Source: Natrialba sp. SSL1
GTDB lineage: Archaea > Halobacteriota > Halobacteria > Halobacteriales > Natrialbaceae
Length of the DNA stretch: 52,341 nucleotides
Assembly (NCBI RefSeq): GCF_001861355.1
Contig: NZ_MASN01000056.1
Location: forward strand, 1-52,341
Direction: 5' to 3'
The translations under genes were made by a program, and so were the position numbers. The stretch's first letter is position 1; each line of letters opens with the position of its first letter. This document shows positions 1 through 52,341 of this stretch, piece by piece. The notes below the pieces were generated by a model, which was not told the origin of the DNA, searched no databases, and saw nothing but the letters and a program-made list of their open reading frames with translations.

Positions 1-377
1 AGGGCGACCGGGACTACATCGGGGCGCTGAACGTTGCTCGTGTGTTCTTCAGCGAGACGGACGAGTTAGACCACGGTTTCACGTCCTCCTATACGGGGGA
101 TTCTGAAATCGTGCTAGCTGGCCGTTCCGCTGGTGAGCAGTCCGATGGACTGCGATCCTCGTCAGAAGCGAGTTCTGACGCTGGCACGCGGCTCACGTTC
201 GGATCTGGCATCGTCGCCTACGAACCTGAACAGGCAGCGGCGACCACTGGTGGTGGGTCGGCTGTCATAGCACCCGCTGTCGCCTTGCCCGAGTCGAATG
301 CGGATGGTAGTGATGGACGCGGCCCAGTCGTCCAACAGTGTACCCGTTTCTTACGGTGTACTACTGAAAGATACTGA
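1..377 (+). CDS. tnpB: TnpB-like RNA-guided nuclease, C-terminal end (5' part outside window)
   Basis: The reading frame is open from the first bases of the window, so the gene starts upstream. The first residues, GDRDYIGALNVARVF, match the last RuvC motif of TnpB, in which a conserved Asp precedes an A-x-N-V/I helix just after the zinc finger. The remaining 110 residues are a low-complexity Ser/Gly/Ala-rich tail, which is common in haloarchaeal IS1341-type TnpB. The upstream catalytic Asp and Glu cannot be checked. The gene abuts the tRNA array, as other TnpB elements here do. Confidence 0.7.
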   Translation, partial: GDRDYIGALNVARVFFSETDELDHGFTSSYTGDSEIVLAGRSAGEQSDGLRSSSEASSDAGTRLTFGSGIVAYEPEQAAATTGGGSAVIAPAVALPESNADGSDGRGPVVQQCTRFLRCTTERY

Positions 378-543
378 AAATTGGAACGGTCTGCAACCTA
401 CATGAGCCGGTGTGGTATTCCCGGGAGCACCCGAAGTACGCCCCCGCGATGAGACGCGCAACCACGACTACTCGGTCGCGGTTGCACAGTTGGAAACAGT
501 CGTACAGATAGCGAATCAGCTGCCGAACGCTCGGCAGTCCCGT
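378..543. other. Spacer between tnpB end and tRNA array
   Basis: No supported gene. A plus-strand frame from the ATG at 412 contains a plausible protein-like stretch (residues NHDYSVAVAQLETVVQIA) before running into the tRNA-Pro gene. It could be the remnant of a small gene, but I cannot support a product. The right-end hairpin of the upstream TnpB element should lie here, but I did not find an unambiguous one. Confidence 0.3.
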
Positions 544-616
544 GAGTCGATGGTCCAGCGGACGACGATCTGTGCCTTGGGCGCACAGGACCGAGGTTCG
601 AATCCTCGTCGACTCA
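544..616 (+). tRNA. tRNA-Pro (TGG anticodon)
   Basis: The acceptor stem GAGTCGA/TCGACTC is 7 bp and extends to 9 bp with flanking GT/AC. The D-arm has A14 and the GG pair in the loop but only three good stem pairs. The anticodon stem TGTGC/GCACA carries loop CTTGGGC (anticodon TGG), the variable loop is 4 nt, and the T-arm is CGAGG-TTCGAAT-CCTCG with discriminator A. Length is 73 nt. It does not resemble the usual haloarchaeal chromosomal tRNA-Pro that begins GGGCCG, suggesting an accessory (viral or plasmid) copy. First tRNA of the array. Confidence 0.8.
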
Positions 617-620
617 CTGT

Positions 621-707
621 GCCGCGACTGGGTATTGGGGAACCCAGCGGCCTGCTATGCCGTAGCCGTCTGCTATCGGTCTCCCGGTTCGAATCCGGGT
701 CGCGGCG
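621..707 (+). tRNA. tRNA-Ser (GCT anticodon)
   Basis: This is a class II tRNA with acceptor GCCGCGA/TCGCGGC, a short GGG/CCC D-stem, anticodon stem GCGGC/GCCGT with loop CTGCTAT (anticodon GCT), a long variable arm with CCG/CGG pairing, T-arm CCCGG-TTCGAAT-CCGGG and discriminator G, the serine identity base. Position 8 is C instead of the near-universal T. It lies 4 bp after tRNA-Pro, so the two are probably co-transcribed, and a tiny gene starts 2 bp downstream. Confidence 0.8.
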
Positions 708-709
708 TC

Positions 710-850
710 ATGACAACGAATGTCTGCCCTGCCTGCGAGGAGGAAGCGTTCCGTCACGTCCCGCTCGGTGAAACAACGTCTATCGACACGATTGGAAGCG
801 TGGAAATCTGCGTCACCGAGGACGGCGCATACTTCCACGGAACGAGGTGA
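710..850 (+). CDS. Small CxxC protein (46 aa) within tRNA array
   Basis: The ATG at 710 lies immediately after tRNA-Ser. The product begins MTTNVCPACEEEAF, with one CPAC zinc-knuckle half and an acidic body ending DGAYFHGTR. No second CxxC is present, so zinc binding would need dimerisation or the His residues. Codon use and acidity look genuine for a haloarchaeon, but I do not recognise a named family. Tiny genes between tRNAs are a feature of haloarchaeal tailed-virus and plasmid tRNA clusters. Confidence 0.5.
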   Translation: MTTNVCPACEEEAFRHVPLGETTSIDTIGSVEICVTEDGAYFHGTR

Positions 851-1082
851 CCGCCATTCGTCCCTGCCGTGACCAGGTGCTGGTGAACTCACTCTCCCCG
901 AAAGCGAGGGTCAGGATCTGAGCAATACGCATCTTCCGACATCCCGTGAGTAACGCAAAAGGGGCTCGTCAGAGCAAGCTCCGACGGCGTGTGGTGAGAC
1001 AAGCAGATTGGTGACTGCACTCGGTTTGAATCGTGACACTGGGAAGTGATTTCCGCCGATGACCCGTTCAGGCGAGGCCAGT

Positions 1083-1155
1083 GTTCCAGTGGAGTAGCGG
1101 CCAAACTCACGGCCCTCTCACGGCCGAACCCCCGGTTCGAATCCGGGCTGGAGCA
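1083..1155 (+). tRNA. tRNA-Glu (CTC anticodon)
   Basis: The acceptor GTTCCAG/CTGGAGC has one G.T pair, the D-stem is GAGT/ACTC with a GG-containing loop, and the anticodon stem CGGCC/GGCCG carries loop CTCTCAC (anticodon CTC). The T-arm is CCCGG-TTCGAAT-CCGGG and the discriminator is A. Length is 73 nt with a canonical cloverleaf. A second glutamate tRNA (TTC) occurs 2.1 kb downstream, so the array covers both Glu codons. Confidence 0.82.
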
Positions 1156-1259
1156 TTCTCCAACAGTCCGAAACCTCTCACTTCCAACCGACTAGCCTGA
1201 GGGACGGACAGCTGTGGAGAAATGAGAGATGCCCATGAGTGAGTTCCGAATTGTGGTGC

Positions 1260-1330
1260 TGCGGGATAGGGTGATGGCAGTCCACGGGGCTCATGTCCCC
1301 GAGGTCCAGGTTCGATTCCTGGTCCCGCAA
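1260..1330 (+). tRNA. tRNA with CAT anticodon (Met, possibly initiator-like, or Ile2)
   Basis: The acceptor is TGCGGGA/TCCCGCA, the D-stem is GGGT/GTCC, and the anticodon stem CGGGG/CCCCG carries loop CTCATGT (anticodon CAT). The T-arm is CCAGG-TTCGATT-CCTGG. The run of G:C pairs at the bottom of the anticodon stem is an initiator-tRNA hallmark, but the first pair is T1:A72 rather than the archaeal initiator A1:U72, and position 37 is G. It could decode Met or, if C34 is modified, Ile ATA. The small split gene starts 13 bp downstream. Confidence 0.7.
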
Positions 1331-1527
1331 TGGAAGACAACAATGGGACTATTCGATACAGTCGAAATCTACGACGACGTCCACCTGCCGGAGTACCCCG
1401 AAGGGATTACGGGGAATCAAGGAGAAAGCCTCGCCCCTTCAGGGCGGGGATGAATCCGACAATACCCTACGCAAACCACTGCTCGATGCCACGGCAGGAT
1501 ATTCCACGCGACACAATCCATATCTTC

Positions 1528-1554
1528 AAGTAGGTTTGTCTACATAGGTTACGT
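1528..1554 (+). promoter_or_regulatory. Conserved tnpB leader
   Basis: The 27 bp before the tnpB start are almost identical to those before the minus-strand tnpB at 9563, including the block AAGTAGGTTTGTCTACATAG. This is far better conserved than the coding sequences. It is likely the promoter or 5' leader of this element family, and because it is so near the start codon the message may be leaderless. Confidence 0.45.
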
Positions 1555-2835
1555 ATGGCGAAACAGGTCGTCACCCGCACCTACACTGCTTCCATCAGGA
1601 ATCAGCAACAGGTGTCTGACGACCTCGATTCGCTCGGGTTCTCAGCCTCGAAACTCTGGAACGTCGGACGGTGGACAATCAGTCGTGTCTGGGACGAAAT
1701 CGACTACATCCCTGAACATGACGAACTCACCGCGTATCTCAAGAACCACGAACGCTACGGTGACCTGCATTCTCAGTCAAGTCAGCGAGTCCTTCAAGAA
1801 CTCGCTGAGGCGTTCAACGGCTGGTACGGCAAACGACGCAACGGAGACACACGAGCGAACCCGCCTGGCTACCGCAAACACGGCGGCGAACACCCACGAA
1901 GCACGATCACGTTTAAAGCCGCTGGCTTCAAACTCGACACCCAGTACGACCGCGTTCGACTCTCGAAAGGGTCGAACCTCAAGGAATACTGGTCAGACTT
2001 CATCCTCTGCGAATACCAGACTCGCCTCGACGTTGACCTCTCCACAGTCGAGAGCGTCCAACAAGTACGAGCGATCTGGACGGGTGACGAGTGGGAACTG
2101 CACTTCGTGTGCAAAGTCGAGGTCGACGTGGCCGACACACCGGGTGAGAAGACCGTTGGTGTCGATCTCGGCATCAACAACTTTGCAGCACTCGCCTACG
2201 AGGACGGCCACAGCGAGTTGTACCCGCTGAACTGCCTGAAGCAAGATGACTACTACTTCAGCAAGCGGATTGCTCGGTGCGACGACTCCGACTCTGAGCA
2301 GGCCACCCGGCTGAACCAGAAAAAGTCTCGACGGCGTACTCACTACTTCCACACACTCTCCAAGCACATTGTTCGGCGGTGTGTTGCGGAAGGCGTTGGA
2401 ACGATCGTGGTGGGCGATCTCTCCGGAATCCGTGAGGATGAGGTGAGCGGCGAGTCGAAAGACTGGGGCAAACACGGCAACCTCGACCTGCACTCGTGGG
2501 CGTTCGACCGATTCACCGACCTGCTCGAATACAAGGCCGAGATGGAAGGTATCACAGTTGAGGAAGTGTCTGAGCGTGATACGTCGAAGTCATGTTCGAG
2601 TTGCGGTCGCACGCGGGACGCGAACCGTGTTGAACGCGGATTGTACGTCTGCGATGAGTGTGGGACGGTGGCGAACGCAGACGTGAACGGTGCTGAGAAC
2701 ATTCGACAGAAAGTATCTCCGAGTCTCGCCTGTGATGGGGGAGATAGGAGTAACGGCTGGTTGGCACAGCCATCGACGTTCCTGTTTGACAAGGAAACTG
2801 GTGCGTTCGCACCGCAAGAACAGGTCACGTCGTAA
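1555..2835 (+). CDS. tnpB: TnpB-like protein, RuvC-II glutamate absent
   Basis: This 426-aa TnpB of the IS1341 type has an N-terminal helical and beta-barrel-like region, then RuvC-I GVDLGINN (Asp at about residue 204). RuvC-II reads IVVGDLSGIRED, where the usual Glu before Asp-Leu is Gly. A zinc finger follows with CSSC and CDEC, and the final RuvC Asp lies in ANADVNGAEN. The family normally cuts DNA guided by RNA from the element's right end. The missing canonical Glu suggests either an alternative acidic residue (several follow within 10 residues) or loss of cleavage. The C-terminus ends FAPQEQVTS, the same as the remnant at 10446. The element interrupts a small gene. Confidence 0.85.
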   Translation: MAKQVVTRTYTASIRNQQQVSDDLDSLGFSASKLWNVGRWTISRVWDEIDYIPEHDELTAYLKNHERYGDLHSQSSQRVLQELAEAFNGWYGKRRNGDTRANPPGYRKHGGEHPRSTITFKAAGFKLDTQYDRVRLSKGSNLKEYWSDFILCEYQTRLDVDLSTVESVQQVRAIWTGDEWELHFVCKVEVDVADTPGEKTVGVDLGINNFAALAYEDGHSELYPLNCLKQDDYYFSKRIARCDDSDSEQATRLNQKKSRRRTHYFHTLSKHIVRRCVAEGVGTIVVGDLSGIREDEVSGESKDWGKHGNLDLHSWAFDRFTDLLEYKAEMEGITVEEVSERDTSKSCSSCGRTRDANRVERGLYVCDECGTVANADVNGAENIRQKVSPSLACDGGDRSNGWLAQPSTFLFDKETGAFAPQEQVTS

Positions 2836-3277
2836 ACCACAATATCCCAACGCGGTCGGGAATCTTCGCCCTTCAGGGCGGAGAGGATATCAATCCTGCC
2901 GAGGACGTCGACTGGCAGACGAAAAGCATCGATCGACCGACCATGACCACATTTCGAATTACGGCGGATGGTCGGCTCATAGAAGAGGAGTGGCACACCG
3001 AAGCGGTCCCACCGGAAGACCGGCCATACGCGAGCCGTGACGACGTCGACGAGGACGATTTTCGCTACATGGCCGGCAGTCTGAATCGAGTCCACGACGG
3101 CTGGATCGAACGAGACGACTACCACGGCCGCTTCAAGCTCAAACACTCCTTCGAGGATCTCGAGACACTCGTCACGTATCAAGTGACGTTCACGCACGGG
3201 CAACTCGAGGGCTTCGAGCACTTGCAGTAATCCGTGCGTGTCCGCCGCACCTCAGCGCTTGATTTCGTCCCTACAGC

Positions 3278-3353
3278 GCTCCCGGAGTCTCCGTTGGCGA
3301 GAGACGCCAGTTTTTCAAACTGGAGGCCAGGGGTTCGATTCCCTTCGGGAGCA
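3278..3353 (+). tRNA. tRNA-Glu (TTC anticodon)
   Basis: The acceptor is GCTCCCG/CGGGAGC and the D-stem GTCT/AGAC has a loop carrying GG. The anticodon stem CCAGT/ACTGG carries loop TTTTCAA (anticodon TTC). The T-arm is AGGGG-TTCGATT-CCCTT and the discriminator is A. Length is 76 nt. This is the last canonical tRNA of the array. Downstream units become progressively unlike tRNAs. Confidence 0.85.
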
Positions 3354-3458
3354 CTCGGGGGGCTGGCTCTGACAGCGTTTTCCCGTGTCTGACATAGCGG
3401 GCAGCCACGGATCCGTGACGCTGTCACGGTCGGCTTTCCCCAAGCGTGTGGTCGTCGA

Positions 3459-3518
3459 GGTGGTGCGTTTCTTCGCCCGCAAAGCACACCAACGGGAGTC
3501 ATAGCCCGTCGCACCACC
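3459..3518 (+). ncRNA. Predicted long hairpin upstream of Ro60
   Basis: GGTGGTGCG (3459-3467) pairs perfectly with CGCACCACC (3510-3518). Inside the loop ACGGG pairs with CCCGT. No convincing gene overlaps it. Its 3' arm is shared with the acceptor strand of the aberrant tRNA-Ser-like unit that follows, so the two folds are mutually exclusive. Function unknown. It belongs to the structured non-coding block between the tRNA array and Ro60. Confidence 0.4.
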
Positions 3519-3600
3519 GGTTGCCCGACCGCACGCGGCGACCGTCGAGTCGGAGCGTTACTTCGCCAGGAACTCGCAGGTTCAAATCCTGTCGGTGGCG
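3513..3600 (+). ncRNA. Aberrant tRNA-Ser-like unit (CGA-like)
   Basis: The acceptor strands ACCACCG and CGGTGGC pair at six of seven positions, with A.C at the end. The T-arm is GCAGG-TTCAAAT-CCTGT, the discriminator is G, and the 88-nt length with a GCG/CGC variable arm fits class II. The D-loop lacks the GG pair. The anticodon arm collapses to CCG-TCGAGT-CGG (3 bp, 6-nt loop), so CGA can only be inferred from T33-like spacing. This is either a decayed tRNA-Ser or a tRNA-like structural RNA. It is unlikely to be a working decoder. Confidence 0.45.
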
Positions 3601-3627
3601 CAGTCCATCGAGAACATCCCGGACAAA

Positions 3628-3758
3628 GAGCGTACGAGAGGACGCTCGACACCGATCCCGCTCCGACAGTTTTCCGGTCGCCGTGTCGCCAGTGGCCGTC
3701 GATCTGGAGCAATACGTCGATAGCACTCTACGGGTTCGAATCCCGTCGTTCGCTCCAG
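3628..3758 (+). ncRNA. Candidate tRNA-like structured RNA (second Y-RNA candidate)
   Basis: A perfect T-arm (ACGGG-TTCGAAT-CCCGT, 3730-3746) lies beside an acceptor-like strand CGTTCGCTC that pairs with GAGCGTACG (3628-3636) except for one T.T mismatch. The enclosed segment offers CGACAC/GTGTCG and CCAG/CTGG helices. An alternative fold closes CTGGAGC (3704-3710) with GCTCCAG (3752-3758) around the T-arm. CCA follows the acceptor strand after one base. There is no D-arm or 7-nt anticodon loop. It may be a Y-RNA-like molecule or a rearranged tRNA fragment. Confidence 0.4.
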
Positions 3759-3777
3759 GAATTGTCCGGCCACTCGT

Positions 3778-3908
3778 GTTCCCGTAGCTCAGTCAGGACA
3801 GAGCACCGTCAGAGTGAACTCTGACGAGCCCTCGTTCGGGTCTTCGACCCTCACGAGGACACCGGCCTTCGAGGCCGGGTGTCGCACGTTCGAATCGTGC
3901 CGGGAACG
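3778..3908 (+). ncRNA. Candidate archaeal Y RNA: tRNA body with multi-hairpin insert replacing the anticodon arm
   Basis: A perfect tRNA frame is present: acceptor GTTCCCG/CGGGAAC, TA, D-arm GCTC-AGTCAGGACA-GAGC with A14 and GG, and T-arm GCACG-TTCGAAT-CGTGC. Between the D- and T-arms, instead of 17 nt of anticodon arm plus a variable loop, there are about 79 nt forming three strong hairpins. They are CGTCAGAG-TGAA-CTCTGACG, CCTCGT/ACGAGG capped by GGGTC-TTC-GACCC, and ACACC-GGCCT-TCG-AGGCC(G)GGTGT. There is no 7-nt anticodon loop. The Ro60 gene starts 114 bp downstream on the same strand. Bacterial Y RNAs are known to mimic tRNAs and bind Ro60; by that precedent this is a Y RNA (inference). 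An intron-containing tRNA is the alternative, but I see no exon pairing that rebuilds an anticodon arm. Confidence 0.6.
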
Positions 3909-4021
3909 TCCAGCCGAGCGAAGCGAGGCTGGTTCGGGAAGTTTCTCTCCCGATACTCGCTGCTCACAGAACATGTGGGCAGCTGCGATCGGAGTCGTCT
4001 GTTGCGGCTCCGGGTGATAGT
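3909..4021 (+). other. Structured leader of the Ro60 gene
   Basis: Four further hairpins fill this stretch: CCAGCC/GGCTGG, TCGGGA/TCCCGA, GCTGCTCACA/TGTGGGCAGC (10 bp with one G.T) and GGAGTC/GGCTCC. They could extend the upstream RNA, end its transcription, or regulate Ro60 translation. No gene is seen here. Confidence 0.45.
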
Positions 4022-5647
4022 ATGGAATTCAACACGCCGAAGCAAACGGTCGCGGAGGCAACGCGGACCACCAACTACGAAGGTGGGGAAGCATTCGAGC
4101 CTGCCGACCCTCGACTCGCATTGTACAAGCGCACGATCAATCAGTTGCTGGAAGGATCGTTCTACGAGTCCGATGACGAGCAATTGGCTGCTGTCGTTCA
4201 CCAGTTCGATGCCGCCGCAAACGAAGACCCGGAGTTCGTCCTGAAGCTCGCAGCCTATGCGCGCCAGGAGCTCTACTTGCGGGACATCCCACAAGTGCTA
4301 CTCGTATTGGCGGCCAACGACGATCGGTTCAAGGACGACTCCCCCGAGTCGCTCATCCGCGAATGGGCACCGGCGATCATCCAGCGGATGGACGAGACGG
4401 CCACCGCGCTCGCTGTCCACGATCAGCTGTTCGGTGGAACTGCACCGTGGCCGCTTCGACGCGGGATCGAGGACGCGCTAGTGGAGATGGCCGACGCCTA
4501 CACGCTAGGCAAGTACGATCTGTCGCGGCGCGAGGTGACGCTGCACGACATCTTCAACCGCGTTCACCCCACACCCGTCGACGCCGAGCAGGAAGCGCTC
4601 TTCGAGCGGTTCATGCGTGGCGGACTCGACGACTACCCCGACGTCGACCCGTTGCCAGCGCCGAACACATGGGAGACAGTCATCTCCGAGCGCGGCAACA
4701 CCCAAGACGCCTGGGAACTACTCCTCGAGGACGACGAGTACACGCTACCCATCTTCGCGTCGATCCGGAACCTCCGGAACATACTCGAAGCCGGCGTTCC
4801 GGAGGACACCGTCGTGAATCACCTCGACCTGGAGGCAGTCCGACACGCGCCACTGTACCCGTTCCGGTACTACCAGGCCTACACCGCGCTGCAAGACGCG
4901 GATGTCCAGGCACCGACGATCGAGCAGTGGCTCGAAGACGCAATTGATGTCGCGGTCGAGACGGTGCCTGGCGGATTCGGTGATACCTTTGTCGCGGTCG
5001 ACCTGTCGGGATCGATGGATCAGTCGCTGTCCGCGAACAGCACGCTCCGACTGAAGGAGATCGGTGCGTTGTTCGGTGCGATGCTGGCCGACCAGGGTGC
5101 CGAAGTCGGCGGGTTCGGCGACGACTCCCAGACAGTTCCGATGCACGTCGACACGCCAGTCCTGCAGCGCCAAGCGGCGGTGTTGGCGATCGACGAAGAC
5201 GTCGGGAACTCGACGAACGGCTGGAAGGCAATCGATTACCTCCGCGAGCGAGGTGAGCCCGTCGAACGCATCGTCGTCTTCACCGATATGCAGATCTGGG
5301 ACAACACGCCGTTCACGGCCCGCGATTCCCAGACGGTCAAGGACGCGTTCGATGCGTATCGGGATGAGGTGTCTGCGGACACCGCGCTGTATCTCGTCGA
5401 CCTCGCGGCCTACGGCGACCTGGTGACGCCAGAAGGCTACGAGAACGTCTACAACATCAAGCGTGCCGTGAAACAGGAATTCAACCGCCATATGGCGATT
5501 CAACACAGCCATACGAAGGGACACGAACTCCACGTCGCCCCAGATCCTGACCCAGAGACCATCGACTTTCCAGGAATCGAAGAACTGTACGAACGCTTCC
5601 GGAACGAAATTCCGAAACCGAAATTCGGCCCCGACACAGAGGACTGA
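4022..5647 (+). CDS. rsr: Ro60/Rsr-like TROVE-domain RNA-binding protein
   Basis: At 541 aa this is close to bacterial Rsr length. Residues 1-310 form the helical HEAT-like TROVE ring, including the family-typical N-terminal YEGGEAFEP and the segment LEGSFYES. From about residue 322 a von Willebrand A domain follows, with the MIDAS motif DLSGS at 327-331 and the later metal-site Asp in VVFTDMQIWD. In animals and bacteria Ro60 binds Y RNAs and 3' ends of misfolded RNAs through the ring, and Y RNA controls access. Here it directly follows a tRNA array and a tRNA-like multi-hairpin RNA, which suggests a native RNA partner encoded in cis. The ATG at 4022 fits family starts. No RtcB ligase gene is present in the window. 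Confidence 0.93.
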   Translation: MEFNTPKQTVAEATRTTNYEGGEAFEPADPRLALYKRTINQLLEGSFYESDDEQLAAVVHQFDAAANEDPEFVLKLAAYARQELYLRDIPQVLLVLAANDDRFKDDSPESLIREWAPAIIQRMDETATALAVHDQLFGGTAPWPLRRGIEDALVEMADAYTLGKYDLSRREVTLHDIFNRVHPTPVDAEQEALFERFMRGGLDDYPDVDPLPAPNTWETVISERGNTQDAWELLLEDDEYTLPIFASIRNLRNILEAGVPEDTVVNHLDLEAVRHAPLYPFRYYQAYTALQDADVQAPTIEQWLEDAIDVAVETVPGGFGDTFVAVDLSGSMDQSLSANSTLRLKEIGALFGAMLADQGAEVGGFGDDSQTVPMHVDTPVLQRQAAVLAIDEDVGNSTNGWKAIDYLRERGEPVERIVVFTDMQIWDNTPFTARDSQTVKDAFDAYRDEVSADTALYLVDLAAYGDLVTPEGYENVYNIKRAVKQEFNRHMAIQHSHTKGHELHVAPDPDPETIDFPGIEELYERFRNEIPKPKFGPDTED

Positions 5648-5652
5648 AACTC

Positions 5653-6051
5653 ATGACTGCAAATAACGTACTCCTGGTGACGATCGACGGTGGCACAGAC
5701 GTCTATGAAGAAGGACTCGAGGCGATTCAGTCGCTGAAAGAGGGTGAATCTGTTGACAGACCCGCCAGGCTCACTGTTCCCAACGAGAAGGTATTAGGAG
5801 AGATCTTTAACGAGCGCACGTATGCGCTGCTTCGGGTGATCCGTGAAGAAGAACCCTCAAGTATCCGTGAAACTGCCGACCTTGTCGATCGAGACAAAAA
5901 AAACGTCCATGAGGAACTGACTCGATTGGAAGCACTCGGCGTTATTCGGTTTGATGACGATGGGTACGCCAAGCGGCCTGTCTTCCCCTACGATAATCTC
6001 TTTATACTGGTCAGCGAGGCGAATACCTCGACCCACCGTGGTCGGGGTTGA
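5653..6051 (+). CDS. HVO_A0114-like DNA-binding protein, 3' end altered by IS insertion
   Basis: The start lies 5 bp after Ro60, so the two are probably co-transcribed. The N-terminal half contains EEGLEAIQSLKEGESVD. A winged helix follows with the family-typical core NERTYALLRVIREEEPSSIRETADLVDR split as NERTYALLRVI and SIRETADLVDRDKKNVHEEL. The normal end of this family, about RPVxPYD plus a few residues, is reached at KRPVFPYDNLFI. After that the frame runs into the left end of the next TnpB element and adds an alien tail (STHRGRG). Such proteins often regulate or accompany toxin-like modules. Here it may regulate the Ro60/RNA locus (inference). Confidence 0.7.
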   Translation: MTANNVLLVTIDGGTDVYEEGLEAIQSLKEGESVDRPARLTVPNEKVLGEIFNERTYALLRVIREEEPSSIRETADLVDRDKKNVHEELTRLEALGVIRFDDDGYAKRPVFPYDNLFILVSEANTSTHRGRG

Positions 6052-7392
6052 AGCCGACAACTCGTGAAAAAACCATTAAGTGAACATATCCCTAACCAGC
6101 AGATGGCAATGGAATACAGTCACCGCTACCGCGCCTACCCGACAAGTAAGGTAGCGGAGCGACTGGAACACCATCTCGACGTTCATCGCCAACTCTACAA
6201 CCACGTTCGCTGGGACTACACAAACAGTCCCGAAGACGACAAGCCGAGCGAGTACGATCAGAACAACAAACTCCCTCAGTGGAAACGCAAGTGGACGGTA
6301 TTCGCGGAACTTCACTCGAAAGCCGCACAAGCCACCGTCGCTCGTTTCCACCACAACCTCACTGTCCTAAGCGAACTCAAAGAGAAAGGGTACAACGTCG
6401 GTCGGCTCAAGCGGCAAGCACCCAGCGAGTACCGAAGCGTGACGTACAACCAGTCTGGCTTCGACCTCGATGAAAAGAGGGGCCACGACAAGTACGCATA
6501 CGTCCGCTTCAGCAAAATCGGGTGGGTGAAAATCCGGTCTTCCCGTTCGATTCCCGACCACGCCACCATCAAAGAAGTCACGTTCAAAAAGGAGACGACC
6601 GGTGAGTGGTTCGTCTCTTTCGGGTTGGAAACCGACGATGCTGACTTCCCCGAGAAACCCGATGTTGACTCGCTGGACGCGAGTAACAGCGTCGGAATTG
6701 ACCTCGGCATCCAGAACTATATCCACACCAGCGATGGCAAGACCGTGGATTGGCTCGATCTCGAAGACGAGTACGAGCGATTGCGCCGCGAACAACGCAA
6801 GTTGTCTCGCAAGGAGAAGGGGTCAAACAACTACGAGAAGCAACGCCGAGAAGTGGCGAAGGTCAAGCGTCACATCAAGCGGAAAGTGCTGGACTACCAG
6901 CACAAGCTGACGACGTGGCTTGTCAAAACGTATGATGCCGTCTTCGTGGAAGACCTCAACATCGCTGGCATGCTTCAAGAGGATGGGAACGCTCGGAACA
7001 AGCAAGATGCAGCGTGGCGACAGTTCATCACACTCCTCGACTACAAGGCCGACCTGTACGGCACGCACGTCGTAGAGGCCGAAGCGCGAGGCACCACCAA
7101 AGAATGTGCGTCGTGCGGTGTGGAGACAGCGAAGCCCATCTGGGTACGGGAACACTCCTGTCCGTCGTGCGGATTCGAGACGGACAGGGATGCGAACGCG
7201 GCGATGAACGTCCTAAAGCGCGGCTTTGCTGAGTTAGGACTGGGATGGCCCGAAGACACGCCTGTGAAGACTGTGACCGCTACGGACGCTGATGACTTTC
7301 GAGAGGTGTCTGCAAGTCACGTCATCGAAACAGGAACCCTGCCCTCGTGAGAGCAGGACTCCCCGCGCCACCGTGCGCGGGGTAACATTCAA
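6008..7392 (+). mobile_element. IS1341-type element carrying tnpB
   Basis: The left-end hairpin CGACC-CACCGT-GGTCG followed by TTGAAGCCGACAA lies at about 6029-6058. The right-end hairpin CCCCGCGC-CACCGT-GCGCGGGG lies at 7361-7382, and the element ends in TCAA at 7389-7392. The left boundary is placed near 6008, after TATAC, by analogy with the 19-nt spacing in the element at 1411, and is approximate. No tnpA. It truncates the DNA-binding protein gene at 5653. Confidence 0.6.
6109..7350 (+). CDS. tnpB: TnpB RNA-guided endonuclease, catalytic triad intact
   Basis: I chose the ATG at 6109 (MEYSHRYRAYPTS) because haloarchaeal TnpBs of this type start MEYSxRYR. GTG 6064 and ATG 6103 are in frame upstream. 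The 413-aa product has RuvC-I GIDLG (Asp about 198), RuvC-II FVEDLN (Glu about 281), zinc finger CASC and CPSC, and the last Asp in DRDANAAMNV (about 361). These positions nearly coincide with the active-site residues of ISDra2 TnpB. It should be nuclease-competent with an omega-RNA from the element's 3' end. It resembles the protein at 43914. Confidence 0.9.
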   Translation: MEYSHRYRAYPTSKVAERLEHHLDVHRQLYNHVRWDYTNSPEDDKPSEYDQNNKLPQWKRKWTVFAELHSKAAQATVARFHHNLTVLSELKEKGYNVGRLKRQAPSEYRSVTYNQSGFDLDEKRGHDKYAYVRFSKIGWVKIRSSRSIPDHATIKEVTFKKETTGEWFVSFGLETDDADFPEKPDVDSLDASNSVGIDLGIQNYIHTSDGKTVDWLDLEDEYERLRREQRKLSRKEKGSNNYEKQRREVAKVKRHIKRKVLDYQHKLTTWLVKTYDAVFVEDLNIAGMLQEDGNARNKQDAAWRQFITLLDYKADLYGTHVVEAEARGTTKECASCGVETAKPIWVREHSCPSCGFETDRDANAAMNVLKRGFAELGLGWPEDTPVKTVTATDADDFREVSASHVIETGTLPS

Positions 7393-7656
7393 TACACCAT
7401 TTCAGGGGGACACTGAGTTTCAATATTTGCGATGAGTATTACTGCCGATTTGCGGATGGTCCTCGGCTAGCCAGAATATCTCGTTGCTTGTTGCTCGCGT
7501 ACTTCGATTCACCCGTCGCGATTTCCTTGTTGAAGAGGTTGGTCACTCTCGAGGCCCGACTCGAGGAACAGGACGAACACCTCGGGGAAACCGACCAGAC
7601 ATGTGATCGTCTCGAGAAAGCAACTGCAGCAGCCTAACCCAGTGGGTGTGTCTTTT
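7393..7656. other. Gap left of the origin-like region
   Basis: No intact gene. A plus-strand fragment around 7540-7637 reads LVTLEARLEEQDEHLGETD, a coiled-coil-like end of a broken gene (possibly a transposase N-terminus), with no start codon that I can support. Confidence 0.3.
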
Positions 7657-7684
7657 CACACCTCGTTTCCGCTCCAAAGGTTTT
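7657..7684 (-). repeat. ORB-like repeat 3
   Basis: Read on the minus strand it contains TTTGGAGCGGAAACGAGG, matching the core of the other two copies, but the G-string is short (GTGTG). Confidence 0.5.
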
Positions 7685-7770
7685 CACGGATTCTTCGATT
7701 GTCTGATTGGCGGGTTACAATCCCTGCGAACGCTGAAATTGGTACTTTAGCATTTTGTCAACACTACAGC

Positions 7771-7806
7771 TACGCCCCCACCCCTCATTTCCGCTCCATA
7801 GCTCTG
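7771..7806 (-). repeat. ORB-like repeat 2
   Basis: On the minus strand this reads GAGCTATGGAGCGGAAATG and then AGGGGTGGGGGCGTA. It is the inverted partner of the copy at 8144 with only one or two differences over 35 bp. Confidence 0.65.
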
Positions 7807-8143
7807 AAGAGGTGGGGTGGGGGAAAGAGACCGAGGAAACGGATTCTGCGAGGGGATTGAGTTTGTGTGCGAAATCAGAGCACCCCCCCCCCCCCCATAT
7901 ATAATATAAATCTTATGGTATAAGTGATATATGCATGTACTATAGATGGAGCAGATATTCGAATAGAGAGCGAATAGGAGGCCTCTAGCTACATCCGCAG
8001 AACTTCGATGGGTACCAGTTATTGTGGTACTTCTCTGTTTTTATATACTCTCCCAGAGAAATCTCTTCTAAGACTCTCTACTCCCCCTTCTGTGAGTTTA
8101 GCCTGTTCCACATTCTGACATCTGGGGTCCTACTCACTGTTGT

Positions 8144-8178
8144 GAGGCTATGGAGCGGAAACGAGGGGTGGGGGCGTA
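8144..8178 (+). repeat. ORB-like repeat 1
   Basis: It reads GAGGCTATGGAGCGGAAACG followed by AGGGGTGGGGGCGTAC. The G-string lies on the side away from the AT-rich core, as in the opposing copy at 7771. Confidence 0.65.
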
Positions 8179-8206
8179 CAGTCATTTCCAAAGAAAGACG
8201 TGAGTG

Positions 8207-9702
8207 ACATCCTCCTCGCCGTAAACGGAGAGGGATCAAAGATCCCTCAGGCAGTCGGGCAGAGCCCGACGACGGCGAGGCTTCCCGTACCGCAGGTGGG
8301 ATATTTGCCGGTCTACGACACGACTTGCTCTCTCGTGCGAAACATCCCGCTCTCGCGGTCGAACAAGTATGTCGATGGCTGTGCCACACAGCCGTTACTC
8401 CTATCCTCTCCATGAGGACTCGGAGTTATCTTCTGGCGCATATTCTCCGCCCCATTGCAATCCGCGTTCCCGACTAACCCACACGACGAGCAGACGTACA
8501 GCCCACGTTCGACACGGTTCGACTTCGTGTCGTCACCACACCGCGAACAGGTCTTCGAGGTGTCCCACTCGTTCTCTTTCAGCACCTCAACGCCACGGAT
8601 CTCGCCTTTGTATTCGAGGTACTGGTAGATGCGGTCAAACGCCCACGAGTGCAACTTCTTGTTGCCGGTCTTCCCCCAATCAGACTCTCGCACGTCTTCA
8701 GGCCAACTCACCGCGAGTGTACCCACACCGCGTTCGACACACTCGGTGATGATGGTGTCCGTCAGCGTGTGGTAGAAGTGCGTCTCGCGATCTGCGAGTT
8801 TCCGACGTGCCCACATCGACTTCTCTGATGGACCATTCTCACCCTCAGTGTCGTACTCAGCACGTTTGAAATAGTGCTTGTCTTCTTTTAGCGAGTTACC
8901 GGGGTAGAGCACGTATTCGTCTGGGAACGCGGCTGTGGCGATGTTTTTGATGCCGAGGTCGATACCTGCCACGCCTTCGCCTGCTGAGTCGTTCGTTTCG
9001 AGGCTGACTTTGCAGACGAAGTGCAGCTCCCATTCGTCGCCGTTCCAGACGGCCCGAACGTTCTGCACGCTGTTGACTTCTGAGAGGTCAACGTCGGGTC
9101 GTATCTGGTATTCGCAGAGCAGGAAGTCTGACCAATACTCCTTGAGGTTCTTCCCCTTGCTGAGTCGGACGCGGTTGTTCTCGGGGTCGTGTTTGAAGCC
9201 GTCTTCTTTGAACGTGACCGTACTACGGGGGCGTTCGTCGCCGTGTTTGCGGTAGCCGGGTGGATTCGCCTCGTCAAACTTGTGTCGCAGGTCGAACCAT
9301 GACTGGAAAGCGTCGGAAAGTTCTTCGATGACTTTCTGACTGGATTGCGCGTTCAAATCTTTCCAGCACGACTGGTTCTTCATGTGCGATTTCAGCACGC
9401 CTTCGTCCGGGATTTCGCCGGTTGCATCCCAGATGCGGTCGGCTGTCCAGCGTGCGACATTCCAGATTTTGGAGGCGGCGTCTCCGAGCGAGTCGAGGCC
9501 ATCGCAGACCTGTCTGTGGTTCTGGATGGAACCAACGTAGGTGCGAGTGACCTCAATCGCCATACATAGCCTATGTAGACAAACCTACTTAATGGTGGGG
9601 ATTAGCGTTGAATATCCGGCCTGCCATCGACGGTGGTCTGTGTAGGAGTTGTCGGATTCACTCCCGCCCTGAAGGGGGGGATTCTCCCCTTGCAGGAAGA
9701 TA
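8207..9702 (-). mobile_element. IS1341-type element carrying tnpB (minus strand)
   Basis: It belongs to the same family as the element at 1411. The left end (here at high coordinates) has the hairpin CCCC-TTCA-GGGCGGG followed by GAATCCGACAA. The right end (low coordinates) reads GAGGAGGATGTCAC on the minus strand. Boundaries are approximate to about 5 bp. No tnpA gene is present. Confidence 0.6.
8313..9563 (-). CDS. tnpB: TnpB-like protein, RuvC-II motif degenerate
   Basis: This 416-aa protein is closely related to the one at 1555: same N-terminus (VTRTYVGSIQNHRQV), zinc finger CSRC/CSSC and C-terminal SNGCVAQPSTYLFD. RuvC-I is AGIDLGIKN and the last Asp is in NADCNGAEN. The RuvC-II position reads LAVSWPEDVRES, so the motif is rebuilt rather than simply substituted. 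An alternative Glu, PED, lies a few residues later. Cleavage activity is therefore uncertain. Its 27-bp leader is shared with the 1555 gene. Confidence 0.85.
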   Translation of the reverse strand: MAIEVTRTYVGSIQNHRQVCDGLDSLGDAASKIWNVARWTADRIWDATGEIPDEGVLKSHMKNQSCWKDLNAQSSQKVIEELSDAFQSWFDLRHKFDEANPPGYRKHGDERPRSTVTFKEDGFKHDPENNRVRLSKGKNLKEYWSDFLLCEYQIRPDVDLSEVNSVQNVRAVWNGDEWELHFVCKVSLETNDSAGEGVAGIDLGIKNIATAAFPDEYVLYPGNSLKEDKHYFKRAEYDTEGENGPSEKSMWARRKLADRETHFYHTLTDTIITECVERGVGTLAVSWPEDVRESDWGKTGNKKLHSWAFDRIYQYLEYKGEIRGVEVLKENEWDTSKTCSRCGDDTKSNRVERGLYVCSSCGLVGNADCNGAENMRQKITPSPHGEDRSNGCVAQPSTYLFDRESGMFRTREQVVS

Positions 9703-9726
9703 GAGTCTACAAATTCGAAACCACTG

Positions 9727-10386
9727 CTAGAAGAGTTCGTCGAGTGGTCGGTATGCACCCTCTTCGGTTTCGACATCTTCGTCTGGCTCAGTCGGGGGTG
9801 CATCGAACAGTTGGCCGCCACCGCGTTCTCGAGCAGCGAGCGCTGCATCGATATTTGCCTCAGTTTCGTCGTCGAGTTCTGAGATTTTGAGGGCGTCGCG
9901 GACGTCTTCCGGCAGGTCCGGACGTGGCGCATTCTGATGCCGTTCGATTTTTGCGGTGAGATAGAGATGTTCCTGTAGAGTGCGCAGAACTGGAACGTAC
10001 CGGAGGTAGCTGTACTCATCCAAGAGGGTGACCCCGTAGCTAGTGAATCCCCAGAACTCCTGTGGATCGTTGTGCTCGCCCGCATCGCCACGGTATGTGT
10101 ACTTCGCCATTACCTGCTTCTCTGCAAGTCGGTCAAGATGCTCTCGGATGGTGGAGCGATTCTTGGGCACGAGGTATTCGAGTTCGTCGAGTGACGCCAG
10201 GTATTTTGGATGCCCAAGTACAGCCTGGATGATGTGGTAGCGGGTTTCTTGCGTGAGAAATTGGTGTGCCCGTCGCTGTTTCTCAATCGGCAAAACGTCG
10301 TCACCGCCAAATGGGGTTGCCTCGCTGCCGACCGAGTTTTGCGGTCCCTCTGCACTATCGTTCATGCATGTCTGTTCCATCTCCAC
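9727..10386 (-). CDS. Winged-helix transcriptional regulator (ArsR-like), long C-terminal tail
   Basis: A 219-aa protein. The winged-helix core contains LTQETRYHIIQAVLGHPKYLASLDEL and a recognition-helix region (STIREHLDRLAEK). A wing and a segment FWGFTSYGVTLLDEY follow, then an acidic tail ending RPLDELF. It is clearly homologous to the protein at 17802, which sits divergently from an unknown enzyme. Here the divergent neighbour has been replaced by TnpB remnants just upstream of its promoter. ATGs at 10380 and 10365 are alternative starts. Confidence 0.75.
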   Translation of the reverse strand: MEMEQTCMNDSAEGPQNSVGSEATPFGGDDVLPIEKQRRAHQFLTQETRYHIIQAVLGHPKYLASLDELEYLVPKNRSTIREHLDRLAEKQVMAKYTYRGDAGEHNDPQEFWGFTSYGVTLLDEYSYLRYVPVLRTLQEHLYLTAKIERHQNAPRPDLPEDVRDALKISELDDETEANIDAALAARERGGGQLFDAPPTEPDEDVETEEGAYRPLDELF

Positions 10387-10390
10387 TCAC

Positions 10391-10537
10391 TTGACATCCT
10401 CCACACGGCTGAAGCCGTGGGATTCCCCCGTTGGGATATTGTGGTTTACGACGTGATCTGTTCTTGAGGTGCAAACGCACCAGTTTCCTTGTCAAACAGG
10501 AACGTCGCTGGCTGTGCCAACCAGCCGTTACTCCTAT
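10391..10537 (-). mobile_element. 3' remnant of an IS1341-type element
   Basis: On the minus strand, the last 30 tnpB codons are followed by right-end sequence with an ACGGCTTCAGCCGT hairpin and the terminal GGAGGATGTCAA (TCAA end). Homology to the 1411 element stops at 10537, where the next element's left end begins. Confidence 0.65.
10446..10537 (-). pseudogene. tnpB: tnpB C-terminal fragment
   Basis: It encodes only SNGWLAQPATFLFDKETGAF and APQEQITS before the stop, nearly identical to the end of the tnpB at 1555. All catalytic domains are missing. The intact right-end hairpin beside it could still give an omega-RNA-like transcript. Confidence 0.75.
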
Positions 10538-10545
10538 AAGGTCTT

Positions 10546-12158
10546 GATTCAGCGAGAGAATCCCGCCCTTCCCGTGAGTGACGAGCGTTCCGACGCCCTG
10601 TCGGAACCGAGGAGCGATCAGGGCAGGAGTGAATCGCGTCAGATCCAGTGACAAACCACCACCGGACTGGCAGGCCTGAGTCTCCACCAGTCGGTATCAG
10701 ATTCACTTTCACTGCGGATGGCTGACCTTCACCACGGGTCAGCTCGAATACCAAACTGCGAATGAAGCGTACCAACATGTTCACCGTGCGTCCGCTCTCC
10801 GAAGGTGGGGAGAACCTGCTCCGGGACCTGTTGGACGCTTCTGCCGCTCTCTGGAACGAAACCAACTACCAACGCCTCATACGGTACAACGATGAAGACG
10901 GTTACGAGGACGAAGACGTGTGGGATGCAGATACTGGCCGACTCGAAGGCCGGTACAAAGGCGTCCTTGGGGCGTCGACCGCCCAACAGGTGATCCGGAA
11001 GAACTCAGAAGCGTGGCGTGGCTTCTTCCGACTCAAAGAGCAGTACCACGACGACTCGAATACATCGGTCACGGAACACCCCGAACCGCCGGGATTCCGG
11101 GGCAACGAAGACGACGGGCGGGAACTCAAGACCGTCATTCGCAACACCTCGTACACTGTCGAGTGGGGTGACCGCTCCCGACTTGAGATACTGGTCGGGA
11201 GCGAATTGAAAGACAGATACGATCACACCGGGCGTCTCCAGCTGGAAATCGCTGGCGACCCGAACTGGCCCGACTACGAGAAACAGGGCCGGTTGGATCT
11301 GTGGTACGACGAGACTGATTGCACGTTCAGGGCTTCGCAACCCGTGACTGTTTCTGACGATGCACGGGAGACTCCACTGGCTTCCGGGAAGGCCGCTCTG
11401 GACATCGGTGCGAACAATCTCGTCGCCTGTACCACGATGGCCGGCCAACAATATCTGTATGAAGGCCGCAAGTTGTTCCAGCGATTCCGCGACACGACGC
11501 GCCACATTGCTGAATTACAGTCGAAACTTGAAGATGGTCGGTACAGTAGCGAGCGTATCCAGCGATTGTACCGCAAGCGCACCCGTCGCCGTGACCACGC
11601 CCAAGAAGCGTTGTGTCGTAATTTGCTGGACCGACTGTACGCCGAAGGGGTCGATACCGTGTATATCGGGGGCCTAACTGACATCCTCGAGACGCACTGG
11701 TCAGTCGAGACGAACGCCAAGACGCACAACTTCTGGGCGTTCAAGCAATTCACTGAACGGCTGGCGTGTACCGCTGAGGAGTACGGTATCTCGGTCGAGG
11801 TTCGGTCAGAAGCGTGGACCAGTCAGGAGTGCCCGCAGTGTGGTTCGACAGACCGAACGACGCGGCAACAGGACACACTCACCTGTCCGTGTGGGTTCGA
11901 GAGCCACGCCGACCTTACGGCGTCAGAGACGTTCCTAATGCGGCAGACAGAACAGGCAGTCAGGCCGATGGCACGGCCCGTGCGGTTCGAGTGGGATGAC
12001 CACGAATGGTCGGAGTCACCACGCTCTCTCCATCCTAAAGAACAGCGCACAGACCCGAGTACCGTCCATCGTGACGGGAATATTGCTTCCGGGGGGACTT
12101 AGACCGGCTGAGACTCCCACGGAGGAAACCGCGCCGTTCACGGCGAGGAGGATGTCAT
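10546..12158 (+). mobile_element. IS1341-type element nested in an older remnant
   Basis: The left end holds a large imperfect hairpin from CCCGCCCTTCC (10560s) to AGGGCAGGAGTGAATC (about 10635). The right end has CGCCG-TTCA-CGGCG and GAGGAGGATGTCAT at about 12158. It begins where the remnant at 10391-10537 is cut, so it inserted there later. Exact ends are uncertain. Confidence 0.5.
10762..12102 (+). CDS. tnpB: TnpB-like protein, divergent, RuvC-II glutamate not recognisable
   Basis: This 446-aa protein of a different subgroup begins [18 protein letters not shown]. RuvC-I is ALDIGANN (Asp about 214). The RuvC-II position reads [11 protein letters not shown] with no Glu at the usual site. 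The zinc finger is CPQC and CPCG, the second pair being CxC rather than CxxC. The last Asp is in [10 protein letters not shown]. The C-terminal tail is basic and proline-rich. It is probably an RNA-guided DNA-binding protein with changed or lost cleavage. Confidence 0.8.
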
Positions 12159-12592
12159 AGTCTTCACTCCCAGTTTCAGAACAGCCAAATGAAAGCAACC
12201 CGACAGTGACTGAGTCAACCGACAATTCAACCAGATAATTTACAGACATTGACATTCTGCCAGCGCGGAAATAGGAGGTTTTGCGCCTGTTCATCGTATA
12301 AACAGCGAACACGGGCTCTCAGGTTTTCTACAACACTAGTAATATACTCAAATATAATGGCATTTGATTGAATATCGAAAATAATAAGCCGGTGAACTTA
12401 TGAACGTGTGGACAAACAGAATACATAGCAGAGTTAGGCCACTGCAGCCATCCAACACCGGTGATGGTAGACTACACTGGCCTATCTGCTATCGATCCAC
12501 CGTCCCTTCATGGGGCGTTTCCCAAATCCACCACCCTACCTCAGTCCGGTTCACCCCCGGGCTGGCTGTCAGAGGTACACCTCAACACACTA
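12159..12592. other. Intergenic region downstream of glmS
   Basis: No supported gene. The AT-rich stretch 12335-12400 could contain the terminator of the converging glmS operon. An open frame from 12461 runs on into glmS antisense and shows no family signature. Confidence 0.4.
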
Positions 12593-14380
12593 CTAATCGA
12601 CAGTGACGCTCTTTGCGAGGTTCCGTGGCTTATCGATGGAACGATCCAGTTGAGCAGCGACCCAGTAGGACACCAACTGCAATTGCACATTTGCTAGGAT
12701 TGGTGTGAGATACGGACCAGCAGTAGGCACCTCGAGTACATGTGAAGCGTACTGTCCAACTTCGGCTGGCCGATCAGTCACCGCAATGACTGGGGCGCCG
12801 CGGGCTTCGACTTCCTTGATGTTCCCGATCGTTTTTGCGGCAGTGTCTCCAGTCACCAACGCAAAGACAGGAGTTTGTTCTGTTACAAGCGCGAGGGGAC
12901 CGTGTTTCAACTCACCAGCGGCAAATCCCTCGGCATGCTTGTACGTGATCTCTTTCATCTTGAGCGCACCCTCAAGAGCCACTGGCGCGTTGTAGCCCCG
13001 GCCAATGAAGAAATACGCATCAGCATCAACAAACTCCGCTGAAACTTCCTGAGCGGTTGATTCATCGAGGACGTGCTGGAGTTTCTCCGGCAATCCACGG
13101 AGCTGTTTGATGAGCGTTGGTGACTCTGCACCAGAAAGCACACTCGAGAGCAGAGTTAGTGCAGCCTGCTGGCTCACGAACGTTTTCGTTGCAGCAACAC
13201 CGATCTCAGGACCGGCACGGATGTACATCACGTGATCACACTCGCGGGCAGCCGAGCTACCGACGACGTTGGTCAGTGCGAGCGTGGTCGCGCCTGCTTG
13301 ATTTGCCATTCGCAACGCACCCATTGTATCAGCTGTTTCGCCACTTTGAGTCACGCCGACAACGAGTGTCTCATCGCTAACTGGGATCGACTGTGCGTCA
13401 TACTCACTGGCGAGGAAACACTGGGCAGAAATGCCGTTCTCACGGAGCAATCGGGCACCGTACAACGCAGCGTGATAGGACGTTCCGCACGCAACGAACT
13501 GCACAGGCCCCGAACACTCGAGAGTGGCTAACTCCTCGACCGTAATTTCGTGCTCGAGTTCCGATACCCGCTCCCGAAGACACTTCCGCAGCGCTGTCGG
13601 TTGCTCATGGATCTCCTTGAGCATGTAGTGGTCATAGCCTGACTTCCCTGCGTCTTCAGGATCCCAATCGACAGTATCAATAGCTGTGTCGACGACCGCG
13701 CCCTGTTCGTCCGTAACGATAATTCCAGAGGGACTCACTCGTGCGAACTGTCCGTCTTCAAGGTAGATTACACGATCCGTATACTCGAGGAACGCAGGCA
13801 CGTCACTGGCGAGGTAGTGTCCATCATCACCGACACCAAGAACGAGTGGCGACTCATTACGAGCGACATAGATCGTTTCCTCACCCTGAAAGACTGCTGC
13901 AACCGCGTAACTCCCTTCGAGTCGATCGACGGCCTGACGGAACGCTTGCTCAGGCGCAACACCTGCCTCAAGAGCCGATCCGATCAGGTGGGGAATAGCT
14001 TCGGTATCAGTATCGCTGTTAAACTCGTGACCGTCTGCTGTGAGGTCCTCACGTAATGACTGGTAGTTCTCGATGATACCGTTGTGGACGACTGCAACAC
14101 GGGACTCACAGTCGGTGTGTGGGTGGGCGTTTTCGTCTGATGGCGGTCCATGAGTGCTCCAGCGGGTGTGCCCAATACCAGCCAGCCCATCGAGTGTCAT
14201 TTCCGGGAGTGCGTTCTCGAGGGCCGAAACCTCTCCCTCACGTTTGTGGACCGCAAGTGAGCCGTTGGCGATTGCAAGACCTGCAGAGTCATACCCTCGG
14301 TATTCAAGCCCTGAGAGACCAGTCATCAACACTTCCTGGACATCGTTTTCAGTTCCCGTATAGCCAATGATGCCACACAT
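12593..14380 (-). CDS. glmS: Glutamine--fructose-6-phosphate aminotransferase
   Basis: The protein is 595 aa, the normal length. It makes glucosamine-6-phosphate from fructose-6-phosphate and glutamine in the cytoplasm, the first step to UDP-GlcNAc. The N-terminal class II glutamine amidotransferase starts MCGIIGYTG with the nucleophile Cys2. Two SIS domains follow (CGTSYHAAL, SQSGETADT, and the C-terminal AEGFAAGELKHGPLAL). It ends KPRNLAKSVTVD, typical of GlmS. The start overlaps the stop of the upstream nucleotidyltransferase gene by one base (TAATG), giving a two-gene amino-sugar operon. Confidence 0.97.
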   Translation of the reverse strand: MCGIIGYTGTENDVQEVLMTGLSGLEYRGYDSAGLAIANGSLAVHKREGEVSALENALPEMTLDGLAGIGHTRWSTHGPPSDENAHPHTDCESRVAVVHNGIIENYQSLREDLTADGHEFNSDTDTEAIPHLIGSALEAGVAPEQAFRQAVDRLEGSYAVAAVFQGEETIYVARNESPLVLGVGDDGHYLASDVPAFLEYTDRVIYLEDGQFARVSPSGIIVTDEQGAVVDTAIDTVDWDPEDAGKSGYDHYMLKEIHEQPTALRKCLRERVSELEHEITVEELATLECSGPVQFVACGTSYHAALYGARLLRENGISAQCFLASEYDAQSIPVSDETLVVGVTQSGETADTMGALRMANQAGATTLALTNVVGSSAARECDHVMYIRAGPEIGVAATKTFVSQQAALTLLSSVLSGAESPTLIKQLRGLPEKLQHVLDESTAQEVSAEFVDADAYFFIGRGYNAPVALEGALKMKEITYKHAEGFAAGELKHGPLALVTEQTPVFALVTGDTAAKTIGNIKEVEARGAPVIAVTDRPAEVGQYASHVLEVPTAGPYLTPILANVQLQLVSYWVAAQLDRSIDKPRNLAKSVTVD

Positions 14381-15561
14381 TATGATCGCACCTCCGTGTT
14401 CTCCGAAATCGTCCCACGGACTGTTGCGCCAGCTTCGATCGTGGTCTCAGAGCCAACCACTGTACCGGGGACGTACGTACTGCCGCCATCGTCTGTAACA
14501 CGATCGCTGAGCAACGCCCCGAGTGCTTCATCTTCGAAGACACGGTCGCCAACTCGCACGTCACCAGGCCCGCCAGGAATCGTTGTCCCAGGGCCGATAG
14601 TGACACCGACGCCAGTAACACAATCAATCACGGTTGCGCCAGTTTCGACTCGTGTATCTGCATCGAGGACACTGCGCTCGATGGCTGCGTTTGAGCCAAC
14701 GGTTGTATTCTCGCCAAGACAGGCATAGGGTCCGACGACAGCCCCGGCACCGATCTCACAGTCAGGAGCGATCACAACGGGTTCACGAATCACAGCCGAG
14801 TCATGAACGGTCGCTGACTCAGCGACCGTCACCGCACATTGTTCGTCTGTGTGTCCTGAACCGAGTAGTTCGAACGAGATATCGAGGAGGTCCCATGGAT
14901 AGGTTGCATCAACCCAGGTCCCCTCAGAGATTGCCGCCTGTACCTCTGAATCGTCAAGTAACTCACTGATTGCATCCGTCAGCGAGTATTCTCCGGCTTG
15001 TGGGTCAGCTTCATAGATAGCATCAAAAATCTCAGGCTCAAATGCATACACTCCCGCGTTGAGCTGGTATGGACGGTCATCTTGTGGATTTTCGACGATC
15101 TCTGCGACAGTACCATCCCCTACGAGAACGCCACCATACGACCCAATCTGTAGCTTGGTGAGCACACCAAGTGTCCCGACAGAGTCACCGTTGTGTGCTG
15201 CAAGCACATCAGAAATAATCGTACTCTCGACGAACTGATCGCCGTTTACAACCAAGACGGTTTCATCAATCTCAGATTCAGCAGCTAACAGGGCATGCCC
15301 ACTGCCGAGTTGCTGCTCCTGGACGACATACGTCAGTGGAACGTTTCGATAGGTCGAGCCGAAATGTGCCTGAACGCGATTATGTTTATATCCGACGACG
15401 ACAGTAATATCCGTGATTCCAGCCGCAATTAGCTGATCAAAGACGTGTTCAAGGATGGGTCGTGTCGCGGCAGGCAACAATGGCTTTGGCCGATTGCTTG
15501 TCAATGGCCGCAGCCGAGATCCTTCACCTCCAGCGAGAACAACGGCAGAGGTCAAACTCAT
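14380..15561 (-). CDS. glmU: GlmU-like bifunctional sugar-1-phosphate nucleotidylyltransferase/acetyltransferase
   Basis: The N-terminal nucleotidyltransferase domain carries VVLAGGEGSRLRPLT and RPKPLLP. The metal-site VVNGDQF and YSLTDAI segments follow. From about residue 245 hexapeptide repeats form a left-handed beta-helix (VIREPVVIAPDCEIG, TTVGSNAAIERSV). The length of 393 aa fits archaeal enzymes making UDP-GlcNAc or dTDP/UDP-glucose. Translational coupling to glmS supports the UDP-GlcNAc role. A glucose-1-phosphate thymidylyltransferase cannot be excluded. Confidence 0.85.
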   Translation of the reverse strand: MSLTSAVVLAGGEGSRLRPLTSNRPKPLLPAATRPILEHVFDQLIAAGITDITVVVGYKHNRVQAHFGSTYRNVPLTYVVQEQQLGSGHALLAAESEIDETVLVVNGDQFVESTIISDVLAAHNGDSVGTLGVLTKLQIGSYGGVLVGDGTVAEIVENPQDDRPYQLNAGVYAFEPEIFDAIYEADPQAGEYSLTDAISELLDDSEVQAAISEGTWVDATYPWDLLDISFELLGSGHTDEQCAVTVAESATVHDSAVIREPVVIAPDCEIGAGAVVGPYACLGENTTVGSNAAIERSVLDADTRVETGATVIDCVTGVGVTIGPGTTIPGGPGDVRVGDRVFEDEALGALLSDRVTDDGGSTYVPGTVVGSETTIEAGATVRGTISENTEVRS

Positions 15562-15629
15562 ACCGTATGAAGAAGATGATAGTCACATAATAGTACTGTT
15601 TTAGGAAACAATCAGAGTATGCGAACGGT

Positions 15630-16769
15630 TCAGCTTGCAACCTGTTCTTCAACGTCAACCCAGAGATGGACGTAGTTGTCCGTGGTCTCCGTTGAAATCT
15701 CATCTGGAACTGCATCAGGATAGAGAAGCCAGACGAGTCGAATATCCTCACCCGTCATCGTTGGCTCAATATCGTGTTGATGATGCCAGGTCTCGTTGTG
15801 GGCTAGTTGCGGTTCGAATCGTTCGAGTTCGCGTTGCTCTTCGACGACTGTTTCGTTCCCGACCTGGGTGATGTTCTGTTCGACGAGTATCACCGTATAC
15901 TCGACCGTCCGGTGTTCATCGTTGTCAACACCAAGGACGATCTCTTCGGACTCCCCCTGGGTAAACTCGGTCGGATAGTTGTCTGCGACGAGTTCATCGT
16001 CATCATCCTCAGTGAGGATGTAGACTGCCGAGAACTGCTCTCCTTCTGGCGGAACCAGTATGGCAAACGAAACGGTCCCAACAGCAAGCACCACAGATGC
16101 GACGAGCAAGACGTTCAACACGGCATCTGCTCGATCGTCTGGTTCGAATAACTCTGCTCGACCGGCAGCATACCAGGATTTGTACGGCACTTGGAACCGC
16201 TCATCTGCAGGGAGGTTCCACCGACGAACAGCCGCAATTGCCGTTGCGAGGGCTGTAAAGAGGCTCACTGTAATCATGATTGGGACCAAGCGGATCCCCC
16301 ACGGCGTGAAATTCAATACGAGTCCCAGAAGCGGAGTGATCGCAATACTAAGGCCAAACGAGAGTGCAACACGCTCAATTCCATCGATCCCAGACCGTCT
16401 AAACCCGCGTTCCCACAGTCGATCTGTGTCGGCTTCGTCTGCAGCCCCAGAAGACGCTGTATCTGTTCCCCACTCTCTGTCTGACCCCCACGTTGACCCA
16501 GACTCTGAATCCGTTGTTGTGTCACCCTCCGACTCGTCCGAGAGTGGTGACTCACCAGCTTCTGGAAACAGTGCTGCGATGAACGCATAGCCTGGAATAA
16601 ACAGGACAAAAATCAACCCAAGCGGAATCCGGAGCGGTGTCTCTTTGAGAATCGGCGCAAGAACGGCGATATTAGTCAGGGCAACAAATACAAAGACAGC
16701 AGCGAGATCAGCTGGCAGCGTTCGTACTGGCCGCGGAAGCATCGCCACCACTGAACGCGACGTAGACAT
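15630..16769 (-). CDS. DUF1616 membrane protein
   Basis: A 379-aa protein. An N-terminal pair of transmembrane helices (LPADLAAVFVFVALTNIAVL and LGLIFVLFIPGYAFIAALF) carries the DUF1616 signature LFIPGYAFIAALFPE. An acidic Ser/Asp-rich loop precedes two more helices and another near residue 235. The C-terminal 130 residues face outward and look beta-rich (ENITQVGNETVVEEQRELE). Haloarchaeal DUF1616 genes often occur in envelope or polysaccharide loci and near DUF58/MoxR systems, both of which are nearby. Function not established. Confidence 0.85.
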   Translation of the reverse strand: MSTSRSVVAMLPRPVRTLPADLAAVFVFVALTNIAVLAPILKETPLRIPLGLIFVLFIPGYAFIAALFPEAGESPLSDESEGDTTTDSESGSTWGSDREWGTDTASSGAADEADTDRLWERGFRRSGIDGIERVALSFGLSIAITPLLGLVLNFTPWGIRLVPIMITVSLFTALATAIAAVRRWNLPADERFQVPYKSWYAAGRAELFEPDDRADAVLNVLLVASVVLAVGTVSFAILVPPEGEQFSAVYILTEDDDDELVADNYPTEFTQGESEEIVLGVDNDEHRTVEYTVILVEQNITQVGNETVVEEQRELERFEPQLAHNETWHHQHDIEPTMTGEDIRLVWLLYPDAVPDEISTETTDNYVHLWVDVEEQVAS

Positions 16770-16954
16770 TCGATCCTACGTAACGACGAGGCTAACAAAA
16801 ACCAACCGGTCATCAGCCGTGGTCCAGCAGTGCCAGAAAAGATATCAAGGCCCCGATTTCAGCAGTGATGTAGAAAGATGGAGGTCTCTTTAAGCGGGCT
16901 TTGGAATTGGCGTTCGAAGAATTGGAGACGGGAGTGTCGCGTTTTCGAGATTGG

Positions 16955-17710
16955 TCACGGTACGTTCGACAGTTGTTCTTCGAGTTTCGCCGTCGTCGTC
17001 CACGAAAAACACTGGTCTAACGATTCCAGGTGGACGAGCGAGTCAGTGATTACGCCGCTATACGAGGGGGTGCGACCGCCGAGTTCGGTCTCTAGGTAGG
17101 ATTCGAGATCCTGCACTGAGATGTCTAGACCGTGGTCACGGGCCTGGTCAGCGAGTGTACTCAGTTCCTCGGTGAGGTCATTAGCATGGTACGCTAACTC
17201 GACTGCTCGAGCACGTATTGCGTCTTCTGTTGTGAGCAGCGACTCATCTTCGTAGTGTTCCTCCTGCGCCCGAGGGAAGAGATATGTACGGTCGAGTAGC
17301 GTCGGGCGTTCGATGCGTCCAAACTCTGCGACTGCCCCACCAGTGTCGTGTTCGAGAATTAGTGGGACCGAATCCGCATAGAGGGCGTGAATGAAAAACT
17401 TTACTTTGAGGTCGGGGATGTCGTCTGATACATCGAGATCGGGTTGCGTGGCGAGTAGGTACGCGTAGGAATCGTGCCGATGGTTTAGCACATCGAGCGC
17501 TTCGTCGAGACGGTATTTGAACGGTGGTTCGTAACTCCCCAGAACGAAATACGTCGAGTGCGGACCGAAGAGGTGTTCGTGTCGATGTCGCATGTAGGAG
17601 AGGAGTCGTTCGCTATCTACTGGGTCGAGTTCTAGACCGTAGAGGACGTCGTCCAGGATGTAGTCGGTGAGTTCTTCAGTATTCTCCGGTATCTTCGGCA
17701 TACCAACCAA
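16955..17710 (-). CDS. Unrecognised enzyme-like protein divergent from a winged-helix gene
   Basis: The 251-aa protein contains RHRHEHLFGPHSTYFVLGSY, PPFKYRLDEALDVL, a central KVKFFIHALYADSVPLILEHD and TGGAVAEFGRIERPTLLDRTYLFPR. The pattern of an N-terminal LGSY strand, a mid-protein aromatic strand and a later GG-AEFGR motif recalls nucleoside 2-deoxyribosyltransferase or TIR-like folds (weak inference from motif spacing only). It diverges from the regulator at 17802 with 91 bp between starts. ATG 17701 is an alternative start. Confidence 0.6.
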   Translation of the reverse strand: MVGMPKIPENTEELTDYILDDVLYGLELDPVDSERLLSYMRHRHEHLFGPHSTYFVLGSYEPPFKYRLDEALDVLNHRHDSYAYLLATQPDLDVSDDIPDLKVKFFIHALYADSVPLILEHDTGGAVAEFGRIERPTLLDRTYLFPRAQEEHYEDESLLTTEDAIRARAVELAYHANDLTEELSTLADQARDHGLDISVQDLESYLETELGGRTPSYSGVITDSLVHLESLDQCFSWTTTAKLEEQLSNVP

Positions 17711-17801
17711 TGAGGAAATATAGCCTGATAACCATACTGGTCTGACTTGGGGAAGTTAACCCCGAGTGCTTATGTGACCTGGCATTGTACGTTCGGGTAA
17801 C

Positions 17802-18275
17802 ATGGCCGATATCTCCCCACACTCCAAACCCGATCAGGAGGAAAACCCCTTGGAGCGGCAGCGAGAGTTGATGGAATTGCTGTCGCAGGAAACCCGTCAC
17901 AGTATCATTCAGACGCTTCTCGGCCACCCGGAACTCCTCGCGTCAGCGGACGAACTCAATCATTTCATCCCAAGTAAATCGAAAAAGACTGTGCAAGAGC
18001 AACTGGACGTGCTCGTCGACGCAGAGATCCTTGAGATCTACGAGCACTCGCCTAACAAGGAAAAGCGCGGGTTGCCCTGGAAATTCTACGGCTTTACCGA
18101 GTACGGTGTCGATATCCTCGGCGATTTTAACTACCTCAAGGGTGTTCCAATGGCGCGAGCTGTCCACCAGAAAACGCGGAAGCCTGAGAAGATCGAGCGC
18201 CACGAAGCAGCCCCACGACCACCGCTCCCAGAACCAGTCCGGGTAGCATTCCGACTCAACGACCAAGAGGATTGA
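17802..18275 (+). CDS. Winged-helix regulator, C-terminus cut by an IS end
   Basis: A 157-aa paralogue of the protein at 9727, sharing LLSQETRHSIIQTLLGHPEL, the HTH SKKTVQEQLDVL, and KFYGFTEYGVDILGDFNYL and IERHEAAPRP. It is about 60 residues shorter. Its stop codon TGA (18273-18275) lies inside a TnpB-element right-end motif (TTGACATCCTCCTC), so the natural tail was replaced by an insertion. It probably controls the divergent gene at 16955 through the shared 91-bp spacer. Confidence 0.75.
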   Translation: MADISPHSKPDQEENPLERQRELMELLSQETRHSIIQTLLGHPELLASADELNHFIPSKSKKTVQEQLDVLVDAEILEIYEHSPNKEKRGLPWKFYGFTEYGVDILGDFNYLKGVPMARAVHQKTRKPEKIERHEAAPRPPLPEPVRVAFRLNDQED

Positions 18276-18291
18276 CATCCTCCTCCGCCTT
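18273..18291 (-). repeat. Solo right end of an IS1341-type element
   Basis: On the minus strand it reads GGCGGAGGAGGATGTCAA, the same terminus (ending TCAA) as the elements at 1411, 10391 and 28268. No tnpB remains. It supplies the stop codon of the upstream regulator. Confidence 0.5.
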
Positions 18292-18343
18292 TGATCGAAG
18301 ACGAGATCGAATGCCAAGTCGACCTCTTGGGGGAAAATAATGT
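18292..18343 (+). pseudogene. Fragment of a DUF6036-like nucleotidyltransferase gene
   Basis: About 45 bp match 19951-19995 of the intact nucleotidyltransferase gene at 19447 with only a few, partly synonymous changes (ATCGAAGACGAnATCGAA and then GCCAAGTCGACCTC). It translates IEDEIECQVDLLG. This is the relic of a second copy of that gene, lying between the IS relic and the surviving HTH/nucleotidyltransferase pair. Confidence 0.6.
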
Positions 18344-18458
18344 GTCACAGTCACAGTGACATTACCTTTGGTGTCAATAGTTTCCATCACAAAACCCTTT
18401 AGCTATCAGTAATGTTTGAAACACTACTTATTGGCTTCCATTCATATCGTCTCAAGTA

Positions 18459-18486
18459 ACGAAAGGGATTTATAAATCTCTTTCGT
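18459..18486. promoter_or_regulatory. 28-bp palindromic operator overlapping a TATA box
   Basis: Half-site ACGAAAG, one variable base and GATTTA mirror TAAATC, one variable base and CTTTCGT, with a single mismatch pair. The centre TTTATAAA is TATA-like and lies 14 bp before the ATG at 18500, too close for a normal TATA position unless the protein starts further in. Its placement suggests autoregulation by the HTH protein encoded just downstream. Confidence 0.6.
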
Positions 18487-18499
18487 AATATGAGACTAC

Positions 18500-19450
18500 A
18501 TGGTAGACAAGAGTCACTTCCGTCTATTATCACATCTTGTAGTGGGGAATGGGTCGGAAATAGGTATCAGTACGCTTGCTGATCAACTCGACTGGAGCGC
18601 TGGCCACACCTCACGTATCGTCTCCGAATTAGAAACCTACGGCTATGTCCAAACCAAGCAAAGTGGTCGGCAAAAGTTGGTTTCTCCGACGGACATCGAA
18701 CCGATCGAGCAACTCGAGGGACTTCTCACGGAGTACAGCCACATGGATCTACCCGATCTCATTGCTGGTGCTGGGTTACTCGTGCTCTACTATCTCGATC
18801 AAAAGCGGACCGCAACCGAGTTAGCCGAACTGAGTGGTGTTAGTCAGGCGACGGTCTACCGCCGGTTAGATAGCTTTCAGCACGTTGGTGTCGTGGGGAA
18901 ATCGAAGTCCCAGTATCGTCTCAACGATCCGTTTGCAGTGTTGTCCTCGATCGCTCGAGGACTGCTCCACCAGAAACATCGTCGCGAAGCACAGCGGCAC
19001 GCGAGTGGACTCAATTTTCTCTGGGAAACACACAACGAATTCCTCTTCGCCTGCGACAGTGACGTTACTGCTGATGGATTTTACCTGACCGGGCCTGCCC
19101 TGTTCGAAGCGTTCGATGTCCCGCTTCTCACAAGGGATCGGCGACACTACTTCCGGACGGACCGACTTTCCGAGATTACTCCCGCAGAATTAGTCTGCCA
19201 CACACTACTGATCGATGACGGTCCTCGGTACCGAACGTACTGTCTCTTATTGATACAACAACAGGATATCGAGAGAACGGCACTACGGGAGCGTGCTGAA
19301 CACTATCTCCCCGAAGCGGTGATCGATCTGCGCGCTATCGTCGATGAATTCATCGAATACTTAGAGACAGACGGAACGACAACAACCGACCAACTACCCA
19401 AATGGAAAGACTTCAAACAAACGGCCAGAGACTATGAGATTACTGTATGA
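18500..19450 (+). CDS. Two-winged-helix regulator, AbiEi-like antitoxin candidate
   Basis: A 316-aa protein. A first MarR-like winged helix contains ISTLADQLDWSAGHTSRIVSELE. A second HTH contains TATELAELSGVSQATVYRRLD. The C-terminal 170 residues have no motif I recognise. It overlaps the nucleotidyltransferase gene by 4 bp (ATGA), so the two are co-translated. An HTH protein paired with a stand-alone nucleotidyltransferase is the layout of AbiE-type and other toxin-antitoxin pairs. That assignment is inferred from arrangement, not sequence identity. A near-perfect palindrome lies just upstream. Confidence 0.7.
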   Translation: MVDKSHFRLLSHLVVGNGSEIGISTLADQLDWSAGHTSRIVSELETYGYVQTKQSGRQKLVSPTDIEPIEQLEGLLTEYSHMDLPDLIAGAGLLVLYYLDQKRTATELAELSGVSQATVYRRLDSFQHVGVVGKSKSQYRLNDPFAVLSSIARGLLHQKHRREAQRHASGLNFLWETHNEFLFACDSDVTADGFYLTGPALFEAFDVPLLTRDRRHYFRTDRLSEITPAELVCHTLLIDDGPRYRTYCLLLIQQQDIERTALRERAEHYLPEAVIDLRAIVDEFIEYLETDGTTTTDQLPKWKDFKQTARDYEITV

Positions 19451-20292
19451 GCTCTCGTGAACGATTCGGTCGGAATTATATCGAGGCCGAGCTCCGAGAA
19501 ATCGCAGATCACCTCCAGACGGACGTTGATGCCTATCTCATCGGCGGTGGCGCAATGTCACTTCACGAGCCCTCTCTCAAGGACACGACCAAAGATATCG
19601 ATCTCGTCGTCGTAGACGAGGCGGCCCTTCGCCGTCTAATGGGGGTACTCGACGGCCTCGGCTATGAGGAAGTTACCGATCTCGGTGAGGAGTATGATCG
19701 GTTAGGAGCGCGCCACTGCGTTCGAAACGATGCCGGCTGTCAGTTCGATGTCTTCTATCGACAGATTGCCGATAAGCTGTATTTCAGCGACGGAATGCAA
19801 GCGCGGAGTGAGGCGTTTCTTTCGGACGAGTCCTTCTCAGTCGGGCTCGTTTCGTTCGAGGATATCTTTCTCTTCAAGTCCGTCGCAGAGCGTCCGGACG
19901 ATATCGGAGACATGGCGACACTCGTCCAGACAGATCTCGATTTCGATGTGATCGAAGACGAAATCGAACGCCAAGTCGACCTCCTGGGAGGTGAGCAATT
20001 TGTCACAGTGATCTCCGAATCGCTGGAACGGCTCGACCAGAACGAAGGTATCCAGACACCCCTCGACGATGTCGTCCGGGAGTACTACCAACGGTACATG
20101 AACGGGTACGAACTCCGGTTGCAGTTAGACGAGGACACCGCAACATCCGTCAGCGAACTCGCGTCGACGTTAGACGTATCAGAAGAAGAAATCGAACGTC
20201 GATACGAGTACCTCGAGCAGTACGGGTTCGTCGAACGAACCAGTGAAGGGATACGAGATACTGGGAGGCACGACGAATTTCAGCGGTCCTAG
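19447..20292 (+). CDS. DUF6036-like nucleotidyltransferase (toxin-antitoxin type)
   Basis: A 281-aa protein. The nucleotidyltransferase core shows AYLIGGGAMSLHE (GG/S-type motif) and TKDIDLVVVDE (two metal-binding Asp), and a later QFDVFYR (third Asp). A C-terminal HTH-like segment (SVSELASTLDVSEEEIERRYEYL) follows. Such enzymes transfer nucleotides to RNA or protein. In AbiEii/MenT-like systems they are toxins acting on tRNA, and in others they are antitoxins. A gene fragment of a second copy lies at 18292. Confidence 0.8.
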   Translation: MSSRERFGRNYIEAELREIADHLQTDVDAYLIGGGAMSLHEPSLKDTTKDIDLVVVDEAALRRLMGVLDGLGYEEVTDLGEEYDRLGARHCVRNDAGCQFDVFYRQIADKLYFSDGMQARSEAFLSDESFSVGLVSFEDIFLFKSVAERPDDIGDMATLVQTDLDFDVIEDEIERQVDLLGGEQFVTVISESLERLDQNEGIQTPLDDVVREYYQRYMNGYELRLQLDEDTATSVSELASTLDVSEEEIERRYEYLEQYGFVERTSEGIRDTGRHDEFQRS

Positions 20293-20301
20293 CAGTTCGT
20301 T

Positions 20302-20883
20302 CTACTTTTCCAGCGAATCGCCGAATTCCTTCTGGAAGCCTTCGAGAAGCCGTCCGAACCCGGATTGGAGGAAAAACTCGGCGTCTTCTTTCGCCTCGAG
20401 GAGGTGTTTGCGGCGTTTGTCAGAGTATTCCGTTGCCATCTCGTCTAATTCGACGGCGAGGGCTTCTACCGTCTCCTCGTCCTCGAGAGAATCGTAGGTT
20501 CTGAACACATCTTTCAGCCCGCGCTTGGCAGATTGTCTAACGCGACCGTCTTCGTCTGTCAGTGCCTCCAGCAGGAAGCCGCCAATTGCGTCAGTCTGTT
20601 CCCGAACGGTCTCGATATCTGCCTCGATCGATCGGTCGCTCTCGGCGACGGCGAACACCAGTGCGATCCCTGGCGTCAGTCGCTCCGCAACGCGGACGGT
20701 CGACTGTCGAACGTATCCATCCTCGCTGTCGGCATAGATAGCGGTCAACTCGTCAAAACAGGTCTCGTACAACTGGATCCGTTCCTCAAGATCTAACTCC
20801 TCGATTTCGTCGATCGCCTTGTTGATCTGCTCGGAATCGCCTGAGCGAATGCCGGTTGCAAATTCGTCCCACCGCTGTTCCAT
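20302..20883 (-). CDS. HEAT-repeat-like helical protein
   Basis: The 193-aa, very acidic, all-helical protein contains repeats of the form DSEDGYVRQSTVRVAERL and DEDGRVRQSAKRGLKDVF, spaced about 55 residues apart as in HEAT-like repeats. It has no signal peptide or membrane segment. It converges on the nucleotidyltransferase gene with 9 bp between stops. It may be a scaffold protein, but its role is unknown. Confidence 0.65.
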   Translation of the reverse strand: MEQRWDEFATGIRSGDSEQINKAIDEIEELDLEERIQLYETCFDELTAIYADSEDGYVRQSTVRVAERLTPGIALVFAVAESDRSIEADIETVREQTDAIGGFLLEALTDEDGRVRQSAKRGLKDVFRTYDSLEDEETVEALAVELDEMATEYSDKRRKHLLEAKEDAEFFLQSGFGRLLEGFQKEFGDSLEK

Positions 20884-20983
20884 ATCCGCCTATTGGGTCA
20901 CCCAGTGCATAATACCCGGCGCAACCACGTTGTCCGGGTGCCACATATAGTCCTGTACTATCGTGCTCGGAGCGGTTGACCAG

Positions 20984-21018
20984 AACAAAGTACTCACGCT
21001 CTTATGTAGCACTTTGTT
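20984..21018. repeat. Inverted repeat within IS relic
   Basis: AACAAAGT (20984-20991) and ACTTTGTT (21011-21018) are perfect inverted arms 19 bp apart. They may be part of the relic element's structured end or an unrelated terminator for the flanking gene. Confidence 0.35.
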
Positions 21019-21071
21019 GATTCGCTCTTCGAGCGCTTCTTGAGGACGGGGGCTTAGCGCCCTCTCTTCAG
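20990..21071 (-). repeat. Solo left end of the 43.8-kb-type TnpB element
   Basis: Read on the minus strand from the stop of the DUF4129 gene, CTGAAGAGAGGGCGCTAAGC and CCCCGTCCTCAAG match the left end of the element at 43761. Both copies follow CACTTAG. No tnpB is attached, so this is a relic or a non-autonomous (MITE-like) derivative inserted right after a TTAG stop codon. Confidence 0.6.
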
Positions 21072-23282
21072 CTAAGTGGCAGATACACCCGTCTGACACA
21101 GGTCCTGTGCGTGTTCAAGGATTGTTTCTGCCTCGTGTTTTGAGATGCCACTAACATCGAACGTGGCCTGTTCATATCCTTGGGTCACGGTACGTAGGGA
21201 GTCAGTGACCGTAGGCGTATCCGTATTGTTCTCGAACTGGCGGTAGAACTCCCAGTAGGTGTAGCTGGTCGCTTGCGCTGAATCGAGTTCCGACTCGAGT
21301 GACTGTCGAACTGCTGCATAGCCGGTTTGGACCGCCCCTTCTGTGTCACCCTCATCCAGTCGGTCGGTTGCTTCTGAAAAGAGTGGCTGGACGAGTGACG
21401 ATTCAGATTCTGCTGTCAGTTCGGAGTCTACAGATGCTGTTGGTGCCTCAGTACCAGGAGTCTCATCGCGTGGATGATCAACAGGTTCCTCTGCTGGTCG
21501 CCGTGACCGATACCAGTAGAGGCCACCCACACCGACGGTTCCGATAAGAAGCACTCCACCAGCCAGCCAGAGCCACGACGAACGTGAGGAACCCGGTAGA
21601 CTCGACTCGGTTGAGCCTGCAGAGCCTTGCACGATGGCGGCAACAGTAGTGGCTTCAGCACTGGCCAGGTTTGTTCCATCGCCAGAGTACACTGCTGTGA
21701 CCTCTACCTCGTCAGTGTCATCTTCGGGAACAGCAATGGTTGTCTCAAACTCACCGCTCCCCTCAGTCGTCACTGACTCGAGTGGTGTGCCACCGACAGC
21801 AATCTGAATCGATTGTCCCTCAACACCACTACCAGCTACAGTGATGTCTCCCGTTACGTTCAGTTCGTCCGCGTCTGTCTCACTCTGTGTTGCAGCAACG
21901 CTCAGCTCAGGGTCGGTTTCAGTCACTGTGACCGTCGTCTCAGTCGTCACTGACTCGAGTGCCCGCTCTTCGAACGGCAGCGACACTGTCAGGTTTTGCT
22001 CACCGGATGGCACTGCTGCAGGAACAGTGCTAGCTCCATCAAAAACAAGCTCGCCAGCGTCGAGGGCGGCGACACCAAGGTCTTCCTCACCAAGTGTGAC
22101 TGTAAGTGGGACATCGTCAATCTCTTGCTCGCCAGCCTGCAGTTCTGCCTCGACTCCGAGTGTATCGTTATAGGCGACTGTCTCTGGATCGACCGATGTG
22201 ATCGTCAGTGTCGGCTCAACTTGTTCGACATTGACCCCAACAGATGTTTCAGAACCAAAGTATGGTGAGCCACCGTCGGGGAGATAACTGACGGTGAGAT
22301 TAGTTTCGCCTGCGGGGATCGAAATTGGCCGGTAGTCGAACTCGAACTCGCCCGAATCGTCCGTCTCTGTCTCAATGAGTTGGTTGCCGACGTTGAGTTG
22401 GATTGGTTCGCCAGCAACGGGATCCCCATCTGCGGTTTCTATCTCACCGGTGGCTGTGAGTGGGGTGATAAATGAGACTGTTGTGGACTCCACGGCAGTG
22501 ATGCGGATCGTTGTCTCGTCAAATTCCGCCTCCCTGATCTGCTCTTGATCAGCCTGTACCGACTGGTTCGTCGATTCGATTGCAGCACTTGCATCAGTCA
22601 GGTCTGTCCCAGTGGCCTCTTCGATAACGCCATAATGACTTTGGACAGATTGACTCAGCTCTTCAATCTCCGCAGACAGTTCCTCCAGTTCTCGCGCTAA
22701 CTCTCGAGCCCGTTCGTCATCGCCATCTTCGCGGGCCTCTTCATACTCGTCCTGAGTTTCCTCATACTCCGCAACCGAATCAGAGAGGTCTTGCTGATCC
22801 TGCTGGGCTTCTTCATAGGCTTCTGACTCGTCATCGTCATCATCGCTGGTCTCACCAGCGACATCAACGTACTGCCCTAGGCGCTCCTCGAACTCGTCGT
22901 CAATATACTCATTTGCGGTCTCATACTGGCCTTCACTGATCTCTACGGCACTCTCCTCGAGTTGGCCAGAGAGCCAGCCAGAAAGCCACTGATCAAGTTC
23001 GTCGTCACCATCGTCTCCGCTATAGGTGTCCGGATTTTGATGGCGAACAGTTTCGTTCTCATCGTCTGTCTCCTGGGCCACAGTTGGGTTGAGGGATGCA
23101 ACTACTGTTGCCGTAGGATCACCGGCCATCTCCGCTGACGGTGAGCCTGCTGTTGTATCCGACGGAACTGCTCCACCAACGGTTCCCGTCATCGCTAAGC
23201 ATAGACAACAGATCAGAGCGACGAAGACAGCCGTTCGGCCAGCGATGAACGTCACAGTGCCTGAATGTGAGTCAGACTGCAA
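21072..23282 (-). CDS. Secreted/membrane DUF4129-domain protein
   Basis: A 736-aa protein. An N-terminal signal-anchor (VFVALICCLCLAMTGTVGG) is followed by an acidic segment with a coiled coil (about 145-230, rich in Glu/Gln heptads). Three Ig-like beta domains follow, each with a PVAGEPIQLNVG or VEGQSIQIAVGG type signature. One transmembrane helix (WLWLAGGVLLIGTVGVGGLYW) leads to a cytoplasmic C-terminal DUF4129-like helical domain (SYTYWEFYRQFENN). Haloarchaeal DUF4129 proteins accompany DUF58/MoxR operons such as that at 29.8-35.6 kb. Its TAG stop coincides with the IS relic. Confidence 0.8.
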   Translation of the reverse strand: MQSDSHSGTVTFIAGRTAVFVALICCLCLAMTGTVGGAVPSDTTAGSPSAEMAGDPTATVVASLNPTVAQETDDENETVRHQNPDTYSGDDGDDELDQWLSGWLSGQLEESAVEISEGQYETANEYIDDEFEERLGQYVDVAGETSDDDDDESEAYEEAQQDQQDLSDSVAEYEETQDEYEEAREDGDDERARELARELEELSAEIEELSQSVQSHYGVIEEATGTDLTDASAAIESTNQSVQADQEQIREAEFDETTIRITAVESTTVSFITPLTATGEIETADGDPVAGEPIQLNVGNQLIETETDDSGEFEFDYRPISIPAGETNLTVSYLPDGGSPYFGSETSVGVNVEQVEPTLTITSVDPETVAYNDTLGVEAELQAGEQEIDDVPLTVTLGEEDLGVAALDAGELVFDGASTVPAAVPSGEQNLTVSLPFEERALESVTTETTVTVTETDPELSVAATQSETDADELNVTGDITVAGSGVEGQSIQIAVGGTPLESVTTEGSGEFETTIAVPEDDTDEVEVTAVYSGDGTNLASAEATTVAAIVQGSAGSTESSLPGSSRSSWLWLAGGVLLIGTVGVGGLYWYRSRRPAEEPVDHPRDETPGTEAPTASVDSELTAESESSLVQPLFSEATDRLDEGDTEGAVQTGYAAVRQSLESELDSAQATSYTYWEFYRQFENNTDTPTVTDSLRTVTQGYEQATFDVSGISKHEAETILEHAQDLCQTGVSAT

Positions 23283-23333
23283 AAACCTGTCTTCTCGTTG
23301 CTTTCGTTTGGTGTCGCTACTGTGGTAATTGGA

Positions 23334-24920
23334 TTACGTTCCTTCGACGGACATCTGATGCTCAGCCACGTTGATGTACGTGATCTGGGGTGGAAGGAGG
23401 TCCTCGCGGAAGTCGACATCTGCCTCATCGATATCCGGATCCATATCGATCGACACAGATCCACCGCCTTGGATATCAGCGGTATTCACGACGATACCCC
23501 CATAGATATCTGGCCCTGCTTGGACGCACAACTGATCGTATTCACTACATTGCCCAGTTGGGTCAATGTGGTCCCATCTTTCCTCATCACTCGCCGCGTA
23601 GAGCAACCCCTCGAAGTCAGGATCACCACCGGTACCGAACTGGATCCCCATCTCGGACGTCCCGAAGATCTGGATTGTCGATCCGTCGCTCAGTTCGGTG
23701 CAGTCGTCTACACAGACGTCTGCACCATCGCTGAGATAACTTCCGTTTGCATAGATTTGCAAGGTGTGATCGGGGTGGTTCTCAGTAACCCTGATATCCG
23801 TATTCTCGATGTCGCCGTCGACAGCAAGCGTGGTATTTCCGTTAGTCAGATCAGCTTTGATGTAATCACCGTTTAGGTCCCTATCGATGAGAACGTATTC
23901 GTTTTCGAACTCGTCAGGTAGAGACTCGCCCTCCTCGTAGACGCCGTCGAAGTGGGAGTCCATTGCGCCCTCTGGGTTGTTGATCATCTGGTCAACCACC
24001 GAGTCCAACGGCTGGGAGGGGTTTCCTTGGGAAACACCCCATCCGTGTTGGTCACAGTTGCTGCTATCAGGGTCGCCGCCCGGAGGACCGCCACCTGGAC
24101 CACCTCCCTGCCCATCACATATGCCGGAATGGGTTACACCGTCCTCGAAAGTATCCTCAAATTGCGTGTATCCAAGTTCAGCAACGACGTAGCCGAAATC
24201 ACCATCGAGTGAGCCGTAATCTGTGACGATCGTATCACCAGCTTGCTCCTCAAAATGCTGTTTCCAGCCGAGGTAGTATTCGCTCTCAACGCGGATCGTC
24301 ACGTTATCTTCTTGCATGTATGCTACCTCGCTTTCGGCCCCAATTGATCCCCCATCAACACGAATGGTGCCTGAATCTAAAGTTTGCTGACCAGAGACGT
24401 TGTAGATCGGCATGTTCAACGTCTCTGTATCGAGTTCGTAGTTGACCGACGGGGAAGACAGCACTCGAGTTTCATTGCCGGTATCGCGGAAAACAGCCCC
24501 ACTCTGGTAGGCAACTGTCGTGCCATCTTCGTTCTCCCATTCAATCGTACCGACATCAGCCCTAATTGGGTCTTCTAAATTGTTCGCGTTCACTTCCATT
24601 GTTGCCGAGTTTTCGTATGTAACAGCACCGTACTCACCCGCTTCGAGATCAAGATGTGAGACCGTGTCCCCACTCACCCCTTCTGTCGCGACGGTCTGAC
24701 TCAATTGGATAAACGACTGTTCAACTTGTTCCTGCTCAACCTGCTTTTCTGTCTCAGTGATGTGCCCAGCCCCGACCACAAGCAGTGAGATGCTAACAAC
24801 TGAAACAAGCCCGAACAAAAGAACAATTCCAATAATCGGTGATAGACCACGTTCCTTGGGCCCCGTTTTAGACTGACCCATAACCCATGGCTTTCCCATT
24901 GGGACTTTCTCTATATTCAA
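23334..24920 (-). CDS. DUF7289-like pilin-type surface protein
   Basis: A 528-aa protein. The N-terminus has a short basic leader ending PKERGLSPIIGIVLLFGLVS, the class III signal/pilin helix type cut by archaeal prepilin peptidase. The rest is an acidic outer domain with beta-rich segments, a Gly/Pro-rich stretch (QGGGPGGGPPGGDPDSS) and Cys pairs (CVDDC, CDGQ). DUF7289 proteins share this plan. Possible starts are residue 1, 8 or 14 and only the last gives a short leader. It is probably an assembled or membrane-anchored envelope component. Confidence 0.75.
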   Translation of the reverse strand: MNIEKVPMGKPWVMGQSKTGPKERGLSPIIGIVLLFGLVSVVSISLLVVGAGHITETEKQVEQEQVEQSFIQLSQTVATEGVSGDTVSHLDLEAGEYGAVTYENSATMEVNANNLEDPIRADVGTIEWENEDGTTVAYQSGAVFRDTGNETRVLSSPSVNYELDTETLNMPIYNVSGQQTLDSGTIRVDGGSIGAESEVAYMQEDNVTIRVESEYYLGWKQHFEEQAGDTIVTDYGSLDGDFGYVVAELGYTQFEDTFEDGVTHSGICDGQGGGPGGGPPGGDPDSSNCDQHGWGVSQGNPSQPLDSVVDQMINNPEGAMDSHFDGVYEEGESLPDEFENEYVLIDRDLNGDYIKADLTNGNTTLAVDGDIENTDIRVTENHPDHTLQIYANGSYLSDGADVCVDDCTELSDGSTIQIFGTSEMGIQFGTGGDPDFEGLLYAASDEERWDHIDPTGQCSEYDQLCVQAGPDIYGGIVVNTADIQGGGSVSIDMDPDIDEADVDFREDLLPPQITYINVAEHQMSVEGT

Positions 24921-25369
24921 AGCTAATCAACATTATTGTCTAGTTACAGGAGGTTTAGGACAATTCTCCGGGGCGTGACCCCGGGGTTGAATCCGATAGG
25001 AAGCAATACAGCCATCAAGTAGCTGAACGCCTCACTCGTATGCTGGCCATTCGTCACCGGTTCGAAGATACTCGAAGAGGTTTTAATCTCGATTTTTATG
25101 TATACAATCAATTCTCGAGGAGACTAGATTTTGGGGTCGAAAGTGTTCTAGTCGAGGATCCTACACATCCGCACGCACGACACTCACACAATCAGAGGGG
25201 GAGCGTCGCTTCGTCGCTTCCGGCCTTTTCTAACCGAATCCGAGTAGTGAGCTGACAGTGATTGTACAATCAGTGGACTTAATCCGTTTAACGGACAGTC
25301 ACGTATCGTGATCGTTTAACCACCCCACGCACGAATGAATCAGTGTGGCTAAACAAGAGAAACTCATGA
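24921..25369. other. Gap with an IS left-end relic
   Basis: No supported gene. It holds the solo left-end-like hairpin at 24968-24984 and an AT-rich stretch near 25080-25110. A frame from 25040 (71 aa) shows no family signature. Confidence 0.4.
24960..25000 (+). repeat. Solo left-end-like hairpin of a TnpB element
   Basis: Hairpin CCGGGG-CGTGA-CCCCGG (24968-24984) is followed by GGTTGAATCCGA, the arrangement seen at the left ends of the TnpB elements at 1411, 6008 and 9702. No tnpB follows. Confidence 0.4.
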
Positions 25370-25729
25370 TTCGTCGCCGAGCAAGTTTACTATGAGTTCT
25401 GCCTCGAGCGCGACCCGAAGGCCGTCGGTGGCCACGCCGAATGCCATCTCCTCTTTGACGCCTACCGCAAGCCCAACACCGACGAGCGTGTCGAGCGCCG
25501 GTACAAAGCCAGCGTGGTCGAAACCGATGCCGACACACTCACCATCCCAACCTCAGAGCACGACGGCACGATCGGCCCCGAAGACTGGGGGACTGTCGAG
25601 TACGATACGCTCACGCCAACCGACGGCGTGGCGGTGCTCCCGCGCGTGGTTCGCAACGGCGAGCCCCGGAATTTCATGGCCTCTGTGGCTGTGCGCCCAT
25701 CGGGCCCACGAATCGGGGGAGACCGATGA
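25370..25729 (+). pseudogene. 5'-truncated accessory protein gene
   Basis: An open frame without its own start begins right after a stop at 25367-25369. It reads FVAEQVYYEFCLERDPKAVG, then HAECHLLFDAYRK, VVETDADTLTIPTSEHDG and NFMASVAVRPSG. Codon use is G+C-rich, unlike the flanking envelope genes. It overlaps the start of the next frame by 3 bp, as in compact viral or plasmid gene runs. Probable proviral or plasmid debris, function unknown. Confidence 0.5.
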
Positions 25730-26060
25730 GCGTCGAGAACGCCTTCACGACCGGGCTGCCCGTCGGTATCGGCCAGCGCGCGAACTGTGACGTGTGCGGA
25801 AAGGAACTGTGACCGAACGACCGTGTGAGGTGTTGGTGCTTTTCGACGGGGTCAGCGTTGACGTGGGGGCTACTCGCGGCGCAACGTGTTGTGCGCGGGG
25901 TGAGCTGGCCGACGACACTCAGCGCTCGTGCTAGCTGGTTCGTGGGACACTCGCGGCGCCCGTCGACGGCCGCGGCCGCTCGGAAGTAATACTCTCTGGG
26001 GCGGCTGTGGCCGATCGGGCTGAGTAGCCCCTTCGAAGCGTTTTCCGTGATCGATTTTTG
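25727..26060 (+). pseudogene. Decayed small zinc-binding accessory gene
   Basis: It starts MSVENAFTTGLPVGIGQR and reaches CDVCGKEL before a stop at 25810-25812. Shifting one frame continues the protein (NDRVxxLVLFDGVSVDVGAT, CCARGELADDTQ) through another stop to about 26020. It thus carries at least a frameshift and a nonsense codon. The start overlaps the end of the preceding fragment. Confidence 0.5.
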
Positions 26061-26124
26061 TGCCAGCTGTGGTTCTGAACTGGCGCTCGAATCAACGCCG
26101 AAAAAGAATACGGACTGGTCGGGT

Positions 26125-26658
26125 TTAGTCGGACGTTTCGTAATCGTCTAAGATCTGACCTTCGCCGTCACCTTCCCAGATGAGGTAGATGGTCTCGCCC
26201 GCGTCATAGTGGGCAACAAGGTTTAGGTCCCCTTCGCTATCGTCATAATCATCGCTATCCAGTGTGATCGAGTCACCGGCACCAATCTCACTAGCACTCC
26301 AATCGCCTAATGGTCGATCGTTATCATCACTCTCATGGAAGTAGTCATCACTACCCAGATTGGAGACGCGCTCATCATCCATCCCATCGTCACCAGAGGT
26401 GTCGATCACTAGGTTGTCAGTATCAATGTCTTGACCGCCAGTGATAGTGATTTCTACCGTTCCATCACCAACATCTTCGTCCCAACTAAACTGTGTCGAT
26501 GGTGCCTGGTCACCCATATCACCCATATCCAGAACAAATGCAGCGATCACAGCTGCCAAAATTACCGTAATGGCAACCATGAGAATAACACCTATAACTG
26601 GCGATACAGCACGTTCATCCTCATCTCCGAGCAGTTTCGAACCAATCGTTTCGAGCAT
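26125..26658 (-). CDS. Archaeal type IV pilin
   Basis: A 177-aa protein. A short basic leader before [20 protein letters not shown] is the class III signal peptide and hydrophobic assembly helix (Pilin_N). An acidic beta-rich head ([19 protein letters not shown]) follows. It ends [16 protein letters not shown]. The adjacent gene at 26689 is a paralogue with a nearly identical first 60 residues, a tandem duplication with divergent heads. It is probably secreted and assembled into an adhesion-type pilus. Confidence 0.9.
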
Positions 26659-26688
26659 TATTATGAGTTTATGATTATGGTTTGGTTA

Positions 26689-27144
26689 TTACTCGCTACT
26701 CTCAGTGGTATCGTAGTCGTCTAGAAGTTGCCCTTCGCCGTCACCTTCCCAGACGATCTGTATCGTATCTCCCGGATCGTACTCGTTCTCCGAATCAGAA
26801 CCATCTAAGCTAAGGGTATCCCCTGCAGTTATCGCATCATTACTACTCCAGTCCCAGTCACTTTCAGAGACACGGGTGCCATCAATGTAGAGGTTGTCTG
26901 GATCGATATCTTCGCCACCGGTAACCGTTATCTCCAGATTCTCATCGCTAACATCTTCATCCCAACTAAACTGGGTTGATGGTGCCTGATCCCCCATGTC
27001 GCCCATATCCAGCACGAACGCAGCGATCACGGCCGCGAGAATCACAGTGATCGCAACCATGAGTATGACGCCTATAACGGGCGAGACAGCACGTTCGTCT
27101 TCCGATCCGACCAGTTTCTTGCGGATTGTGTTTCCGTCTAGCAT
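26689..27144 (-). CDS. Archaeal type IV pilin (paralogue)
   Basis: A 151-aa protein. It carries the same [20 protein letters not shown] helix and [19 protein letters not shown] junction as the neighbour at 26125. The head is shorter and different, and the end [19 protein letters not shown] is shared. It lies 30 bp upstream of the neighbour on the same strand, so both are probably in one transcript, with this gene first. Confidence 0.9.
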
Positions 27145-27445
27145 TGGTTATCCACACCACACAGCAGAAAGGTTATACGCGGTGACATGGTAGTCAGTCG
27201 CGTACGGATGGGGGCTCCACACCGACCCACCGTACATCCTTCCTTGCTGCGATTCGGTGCTGATTGTTCCACGAAATTACCATACCTTAAACCCCACTGA
27301 CGCTCAATTGCCAACGGTTTCAAATCTGATAATCAGTGGGTCGCAGAAACCCTACAGCGCCCCCTTGAACCCACGCTGTCTTGCGATTTCGAAATGAGGC
27401 GGGAAAACGACAATATCCAAGCCACCTCGACACCACGACTCGAGT

Positions 27446-28237
27446 ATGACAGATACCGCGTTCGTGACCGAGCGCGACCTCGCGCGCACCTACGACGGCG
27501 GGGCCTACGAAAACACGTGGGAAGCCGTCGAGCAGTACCGTGCGGCCACCCGCTATGCGAACACGAACGATGTTGGCTCGGGGGCGACCGCCTCGGCGCT
27601 TGACCTCCCACGGAGTCGCATCCGAACGTGGGTCGACCAGGGCGGGGCACCTGACGCTGTGCGTGCAATCGACACCGCCCGCGGGTATGGCTGGCTCGAG
27701 TGCACGCCCGACGATGATATCTTCGCCGGGCTGAACGCGCTGGTCGCGAACGTATTTTCCGGCGGCTCAATTGCAGATAGCCACTACAGGCCGTCGTTCG
27801 CGCTGAACCATCGCGGCGAAGACTCACACGTACTCGACGCGCTGGAACTGGTCGGCGTCGACTACCAGATCGTCGACGATCGCGACGGCCGCGCCGACGA
27901 AGCCCGCCCGACGGAAGACGGTACTGTGCTCGGCCGCGTGCTCGCCGTACTCGGCGCTCCCGTCGGGCCGAAGGCCGACCAACGCCTTTCGCTGCCAGAC
28001 TATCTCGTGGTTGGGTCCGATGACGTTCGCGAGACGTTCGTCTACGCATACCTGGAGAACCGGGCTGTCCATCACGAGGGCAAGGCCACCATGACGATCA
28101 TAGAAGAGCGCAACGATTCGTACCTCTCGAGTCTGGCCGCGCTCATCAACGATATCGCGGGCGGTGGCGTCACGCGAAACGCAGAGTCGATCACGATTTC
28201 AGCAGAGGCCGCACGGTCGCTTGGAACCGTCCGGTGA
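27446..28237 (+). CDS. Virus/plasmid-type DNA-binding protein, possibly LAGLIDADG-like
   Basis: A 263-aa protein. The N-terminal HTH reads TASALDLPRSRIRTWVDQG. The rest has two similar halves, DIFAGLNALVANVFSGGSIA followed by PSFALN, and LPDYLVVGSDDVRETFVYAYL followed by KATMTIIEERNDSYL. The two-fold pattern of a helix with a G-S/A-x-x motif followed by beta strands recalls LAGLIDADG DNA-binding proteins, but key acidic residues are unclear. It is G+C-rich and isolated, next to proviral debris and a TnpB element inserted 31 bp downstream. Confidence 0.55.
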   Translation: MTDTAFVTERDLARTYDGGAYENTWEAVEQYRAATRYANTNDVGSGATASALDLPRSRIRTWVDQGGAPDAVRAIDTARGYGWLECTPDDDIFAGLNALVANVFSGGSIADSHYRPSFALNHRGEDSHVLDALELVGVDYQIVDDRDGRADEARPTEDGTVLGRVLAVLGAPVGPKADQRLSLPDYLVVGSDDVRETFVYAYLENRAVHHEGKATMTIIEERNDSYLSSLAALINDIAGGGVTRNAESITISAEAARSLGTVR

Positions 28238-28267
28238 AATCCAGGACGCCGGCGACCAACGCTGACA

Positions 28268-29760
28268 TTGACCTCCTCCCCCGCGTGAACGCGGAGGAAT
28301 CCCACCATGGGATTTCAGGCCGAGCAAGCGGCATGTTGGTTTCAAGACGCATTCGTTCCATGCGTCACCTGCTGGGGTTCAGCATCGGCATGGCTGTCTT
28401 GTGGCCCAGTCAATGAGGCCCCATCTGTAGCCGAGTCATCGTCACTAGCCTTCTGCTGAGGATTCCGGTCGCTTTGGCGGTGACTCTCTCCACTACAGTA
28501 GCGATCTGCAATGTTTATCGCCCCGTTCACGTCGGCCTGATATTCTGTGACCCAACAACTGTCGTTTGAACAGCGGAACGTCGCCTGTCGTGGTCGAGAG
28601 CCGACCTTATCACAGGCGTGGCATTCTTTCGACGTGTTCCGGGGATTCACCGTCTCGACGGGAATCCCCTTTTCGGCGGCTTTGTACCGAATCTGTGCGT
28701 GGAGCTTGGCAAAACCCCATCCATGTAACCGCCGGTTCATGTACGCGCCGTAGTCCATGTTCTCGCGGATGTACGTCAGGTCTTCCAGTACCAGCACCGG
28801 GTTCTCGACGGACTCGGCGTATTCAACGACCTCACGAGTTACCCGGTGGACCACGTGGTCAATCCGGTCCCACAGTACGTCACCGTAGGACTCCGCGATT
28901 CGCTCACTGCCACGTCTCTGAAGCCGTCGCTTGGCGGTGAAGTGGGTTTTGCGGAGCTGCCGGACGGTTTTGCCGTCGTCGGCCCACAGTTTGGGACGAA
29001 CCGGAGACCCAGAGTCGTCGCGGTGACACACCGTGACGAGACTCGCTTCTCCGATGTCGACGCCGACCGGCGTCCCCTCGTTGGCAGACGCCGCAGATTG
29101 TTCCTCTATGTCGCGGGTGGCGGTGACGTGGAGATACCACGTCCCATCCCGCTCGAAGAGCCGACTTTCACCCATCTCGGCGTCGTCAGCGTACAACGCT
29201 TCCAGCCAATCCCGCTGGTCTGGATTCGCCTGTACCGGGATCCAGAGGTGGTAATCGTCGTGATGAGGGACTTTGACGTACCACTCGAGGGCGTTCTGTG
29301 GCTTGTGGTCGAGTTGAACGCCTTCGTTAGTGAACTTCACAGGATGGTCGTCGTGAAGCTCATCGGCATCGTAGCTGCCGCCACAGAGTTGCGGGACGTA
29401 CTGCTTGAGGGCGTTTTTCGCGTAGCCGGATAGGTCGTACTCGACAACGACGTTGTTTGTGGCTGACTGAGTGGTGCAATCGGCGTCGAAGGCTGCCTGA
29501 AGTGCCTGCTGGTATGCTTCGCGGGTCTCACAGAGCTTGCGCTGCTTGTGGGCATTGGGATCGACGAGGCGCAACTCGAGCGTCTTCGTGACTCCAGGCA
29601 TCCGTTCTGTACCCATCAATACGGCAGAGGACACCATATACGTCAGCCATGCGGAGTGAAAGTAAAGGATGGAAATCCACCTCAGCGTCACTCCGAAAAC
29701 GGACAATCACTGCCTATCGCTCGACCTGCGCCTGAAGACGCAGGTATGCGCTAGCAATCT
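28268..29760 (-). mobile_element. IS1341-type element carrying tnpB (minus strand)
   Basis: The right end at low coordinates reads GGAGGAGGTCAA on the minus strand (TTGA at 28268-28271), beside a CCGCGTTCACGCGG hairpin. The left-end hairpin ACCTGCG/CGCAGGT lies at 29724-29745, and the outer left boundary is uncertain by about 20 bp. No tnpA. It lies between the viral-type gene and the DUF58 operon, directly upstream of the latter's start. Confidence 0.55.
28342..29616 (-). CDS. tnpB: TnpB RNA-guided endonuclease, catalytic triad present
   Basis: I chose the start MGTERMPGVTKTLELRL (29616), because the frame further upstream (to 29706) encodes no TnpB-like sequence. ATG 29601 is also possible. 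RuvC-I is VGVDIGEASL, RuvC-II LVLEDLTYIREN has the Glu, the zinc finger is CHAC and CSNDSC (a widened second pair), and the last Asp is in QADVNGAIN. The tail is low-complexity and acidic. It belongs to a different subgroup from the 1555 and 6109 proteins. Confidence 0.88.
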   Translation of the reverse strand: MGTERMPGVTKTLELRLVDPNAHKQRKLCETREAYQQALQAAFDADCTTQSATNNVVVEYDLSGYAKNALKQYVPQLCGGSYDADELHDDHPVKFTNEGVQLDHKPQNALEWYVKVPHHDDYHLWIPVQANPDQRDWLEALYADDAEMGESRLFERDGTWYLHVTATRDIEEQSAASANEGTPVGVDIGEASLVTVCHRDDSGSPVRPKLWADDGKTVRQLRKTHFTAKRRLQRRGSERIAESYGDVLWDRIDHVVHRVTREVVEYAESVENPVLVLEDLTYIRENMDYGAYMNRRLHGWGFAKLHAQIRYKAAEKGIPVETVNPRNTSKECHACDKVGSRPRQATFRCSNDSCWVTEYQADVNGAINIADRYCSGESHRQSDRNPQQKASDDDSATDGASLTGPQDSHADAEPQQVTHGTNAS

Positions 29761-29801
29761 CTATCAGTACCTTCAACAGGGCCCCGGAGTATCGAACGCA
29801 T

Positions 29802-31280
29802 ATGCAACCCACGCGCCAGTTATGGGCAACAATCGCACTGGCAGGTTTGCTTGGACTGCTGGCAGTTATTGCTGCCCGCCCAGTGTTGCTCCTTGGGAGT
29901 GCGCTTCTTGGTGCGTGGATCGTCACCCAGCAGTACCACTTTCTGCGAACACTCAGAACGACAGTTGACCGTCTCGAGGTCCAACAGACTCCAGTCCGTT
30001 CTGGGATCCAAACTGACGATTCAATCCCAGTCACCCTGGCCGCAACACTCGCTAAACCATCGTCGCTGTCGATTGAAATCGAGGCTGGTCTCCCAACAGC
30101 AGCAGTAGCAGAGACACACCCCTCAGTTACGATCGACCCCGGCGAAACAGACGGGAGCCACACGGCCACCATTTCATGGCCAGTTGCAGGTCATCACCAA
30201 TTCGACACCCCGACAGTGACTGTCGAGAACGATTTCTTTCGAGAGACAATCCAGATTGGAACGGCACCTTCAGTAACCGTCGAGCCACGTGAACCCCGAG
30301 CCATTCACGTCGGAGAGGGTGGTGATCGTTTGGCAACGGCATACGGTGAACACGATGGTGGCCGCCACGGATCCGGTATCGAACCCGCAGAACTGCGAGA
30401 GTACATTCCGGGTGATACAATGGACCGAATCGATTGGAAGGCGACTGCACGTCTCTCCTCGCCGCACGTGCGCGAGTACGAAGCTGAAACGGATCGTCGA
30501 ACGCTGTTACTCATCGATCAGCGACGTGACCTTATGACAGGTGAGCCTGGCGAAACGAAACTCGAGTACCTCCGTGAGGTTGCACTCGCGATCATGGGGA
30601 GTGCGCGTCGACTCGGTGACCCGGTTGGACTACTCGGTGTCGGCGATGCTGGAATCACGACGCATATCGAGCCGACAACGACACCAGTAACGTACAATCG
30701 AATCAAACACGAACTGCTTACTCTCGAGCCAACGACTGGTGAGCAGGACCCCACCACGACACAGCCACACTCATCATCACTCCATAGCCCGGAGAGACGA
30801 CACTCAAGTGTGAAAAACACAACTGCTGATGCTCGGATGAAACTTGAGGCGATCACTGCTAGTGGGGTGGATGGTACATTTGCATCGACACTCCGACCGT
30901 TCTATGCAGCCCGTAAGAGCTACCAGACGAGAATCGAGTCAGAACCACTTTATGGTGCGGTCAGAACGGCGATACAACAGCGCAATTCACAACAGTTGAC
31001 GATCATCTGTACGGATGATTCGAATCCAGGCGAACTCCGTGAGGCAGTGACGGCCGCTCGAAAGAACGGAAATACCGTCATGGTGTTGCTCGCACCGACA
31101 GTACTGTATGAGTCTGGTGGATTGGCAGATATCGAACGAGCATACGATCGCTATGTCGAGTTCGAAGCGTTCCGGCGCGACCTTGCACAATTGAATCGTG
31201 TCACGGCCCTCGAAGTTGGGCCAAAAGATCGTCTCTCGAGTGTGCTGTCTGCTCGCCGGCCACGAGGTAAACCTGCATGA
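29802..31280 (+). CDS. DUF58-domain protein
   Basis: A 492-aa protein. Two N-terminal transmembrane helices (residues 8-50) are followed by a beta-rich region. The DUF58 core has the diagnostic ELREYIPGDTMDRIDWKATA and REYEAETDRRTLLLIDQRRD, the latter part of a vWA-like fold. DUF58 proteins work with MoxR AAA ATPases in envelope or metalloprotein maturation. A MoxR gene lies 1.9 kb downstream on the opposite strand. It overlaps the next gene by 4 bp (ATGA). Confidence 0.9.
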   Translation: MQPTRQLWATIALAGLLGLLAVIAARPVLLLGSALLGAWIVTQQYHFLRTLRTTVDRLEVQQTPVRSGIQTDDSIPVTLAATLAKPSSLSIEIEAGLPTAAVAETHPSVTIDPGETDGSHTATISWPVAGHHQFDTPTVTVENDFFRETIQIGTAPSVTVEPREPRAIHVGEGGDRLATAYGEHDGGRHGSGIEPAELREYIPGDTMDRIDWKATARLSSPHVREYEAETDRRTLLLIDQRRDLMTGEPGETKLEYLREVALAIMGSARRLGDPVGLLGVGDAGITTHIEPTTTPVTYNRIKHELLTLEPTTGEQDPTTTQPHSSSLHSPERRHSSVKNTTADARMKLEAITASGVDGTFASTLRPFYAARKSYQTRIESEPLYGAVRTAIQQRNSQQLTIICTDDSNPGELREAVTAARKNGNTVMVLLAPTVLYESGGLADIERAYDRYVEFEAFRRDLAQLNRVTALEVGPKDRLSSVLSARRPRGKPA

Positions 31281-31765
31281 ACACTCAGCCAACCACTGCG
31301 TCGTTGCCAGCACGTGATGTTCCCTCAGCCATTGCACTGCTCGTCTGTACGGGCCTGCTAATGCTGGCTGTTGGTCCACAGAGTCTTCTAATCGTGCTCA
31401 TCACCGCTGGCATGTGGTATGCTCTTGGAACGCCGTATGCGATTGCAACTGGATTTGTTGTCCTTTCAGCACTGGTTCCAGCGGTCGATACAGTGATGGC
31501 TGTCGGAATCATGCTCGCATTTCTCCCATTGGCCCTCTTACCGACGCTTCGCCGAGTATGGGGTCGCTTTGAGAATGCAGCCCTGTTGACCAGTGTTGGC
31601 GTGTTTGGAAGTCTAACGTGGCTGGTAGTCCAGACACAGCCAGTGTGGCTTACAGCAGGAACACTCGGTCTCTGTATTGCCCTGGGAGCGTATACGATGC
31701 ACCGCTACGAACTTGTCCAGCTCGGGCTTGTTCCTGAACCGAACGTATCCACGACAGAGGATTGA
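31277..31765 (+). CDS. Small multi-pass membrane protein of the DUF58 operon
   Basis: A 162-aa protein of mostly hydrophobic helices: AIALLVCTGLLMLAVG, SLLIVLITAGMWYALG, AIATGFVVLSALVPAV, VGIMLAFLPLALLP, then two more. The end is short and acidic. The 4-bp overlap with the DUF58 gene and the 3-bp gap to the next gene show a single operon. It is probably the membrane partner of the DUF58 protein. It has no enzymatic motif. Confidence 0.8.
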   Translation: MNTQPTTASLPARDVPSAIALLVCTGLLMLAVGPQSLLIVLITAGMWYALGTPYAIATGFVVLSALVPAVDTVMAVGIMLAFLPLALLPTLRRVWGRFENAALLTSVGVFGSLTWLVVQTQPVWLTAGTLGLCIALGAYTMHRYELVQLGLVPEPNVSTTED

Positions 31766-31768
31766 TCG

Positions 31769-32641
31769 ATGAGTGCATCCAAGATAGACACAGAAGCCGA
31801 AACCGTTGCTGAGTCCACCAATTCCGATTCTGAAGTAGTTGAACTCACAGCACAGGTTGAACTCCTCACAGAGGAAAACGAACGGTTACGAGAAGAATAC
31901 GTCCGAGCACGCCGAACACAGTATCGAACAACGGCATTTGGCCTATCAGGCATCGGAATACTGGCTGTCCTCGGTGGAGTACTCTTTCCGGCCGCACGTG
32001 AGGTACTGATTGGGCTTGGTGCAACTGGTCTCTTTGGCGCCTTGCTCACGTACTATCTGACGCCAACTCAATTCGTCGCTGCTGATGTTGGTGAACGTGT
32101 CTACACTGCCACTACAACAAATCTGGCAGGGATCGCCGATGAACTTGGCTTGCGCGATGAGCAAATGTACGTACCAGGTGAGAGTGAACCTGCAGAGCTA
32201 TACGTACCCCAGCATGCTGAATTTACCATCCCCGATTCACGGTCGGGGCCGATCGTTGTCGACGAAGATAGTCGTGGATTGCTGTTAACTCCAACCGGAG
32301 CCGAACTCTTCCGCGAGTTCGAACGTGGACTGTCTGGAGAACTTGCAACCACCCCACCAGTGCTTGCTGAGCAGTTGACCGATGCACTCGTTCAGCAGTT
32401 TGAACTCGCTCGCAGCACCGATGTCGATAGCGATCCTGAACACGACCGAGTAACAGTCGCCATTACCGGCAGTGCGTTCGGCCCTGCCGATCGCTTTGAT
32501 CATCCAATTGGATCGTTCCTTGCTGTTGGATTTGCCACGGGCCTTGACCAGCCAATTACGCTTGAAGTGTCACCAGACTCTGGTCAAGCGGACTGGCTCG
32601 TTACCTGTCGGTGGGACCGTGTTGAACATAGCTCTAGTTGA
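31769..32641 (+). CDS. Coiled-coil membrane protein of the DUF58 operon
   Basis: A 290-aa protein. An acidic N-terminal coiled coil (VELTAQVELLTEENERLREE) precedes two transmembrane helices (TTAFGLSGIGILAVLGGVLF and REVLIGLGATGLFGALLTYY). A soluble C-terminal domain of about 190 residues ends LVTCRWDRVEHSSS. It is the third gene of the operon. I do not recognise a characterised family. The TM topology puts the large domain and the coil on the same side. Confidence 0.75.
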   Translation: MSASKIDTEAETVAESTNSDSEVVELTAQVELLTEENERLREEYVRARRTQYRTTAFGLSGIGILAVLGGVLFPAAREVLIGLGATGLFGALLTYYLTPTQFVAADVGERVYTATTTNLAGIADELGLRDEQMYVPGESEPAELYVPQHAEFTIPDSRSGPIVVDEDSRGLLLTPTGAELFREFERGLSGELATTPPVLAEQLTDALVQQFELARSTDVDSDPEHDRVTVAITGSAFGPADRFDHPIGSFLAVGFATGLDQPITLEVSPDSGQADWLVTCRWDRVEHSSS

Positions 32642-32701
32642 CCACTCTCTGCGGTTTCCAGCAAAGAAAACCTGGAGGATAATCAGATGCAGCCGCCCTC
32701 T

Positions 32702-32833
32702 TCAGTCCTGTGTGGATTCTTCGTAGTCTTCGATCGGATCGTATTCGTCGACAGTGGTGTCTCCCTGGCGAACGAGGGCAATAATCAGGAGCGCAATCAG
32801 TGCAATTCCTGCTACAACGGTAAGTCGTCTCAT
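32702..32833 (-). CDS. 43-aa single-pass membrane protein
   Basis: It begins MRRLTVVAGIALIALLIIAL, a positively charged start and one transmembrane helix, then an acidic tail VRQGDTTVDEYDPIEDYEES. It converges on the DUF58 operon. Short proteins of this kind are common in haloarchaeal membrane operons, and function is unknown. A clean frame, hydrophobic helix and acidic tail support it as real. Confidence 0.5.
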   Translation of the reverse strand: MRRLTVVAGIALIALLIIALVRQGDTTVDEYDPIEDYEESTQD

Positions 32834-33148
32834 TATCACTATCTGATTTGAGTCTGTCTGACAAAAGTCATATGGTTAAGCGTAGCGAGGTTGTACATCG
32901 AATCCAGGATTCGGCCAACAGGTTGATGGCTGTCTCATCCTACCACCCATGTGGCGAGGAGGTAGCGTCGTCGTTGCCAAGACCACGCGCTTCGAGACAC
33001 CCTTCCTCGCCCTGCTGCCGCCGTAGTGCGGTAGACACCATTGTCCGATTCATCGACCTGAATCTGACACACACCCGATTTCGGGCCACAAGTTTGTCCC
33101 CACTACTCGACTTGTGGCCCAAAATCAACCAGCAAAGATCGTTGTACC
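32834..33148. other. Intergenic region with a strong hairpin
   Basis: GGGCCACAAG (33083-33092) and CTTGTGGCCC (33111-33120) form a perfect 10-bp inverted repeat with an 18-nt loop, 29 bp beyond the MoxR gene stop. It may act as a terminator or a protein site. The rest shows no supportable gene. Confidence 0.45.
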
Positions 33149-34165
33149 TCAACCACTGTGTGACTGTATGGCGCCGACATCCGAACTCGGCGGCTCAACC
33201 GAACTGACGATCTCTTCGATGATGTCCTCTGGCTGAACGTTGCTCAGATCAGCATCGGTACTCAAGACAAGTCGGTGAGTGAGAATTGAGTCGGCGAGCG
33301 TTTTCACGTCATCGGGGATCACATACTCACGACCATGGATTGCTGCGCGGGCTTTGGCACCTTCGAGGAACGCAAGCGCTGCGCGTGGTGAGCCGCCATG
33401 TGTGACATCGGAGTGGGTTCGGGATGCAGAAACCAGATCTAGCACATACTCCTTGACCGGGGCAGCGATATGGACATCAGCAACGATCTCGCGTGCCTCG
33501 AGTAGTTGTGCCGGCTCAACGACTTGCTCGACCGTTTCTGGACCCAAATCTGGATTATCATCAAAGCGGTCAAGCAGTTCACGTTCATCCGCCCGCTCTG
33601 GAATGTCAATGTGCAGTTTGAACCGGAACCGGTCTCGTTGTGCTTCCGGGAGTTCGAACACACCCTCCATCTCGAGTGGGTTCTGTGTTGCGATAACCAT
33701 AAACGGCGTTGGGAGATCCAAAGTATCGCCCTCGATTGTCACCTTCCGTTCTTGCATCGCCTCGAGAAGGGCACTCTGTGTCTTCGGTGTTGCACGATTA
33801 ATCTCGTCAGCAACGACCAGATTTGAGAAGACCGGCCCACGCTGGAGTTCGAATTCGCCAGCGTTCTCACGGTAGATGTGTGTCCCCGTGATGTCTGCCG
33901 GCAGGATGTCGGGTGTCATCTGGATACGGTTGTACTCAAGCCCCGTTGCACGCGCAAAGAGATTTGCAAGCGTCGTTTTGGCGACCCCGGGGACGCCTTC
34001 GAGAAGGACGTGGCCACGTGTTAGCAACGCGATCGTGAGCTGTTCGACTGCTGCATCGTTGCCGATTAGAACCTGATCTACCGCTGACCGAATATTCTCA
34101 TAGAGGGCTTCTGGCAGCAGCTGGGCTGAATCGCCGTCGCCATCGTTCAACTGGTCGGCGCTCAT
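33149..34165 (-). CDS. MoxR-family AAA+ ATPase
   Basis: A 338-aa protein. Walker A is GVPGVAKTTL, Walker B LVVADEINRA, sensor 1 FMVIATQNPLE, and the arginine-finger region is PEAQRDRFRF. A C-terminal lid contains HGGSPRAALAFLEGAKARAA, typical of MoxR. It acts as a chaperone-like ATPase with vWA/DUF58 partners. The start overlaps the stop of the DUF4350 gene (ATGA), so the two are co-translated. Confidence 0.95.
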   Translation of the reverse strand: MSADQLNDGDGDSAQLLPEALYENIRSAVDQVLIGNDAAVEQLTIALLTRGHVLLEGVPGVAKTTLANLFARATGLEYNRIQMTPDILPADITGTHIYRENAGEFELQRGPVFSNLVVADEINRATPKTQSALLEAMQERKVTIEGDTLDLPTPFMVIATQNPLEMEGVFELPEAQRDRFRFKLHIDIPERADERELLDRFDDNPDLGPETVEQVVEPAQLLEAREIVADVHIAAPVKEYVLDLVSASRTHSDVTHGGSPRAALAFLEGAKARAAIHGREYVIPDDVKTLADSILTHRLVLSTDADLSNVQPEDIIEEIVSSVEPPSSDVGAIQSHSG

Positions 34166-35310
34166 TTGTTGTCCCCCTGTTCCGATCCAGTATGGTTAAG
34201 CGCTGTTATAATTCGCGAGATGCGTTCTTCATCCCAGTCGGGATGTCGCTCACGAAGTATCGCTGCACGCTGCTCATCATCGAGTGTCGGTACTCGAGTA
34301 TCGACGACAGTACTATTCGAAGACATAGCCCGAGATGTACCTGGCCTCACCCGCGAGGAGGCGGTGATAACGACAGAGCGGAGCCGATCACGAGAGTGGG
34401 TTCCCACTGCAATAAGTCCAATTCCTATTGCTCCCACAAGCACCTGTAATAGCGGCGTTTCTCGCAGCGTCAACGCTGCCCCAGCAAGTGGTGGCAGATT
34501 ATCTGCGTGGGAGAGATCGATCAGGACCTGGTCTGCGTCTGTATAAATAGCTTGGAGAAACGCTGCGTTGTCTGGTTCGTCGATCATCGCATTGATCGCA
34601 ATACTGGGGTCCCCGACAGTGATCACTTGCCCCGATCCAACAGTTTCGACTGTTGCTACAGGATACGCACCGGGCTCTTCATCATCGTTGAGTTCACCAT
34701 CTCGGTTGAGATCACGGTATGCAGTATCGCTTGTTTCAACCAAGACAGTGCCCGTCTGTGATTCAACCGACGCAGCGTAGTTGAGCGTTAGTTGTTCAAC
34801 ATCCGAAGTGTATGTGTGGTTCGCGACGCCGGTCGCAATCGGCATCGACGGGCCTCGATAATTGCTCCGATGGTCACGAAGCAATTCGCCATCAACGCGG
34901 GTCTCTGCACCGACGTCCGCAAGCAACTGGTTGCCGTTTGTTCCAAAGTTCTCGAGGACGACCAGCGTTCCCCCATCAGCAACAAACTGTGCAACACGCA
35001 CAGCATCGTCTCCAGTGTAGGGGTCATCCGGCGCAACGACAACTGCCACCGTTTCATTTGGCTGGTGGTCTGTATACCGCGTTGTCTCTCGAACGAGGTC
35101 ACTCTCGACACCTGGCTCGTCGTTGACCTGCGTATGCAACTCAGACATGCCGTTCCAGGATGGATTGAACGGGCCGAATGCCACTGTCGAGGTCGTTGCG
35201 GCGATGAGCAACCCGCTACAAACAACGACAAGGAGGCTTGCCAGTAGAACTCGAGGCCAATCAATCCCAGTTCGTGAATTCCGGTCACGGAACCACTCGA
35301 GTGGATTCAT
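34162..35310 (-). CDS. DUF4350-domain membrane protein
   Basis: A 382-aa protein. An N-terminal signal-anchor (VLLASLLVVVCSGLLIAA) precedes an outer domain with VAVVVAPDDPYTGDDAVRVA and FVADGGTLVVLENFGTNGN, the glutamine-amidotransferase-like DUF4350 fold. One transmembrane helix near 285 (LLQVLVGAIGIGLIAVGT) precedes a basic cytoplasmic tail. It lies in the DUF4350-MoxR operon opposite the DUF58 operon, a common haloarchaeal pairing. Confidence 0.88.
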   Translation of the reverse strand: MNPLEWFRDRNSRTGIDWPRVLLASLLVVVCSGLLIAATTSTVAFGPFNPSWNGMSELHTQVNDEPGVESDLVRETTRYTDHQPNETVAVVVAPDDPYTGDDAVRVAQFVADGGTLVVLENFGTNGNQLLADVGAETRVDGELLRDHRSNYRGPSMPIATGVANHTYTSDVEQLTLNYAASVESQTGTVLVETSDTAYRDLNRDGELNDDEEPGAYPVATVETVGSGQVITVGDPSIAINAMIDEPDNAAFLQAIYTDADQVLIDLSHADNLPPLAGAALTLRETPLLQVLVGAIGIGLIAVGTHSRDRLRSVVITASSRVRPGTSRAMSSNSTVVDTRVPTLDDEQRAAILRERHPDWDEERISRIITALNHTGSEQGDNK

Positions 35311-35347
35311 CGACTCACCTCAGAGACGGCACTACAGTGTCTCAAGA

Positions 35348-35629
35348 CTACCATGGAAGCACCTCGGGTGGAAGAATCTCGAGGATCCGCCGGATAACGA
35401 TTACACCAAAGCCAACAAGCCCAACGAGAATCACCCACCGAAGTCGGCGTCGCCAGTCCGGAGTGACAGCAAAGGGAGCCGTCAGTTCGGTGACTATTAA
35501 CAGGCCGATCAACGAGAGAACGAAAAACAACTCATAGGAGAATGATCCCAAGAGCGTAAGCGAGAGAACCACCGCGAGCATCCACGCTACTTGCCCGCGA
35601 ATAAACTGCATTCGTCGGTGAGTCGCCAT
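35348..35629 (-). CDS. Small membrane protein upstream of DUF4350
   Basis: A 93-aa protein with three hydrophobic helices (WMLAVVLSLTLLGSF, LFFVLSLIGLLIVTELTAPF, WVILVGLVGFGVIVIRRIL) and basic loops. It is probably the first gene of the DUF4350-MoxR operon, with 37 bp to the next start. No named family. Confidence 0.7.
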   Translation of the reverse strand: MATHRRMQFIRGQVAWMLAVVLSLTLLGSFSYELFFVLSLIGLLIVTELTAPFAVTPDWRRRLRWVILVGLVGFGVIVIRRILEILPPEVLPW

Positions 35630-35739
35630 CTAGTCAAGTAGGATCACTCAGCCATCGTAAATGCTCGGGGTTTCTTCCCGCCCCAAAAAATACCAATCAG
35701 AGCGATAGTTTCATTTGTGAGTACACGACTGTTCCGAAT

Positions 35740-36513
35740 ATGTCGCCCGCTGCCACTTCTGTCTCTCGCCCTACTGAGGGCGATCGGTCACCGGTTGTCC
35801 ACGCAACTGATGTGACTAAAGTATACACACGCGGGTCGGAACCCGGTCGCGTTGGCAAACTGCTGGGTCGACCAGAACCCCCGTCGGTAACTGCCCTCGA
35901 TGAGGTGTCAGTCGCTATCGAAGCCGGCGAGATCGTTGGCCTCGCTGGCCCAAGTGGCAGTGGTAAATCCACACTCTTACATCTGCTTGCCGGGCTTGAA
36001 ACCCCGACAACTGGAACCGTTCAGTTCCAAGACCAGGATCTCGCAACACTCTCCCGGCGGGAACGGATTCGACTCCGACTCGAGCACGTTGGCATTATCT
36101 TTCAACACTTCCATCTCGTCGACTCACTCTCTGCGCGTGCAAACGTTTCACTCCCGTTAGTCGAACTCGGGGTGGGTGCACGAAAGCGCCGTGAACGGGC
36201 TGAGACACTCCTTACCCGTGTTGGTCTTGAAGACCGAATCAGTCATCGGCCAGGTGAACTCAGCGGTGGTGAACAACAGCGTGTCGCCATTGCACGGGCA
36301 CTCGCAACAGATCCAACACTGATCATTGCTGATGAACCAACTGGCGAACTCGACACCGACACGGGTCAGCGCGTTCTCGAGGAGTTCAAGCGGATTGCAA
36401 CCGATCGTGCAGTCGTTCTTGCATCTCATGACCAGCCCACCCTCGAGATTACTGACCGGATCATCCAGCTTCGAGATGGAACTCGAGTGGGGGCCGAACA
36501 GGCAGACATATGA
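35740..36513 (+). CDS. ABC transporter ATP-binding protein (LolD/MacB type)
   Basis: A 257-aa protein with Walker [11 protein letters not shown]-loop [11 protein letters not shown], signature LSGGEQQR, Walker [13 protein letters not shown] and H-loop ASHD. The phrase [19 protein letters not shown] is typical of the LolD/MacB/FtsE group, which power lipoprotein release or export with FtsX-type permeases rather than small-solute import. Two FtsX-type permeases follow in overlapping frames. Confidence 0.93.
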
Positions 36514-37721
36514 GTGCTCGGACGCGTCTCACCCGCTGGATCGGTTTGATTCGTGTCGGCGTTCGTCGGACGATCTCACGGACCGTTGGGACCGATCAGC
36601 GACGCATGCAGTTGAGTATTCTCGGTGTTGCTGCGATTATCGCATTACTCGTTATCGTCACTGGACTCGGGCTTGGACTCGCAACTGGAACGACAATCTA
36701 TGATGACGATATCGATTACTGGGTCGTACCCGAAGATAGCGGTAGTAGTTCACCGCTCCTTGCGACGGACAACCCACGCTTTGGGTCGGTCCATGATTCG
36801 ACCGAGCAATTCAGAACGGACGAAGTCACGTTTGCAACGCCTGTTCTCTCACAGGTACTCCAACTGGAGGCCGATGGAGAAACTGAATTCATCCTCGTCA
36901 TCGGTGTCATTAACGAACCTGGGTTAGACTCTGTCACCGGCGTTACAACCGATGGGCTCTCCGATGGTGATCCGTACTATGCCGATGACTCATATGATGG
37001 AACTTGGACTGGTGATGTCGTGCTCTCTGAGAGTGCGTCTACTCTGCTTGACGCTGAGTCGGGGACACAGCTAACGATTGCGGGCAACGAATCCTTCACT
37101 GTCACTGGTGTCGACGACGGTTCTGATACAGTGGGTAATGTTCCAGCCGCAGTCGTACAGTTAAGCGAACTACAGACGCTGACAGGTGCTGCCGAGCATG
37201 ACCAGGCCGATCAGTTCATCGTGGGGACGAACTCACCAGCAGTCGAAACAACACTCGAGAGTGTATATCCCCAATCAGAAGTCCTCACGCGAGGAGAATT
37301 AACGACCAGCGAAGCAATGGACTCAGAACTCCCGCTAGCACTTGCGTTGACTGCGTTTATCATCGCTATCTCGGTCGGCACTCTGTTTGTGTTGACGACG
37401 AACGGCCTCGAGGTGGTTGCCGACCAACGTCAACTGGCGACGCTTGCTGCGATCGGTATCTCGACTCGAAGTCAGCTGACACTTGTCGGGATCCAGACGA
37501 TCGTTGTCACAGGGATTGGTGGATTCCTCGGTGCAGTTGCGGGGATGGGTGGGATCTGGGCAGTCAATACTGCTGCCCTGGAACTACTCACGACTGAACC
37601 AATCGCCCTCTCAGAATCGTGGTTTCTCCTCTATGGAGGAGGTGTGGGACTGCTCATTGGTGTCCTTTCGCTTCCGTACCTGTTGGTACTGACGCGGCGC
37701 GTTTCCGGAGGTGTCCCCTAA
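36510..37721 (+). CDS. FtsX/MacB-type ABC permease 1
   Basis: A 403-aa protein. The N-terminal helix (LSILGVAAIIALLVIVTGLGLGL) precedes an outer MacB-like domain of about 200 residues. Three C-terminal helices follow, LALALTAFIIAISVGTLFVL, TLVGIQTIVVTGIGGFLGAVA and WFLLYGGGVGLLIGVLSLPYLLVL, with DQRQLATLAAIGIS as the FtsX coupling loop. It overlaps the ATPase gene by 4 bp and the next permease by 1 bp. Confidence 0.9.
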   Translation: MSARTRLTRWIGLIRVGVRRTISRTVGTDQRRMQLSILGVAAIIALLVIVTGLGLGLATGTTIYDDDIDYWVVPEDSGSSSPLLATDNPRFGSVHDSTEQFRTDEVTFATPVLSQVLQLEADGETEFILVIGVINEPGLDSVTGVTTDGLSDGDPYYADDSYDGTWTGDVVLSESASTLLDAESGTQLTIAGNESFTVTGVDDGSDTVGNVPAAVVQLSELQTLTGAAEHDQADQFIVGTNSPAVETTLESVYPQSEVLTRGELTTSEAMDSELPLALALTAFIIAISVGTLFVLTTNGLEVVADQRQLATLAAIGISTRSQLTLVGIQTIVVTGIGGFLGAVAGMGGIWAVNTAALELLTTEPIALSESWFLLYGGGVGLLIGVLSLPYLLVLTRRVSGGVP

Positions 37722-38983
37722 TGGCGGGGCGAGGGACACAGTGGTGGGGGACGGTCCGTCGATGGGCCGCTCGGGTGCGTGCTGCGACTGCCATTACGAC
37801 TGCCCAGCTCCGTCATCATCGCCTTCGGCTCGGATTAGCCATTATTGGTGTCGCGCTCGCTGTTTTGTCGATGACACTGCTTGCCGGCGCTGGAATGGGT
37901 GTTATCGATACCGGACACCAACAGTTCGAGTCCGCAGACCGGGATCTCTGGGTGACTGCTGGTGAGACCCGACTGACGACTGCTGGTGGTGGTGGCTTCG
38001 AAAACTCCCTCTATGATTCCCGGACCGTTGCCAGCGAGATGGAATCTCACGAGGATGTTCAGCATGCAATCCCAATGGCCTTCCAAACCATCTACGTTGG
38101 GACTGATCCGACAGCGGACTTTGAGACGTTCGTCGGTGCTGGTGTCTCTGGGGGTGGACCATCTGTCCAAGTAACCGAGGGAGAGCGATTCAGCGGAGAT
38201 ACATACTACGCTAACGGAAGCTATGACGGAGAACGGACAAACGAGATTCTGCTTGATGAGGAAACAGCAGCAACACTCGATGTCGACACTGGGGATACAC
38301 TATACGTCGGCGGAACTCTCTCTGCTGCCCGCGATACTGAAGTGACCGTCGTCGGATTCTCACCTACATTTGAGCGGATGCTTGGAACATCGACGGTTGT
38401 GATGCCGTTGAGTGAACTCCACGAAGCAACCGGTGAGACCCGGACGGAGCCAGCGACGTTCATCACGATCACGCTAGCTGACGGCGCCGACGCAGAAACA
38501 GTCCAAGCTGATCTCGAATCGTCCCACCCTGAGTATCAGATCCAGACAAATCAGGAGCAACTCGAGAGCGTCCTCCAAGAACAAGCCCTAGTGCTTGCTG
38601 CGGGTGCTGCGCTTGTTGTCCTCGCAATTGGTGCAGGTGTCGCACTGACGTTTAACTTGCTCGCACTGGTTGTCTATCAGCAACGAGAGGCCTTTGCTGC
38701 GTTGACTGCTCAAGGAGTCTCATCCTCACTTCTCATTGGTTCTATCATCGGGCAAGGACTGGCAATCGGTTTCGCGGGTGGACTACTTGGTGTGGCTCTT
38801 ACCACACCAGCAGTTGAGCTGTTGAACCAGATTGCCACAGCAGTTGTTGGATTCGATGGCCTCGTCCAAACATCATCTGATATACTACTTGGTGGATTTG
38901 CCATCGCACTCGTTGTTGGAACGATCGCGGCTATCGTTGCAGGCTGGCGTCTGAGCAGAACAAAACCCCTCGAAATTTTATGA
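37721..38983 (+). CDS. FtsX/MacB-type ABC permease 2
   Basis: A 420-aa product. I chose the ATG at 37721 because it overlaps the previous stop (TAATG) and starts a normal permease N-terminus, MAGRGTQWWGTVRRW, followed by LGLAIIGVALAVLSMTLLAG. The outer domain resembles that of permease 1. Three C-terminal helices have QQREAFAALTAQGVS as the coupling loop. With the first permease it forms a heterodimeric exporter, probably for surface lipoproteins or peptides. Confidence 0.9.
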   Translation: MAGRGTQWWGTVRRWAARVRAATAITTAQLRHHRLRLGLAIIGVALAVLSMTLLAGAGMGVIDTGHQQFESADRDLWVTAGETRLTTAGGGGFENSLYDSRTVASEMESHEDVQHAIPMAFQTIYVGTDPTADFETFVGAGVSGGGPSVQVTEGERFSGDTYYANGSYDGERTNEILLDEETAATLDVDTGDTLYVGGTLSAARDTEVTVVGFSPTFERMLGTSTVVMPLSELHEATGETRTEPATFITITLADGADAETVQADLESSHPEYQIQTNQEQLESVLQEQALVLAAGAALVVLAIGAGVALTFNLLALVVYQQREAFAALTAQGVSSSLLIGSIIGQGLAIGFAGGLLGVALTTPAVELLNQIATAVVGFDGLVQTSSDILLGGFAIALVVGTIAAIVAGWRLSRTKPLEIL

Positions 38984-39215
38984 AACAACAAACAGACTGT
39001 GAACCGCTCGGGTCCAAGTCCCAAGGCACTCGAACTGCCGGCCTAAATATGGTATTTTGACTGCCACAGTAAAATATCTAGTAACTTCAATAACAAGACG
39101 AATTTTCGGTCTGGTTGTCGATGGTGCAGAATATGTTCGGTCCCAGGATTAACAGACAAACCAATTGGCCAACAGAAATATTTGATACCCCTACCTGCTT
39201 GCGACTGAGACTAGT

Positions 39216-39515
39216 ATGAAACTTCGCCAGCCAACAGACTTTCTCATTCTAGCAGCACTCAAGGAAACTGGTCGTAATGTAGCTATGAACCTCTCAGATC
39301 ATACCGGCAAATCACGGGCAAATATCAACACGCGTCTTCCAATGCTTGCTGATTATGGACTTGTACAAAAAATAGGACCGGCTGAGCGATCTGGACTCTA
39401 CGAGATTACGACTCTTGGAGAGAAGGCGTTACTCCATCAAGAGCAGTACAACGATGTCGATGACTTTGAAGCGCTGCTTCTGACTGGACAATCGTCTAGC
39501 TCCTCAACACCTTAA
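39216..39515 (+). CDS. Small winged-helix regulator (phiH1 repressor-like)
   Basis: The 99-aa protein has a single winged helix, LILAALKETGRNVAMNLSDH and KSRANINTRLPMLADYGLVQ, with the wing GLYEITTLGEKALL. It resembles small haloarchaeal repressors of the phiH1 type. It lies between the exporter operon and the surface-protein genes and may regulate either. No paired toxin is seen. Confidence 0.8.
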   Translation: MKLRQPTDFLILAALKETGRNVAMNLSDHTGKSRANINTRLPMLADYGLVQKIGPAERSGLYEITTLGEKALLHQEQYNDVDDFEALLLTGQSSSSSTP

Positions 39516-39688
39516 TTGTCTACCAGTCTTAGTAGAGTGATTCAGTCTATCGGTGAGTTTGCAATACTTGCTTGCGAAAGAATATATTCAGCTACAATGA
39601 AGTTGTTGAGCTTGTCCCCCACCTATGTATAAAATTGGCATACTTTATTAGGGAAAAGACTTTATTTGTCCCTGATTGATTACGAAAC

Positions 39689-40822
39689 ATGAGACGGAAT
39701 TTCGGACTGATTGCCCTCCTCATTGCCGGTGTTTTCGCTGCTGCGATAATCGGTGTGACCGCCGTCGCTGCAACAGCAGACGCCGAGATGACTGCCGATC
39801 CAGCGATTGATACGCCGACTGAGACCGTAGATATTAGGGGAGACGACTATGAAGTCGACCAAATTGCTGTTGTAGAACAGGGAGAGACACTCGAGGTCGA
39901 TGTAAGTGACACAACAGAGTATGATTTACTCTTATACAACACAGACGCAAAGATAGAAGCTCAGAAGGATGAGGATAGCACACTGGAGTTCGAGATCGAT
40001 GAGTCAATCGAACCCGGTGGCTACATGCTCACTCTAGAAACAGACGAGGATCGAGAGGCAGTCATACCTGTTGTCGTACAAGGATACGATATCTCACTTG
40101 AGTATCCCGCTACAGTCGATGACACAGAGGACGTAACCTTCGACGCGACAGTTGAATCAGCTGGTATTGATGGCCATCCTGATGAGTTCGAACTCGTTAT
40201 CTGGAGTGGCGACACGGCAACAGAGCTGACGCTTGAGCACACAGATGGAACGAGCTACAGCGCGACCAAGTCGATGTCTGCACTTGGAACTGACACCTAC
40301 GAGGTCTACGGAGCTGTCATCGGTGATGACACAGTCGAAGGCTACGAAGTCCCCAACGCAGTTGTCGAAGGAAGTGTGCTAACGGTTACTGACTCAGCTG
40401 AGGATGAAGACGACGACACTGGTGATGATGACAGCAACGGGGATAGTGAGACAGATGACAATGACAAAGACGAAACAGATGACAACGAGGGGACGGACGA
40501 CGATGACACGGAAGTGAACGACGAGGAAAGCGACAAGGGTGACGACGAGGCGGATACCGACGAGAACGGTGATACCGACGGGAACGGCGACGACGTTGGT
40601 ACCGATGAGAACGGCGATGAGGAAACAAACAACGAATCAGAAACCGATGGCAGCGATGATGACGGCGATTCAAACGTGATCGACCCCAACGAAGCCCAAG
40701 AAACGGATGACACAGCCGGTTCCACCGACGGGAGTGACGATGGTCTTGGGATATCGACTGCGGTTCTCACTCTCCTCGCTGTCGCAGCAGTACTTGTCGC
40801 TGTAACTGCTCGAGACCACTGA
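39689..40822 (+). CDS. Membrane-anchored acidic surface protein
   Basis: A 377-aa protein. The signal peptide (GLIALLIAGVFAAAIIGVTAVAATADA) is followed by two beta-rich domains (about 40-230, resembling the BGTF surface fold). A spacer of almost 110 residues made of Asp, Glu, Thr, Gly and Asn follows, then a C-terminal helix (GISTAVLTLLAVAAVLVAVTARDH). The spacer would project the head from the S-layer. It lacks a clear PGF motif at the end, so it is probably retained by the helix. Confidence 0.75.
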   Translation: MRRNFGLIALLIAGVFAAAIIGVTAVAATADAEMTADPAIDTPTETVDIRGDDYEVDQIAVVEQGETLEVDVSDTTEYDLLLYNTDAKIEAQKDEDSTLEFEIDESIEPGGYMLTLETDEDREAVIPVVVQGYDISLEYPATVDDTEDVTFDATVESAGIDGHPDEFELVIWSGDTATELTLEHTDGTSYSATKSMSALGTDTYEVYGAVIGDDTVEGYEVPNAVVEGSVLTVTDSAEDEDDDTGDDDSNGDSETDDNDKDETDDNEGTDDDDTEVNDEESDKGDDEADTDENGDTDGNGDDVGTDENGDEETNNESETDGSDDDGDSNVIDPNEAQETDDTAGSTDGSDDGLGISTAVLTLLAVAAVLVAVTARDH

Positions 40823-40944
40823 GTATTGAATTTTCTGTTGTCCCTTTTGGCGCCAAAACGTTCACCCAGAAAAAGGCGGTCTAGTACGAGTTACGCACGC
40901 CTTCCCCGCAACTATTAAATCGCTAGGGTTTGATTAGCTGATAT

Positions 40945-42954
40945 ATGGGTAATTCAGAACGACTGGTAAAAGTGACTTTCTTGGTCACTATAATGCTCCT
41001 TTCTCCGTTTGCCGGAGTTGTAGGAGCCAGCGGGAGTGTAGGAACAGCGACCGAGGCAGAACTCAATAGCAGCCTTTCGGTGTGGGGGGAGGCACCGCTG
41101 GCACTTACTGCAGACACTGATGGCGCTGATGTCTCAATTAGTCTGCCAGATACCCTTTTTGTAGACACTGATGTCAGTGAGAACTATATCGAGCGGGATG
41201 CTGTTGGTATCTACAACACTGATGACGATGTGACCCTCCACTTTGGAGACCACAGAGACGTCGATGCCAGTCAGTATAACAACGAAAACGTTCAGATTCT
41301 ATCCGGGTATCTGACTGAAGACATTGACGATGGCGATGTTGATTTCAGTGACCTGCCAACGAGCATCGGACAGTTTGAATCTGAGTTTACACAAGATAAC
41401 CTTGACAACTTGAACGAAAACGTCACGTTTAGTAATGAGAGTGAGGTGGTCAGCGATGGTAAGTTTAGCCACGATGCTGATTTCGACGAAGGAGCAGGTG
41501 CATACACGTACATCGCTGCAACTGAAGGTACGTTCAGTGTAGACGAAAGTGAGGGTAAACTTGAAAGTGTAGATGGTACAATCCTCGGCGCAGAGCAAGT
41601 GCTTGCTCACGAGGAGCCATCTGAGGTAGATGTTGATTCCTCGGCTGAACTTGGTGATGCTATCACGTTCGATGTGACTGCGACAGAATTTGATTCGTCA
41701 CTTGACGGTAGCGTCAATCACGGGGTTATTCTGTACGACAAGGACAAATTCGAATCAAGTGATGGGACACTCTATGTGGATGGAGAACTCGACACAGACC
41801 TCTCTGCTTCGAATATCACTTTTGACACCGAGATTGGGTCTCTGAACGGCGTCCAGAACCTAGAGGACGATGTTTCGCTCTTCGGCAACGAGCTCAACAG
41901 CCAGGCACACTCTGGTGTTTTCACACTGGGGTCGATTTTCGGCTTTTTCATGGACGAAGCAGACATTAGTGAACGGCCATCAGTTGATGGCGGCAGCCTT
42001 CAGCTAGATGCTTCGTCAACAGCGATCGTGGGAGATACGACTGATGAAATCACGGTCGAAACCGACGATGATTGGGCCGAAACTGAATATCAGTGGGTTC
42101 ACGTCGCTACCGGTACCTCGAGCGATGAAATCCAAGTAAATGAGGGGACGATCGAACTTGAAGAAGATGATGATGACTCGTCAGGGACATCCCCATCACC
42201 TTCACCATCCGATCCGGATCCTGATGAACCCAAATTCGATGTAGACGTGGGACTTAGTGACGCAAAAATTGCGACCGGGGACTCAGTGGATGTAACTGCG
42301 AACATCTCGGAAGTCGACGGTGAGAGCAGTGGAACGTACACTGCCAAACTCATGATCGACGGGGAAGTTGTCGATGAGAAGGACGTCGATATCGGTGCAA
42401 ATAGTACTGAATCAGTTACATTCACCCACACGTTCGACAAGGCTGGTGAGTATGAGGTTGCAGTAAGCGATATCACAGTTGGAACGGTCACTGTTGCTGA
42501 TGACCACGATGATAAAGATGACAAAGACGAGAAGGATGACAAAGACGAGAAGGATGACAAAGATGACCCCAGTGAGCCTGATGAAGCTGCCTTCGAACTT
42601 TCCGGTGCATCACTGAGTGACACCGAAGTAGAAGTCGGAGATAGTGTCGAAGCTAGTGCCACCGTCGAAAACGTTGGTGGCGAGGCCGGTGACTTCACCG
42701 CAGAATTGATTGTCGATGGTACTGCCGTAGACGAACAGACAGTCAGCCTCAGTCCAGGTGAAGCAGAGACCATCACTTTCACCTACTCGTTCGACGAGAG
42801 TGGTGAGTTCAACCTCGAAATCAATGATGCTTCTGCCGGCACCGTTACTGTTGAGGACGACTCCAGTATGCTTCCAATCCCCGGCTTTGGAGTTCCTGCA
42901 GCAATTGCTGCCCTACTCGCAGCAGCGCTGATTGGAGTTCGATTCAAAAACTAA
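40945..42954 (+). CDS. Large surface protein with CARDB-like domains and PGF-CTERM
   Basis: A 669-aa protein. The signal peptide (VTFLVTIMLLSPFAGVVGASG) is followed by an acidic head of about 390 residues. A Ser/Pro linker leads to two CARDB-like repeats (VDVGLSDAKIATGDSVDVTA and FELSGASLSDTEVEVGDSVE), separated by a charged run of DDKDEKD repeats. The C-terminus PIPGFGVPAAIAALLAAALI ending RFKN is a PGF-CTERM signal, the substrate tag of archaeosortase ArtA, so it is probably lipid-anchored. It follows the other surface gene with 122 bp between. Confidence 0.85.
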   Translation: MGNSERLVKVTFLVTIMLLSPFAGVVGASGSVGTATEAELNSSLSVWGEAPLALTADTDGADVSISLPDTLFVDTDVSENYIERDAVGIYNTDDDVTLHFGDHRDVDASQYNNENVQILSGYLTEDIDDGDVDFSDLPTSIGQFESEFTQDNLDNLNENVTFSNESEVVSDGKFSHDADFDEGAGAYTYIAATEGTFSVDESEGKLESVDGTILGAEQVLAHEEPSEVDVDSSAELGDAITFDVTATEFDSSLDGSVNHGVILYDKDKFESSDGTLYVDGELDTDLSASNITFDTEIGSLNGVQNLEDDVSLFGNELNSQAHSGVFTLGSIFGFFMDEADISERPSVDGGSLQLDASSTAIVGDTTDEITVETDDDWAETEYQWVHVATGTSSDEIQVNEGTIELEEDDDDSSGTSPSPSPSDPDPDEPKFDVDVGLSDAKIATGDSVDVTANISEVDGESSGTYTAKLMIDGEVVDEKDVDIGANSTESVTFTHTFDKAGEYEVAVSDITVGTVTVADDHDDKDDKDEKDDKDEKDDKDDPSEPDEAAFELSGASLSDTEVEVGDSVEASATVENVGGEAGDFTAELIVDGTAVDEQTVSLSPGEAETITFTYSFDESGEFNLEINDASAGTVTVEDDSSMLPIPGFGVPAAIAALLAAALIGVRFKN

Positions 42955-42971
42955 ACGACTTCTGACTATTT

Positions 42972-43010
42972 TTACGGAGAGTCAAGGAGAAAGCCCCGTG
43001 CTTTACAGCA
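42972..43010 (+). repeat. Solo left end of the 1.4-kb-type TnpB element at a TTAC site
   Basis: TTAC (42972-42975) is followed by GGAGAGTCAAGGAGAAAGCC, matching the left end of the element at 1411 (TTAC then GGGGAATCAAGGAGAAAGCC). The hairpin beyond has lost its second arm and no tnpB follows. It independently supports TTAC as the insertion site of this family. Confidence 0.6.
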
Positions 43011-43186
43011 GATCGGACAGCGTCACCGTCTCGAGTCTGTCGGCAACGATCGCCTTGACGACCTTCTCATCTCGGTGTCAGGTTTAAATATAGTCGGGAC
43101 GGAACGGTAGTTGAGACCACTGAACAGTCCTCACGCCGGCCTCGAGTGATCGGGACGGCAGAGACCAGGTCAACGTCGATCTTCCT

Positions 43187-43510
43187 TTGACCCCATCGTA
43201 CGACCGCGAGTACGACGTTCTTGTCCAGGAGGCGGTGCGCCGATCATCGACGGCTACCGCTAGGGCGACCGACTCGAGGAGATCGCCGAGACCGTCGACG
43301 CCGATCTCCACACCGTCGCTCGCGAACTGCGACACGCGGGCGTGCTGGAACCCGTCGACGATCCACGCACGCTCGCGCATCTACACCACGACTACAACCA
43401 CTCACTCGAAGAAATCGCGGCTGTCTTCCCCGACGGTCCTGGTGCGGAGATGGTTCGCCGCCGCATGAAACGCTACGGTATCGAGCACAGGGGCCAGACG
43501 CTGTCCTAAC
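43187..43510 (+). pseudogene. HTH protein gene with frameshift and stop
   Basis: PSYDREYDVLVQEAVR is followed, after a one-base shift, by IIDGYR, a stop, then GDRLEEIAETVDADLHTVAR and a region ending MKRYGIEHRGQTLS. Joined together this gives an HTH protein of about 105 aa. It looks like viral or plasmid accessory DNA. Confidence 0.6.
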
Positions 43511-43571
43511 AACTCATCGCGGCCGATCCGGGCGATGTAGACGACCCACTGGCCCCGTCGATCCGCTGCCA

Positions 43572-43721
43572 AAGTGGACTGATTCGGTGGCTCACACCCA
43601 CGTCGGGACCGCGAGCGGGACACCCAACGAACTTACGATCTACGGCACCGACGACCTCGACGATTCGTGTTGGCTCGTCGCGAACGGCGGCGCTTTCACC
43701 GACCTCGAAAGCATTCGCTAA
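43572..43721 (+). pseudogene. 3' part of a small viral/plasmid-type gene
   Basis: Its frame ends KWTDSVAHTHVGTASGTPNE, then LTIYGTDDLDDSCWLVANGG. This C-terminal style, with an acidic strand ahead of CWLVANGG, is typical of short hypothetical proteins in haloarchaeal proviruses. No start is found within the frame, and the upstream sequence belongs to the neighbouring broken gene. Confidence 0.45.
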
Positions 43722-43760
43722 CCGACGAGTATCATATAACGAGTGACATGGTCACACTTA

Positions 43761-45218
43761 GCTGAAATAGAGGGCGCTAAGCCCCCGTCCTCAAGGAGCG
43801 AAGAGAGCATAGCGAAGTGAGCGAGTAGGGTGGGGATACAGCGCCCGCACGAATCGCAACCACTCTAATCAAAACCGTTAACAATCCACAACCACTGTCA
43901 GGAGACAAGTCGCATGGAGTACAGTCCACGATTCCGAGCTTTCCCGACGACTGGGCAGCGGGAGAGTCTCGACTGGACTCGTGACATCGTGCGACAAGTA
44001 TACAACCACGCACTCCACGAATTCAACAAAATCCCAGAAAATAAGGGAACGCTTCGACAACGCGTCTGGCAAGTCCGAGACACTCTTCCAAACCTCAAAC
44101 AGTGGTGGACTGACCTTAACAAAGTCTATTCCACCGTGTTGCAGAAAGCTGTTGAACGCATCCGCACCAACATCAACAACCTTGGCAAGCTGAAAGCCAA
44201 GGGATACGATGTTGGCTCGTTGAACTGGAAAGCACCGCGTGAGTATCGGAGTTTCACGTATCGGCAATCGGGCTTCGAACTCGACAAAAAGAGTGGCCCG
44301 AGAGACCGAGCAATACTCCGACTCAAAAAAGTCCGCGGTGAAACCTTGGAGATTCCAATCCGACTCCACCGTGACCTGCCCGAGCACGACGCTATCAAGG
44401 AAGTTACGGTGAAGAAAGAGTCGACGGGAGCATGGTACGCGTCGTTCTGTATCAGCACGGACGAACCAGAGAAACCCGAGCCTGAAGATATTGATTCTGA
44501 AGATACCGTCGGGCTCGACCTTGGCGTGCTTAACTTCATCCACGATTCCAAAGGACGCTCTATCGACCGTCTCGACTTGTCCGATGAACGCGAGCGCCTC
44601 GAACGCGAGCAACGCTCGCTCTCTCGCAAACAGTACGAGTCGAACAACTGGCAGAAACAACGCCGATGTGTTGCCGAGGTTCACGCTCGGATGTCAAACA
44701 AGAAGCGCGATTACAAGCACAAAATCGCACACTTCTACGCGACGACGTACGACGCGGTGTTCGTCGAGAATTTGAACGTGAAGTCGCTGCTGGAATCAGG
44801 TGGCAACGCTCGGAACAAACACGAGGTTGGCTGGAGTGATTTCCGCCAGATTCTCGAACATCACTGTGATAAGCACGGTACGCACTACGTTGAAGTGCCT
44901 GCTCAGGGCACGACGAAAGAGTGTGCCAAGTGTGGCTGTGAATCGGAGAAACCATTGTGGGTTCGAGAGCACTCGTGTCCTTCGTGTGGGTTCGAGTTGG
45001 ATAGGGATTGGAACGCGGCGTTGAACGTGAAATCGTGCGGGTTGTCGGAACTAGGAGTGGTACACTCCAAAGCAACGCCTGTGGAGACTGCGACCGCTGT
45101 GGATACGCTTTCCGTGTCTGCAAGTCGCGTCGTAGAAGCAGGAAGTTCCGTCCTCAAGGAACGAACGGCGCAAGCCGTGAGTGAGTAGGGCGGAGTAGTT
45201 CACTCTGAACTACTGATC
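43761..45218 (+). mobile_element. IS1341-type element carrying tnpB
   Basis: The left end after CACTTAG carries GAGGGCGCTAAGCCCCCGTC and further hairpins to about 43830. Its solo copy is at 20990-21071. The right end has GGCGCAAGCC and a perfect hairpin AGTAGTTCA-CTC-TGAACTACT (45193-45213), followed by GATCAC, which I take as the end. No tnpA gene is present. The insertion-site type (TTAG) differs from the 1411 family (TTAC). Confidence 0.55.
43914..45188 (+). CDS. tnpB: TnpB RNA-guided endonuclease, catalytic triad intact
   Basis: This 424-aa protein starts MEYSPRFRAFPTTGQRESL. RuvC-I is VGLDLGVLN (Asp about 202), RuvC-II is FVENLNVKSLL (Glu), the zinc finger is CAKC and CPSC, and the last Asp is in DRDWNAALNV. 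It is the closest relative of the 6109 protein, with similar motifs throughout. Its solo left end at 21 kb shows this subfamily has been active in this replicon. Confidence 0.9.
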   Translation: MEYSPRFRAFPTTGQRESLDWTRDIVRQVYNHALHEFNKIPENKGTLRQRVWQVRDTLPNLKQWWTDLNKVYSTVLQKAVERIRTNINNLGKLKAKGYDVGSLNWKAPREYRSFTYRQSGFELDKKSGPRDRAILRLKKVRGETLEIPIRLHRDLPEHDAIKEVTVKKESTGAWYASFCISTDEPEKPEPEDIDSEDTVGLDLGVLNFIHDSKGRSIDRLDLSDERERLEREQRSLSRKQYESNNWQKQRRCVAEVHARMSNKKRDYKHKIAHFYATTYDAVFVENLNVKSLLESGGNARNKHEVGWSDFRQILEHHCDKHGTHYVEVPAQGTTKECAKCGCESEKPLWVREHSCPSCGFELDRDWNAALNVKSCGLSELGVVHSKATPVETATAVDTLSVSASRVVEAGSSVLKERTAQAVSE

Positions 45219-45316
45219 ACTACACGTGCGAACTTGCCGGCGGAGATCTATCGAGGTCAATGAGCCCGGTTTGTACGAACCAAACGGTTATGTGGGACCA
45301 CCACGTCAGTAGGGCT

Positions 45317-45637
45317 ATGAGTCAAGGACGCGATGACGCGGGCCGATTTGAAGAATCTGTTACTGAACAAGATATCCTCAAAGTATTCGACTACGAGGAT
45401 GACCCAGTCCTCACAGCGCCGGAAGTTGCTAACGGTCTTCGGCGGTTTGGGACACAAATTACCCCTGAAGGAGTTCGAAATCGGCTCAAGGAGATGGACG
45501 AGAAAGGCCTCGTAAGCCGTAAAAAGCTGGGCGCGAGAGCTGTGGGATGGTGGGCAGAGGTCGCCCCTGAACTGGATTCTAGTACTGCCAAAACTGTTGA
45601 CTCGAGAAAGGAGTCTGACGAGTGGGAGGAATTGTAG
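45317..45637 (+). CDS. Winged-helix antitoxin of a RelE pair
   Basis: A 106-aa product. I chose the ATG at 45317 (MSQGRDDAGRFEESVTEQDI) because the upstream 19 codons look non-coding and this start matches haloarchaeal relatives. The winged helix spans ILKVFDYEDDPVLTAPEVAN and GVRNRLKEMDEKGLVSRKKL. The C-terminal tail is acidic and probably neutralises the RelE toxin encoded 6 bp downstream. Confidence 0.75.
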   Translation: MSQGRDDAGRFEESVTEQDILKVFDYEDDPVLTAPEVANGLRRFGTQITPEGVRNRLKEMDEKGLVSRKKLGARAVGWWAEVAPELDSSTAKTVDSRKESDEWEEL

Positions 45638-45643
45638 CGATAT

Positions 45644-45892
45644 ATGGCGACAGTGTTGTTGCATCCTGATGTGGAGAAGGAGCTACAATCTCTTCCAAAT
45701 GATATCGAGAATCGAATCCGATCGAAGTTGACTGAGGCCGAGGAGAATCCAGACCGTCATCTCAAACCGCTCAAGGGACGAGATGAGTATTCGCTCCGCA
45801 TTGGGAAACGACGAGCAATTATCGATTGGGTCAAAGAACAGAACGAACTTCGAGTACTAGAACTCGATACTCGAGACACAGTCTATCAGTAG
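45644..45892 (+). CDS. relE: RelE/ParE-family toxin
   Basis: This 82-aa protein has the typical RelE/ParE layout: HPDVEKELQSLPNDIENRIR, then NPDRHLKPLKGRDEYSLRIG and KRRAIIDWVKEQNELRVLEL. In relatives the basic residues around YSLRIGKRRAII are part of the mRNA-cleaving site. Together with the 45317 gene it forms a type II toxin-antitoxin pair, though relatives of ParE poison gyrase instead. Confidence 0.85.
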   Translation: MATVLLHPDVEKELQSLPNDIENRIRSKLTEAEENPDRHLKPLKGRDEYSLRIGKRRAIIDWVKEQNELRVLELDTRDTVYQ

Positions 45893-45949
45893 TACAGTCC
45901 ACAAAAACCGTGATGTAGTCACTATACCTGCGCACTGAACGCTTTCTCT

Positions 45950-46123
45950 CTAAGTGGTGGAATTTGTTCGCCACTCGTTGATGAGCGTTGGTACGATTAC
46001 CCCAACCACAATAAGAACAGCTATCTGAACGACTGTACTTTCTGTAACGGTCGTTGAGGCATACGAGAGGGCAATCCCGAGTATCACAAAAACAGCTACA
46101 ATTTGTGTTTCTTTACTAATCAT
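45950..46123 (-). CDS. 57-aa two-helix membrane protein
   Basis: The product MISKETQIVAVFVILGIALS continues with a short loop, a second helix (VVQIAVLIVVGVIVPTLI) and NEWRTNSTT. It converges on the RelE gene with 57 bp between. Function is unknown. The frame is supported by two clean hydrophobic segments and a polar end. Confidence 0.5.
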   Translation of the reverse strand: MISKETQIVAVFVILGIALSYASTTVTESTVVQIAVLIVVGVIVPTLINEWRTNSTT

Positions 46124-46597
46124 GTCTCATAATTGTCCTGTTCTTGTAATAGTGTTCCGTCCATTAGATGACCTGTACTTACTGATCGTGGGCTAATCAT
46201 CAAGAGGGAATACGACTCTTTCTGTGACCTTCTAACTGTTCAGAATCTCTTTGCCAATTAGAATGCCAGTGGGCACCGGTGTGCCTCTGACAACCGACTA
46301 CTGTGCCCTACATGCCGACTGGCAATCCATAGTTTGCTGATGAGTCGGGCTCTATCAACGATAGACGTCGGATGGCGAGGTGCTATGTCCCAGTGGAGTG
46401 GTGTGTCACTGATTGGACTGCGATGTCATTGCTGGCAACGACAGGCCGTTGGTCCTCGCCAGTTCGGTTGTTAGGATAGGCCAAGGATATACTTGTTGAA
46501 AATATTGATAATATCTATGGGATACGGGTTCTACTCGTCACGTCTGGTGACGGTAGTCGGCACAACACTCTAGTTTTGGTCCGTTGCCCATCCGAAC
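46124..46597. other. Gap without a clear gene
   Basis: No supported gene. A 30-codon frame from ATG at 46387 ends in TAG and may be transposase debris, but it is too short to classify. The 46480-46560 segment is AT-rich and could be the promoter of the next gene. Confidence 0.35.
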
Positions 46598-46945
46598 ATG
46601 GCAACACGACAGGTAACGCCCGAAAGGAACGTTCCGACGATTTCCGTTCGCACACTCGAGTACGCCTGCTGGCTGCTCGTCGCACTCACGTTCGTCGGGG
46701 ATATCACCACGACCCACGTCGGGTTGCAGCTCGGGCTGGCTGAATCCAACCCAGTCGGGCGCGCAGCAATTGAGTCGGCCGGAATCTTCGGGATGGTCGC
46801 CCTCAAGGTGTTCGCCGTCGCCGTCGCGCTGGCCTGTCGGCCACTGCTCCCGGCATCGTACCGCCCGATCATCCCGGCAGGTCTGACGCTCCCGTGGCTG
46901 CTGGCGGTCGGCATCAACACGTGCATGATTCTGACCGCCGCGTAA
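46598..46945 (+). CDS. DUF5658-like membrane protein
   Basis: A 115-aa protein with four predicted helices. The conserved-looking phrase LEYACWLLVALTFVGDITTTHVG is followed by LGLAESNPVGRAAIE, the pattern of DUF5658 proteins found in haloarchaeal proviruses and plasmids. It is the first gene of the compact accessory run leading to ParA. Codon use is G+C-rich compared with the gap upstream. Confidence 0.7.
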   Translation: MATRQVTPERNVPTISVRTLEYACWLLVALTFVGDITTTHVGLQLGLAESNPVGRAAIESAGIFGMVALKVFAVAVALACRPLLPASYRPIIPAGLTLPWLLAVGINTCMILTAA

Positions 46946-47053
46946 CTACCTCTCTTTCAGAGTAGTCCTTTGACTTCCCGACTCTGAATATCGTTGAATG
47001 CGGTAGTCGGGGGAACGTTCAAGTACAATATTCATGCCTTTTGAAATATAATG

Positions 47054-47407
47054 ATGGTTGATACGCCACCACGAATGGACGGCTTGTCCGGCTTCCAGCG
47101 CGATTTGCTGTACGTCGTTGCAGGCAAGCACCGGCCGTCGGGCCAAGACATCAAAGACGGCATCGAGAGCTACTACGAGACCGAAATCAACCACGGGCGG
47201 CTGTACCCGAATCTCGACGCGCTAGTCGACAAAGAACTCGTTGAAAAAGGGCAGGTCGACCGGCGGACGAACTACTACGAGCTGACGGCTCGCGGCGAGC
47301 GTACAATCACGTCACGTCAGCAGTGGGAATCCAAGCAGGCCGCGGAGGTGCCAGCATGGGTGTCTACAAGATCGACGCAGACTACAACGCTGAAGGATCG
47401 GTTCTGA
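47054..47407 (+). CDS. PadR-family transcriptional regulator
   Basis: A 117-aa protein. The winged helix contains SGFQRDLLYVVAGKHRPSGQ and INHGRLYPNLDALVDKELVE, with the wing RRTNYYELTARGERTI, all classical for PadR-like regulators of haloarchaeal mobile elements. I prefer ATG 47054 over 47051. Its tail overlaps the next gene by 52 bp. It is a candidate reader of the CAATAGG half-site upstream of parA. Confidence 0.8.
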   Translation: MVDTPPRMDGLSGFQRDLLYVVAGKHRPSGQDIKDGIESYYETEINHGRLYPNLDALVDKELVEKGQVDRRTNYYELTARGERTITSRQQWESKQAAEVPAWVSTRSTQTTTLKDRF

Positions 47408-47751
47408 ACAATTCGGACGACGACTTCCCCGCCCGAATCCAGATCGCAACGCGGCATTCGTTCGGAGAACTCCGCTTATCGCGAGACGAGTACTCGAGTG
47501 TTATGAAACTCGTCACGGAAGTCGTGGACAGTAGTGAACCATCCGAGTGCACAATTAAGGGTGGCAGATTCAGCATCAATGCAGCGCCGCCAACAACCGA
47601 AGACACGTGGGAGATCGACATTCAGAAAGACAGGCTTCACTATAAGTTCCCAATTAGCGAGGGCGAACTGGGCGGACTCAACGATCTTCTCCGAACGGTG
47701 CATCCAGAGTATGACACGCCCAACAACCCTGACGTAGAGGTGCCAGCGTAG
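47356..47751 (+). CDS. Acidic hypothetical protein of the plasmid-like run
   Basis: I start this at ATG 47356 (MGVYKIDADYNAEGSVLNNS), within the PadR tail. Product of 131 aa with alternating beta segments (RIQIATRHSFGELRLSRDEY and DTWEIDIQKDRLHYKFPIS). No family recognised. The stop TAG at 47749-47751 immediately precedes the next ATG, so the run is likely translationally coupled. Confidence 0.6.
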   Translation: MGVYKIDADYNAEGSVLNNSDDDFPARIQIATRHSFGELRLSRDEYSSVMKLVTEVVDSSEPSECTIKGGRFSINAAPPTTEDTWEIDIQKDRLHYKFPISEGELGGLNDLLRTVHPEYDTPNNPDVEVPA

Positions 47752-48197
47752 ATGCCAGCGTACGAGTACCGATGCATCGGCTGTACGCCGACCGGATGGC
47801 GGCAGACGGATTGGACTGCCGATCGGGAGGCGGCGGTGGCAGATTACGAGAATATCTCTACGAGCAAGACGAGGAAGACCCACGCTTCTCGTTCTGGCTC
47901 GAGACGAGTGATGGAAGCGGTATGTCGCTGTACGAGCGCCCGTCAGACGGTCATGGAATGTGGCTCAAGCCGTCAGAGGGAAGCGATCACGACGCGGTCG
48001 AACCAAGTGACGAACTAAAAGAGATCATTGCCGAATTGATAGGCAACGATGTAGACGCCGATCGCGTCCACAGCCTCGAGCCGCACGAGCGGTATTTTGC
48101 CCAGGTCGTCCACGGCACTGTTGAGCAGAACCCAGACGCGATCCCTAACCCTGTCTGGGGATGGATGCACGACGTCTCCGAGGAGGTGTCGGCGTAA
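47752..48197 (+). pseudogene. Small zinc-ribbon-type gene with probable frameshift
   Basis: From ATG 47752 the frame reads MPAYEYRCIGC and DWTADREAAVADY, then loses coding character. The good coding continues in another frame from about 47850 as EYLYEQDEEDPRFSFWLETS, with an acidic body ending VWGWMHDVSEEVSA at 48197. A single shift near 47840-47850 would join them into one protein of about 147 aa. Alternatively two overlapping genes exist. Sequencing error is possible. Confidence 0.5.
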
Positions 48198-48442
48198 TGC
48201 CCTCTCAGCAGGTCAACCGCGGCGATGAGTGCCCCCGGTGTGGCCGTGAGGTCAAACGAATTGAGATTTCCCGACTGTCGTCGATCGCGTTCAAGGAGGG
48301 GATGTATGAGATGTGCATCTTCGATAACGCCCAGCTCGACAGTCGGTATCGGGGGAACACAGTAATCGCGCTACACGAAGAAATCCCCATCTTCAGCGGA
48401 CCGGAAGCGGCTATTCGGAATAGAGGTGAAGCCGGTGACTGA
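48197..48442 (+). CDS. Small zinc-ribbon protein
   Basis: I choose the ATG at 48197, which overlaps the previous TAA by one base, giving 81 aa: MPSQQVNRGDECPRCGREV, then MYEMCIFDNAQLDSRY, ending NRGEAGD. CPRC and one later Cys suggest a partial zinc site. It is one of a run of overlapping tiny genes. Function unknown. Confidence 0.55.
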   Translation: MPSQQVNRGDECPRCGREVKRIEISRLSSIAFKEGMYEMCIFDNAQLDSRYRGNTVIALHEEIPIFSGPEAAIRNRGEAGD

Positions 48443-48782
48443 GCTAGATCTGGACACGTAGACATACCGGACCGAACCAGCAACCCGTCTCTACCCGTGC
48501 CAGAGCTTGCCGTCGACGCTTGACCAGGCGCTTGAGGCAGCCCGTGACGACCCGTCGCTACCGATGCTGACTCGGATGCTGTTGGACCTCTCGACGGTGT
48601 CACACATCATGGTCGATGGGCAAGACGACCGCTGGCGACCGACGTCGATTGCGGTTCATTTCGGCAGCGACCACGGCACCGGGACAGACGAACCCATCAC
48701 GCTCATGCAGCGAGGTGGCTGGGGGCCAATGCACGTGTGCTTTTCGCGCCACCAGATCACGTTCGAGGAGGTTGACTCGTGA
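48435..48782 (+). pseudogene. Small acidic gene with an in-frame TAG
   Basis: A GTG at 48435 overlaps the previous gene and gives VTELDLDT, then TAG at 48459-48461, then TYRTEPATRLYPCQSLPSTL, DQALEAARDDPSL and so on to ITFEEVDS at 48782. The frame is otherwise intact for 107 codons, and the sequence after the stop has normal coding character. A TTG at 48507 could start a 91-aa product. This is a nonsense mutation, a genuine downstream start, or recoding. Confidence 0.5.
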
Positions 48783-48913
48783 GCGTCCAGAAAGAGATTT
48801 TCGACTGTAACAACGGGGACTGCCAACGCGATCGCGTCTCGGCAACGCTGGCGACGTTCACGACACCAGAGACAGCGCGGTGTCCTGATTGCGGGGACCG
48901 ACTTTCCAAGTGA
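48779..48913 (+). CDS. 44-aa zinc-ribbon protein
   Basis: A GTG start (GTGA overlap with the previous stop) gives VSVQKEIFDCNNGDCQRDRV, then RCPDCGDRLSK. Four Cys (CNNGDC and CPDC) spaced about 25 residues apart make a plausible zinc ribbon. It is the last gene of the overlapping run. A nucleic-acid-binding role is likely but unproven. Confidence 0.55.
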   Translation: MSVQKEIFDCNNGDCQRDRVSATLATFTTPETARCPDCGDRLSK

Positions 48914-48916
48914 GTC

Positions 48917-49267
48917 TCAGTGCGTGGTCCGGTATTTTGCGTCTGAGATGATCCAACGGTAGGCCAGCCCAAGTCCAAGCATCATAATCACAATCCCGCC
49001 ATAGAGTAGCGTTTGGTGTTCTGTAAGCCCAAATAGCGCCGGCACGTCCTGGCCAAACTGTGTCGGATTCAAAACCCCACTGGTGGTGTAGGCCGAATAG
49101 ATTGCGAGCACACCAAGCAAGAACAGCGCGACTGCACCAAGTTGAAGCCCAACCTTCGCCCACACTCGGACTCGAATCCACACTGTCTCTAGTCGGACTT
49201 TGGCACTCTTGAGACCCATGACATAGTCCAATAATCCATAAGCCGTGAATGTTCCGCTGCCAGACAT
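48917..49267 (-). CDS. Two-helix membrane protein
   Basis: A 116-aa protein. Two hydrophobic helices (VGLQLGAVALFLLGVLAIYS and YGGIVIMMLGLGLAYRWIIS) are separated by a loop (VLNPTQFGQDVPALFGLTEH), and the N-terminus is basic. It converges on the tiny-gene run with 3 bp between stops. No family is recognised. It may be the membrane anchor of the element. Confidence 0.6.
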   Translation of the reverse strand: MSGSGTFTAYGLLDYVMGLKSAKVRLETVWIRVRVWAKVGLQLGAVALFLLGVLAIYSAYTTSGVLNPTQFGQDVPALFGLTEHQTLLYGGIVIMMLGLGLAYRWIISDAKYRTTH

Positions 49268-49636
49268 CTATTGTCGTCTGCCGTTTTTCCAACAGAAACA
49301 CGGTGTCCGAAACGCCTACCTCTTCCCAGTCGAAAGCCGTGCGTGCCGTCGTGCTGCCGGTCACGAGACCGACATGCGTGTTGCCATCTCAGTCGATCGT
49401 AGCAGGCGACGGTGGCTTTCACTCTGCATTCGGGGCACACACGACTCCTGTGTGGCCCTACAACACTCCACAACGGTTTTCTTGACTGATACCGTAGTTG
49501 AGTTGCCGCACTCACAATACCAGTATTCACTGGGGCGGCAGCAATGCCGCCTGTGACTCCTACCTCCCCATCAGTATCTACTCTACATAACTCGTCCGTA
49601 GTATCTACAGGACTTGGAATAGGATAGGTAGGTGAA
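49268..49636. other. Non-coding stretch between membrane gene and iterons
   Basis: No gene that I can support. The G+C content falls sharply after 49560. Together with the iterons that follow, this is the expected composition of a partition or replication control region. Confidence 0.4.
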
Positions 49637-49681
49637 ATAGGCATAATAGGTAAAATAGGTACAATAGGCACAATAGGTACA
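49637..49681 (+). repeat. Five tandem 9-bp iterons
   Basis: ATAGG recurs at 49637, 49646, 49655, 49664 and 49673, exactly 9 bp apart. The unit is AATAGGYAN. Two more ATAGG copies lie at 49619 and 49624, and an inverted copy (CCTAT) near 49703. This looks like a centromere (parS-like) or a replication-initiator iteron array. The 9-bp period is shorter than a helical turn, so adjacent sites face different sides. Confidence 0.7.
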
Positions 49682-49688
49682 ACAGCTG

Positions 49689-49746
49689 CAGTAGCTACCT
49701 TGCCTTAGGTACCTATTACAGCTATTGCAGTAGAGTTAAGGCAATC
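49689..49746. repeat. Inverted repeat between iterons and parA
   Basis: TTGCCTTA (about 49700) and TTAAGGCAA (about 49736) form inverted arms around GGTACC. GCAGTAG occurs at about 49687 and 49727 and inverted (CTACTGC) at 49807. This is a second layer of symmetrical sites beside the iterons. Confidence 0.4.
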
Positions 49747-49786
49747 TAGAAAGAGGTGTATATCGTCCGTTGAGACAGATTTGGGA

Positions 49787-49804
49787 ACAATAGGCTCCTA
49801 TTGT
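49787..49804. promoter_or_regulatory. Palindromic operator of parA built from the iteron half-site
   Basis: ACAATAGG-CT-CCTATTGT is a perfect 8-bp inverted repeat, 28 bp before the parA start. Its half-site CAATAGG is the same as in the 9-bp iterons upstream. One DNA-binding protein probably recognises both, linking partition or replication to parA expression. Confidence 0.6.
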
Positions 49805-49831
49805 GCCTACTGCAGCGGGCGGAGTCACACA

Positions 49832-50722
49832 ATGGCAGTAAACGACCCACGCGCAGTTAGCGTCGTGATCTTGAAAGGTGGAGTCGGCAAATCAACGACC
49901 TCGATGAATCTTGCTCGGCAGCTTGCCGAGCGAGGTGACACGCTGTTTGCAGACCTGGACCCAAACGGTCACGCAACGAACGGGCTCGGATTCGAAGCAG
50001 CCTACCAGTCCGATACAAACCTCGGAGACGTAATTCTCGAGGGTGATGCAACACCCACTGATATTATTCAACCAACCGAGTACGGCTTCGACCTCCTCCC
50101 GTCGTCGAACACACTCGAGGATGTTGAGAAGGACTTGGCTGGTGCAATGCAAGGTTCGGCACGAGTAAAGTCAAAGATTGTTGATCCGCTACTCGGCAAC
50201 GAGTACAGCTACATCGTGTTCGACTGCCCGGCCTACCCCGGCATGCTGAACAACAACGCGCTGGTTGCGACCGGCAACGTGATGATCCCGATCGAACCTG
50301 GCTCGAGTGCGATCGGCGGATACAAACGCACGATGGAACGGCTCATTCAGCCTGCACGGGAGTACATCGATGTCGATGTGCTCTCTGTAATCCCGAACAA
50401 ACTTTCGGACCGGATCGACCAGCAGACCGAAGATCGTGAGCTGCTCGAAAACCTGAACACGGCGAGTTTCGAAGTCAACCCCGAGTCGGGAGAGACACTT
50501 CCCGAGGTCGTGCCGAACTTCGCGCGGATCACCGCTGAAGGATTCGACGATATCGACGCCGGTCGAATCAAGCCGCCAAAGCCAGGCATTCGCCATCGGT
50601 CAGTGCTCTCCCGTTCACTCCAGCACAACCAGCCTTTGCAGGATTACGACCCCGAAAGCGACCAGATCGAGCATTACGAAGAACTCGCAGAGATTGTGGC
50701 CAATGGGGGTGTCTCCCGGTGA
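49832..50722 (+). CDS. parA: ParA-family partition ATPase
   Basis: I start at ATG 49832 (MAVNDPRAVSVVILKGGVGK), because the 17 codons upstream overlap the palindrome and show no coding character. The 296-aa product has deviant Walker A KGGVGKST, Walker A' FADLDPNGHAT, and Walker B YIVFDCPAYPGML. It polymerises or shuttles with ATP to segregate DNA. The C-terminal half binds non-specific DNA in relatives. It overlaps the next gene by 4 bp (GTGA). Confidence 0.92.
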   Translation: MAVNDPRAVSVVILKGGVGKSTTSMNLARQLAERGDTLFADLDPNGHATNGLGFEAAYQSDTNLGDVILEGDATPTDIIQPTEYGFDLLPSSNTLEDVEKDLAGAMQGSARVKSKIVDPLLGNEYSYIVFDCPAYPGMLNNNALVATGNVMIPIEPGSSAIGGYKRTMERLIQPAREYIDVDVLSVIPNKLSDRIDQQTEDRELLENLNTASFEVNPESGETLPEVVPNFARITAEGFDDIDAGRIKPPKPGIRHRSVLSRSLQHNQPLQDYDPESDQIEHYEELAEIVANGGVSR

Positions 50723-51102
50723 CGAATCCTTTTGACGATTTAGAGTCCGACGGGGATACAGACGGCCAAGAAGAGACGGACACCGAACCAGAGCCGGAAC
50801 CCGTTCCGGAACCGACAACGCAACCAACACGATCGATACCGGAGCAGGCAACGAATCCTGAACCAAAACCAGAATCAGGGCCGGCGTTCGAATACAACGA
50901 GGTCCAGCAAAAGCCGTTTTACGCACGCGCTGAGACGGTCGCTAACTTTGAGAACAGTATTCGAACTACGATTATTCCACAACTTGCCGAGGCCGGTGTT
51001 CTCGACGAGGAGATGCGAGAGATTCACGACGCAGTGCTTCGGCTCGCGAATGAACAGCCTGAGCGAGTTGCAGAACTCGTTCTTGAAGAACGCCGTCGGT
51101 GA
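50719..51102 (+). CDS. Small partition partner downstream of ParA
   Basis: It uses a GTG start inside the ParA stop (GTGA overlap). The 127-aa protein has an acidic, Pro/Glu/Thr-rich N-terminal half (MTNPFDDLESDGDTDGQEET) and a helical C-terminal half (AETVANFENSIRTTIIPQLA and IHDAVLRLANEQPERVAELV). There is no ParB nuclease-fold motif. The place and size fit a DNA-binding or adaptor protein of the partition cassette, and it is a candidate iteron binder. Confidence 0.75.
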   Translation: MTNPFDDLESDGDTDGQEETDTEPEPEPVPEPTTQPTRSIPEQATNPEPKPESGPAFEYNEVQQKPFYARAETVANFENSIRTTIIPQLAEAGVLDEEMREIHDAVLRLANEQPERVAELVLEERRR

Positions 51103-51473
51103 ATCGCCTGTAGAACTCCGAACATCTGCTTACTGTTTACGAACCTTCCGGCAGTGAAGACACTGCTCGCCGTCGGACTCGAGTATCTCGGCGCCGTAGA
51201 CTGTCGTAACGAAGTGGGCGCCACACGCTGGTAGACCTTCCGAATCCAGACTCTATCACGAGATTCGGTTTATCACTGTACGTCCATGCGCCGCAAGGGT
51301 CGCTCTTACATCGCAAAACCTTGCCGTCTCGGTGTCAGGAAAGCGGTCCGACGGTGGGTGACTGTTCGACTTTCGTTGGTGTCGCGTGCGTGCTCATGCT
51401 GTCTTACTGTTTCCGGCGTCCTCGAATGTCCGAGTCCATCGTTCTGCAGATATAGGATATGTCAACTGCCCCG
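51103..51473. other. Intergenic region with a possible tiny zinc-finger gene
   Basis: No large gene. On the minus strand 51130-51249 encodes SEGLPACGAHFVTTVYGAEI, then GEQCLHCRKVRKQ, a Cys/His-rich product of 39 aa. But its only in-frame initiator would be CTG, so I do not call it a CDS. Downstream is the right end of the next TnpB element. Confidence 0.35.
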
Positions 51474-52341
51474 CGCACGGTGGCCGGGGCTTGTCAGTGA
51501 ACTCGGCCTCTGCCGACCGTAGTTAGTCGGACGGGACAAATCCACGGTTCGGCGTCACCGTTCCTGACTTCAGGGCGAGTTGACTGTCGCCCGTCCGCCG
51601 AGACGACTGTAGGCCCCGACGGACAAACCGCCACCCAACATTCTTTGCACCCACGTAATCCGCATTCTGTGTTGCACCGCAGGCTTCACACTCAAACTCC
51701 GCCTGTCGCACCCGATTCCCCTCGCTCGTATGCCCACAGTCGGGACACCGCCGACTCGTGTTCTTCGGACTTACAAACTCGATACTAATCCCGTGGGCTT
51801 CAGCCTTGTACTCCACAAGGTCAACGAGTTGCCGGTGTGCCCACTGGTGAAACTCCTTGACAGGTGGCGCACGCTCTCGGATGTGCTTCAGGTTTTCGAA
51901 GGCGATGTATTCACAGTCGTGTGTGCGTGCTTCTTCGAGAATCTGGTTAGCGACTTGATGAAGCTGATCACGGAGATACCGTGACTCGCGCCCGCTCATC
52001 TGCTGAATCGTCCGATGGGCAGATTGTGTCCCAGTCTGCTGAAGGGTTCCACGGATCCGCTCGAACTCCCGGTGGCGGTGCCTGAGTTTCCTTCCCGACG
52101 CAAAGTACGCTGTGCTGGTGGTGGCGATGTTAACGATGCCGAGGTCAACGCCGAGAACTGTCCTGTCCTCGTCGCCATCCTGTATTTCGACCTGTTTCTC
52201 GGGCTTCGGTTTGCGAAATCCGAGGTGGAGGTAGTAGTCGCCATCACGCTTTGACAGCGTGGACTCCGTTACTTCCCACTCGTCATCGGTGAGGTATTCG
52301 TGTTGATACCCGTCTTCTTCGTCGGGGAGGTTCAGGTCACA
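51474..52341 (-). mobile_element. IS1341-type element, right-end part (continues beyond window)
   Basis: On the minus strand the tnpB stop is followed by GCCCCGGCCACCGTGCGCGG, whose arms GCCCCG/CGGGGC pair. This shares CCACCGTGCGCGGGG with the right end of the element at 7361. It then reads CAGTTGACAT, where the element probably ends at about 51463-51474. The left end lies outside the window. Confidence 0.5.
51523..52341 (-). CDS. tnpB: TnpB RNA-guided endonuclease (5' end outside window)
   Basis: The frame is open across the window edge. The first readable part contains TDDEWEVTESTLSKRDGDYY, then RuvC-I LGVDLGIVNIATT. RuvC-II is IAFENLKHIRER (Glu present), the zinc finger is CPDC and CEAC, and the last Asp is in NADYVGAKN. 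All three catalytic residues are intact. The C-terminus GTVTPNRGFVPSD is also seen in other haloarchaeal TnpBs. Its omega-RNA scaffold is similar to that of the 6109 element. Confidence 0.9.
   Translation of the reverse strand, partial: CDLNLPDEEDGYQHEYLTDDEWEVTESTLSKRDGDYYLHLGFRKPKPEKQVEIQDGDEDRTVLGVDLGIVNIATTSTAYFASGRKLRHRHREFERIRGTLQQTGTQSAHRTIQQMSGRESRYLRDQLHQVANQILEEARTHDCEYIAFENLKHIRERAPPVKEFHQWAHRQLVDLVEYKAEAHGISIEFVSPKNTSRRCPDCGHTSEGNRVRQAEFECEACGATQNADYVGAKNVGWRFVRRGLQSSRRTGDSQLALKSGTVTPNRGFVPSD

Follow-up and report, generated by a model that had tools for sequence, protein, structure and literature searches.

Tandem stem RNAs upstream of a haloarchaeal Ro60 gene as candidate archaeal Y RNAs

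Y RNAs are the partners of Ro60 in animals and bacteria. A Ro60 gene located directly downstream of tRNA genes in a haloarchaeon raises the question of whether such RNAs also accompany Ro60 in archaea, and which of the RNA-like sequences in front of the gene would fill this role. The window analyzed in this study, i.e., the whole stretch of 52,341 nucleotides of contig NZ_MASN01000056.1 from Natrialba sp. SSL1, contains such a locus, for which the original prediction named a tRNA-like sequence as a candidate cis-encoded Y RNA. The features of the locus are as follows:

3278–3354, + strand: tRNA-Glu(UUC)-like gene just 5' of the Y RNA candidates (ARAGORN; Rfam tRNA, 36.7 bits)
3445–3535, + strand: Ya, Y RNA candidate (R1 model, 65.7 bits, E 5.9e-15; fold z −3.2)
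3535–3684, + strand: Yb, Y RNA candidate (motif scan; R2 model, 67.4 bits, E 7.6e-18; covariation in the class alignment A3)
3689–3776, + strand: Yc, Y RNA candidate (motif scan; R1, 82.2 bits, E 2.8e-19; covariation; fold z −4.4)
3778–3908, + strand: tRNA-Arg(UCG) gene with insert, the element named by the original prediction (comparison with the plain tRNA-Arg(UCG) of relatives)
3806–3861, + strand: insert of 56 nt forming two hairpins, located after the D-arm and before the anticodon arm of the tRNA-Arg (present in nine of 40 resolved sequences)
3990–4012, + strand: conserved hairpin directly 5' of GGUGAU and the Ro60 start codon (alignment A6)
4022–5647, + strand: TROVE/Ro60 gene, 541 aa (Pfam PF05731 and alignments; residues 1–480 family-like, C-terminus replaced)
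5459–5644, + strand: foreign 3' end of the Ro60 gene (blastn)

The tRNA-Glu(UUC)-like gene features a G at position 8 and an odd D-arm.

The Ro60 gene and the adjacent tRNA-Arg element

The gene had been described as a full-length Ro60. It is a genuine TROVE/Ro60 gene (PF05731, E 1.2e-19, 71.3 bits compared to a cut-off of 23), but its C-terminus past residue 480 is not of the family type. In alignments with the family, homology ends at residue 480 of 541. The usual protein has 509 aa, and its final 29 residues, including the SGWS motif, are here swapped for 61 others. Among the vWA metal-site motifs, DLSGSM and TDMQ are present and the final conserved segment with SGWS is gone; the vWA_Ro60 model reached 24.6 bits, below its cut-off of 27.7. 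At the DNA level, blastn similarity to other Ro60 plasmids ends at approximately position 5458, and IS5-type transposase-like and DUF6516-like pieces surround the foreign 3' end. For an intact relative, L091, and not for the window copy, a fold was predicted with a mean pLDDT of 76.3, the ten best VIA-align entries of which were all Ro60/TROVE (Z 18.6–26.7). PADLOC assigned no defence family to the three Ro60 proteins analyzed. In alignment A6, 98.9% of the cells of the hairpin at 3990–4012 are paired, and both-side changes occur in two of its seven pairs, a count reached by 6 of 500 shuffles; the hairpin is a possible candidate for a cis-regulatory element.

Comparison with relatives identified the element at 3778–3908 as a tRNA-Arg(UCG) gene. 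All tRNA parts described in the original prediction were found, namely the 7-bp acceptor stem (GUUCCCG/CGGGAAC; 3778–3784 and 3901–3907), the 4-bp D-stem (D-arm, 3787–3804) and the 5-bp T-stem (T-arm, 3884–3900). Of the three hairpins thought to replace the anticodon arm, however, the third is that arm itself, which is intact at 3862–3878 (CCGGC-CUUCGAG-GCCGG) and carries the anticodon UCG. The element therefore differs from a canonical tRNA-Arg(UCG) in that it has all arms plus the extra 56-nt segment in front of the anticodon arm. In total, 47 sequences were compared, of which a pattern resolved 40 and left seven unresolved. Plain tRNA-Arg(UCG) without an insert was present in 31 of the 40, and the insert-bearing form, whose recurrence beside further archaeal Ro60 genes the original prediction had set as its test, was restricted to just nine, the window among them, with inserts of 50–57 nt at the same place. 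Two of the seven remaining sequences (L062 and L052) are insert-free by eye, and the other five are without a tRNA-Arg at that place. A bulge-helix-bulge scan of the nine insert-bearing sequences returned many weak pairings, and among the best six candidates per sequence none would restore the tRNA by splicing.

That 3778–3908 is itself the Y RNA, tRNA-like with three hairpins in place of the anticodon arm, would agree with its genuinely stable structure directly 5' of Ro60 (fold of −71.0 kcal/mol compared to a shuffle mean of −47.2; z −5.9, 200 shuffles) and with retention of the insert in nine sequences. The intact anticodon arm and the prevalence of the plain gene argue against this, as do the ends of the element, which pair as a tRNA acceptor stem, and the absence from it of a paired-end stem having a UCGA / UUUU loop. 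The element was rejected as a Y RNA on the comparison, most relatives having plain tRNA-Arg(UCG), and this reading is regarded as highly unlikely.

Stem RNAs upstream of Ro60 genes

The three tandem RNAs at 3445–3776, overlooked by the original prediction, appear from sequence comparison to be better Y RNA candidates than 3778–3908. They have in common a stem in two parts, separated by the asymmetric internal loop UCGA / nnUUUUC. In Ya, the loop of the Ro60-type stem reads UCGA / GGUUGCC, and the interior consists of the hairpin CGGGAGUCAUAGCCCG, the T-arm being absent; Ya was detected by the model and missed by the motif scan, and was not a training row, though its relatives were. The stem of Yb (GGCGACCG-UCGA-GUCGGAGCG / CGCUCCGAC-AGUUUUC-CGGUCGCC) encloses a T-arm (GCAGG-UUCAAAU-CCUGU) together with a short acceptor-like hairpin and a third, long arm. 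As drawn in A3, the acceptor-like hairpin is paired in only 64% of cells, the others using another register, as judged by eye. Yc, a row of the R1 training set, has the stem GUGGCCG-UCGAU-CUGGAGC / GCUCCAG-GAAUUGUC-CGGCCAC around a T-arm only (ACGGG-UUCGAAU-CCCGU), and its match stops 1 nt short of the tRNA-Arg. The modules of the window are reduced, with the T-arm as the only tRNA-type part (Yb, Yc) or none (Ya). An Rfam search of the window at gathering cut-offs returned tRNA and sot0042 only and no Y RNA; the vertebrate Y RNA family was not among the Rfam matches.

The 47 sequences were scanned for the stem motif, yielding 107 matches upstream on the gene strand, none on the opposite strand and none downstream (score of at least 17); at a score of 16, one downstream match was obtained (L061, 16.5). 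Wherever the scan found any copies, one to five were present per locus. Both-side changes were detected in 18 of 22 pairs of alignment A1 (score 0.550 compared to 0.147 for shuffled and at most 0.138 for slid alignments), 13 of 33 pairs of A2 (0.318 compared to 0.155) and 15 of 34 pairs of A3 (0.284 compared to 0.170). Searching 391 Halobacteria with the R1 stem model gave 97 strong matches (E up to 6e-6, a cut-off chosen after the gap up to 5.9e-5 had been seen), distributed over exactly the 43 TROVE genomes and each lying no more than 3 kb upstream of TROVE/Ro60, on its strand; weak matches occurred in nine TROVE-less genomes. At least one strong match lies upstream of 46 of the 47 TROVE genes in this sample, so that the postulated recurrence of a Y RNA unit beside other archaeal Ro60 genes holds in Halobacteria for the upstream stem RNAs. 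The sole gene without one has an open frame of just 282 aa. Because R1 and R2 were trained on the same loci, there is some circularity in their scores for loci that are nearly identical. The far-upstream 150-nt stem RNA tested, that of L058, had no Rfam match up to E 1. A small upstream ORF matched no Pfam family above cut-off; the DNA at this ORF is conserved in 17 other sequences, L046 and L079 being the same record.

Of the 46 loci, 22 have one copy that is a complete tRNA mimic in circularly permuted order (T-arm, closed acceptor hairpin, D-arm), the layout of bacterial YrlA. These copies, ten of them R2 training rows and 12 not, score 116–154 bits with R2. Weak R2 matches (22–30 bits) were found elsewhere in the 46 loci, many in tRNA clusters and one on the opposite strand (L037), and R2 also matches neighbouring tRNA pairs at 22–28 bits (26.7 bits for window positions 555–676). 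The Rfam YrlA model RF02553 found the elements of L003, L025 and L004 at full length (E 0.0028 to 0.035), with T-arm, acceptor hairpin and D-arm in register for L003. These are three of the ten permuted-type loci scanned, all below cut-off, and seven were missed; the gathering score of 69 bits was not reached, the best values being 33.0 (L088) and 32.4 (L003). In the window, RF02553 gave 17.2 bits (E 1.1), off register.

Outside the class Halobacteria, sequence support for Ro60-side stem RNAs is weaker. A stem scan designed after the sequences were seen detected perfect stems immediately in front of TROVE in L084–L086, nothing in L088 and just an off-site stem in L087, with no antisense stems in the five loci. 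With R2, scores ranged between 17 and 32 bits, and the TROVE-side match ranked first in three of the five genomes and second in two; since tRNA pairs reach 22–28 bits with this model, these matches are weak alone. For the viral Ro60 loci L131–L133, R1 gave no match and R2 one, with 15.8 bits.

Interpretation and proposed function

Conservation, covariation, co-occurrence, position and permuted tRNA architecture make it likely that the locus represents an archaeal Ro60 ribonucleoprotein system with tandem, cis-encoded small Y-type RNAs upstream. The locus and the idea of the original prediction are thus retained on the strength of the upstream stem RNAs; the RNA that it named was the wrong one.

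Three other explanations of the upstream RNAs were weighed. The permuted copies might be tRNA genes, permuted or disrupted, that yield functional tRNAs after splicing, with the flanking stem as the splicing motif, and their order of T-arm, acceptor 3' strand, loop, acceptor 5' strand and D-arm is indeed that of a permuted tRNA gene. A separate anticodon stem was not seen in A2 (by eye), however, and the interruption in the flanking helices is an asymmetric loop of 4/7 and not two 3-nt bulges around 4 bp. Sister RNAs, moreover, carry the same stem around quite different modules, and splicing is considered a highly improbable explanation. Decay of tRNA genes in a mobile tRNA cluster that lies beside Ro60 by chance would account for the location of the elements within tRNA clusters, many of them plasmid-borne, and for the reduced copies of the window. 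However, it is the stem, no part of a tRNA, that covaries strongly, and its occurrence tracks the presence of Ro60; in L078, a candidate even lies beside Ro60 with no tRNA in its 9 kb. Chance association with decaying genes is therefore extremely unlikely.

A position that is always upstream and on the strand of the gene, together with the separate conserved hairpin at the Ro60 start codon, would also suit leader structures that act in cis to control Ro60 or read-through of the cluster, as opposed to free partners of Ro60. Several diverse copies per locus, some of them 2–4 kb upstream past many tRNAs, speak against leaders, and YrlA-like tRNA mimicry suits a free RNA better; a purely cis-acting role is judged very unlikely.

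For the favoured Ro60–Y RNA system, the following working is proposed. The 5' and 3' ends of each RNA would pair to form the outer helix, followed by the asymmetric UCGA / nnUUUUC loop and the inner helix, with a different module placed distally. Transcription may occur together with the surrounding tRNA cluster and release partly by tRNA-processing enzymes, as the end of the Yc match so close to the tRNA-Arg suggests. Architecture, conservation and linkage point to the stem as the part that Ro60 would bind. By analogy with YrlA, the module may gate the Ro60 ring and tether a partner, or it may occupy tRNA-binding enzymes. The window's genome, 99.51% complete, gave no match in a search for the RNase_PH family that was positive in 12 of 14 controls, so a bacteria-style partnership with PNPase is unlikely there. 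An RNase R-like (RNB) gene is present in this genome, and its product might, speculatively, serve as a Ro60 partner. Some copies may be undergoing decay, in view of the reduced RNAs and lost Ro60 C-terminus of the window, and of L068, where Y RNA candidates are present yet a stop interrupts Ro60 at codon 31.

A broader model is put forward tentatively, at somewhat less than an even chance. Archaea would possess a Y RNA system of their own, in which plasmid and chromosomal Ro60 islands encode tandem Y RNAs built on one Ro60-binding stem. Interchangeable effector modules, many in the form of tRNA mimics, would steer Ro60 to different partners; in tRNA clusters and PNPase-less cells, they could act as a tRNA-damage/counter-defence kit.

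Relation to known Ro60 systems

Similar to bacterial YrlA (RF02553; Salmonella YrlA, PDB 6CU1), the archaeal RNAs feature a paired-end stem split by an asymmetric loop, a circularly permuted set of T-arm, closed acceptor hairpin and D-arm (22 of 46 loci), and a gene adjoining Ro60 (46 of 47 TROVE genes). Unlike YrlA, they score far under the Rfam cut-off, occur in one to five copies per locus with varied modules, many having a T-arm only or none, and reside in tRNA clusters instead of an rtcBA operon; the setting also differs in that the window's genome is without an RNase PH family match. In vertebrates, the Y RNA stem carries CGA at its bulge. According to the accessible text of PMC4726728, the vertebrate Ro60-binding stem is a 7-bp helix with one bulged C and a 3-nt bulge opposite; the archaeal helix is likewise interrupted on both strands, with an internal loop of 4/7 compared to 1/3. 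Deinococcus radiodurans possesses Rsr, a Ro60 ortholog with a Y RNA, as stated in the accessible parts of PMC4726728 and PMC8394870. As in its Rsr–Y RNA–PNPase complex (RYPER), a Ro60 ortholog would be paired with a Y RNA in the archaeal system, but no RNase PH/PNPase gene was found in the window's genome.

The link between Ro60 and archaeal tRNA clusters is already known: according to the available portion of PMC6333295, 20 of 29 clusters, which correspond to the halophile clusters studied here, contain a TROVE protein; pseudogenes and introns are counted there, with Y RNAs unmentioned in that portion. The Borg elements of Methanoperedens, archaeal and extrachromosomal, carry tRNAs together with a TROVE gene (PMC11208441), and in that article "Y RNA" appears just once, in the reference list. 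A literature search for archaeal Y RNA/Ro60, with subscription papers outside its scope, found no description.

If the proposed reading is true, the Ro60–Y RNA partnership would extend across the three domains, and the imitation of tRNA by permuted Y RNAs would be no bacterial oddity. At least the window's genome is without the family of PNPase, the known bacterial partner. The natural sets of halophile Y RNAs on one common stem would offer a ready test of modular Y RNA function, and the association of TROVE genes with archaeal tRNA clusters, published but unexplained, would gain concrete, testable content.

Ro60 gene and the neighbouring tRNA-Arg(UCG) gene

The Ro60 gene of the window contains the domain PF05731, and TROVE was found in 43 of the 391 Halobacteria genomes sampled. 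For a modelled intact relative (L091; mean pLDDT 76.3), the ten top rows of a VIA-align structure comparison were all Ro60/TROVE, among them a TROVE crystal structure (9kop, Z 26.7), Ro60 of Thermus phage phiLo (9l5y), human Ro60, other Ro autoantigen entries and Deinococcus Rsr, followed by unrelated vWA domains at Z 11. The window product (541 aa) is altered past residue 480, featuring 61 other residues in place of the last 29 family residues and no SGWS C-terminus. Around the replaced 3' end, the DNA resembles IS5-type transposase and DUF6516 genes, and the tRNA-Gly residing 3' of Ro60 in most loci displayed is missing. Translation of Ro60 may be further controlled by a hairpin with compensatory changes directly before the start codon; over 26 distinct sequences, one of them the window, 98.9% of its cells are paired.

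Features of the Ro60 region in the window
3445-3535 (+), Y RNA candidate Ya, found by model R1
3535-3684 (+), Y RNA candidate Yb, found by the motif scan and model R2
3689-3776 (+), Y RNA candidate Yc, found by the motif scan and model R1
3778-3908 (+), tRNA-Arg(UCG) gene with insert
3806-3861 (+), structured insert between D-arm and anticodon arm
3862-3878 (+), anticodon arm of tRNA-Arg(UCG)
3990-4012, hairpin before the Ro60 start codon
4022-5647 (+), Ro60 gene
5459-5644 (+), foreign 3' end of the Ro60 gene

The original prediction nominated 3778-3908 as an archaeal Y RNA, a tRNA-like sequence with three hairpins in place of the anticodon arm. The acceptor, D- and T-arms were confirmed, and the element folds much more strongly than shuffled sequences, but the anticodon arm proved to be intact. 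Relatives carry a plain tRNA-Arg(UCG) at the equivalent position; judged from its sequence, the element is a modified tRNA-Arg gene, and its assignment as the Y RNA had to be abandoned. Among the 40 of 47 sequences with a resolved pattern, the insert was absent in 31, and 50-57 extra nt preceded an intact anticodon arm in nine (the window, L051, L043, L040, L074, L070, L061, L071 and L059), the inserted hairpins of all nine resembling one another. Two of the other seven (L062 and L052) are without insert by eye, and the tRNA-Arg was not seen at that place in L078, L049, L063, L064 and L077. Among the six best candidates listed for each of the nine insert-bearing sequences, no bulge-helix-bulge restoring the tRNA-Arg was found. 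The insert varies in presence between otherwise similar loci, and a T-loop insertion is also apparent in the tRNA-Arg region of L061 and L038.

Y RNA candidates and their association with Ro60

Upstream of Ro60, the DNA of relatives contains repeated units in the order outer helix, UCGA, inner helix (often GGAGC), AUACUUC-like strand, variable interior, inner helix, nnUUUUC and outer helix. A motif scan of 47 sequences (score 17 or more) detected 107 copies, all of them on the Ro60 strand and upstream of the gene (244,516 bases); the opposite strand and the remaining parts of the loci (177,294 bases) gave no copy. Lowering the score to 16 added one downstream match, in L061. In the window, the scan caught Yb and Yc, and Ya came from the model; these copies are simplified, two having only a T-arm and one none.

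The predicted structure was evaluated in three alignments, with rows picked from 62 copies differing mutually by about 5% or more, excluding far-upstream and some other long copies. The percentage of cells paired, the number of pairs in which both sides change, and a covariation score were compared with 500 shuffles and slid alignments.

Covariation in the candidate alignments
A1, 26 short copies: 91.3% of cells paired; 18 of 22 pairs changed on both sides; covariation 0.550
A2, 10 permuted-tRNA copies: 97.9%; 13 of 33; 0.318
A3, 19 middle-class copies: 90.6%; 15 of 34; 0.284

All three measures exceeded the slid controls in each alignment and were reached by none of the 500 shuffles. The count of further pair types gave a weaker signal, reached by 10 of 500 shuffles in A2 and 59 of 500 in A3. 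In the alignment as made, only 64% of cells were paired in the acceptor-like helix of A3, and 71% in the T-arm helix of A1, because several rows have no T-arm.

Model R1, built on A1, matched 52 of the 391 Halobacteria genomes at E 0.01. With the cut placed at E 6e-6, after the gap up to 5.9e-5 had been seen, 97 matches remained; these were confined to exactly the 43 TROVE genomes, and all lay upstream on the TROVE contig and strand, 230-2953 bases from the TROVE-domain match; the nine non-TROVE genomes had weak matches only (best 5.9e-5, G237). A strong match accompanied 46 of 47 TROVE genes; in the exception, that of G268 (L049), the open frame spans just 282 aa. These counts should be read with caution, as 19 of these sequences supplied the A1 rows and many of the rest are near-identical to those 19. 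Outside the training set, G234 (L077, 48.5% Ro60 identity) was still matched at 2.6e-8.

The loci sit in tRNA clusters (up to 31 ARAGORN tRNAs per 9 kb taken), many of them on plasmids, and TROVE is listed for 20 of 29 archaeal tRNA clusters in PMC6333295. L078 combines Ro60 and a candidate RNA with no tRNA in 9 kb, which ties the RNA to Ro60 and not to the cluster. In their architecture the candidates are Y RNA-like, their partnership with Ro60 being putative.

In L068 the Ro60 frame is interrupted by a stop at codon 31, yet the upstream RNAs are retained. In five loci, RNAs of about 150 nt lie 2-4 kb upstream of Ro60; they share the Ro60-type stem, whereas their interior differs and is not tRNA-like (L057 6255-6416; L058 6047-6196; L059 7803-7958; L061 7995-8149; L038 3473-3622); the single copy searched, that of L058, had no Rfam match. 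Between tRNA-Met and a tRNA-Glu-like gene of the window lies a small ORF region (2943-3230) with no Pfam family above cut-off, whose DNA is conserved in 17 other sequences, two being one record. The segments 2711-2884 and 10401-10584 each matched sot0042, a family of RNAs transcribed as sense overlapping transcripts.

Permuted tRNA architecture within the Halobacteria and possible counterparts outside the class

R2, the permuted-tRNA model, detected a copy close to Ro60 at 116-154 bits in 22 of 46 loci, ten of them training rows. With the arm order T-arm, loop-closed acceptor hairpin and D-arm, the predicted fold is a circularly permuted tRNA, the same layout as in bacterial YrlA, whose structure 6CU1 is described as superposing on tRNA with circular permutation (PMC11472068). 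Independently, the Rfam YrlA model, applied to 14 loci (ten of permuted type), aligned at full length with L003 (32.4 bits, E 0.0028; arms in register), L025 (30.7, 0.0084) and L004 (28.6, 0.035), and missed seven of the ten; in the window it reached only 17.2 bits, off register. Every archaeal match stayed below the 69-bit cut-off.

In a phylum sample, 14 of 392 genomes contained TROVE, five being related to the window only at the phylum level (tool label, family f16). R2 matched next to the TROVE frame start in all five loci at 17-32 bits, values weak alone, given that pairs of tRNAs reach 22-28 bits with R2 as well; in whole-genome rankings the TROVE-side match was first in three and second in two. 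A looser stem scan, devised after these sequences were seen, revealed two-part stems with 13/13 Watson-Crick pairs in L084 (two), L085 (two) and L086 (one), and, across all five loci, none antisense. In L084 and L085 the second of these stems falls within the longest frame, though before the inner start used by L086. The same scan gave a weaker stem at a site still farther upstream in L085, a single stem located elsewhere in L087, and nothing in L088. By eye, the stem is present in L087 with a single mismatch, and L088 looks YrlA-like, matching part of the Rfam YrlA model (33.0 bits, E 0.0027). Distant Ro60 relatives (29-30% identity) are encoded on three IMG/VR viral contigs (L131-L133), where R1 and R2 found no clear Y RNA.

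Proposed functioning of the system

In the openly accessible literature searched, to which the principal articles on bacterial Y RNAs do not belong, no description of an archaeal Y RNA was found. The candidates would be co-transcribed with the tRNA cluster and partially trimmed at flanking tRNAs; the stem would be bound by Ro60, and the modules might serve in specific tethering or tRNA mimicry. In YrlA, according to PMC8394870, the basal stem binds Rsr and the D/T/acceptor-like domain binds PNPase. A search of the window's genome, which is 99.51% complete, gave no match to the RNase PH family but did reveal RNB (RNase R-like) and RtcB. In this genome a PNPase partnership of the bacterial kind is therefore unlikely, with RNase R or tRNA enzymes as candidate partners instead.

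Follow-up and report, generated by a model that had tools for sequence, protein, structure and literature searches.

A 9-bp repeat lattice and an inverted pair upstream of a haloarchaeal parA gene, very probably a plasmid centromere and its operator

In the TP228 ParF-ParG-parH system the ATPase gene is followed by the gene of its partner, and the centromere lies upstream. The disordered N-terminus of TP228 ParG acts on its ParA-type partner (PMC5393062). In pSM19035, each omega dimer binds one 7-bp unit, contiguous arrays of direct or inverted units overlap promoters, and full activation of ParA requires at least 4 contiguous units (PMC9499535). Among archaeal systems, one site of the Saccharolobus SegAB pair is found just upstream of the start codon of the ATPase (PMC5120986), and the motif recognized by SegB consists of scattered 13-bp TCTAGA-S-TCTAGA palindromes (PMC12284271). 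The nature of the centromere on archaeal plasmids and chromosomes has been listed as an open question (PMC5120986); in the full texts of the open literature searched, we found no description of a haloarchaeal par centromere or partner.

We describe here a par cassette found in a window of 52,341 bp (positions 1-52341 of contig C56) of a 4.58-Mb haloarchaeal draft genome. Its layout is of type Ib: a ParA with a deviant Walker A motif and without N-terminal HTH domain, a small unrelated partner gene directly 3' of parA, and a repeat array upstream of the parA-partner operon (Table 1). From the sequence comparisons reported below, the repeats before parA are very probably a plasmid centromere plus operator. 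The cassette as a whole would consist of ParA, a small centromere-binding protein of 127 aa and a centromere built as a 9-bp lattice, with an inverted pair as operator, a reading to which we assign a probability of about 0.8. The parA product itself matches Pfam AAA_31 (E 2.8e-28, residues 8-170), CbiA (E 5.7e-12) and a PHROG ParA-like partition protein (2.8e-40), its KGGVGKS motif lying about 12 residues from the start.

Table 1. Position of the features of the par cassette within the window.
Feature	Position	Strand	Description or proposed role	Basis
Full 9-bp lattice	49601..49726	.	~14 units; proposed centromere	TA steps at phases 0 and 4/5 of the 9-bp register; phased TAGG/CCTA in close relatives
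Core of the lattice	49636..49680	+	five exact contiguous AATAGGYAN units	pattern counts
TATA-like box GTAGAGTTAAG (consensus GGTAGAATTAAG)	49730..49740	+	proposed BRE/TATA of the par promoter	kept in the 44-leader alignment; putative promoter role
Possible leader stem, 5' arm CGTCCGTTG	49764..49772	+		weak basis; relatedness not removed
Inverted pair ACAATAGG-CT-CCTATTGT	49787..49804	.	proposed operator and/or outlying centromere site	present in nearly all close relatives
Possible leader stem, 3' arm CAGCGGGCGG	49813..49824	+	overlaps GGAG	weak basis; relatedness not removed
parA	49832..50722	+	296-aa deviant-Walker ATPase (KGGVGKS), no N-terminal HTH domain	Pfam and PHROG matches
Partner gene	50719..51102	+	starts with GTG and overlaps parA by 4 bp; product proposed to bind the centromere and repress the operon	kept beside parA; structure models

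An earlier note on this DNA had reported five exact AATAGGYAN repeats spaced by 9 bp, stray copies of the motif and a perfect 18-bp palindrome just before parA. The five units are indeed present, starting at 49636, 49645, 49654, 49663 and 49672, exactly 9 bp from start to start, and so are the stray copies, one on the reverse strand at 49710-49717 and an unrelated one at 18559. Altogether, the window contains 7 copies of AATAGGYA where 0.81 would be expected, and none of 100 shuffles reached 7. For three-unit tandems, at a tolerance of up to 3 mismatches, the window is expected to contain 0.00 and contains 5, every one of them in the array; the tandem AATAGGYANAATAGG is found nowhere else in the 4.58-Mb genome, where the reversed pattern, taken as control, gave 0. 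The array, taken by the note to be limited to five repeats, turned out to be longer: between 49602 and about 49723 the TA steps keep to one 9-bp register, at phases 0 and 4/5, which gives an array of about 125 bp, not 45 bp. The lattice comprises about 14 units, of which the five good repeats are the best preserved.

The same unit recurs closer to parA, where ACAATAGGC and TCCTATTGT, two adjoining 9-bp units of opposite orientation, make up the inverted pair ACAATAGGCTCCTATTGT. Since the central CT, flanked by two 8-bp arms, is not self-complementary, a perfect palindrome is ruled out. The sequence CAATAGGNNCCTATTG, at 49788-49803, is found in a single copy in the genome.

Whether homologous parA genes are accompanied by the repeats had been proposed as the check able to refute the centromere. 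Scanning a single genome for each species, we obtained 31 parA loci at 74-89% identity, from Natrialbaceae-type and Haladaptatus haloarchaea, and phased TAGG/CCTA arrays lie upstream of parA in all 31, so that no cassette devoid of repeats turned up among them. In these loci, TAGG/CCTA density is 24/kb upstream of parA against 2.2/kb in the rest, and 207 of 271 same-strand pairs are spaced by a multiple of 9. Sites of both orientations fall in a single 9-bp register, the forward-reverse offset modulo 9 being 2 in 130 of 196 pairs. Nearly all close relatives feature the inverted pair, 35-66 bp upstream of the parA ATG; it is degenerate in loci L025, L028 and L186, the latter from a later fetch. 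The comparison of homologous cassettes thus backs, at the sequence level, the suggestion of a centromere and an operator sharing a half-site. Within the closest lineage, two C-terminal sub-types of the partner go with different unit preferences, ATAGS vs TYAGS (p 3e-6 by the Fisher test and 3e-4 by the Mann-Whitney test, without correction for relatedness).

About 100 further loci were then fetched. The parA-partner pair is present in 172 fetched loci, corresponding to 140 distinct upstream regions, and in 119 of these (85%) the strongest autocorrelation is found at a lag of 9, 18 or 27 bp, compared to 26% of the controls (80 of 311 windows taken from contig C56, and 116 of 437 taken from flanks). 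A coding artefact was considered and rejected: control maxima are spread over lags of 6, 9, 12, 15, 18, 21, 24 and 27, while 85% of the upstream ones lie at 9, 18 or 27. Autocorrelation is a simple statistic and, because related loci are not independent, counts are also given by lineage: clustering of ParA at 65% identity produced 16 lineages, many containing a single locus, and the majority of regions peak at these lags in 15 of them. The sequence of the unit varies with the ParA lineage (CAATAGG, GAATAG, CTTAGGTAGCTA, AATTAT and others); arrays are weaker in clusters 2 and 3, and none is clear at L153. Common to the lineages, and clearest in the larger ones, are two TA steps per 9-bp unit, 4-5 bp apart. 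In the window's lineage, TA-TA spacings modulo 9 amount to 0.30 at 0, 0.18 at 4 and 0.15 at 5, the control being flat at 0.11; these spacing counts are not circular, while the unit consensus derived from TA phase is partly so for TA itself. The paired TA steps suggest that each quasi-symmetric sTAnnnTAs unit may accommodate one protein dimer.

In one lineage (L048-L052 and L092-L101; also L056), the GAATAG array continues past the parA start codon, where it codes for an N-terminal Asn-Ser-x tail. Tail codons track the iteron: Asn is encoded by AAT 95 times and by AAC twice (94:186 in the remainder of the gene), Ile is ATA in 25 of 26 cases (10 of 354 in the remainder), and Ser codons are AGY 126 vs TCN 34 (107 vs 263 in the remainder), which argues that the DNA sequence itself is under selection. 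This finding also bears on the possibility that the lattice serves autoregulation only, as an extended operator, partition residing at another site or being absent. Such a role would suit the position of the array and the inverted pair, which flank the conserved TATA-like box GTAGAGTTAAG, about 100 bp upstream of the parA ATG, and the fact that small centromere binders usually double as repressors. However, about 14 units over 125 bp are far more than an operator needs, arrays reach into coding sequence in this lineage and are also found downstream of the operon at some loci, and in pSM19035 identical contiguous repeats fill both roles (PMC9499535). A purely regulatory lattice is, on balance, very improbable.

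A paralogous parA-partner pair in the same genome (L037, on contig C34) has its own unit, ATTATGTAG, in arrays bordering the gene pair on either side, 5' of parA and 3' of the partner; a different unit is what is expected for compatible systems. A third cassette, on C61 (L039 / L045), is decayed: its parA is devoid of the P-loop half, and the partner gene is broken and matched in two pieces. In one genus (L196-L201; genomes G320, G246, G094, G035, G067 and G235), the cassette is located among metabolic genes, mostly on chromosome-size contigs and with largely common flanks, and the partner diverges faster than ParA; it is a candidate for either a chromosomal segregation system or a fixed integrated plasmid.

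Iterons are typical of replication origins, and in Halorussus pelagicus an orc1/cdc6 gene is found about 0.9 kb upstream of parA. The array might in this case consist of origin iterons for an initiator, Orc1/Cdc6 or another Rep, with parA adjacent by plasmid modularity. Yet the contig contains no Cdc6 gene, no initiator was recognized among the 20 large ORFs scanned, and the array tracks the parA-partner pair, not a rep gene, as at L047, where ABC transporters lie on both sides. The array also persists at the chromosomal location among metabolic genes, its unit preference follows the partner sub-type, and the parA reading frame itself contains units of it in one lineage. Replication iterons were rejected on these grounds as very unlikely, though the arrays could in principle serve replication in addition to partition.

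The 52-kb contig carries no fewer than five TnpB/IS605 OrfB-like genes, and probably seven (1555-2835, 6064-7350, 8313-9563, 10762-12102 and 28342-29706, plus 43914-45188 and 51523-52341 as probable ones, from sequence similarity only), and the window ends inside one of them. A TROVE-domain (Ro60-like) protein is encoded at 4022-5647. At 45260-45892, a small wHTH gene (45260) is followed by an 82-aa ORF resembling a RelE-type toxin, and the two might form a plasmid-stabilising pair, an assignment made by eye except for the HTH match.

The 127-aa partner is composed of an NPFDDL tip, an acidic disordered linker and a helical C-terminal domain (residues ~57-127). Within its family, the NPFDDL-type tip is near-invariant and the C-terminal domain conserved, while the acidic linker varies in length. 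The family profile matches 200 of 391 haloarchaeal genomes sampled, in 56 of 86 genera; across the phylum, 393 sampled genomes gave 36 matches, all of them within the window's own order, and no relatives were found in the viral contigs searched. The supposition that the ParA partner carries no ParB motif and may belong to a new family agrees with these searches: no ParB-family match, corresponding to the N-terminal CTPase and HTH domains of ParB/Spo0J, was obtained in Pfam or NCBIfam, and no match of substance to any named family in Pfam, NCBIfam, PHROGs or PDB. Two apparent links were discarded, one to TFIIE, where a PDB profile search matched just the low-complexity acidic linker, and one to designed repeat proteins, whose phmmer matches were judged spurious.

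Two AlphaFold (AF2) models of the partner predict helices at residues 71-91, 97-112 and 114-126, with block means of pLDDT of 75-97, following an extended stretch in which Q64, P66, Y68 and R70 alternate as on one face of a strand. Searches of the PDB with the monomer models by Foldseek and VIA-align gave no usable match. The modelled stretch and helices would fit a ribbon-helix-helix dimer, which is one possible fold of the domain.

Two candidate binders had been put forward in the earlier note, the 127-aa protein and a PadR-family protein encoded at 47054. Sequence conservation strongly favours the former: its homologue adjoins parA in every complete close relative, while just 3 of 32 have a PadR match no further than about 4 kb from parA. 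Pfam places the 47054 product among the PadR-type wHTH proteins (PadR, 2.6e-13), and a precedent is offered by AspA of Sulfolobus pNOB8, a wHTH centromere binder spreading on DNA (PMC5120986). Binding of the iterons by this protein, or by another host regulator, with the 127-aa protein as a mere adaptor, is nevertheless very unlikely: the cassette lacks the ParB gene of aspA-parB-parA, and in Halopiger xanaduensis pHALXA01 no PadR is annotated within 6 kb. As it is not conserved beside parA, the PadR protein was rejected as an unlikely binder.

Very little probability is likewise left to the conserved leader (inverted pair plus CCGCTG/CAGCGG arms) being instead an RNA element for parA translation, with the palindrome as an RNA hairpin: own-arm duplexes do beat shuffled ones (-12.7 vs -10.3 kcal/mol; 0/5000 permutations, relatedness not removed) and the 3' arm overlaps the Shine-Dalgarno-like GGAG at 49821-49824, but the hairpin sequence is identical to the DNA iteron half-site, inverted pairs are placed elsewhere in other lineages, and the permutation test ignores relatedness. 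It is suggestive only that the leader arms, CCGYTG and CAGCGG, which enclose the inverted pair (49764-49824), could pair in RNA and cover the GGAG before parA; such an element may act alongside the DNA role, not replacing it.

Returning to the cassette as a centromere with its operator, we infer that the partner is the binder, that a dimer occupies each 9 bp, that the NPFDDL tip contacts ParA, that the operon is repressed, and that the plasmid is partitioned by the cassette. The 127-aa protein would bind one 9-bp unit, quasi-palindromic sTAnnnTAs in either direction, probably as a dimer, and its dimers would coat the contiguous lattice. The NPFDDL tip, on its long acidic tether, would reach nucleoid-bound ParA-ATP and trigger the release of ParA, so that the array would pull the plasmid along a ParA gradient. 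By binding to the inverted pair, which lies in the 5' leader, downstream of the TATA-like box and ahead of the ATG, the same protein would repress the operon; ParA itself could also bind this operator.

A broader reading, according to which this is a haloarchaea-wide centromere class with a strict 9-bp lattice and a new DNA-binding family as reader, is rather doubtful at present. In such a class the unit would be re-coded between plasmid lineages with its spacing kept, the centromere would double as coding sequence of the ParA N-terminal tail in one lineage, and a chromosomal version would segregate the main chromosome of one genus. The cassette would provide a haloarchaeal centromere with defined sites and a defined candidate binder, and the combination of a 9-bp lattice with a lineage-specific unit would predict plasmid compatibility, which can be tested in haloarchaea amenable to genetics. 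A function is also proposed for a family annotated so far as hypothetical and present in about half of the sampled haloarchaeal genomes.

Compared to known archaeal systems, the cassette resembles AspA-ParB-ParA of pNOB8 (PMC5120986) in being an archaeal plasmid ParA system with the centromere upstream. Unlike pNOB8, where three genes include a wHTH binder and a ParB adaptor, it is made of two; the AspA-ParBA layout was not found here, parB being absent and PadR not conserved. With SegA-SegB it shares an archaeal ParA, an archaeal-only overlapping downstream partner and sites upstream of the gene pair; the TCTAGA-S-TCTAGA motif has one 2-mismatch match in the window, which is at chance level, and a profile search of PDB sequences found no SegB-like match to the partner. 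Like TP228 ParG (PMC5393062), the partner is small, with a disordered N-terminus and a separate C-terminal domain, DNA-binding in ParG. It differs from ParG by an NPFDDL tip devoid of arginine finger, by a family size of 127-200 aa, and by a C-terminal domain not recognisable as RHH.

The closest resemblance is to pSM19035 delta/omega/parS. In the latter, RHH omega binds 7-bp heptads; here the unit is of 9 bp and the host an archaeon, the partner is unrelated to omega by sequence and features a long acidic linker, and one haloarchaeal lineage has units inside parA. In both systems, short non-palindromic units, contiguous and direct or inverted, form one lattice over the par promoters, ParA has no HTH domain, and one small protein acts, as we propose for the haloarchaeal partner, as both binder and repressor. 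We regard pSM19035 as the nearest working analogue of the haloarchaeal cassette.
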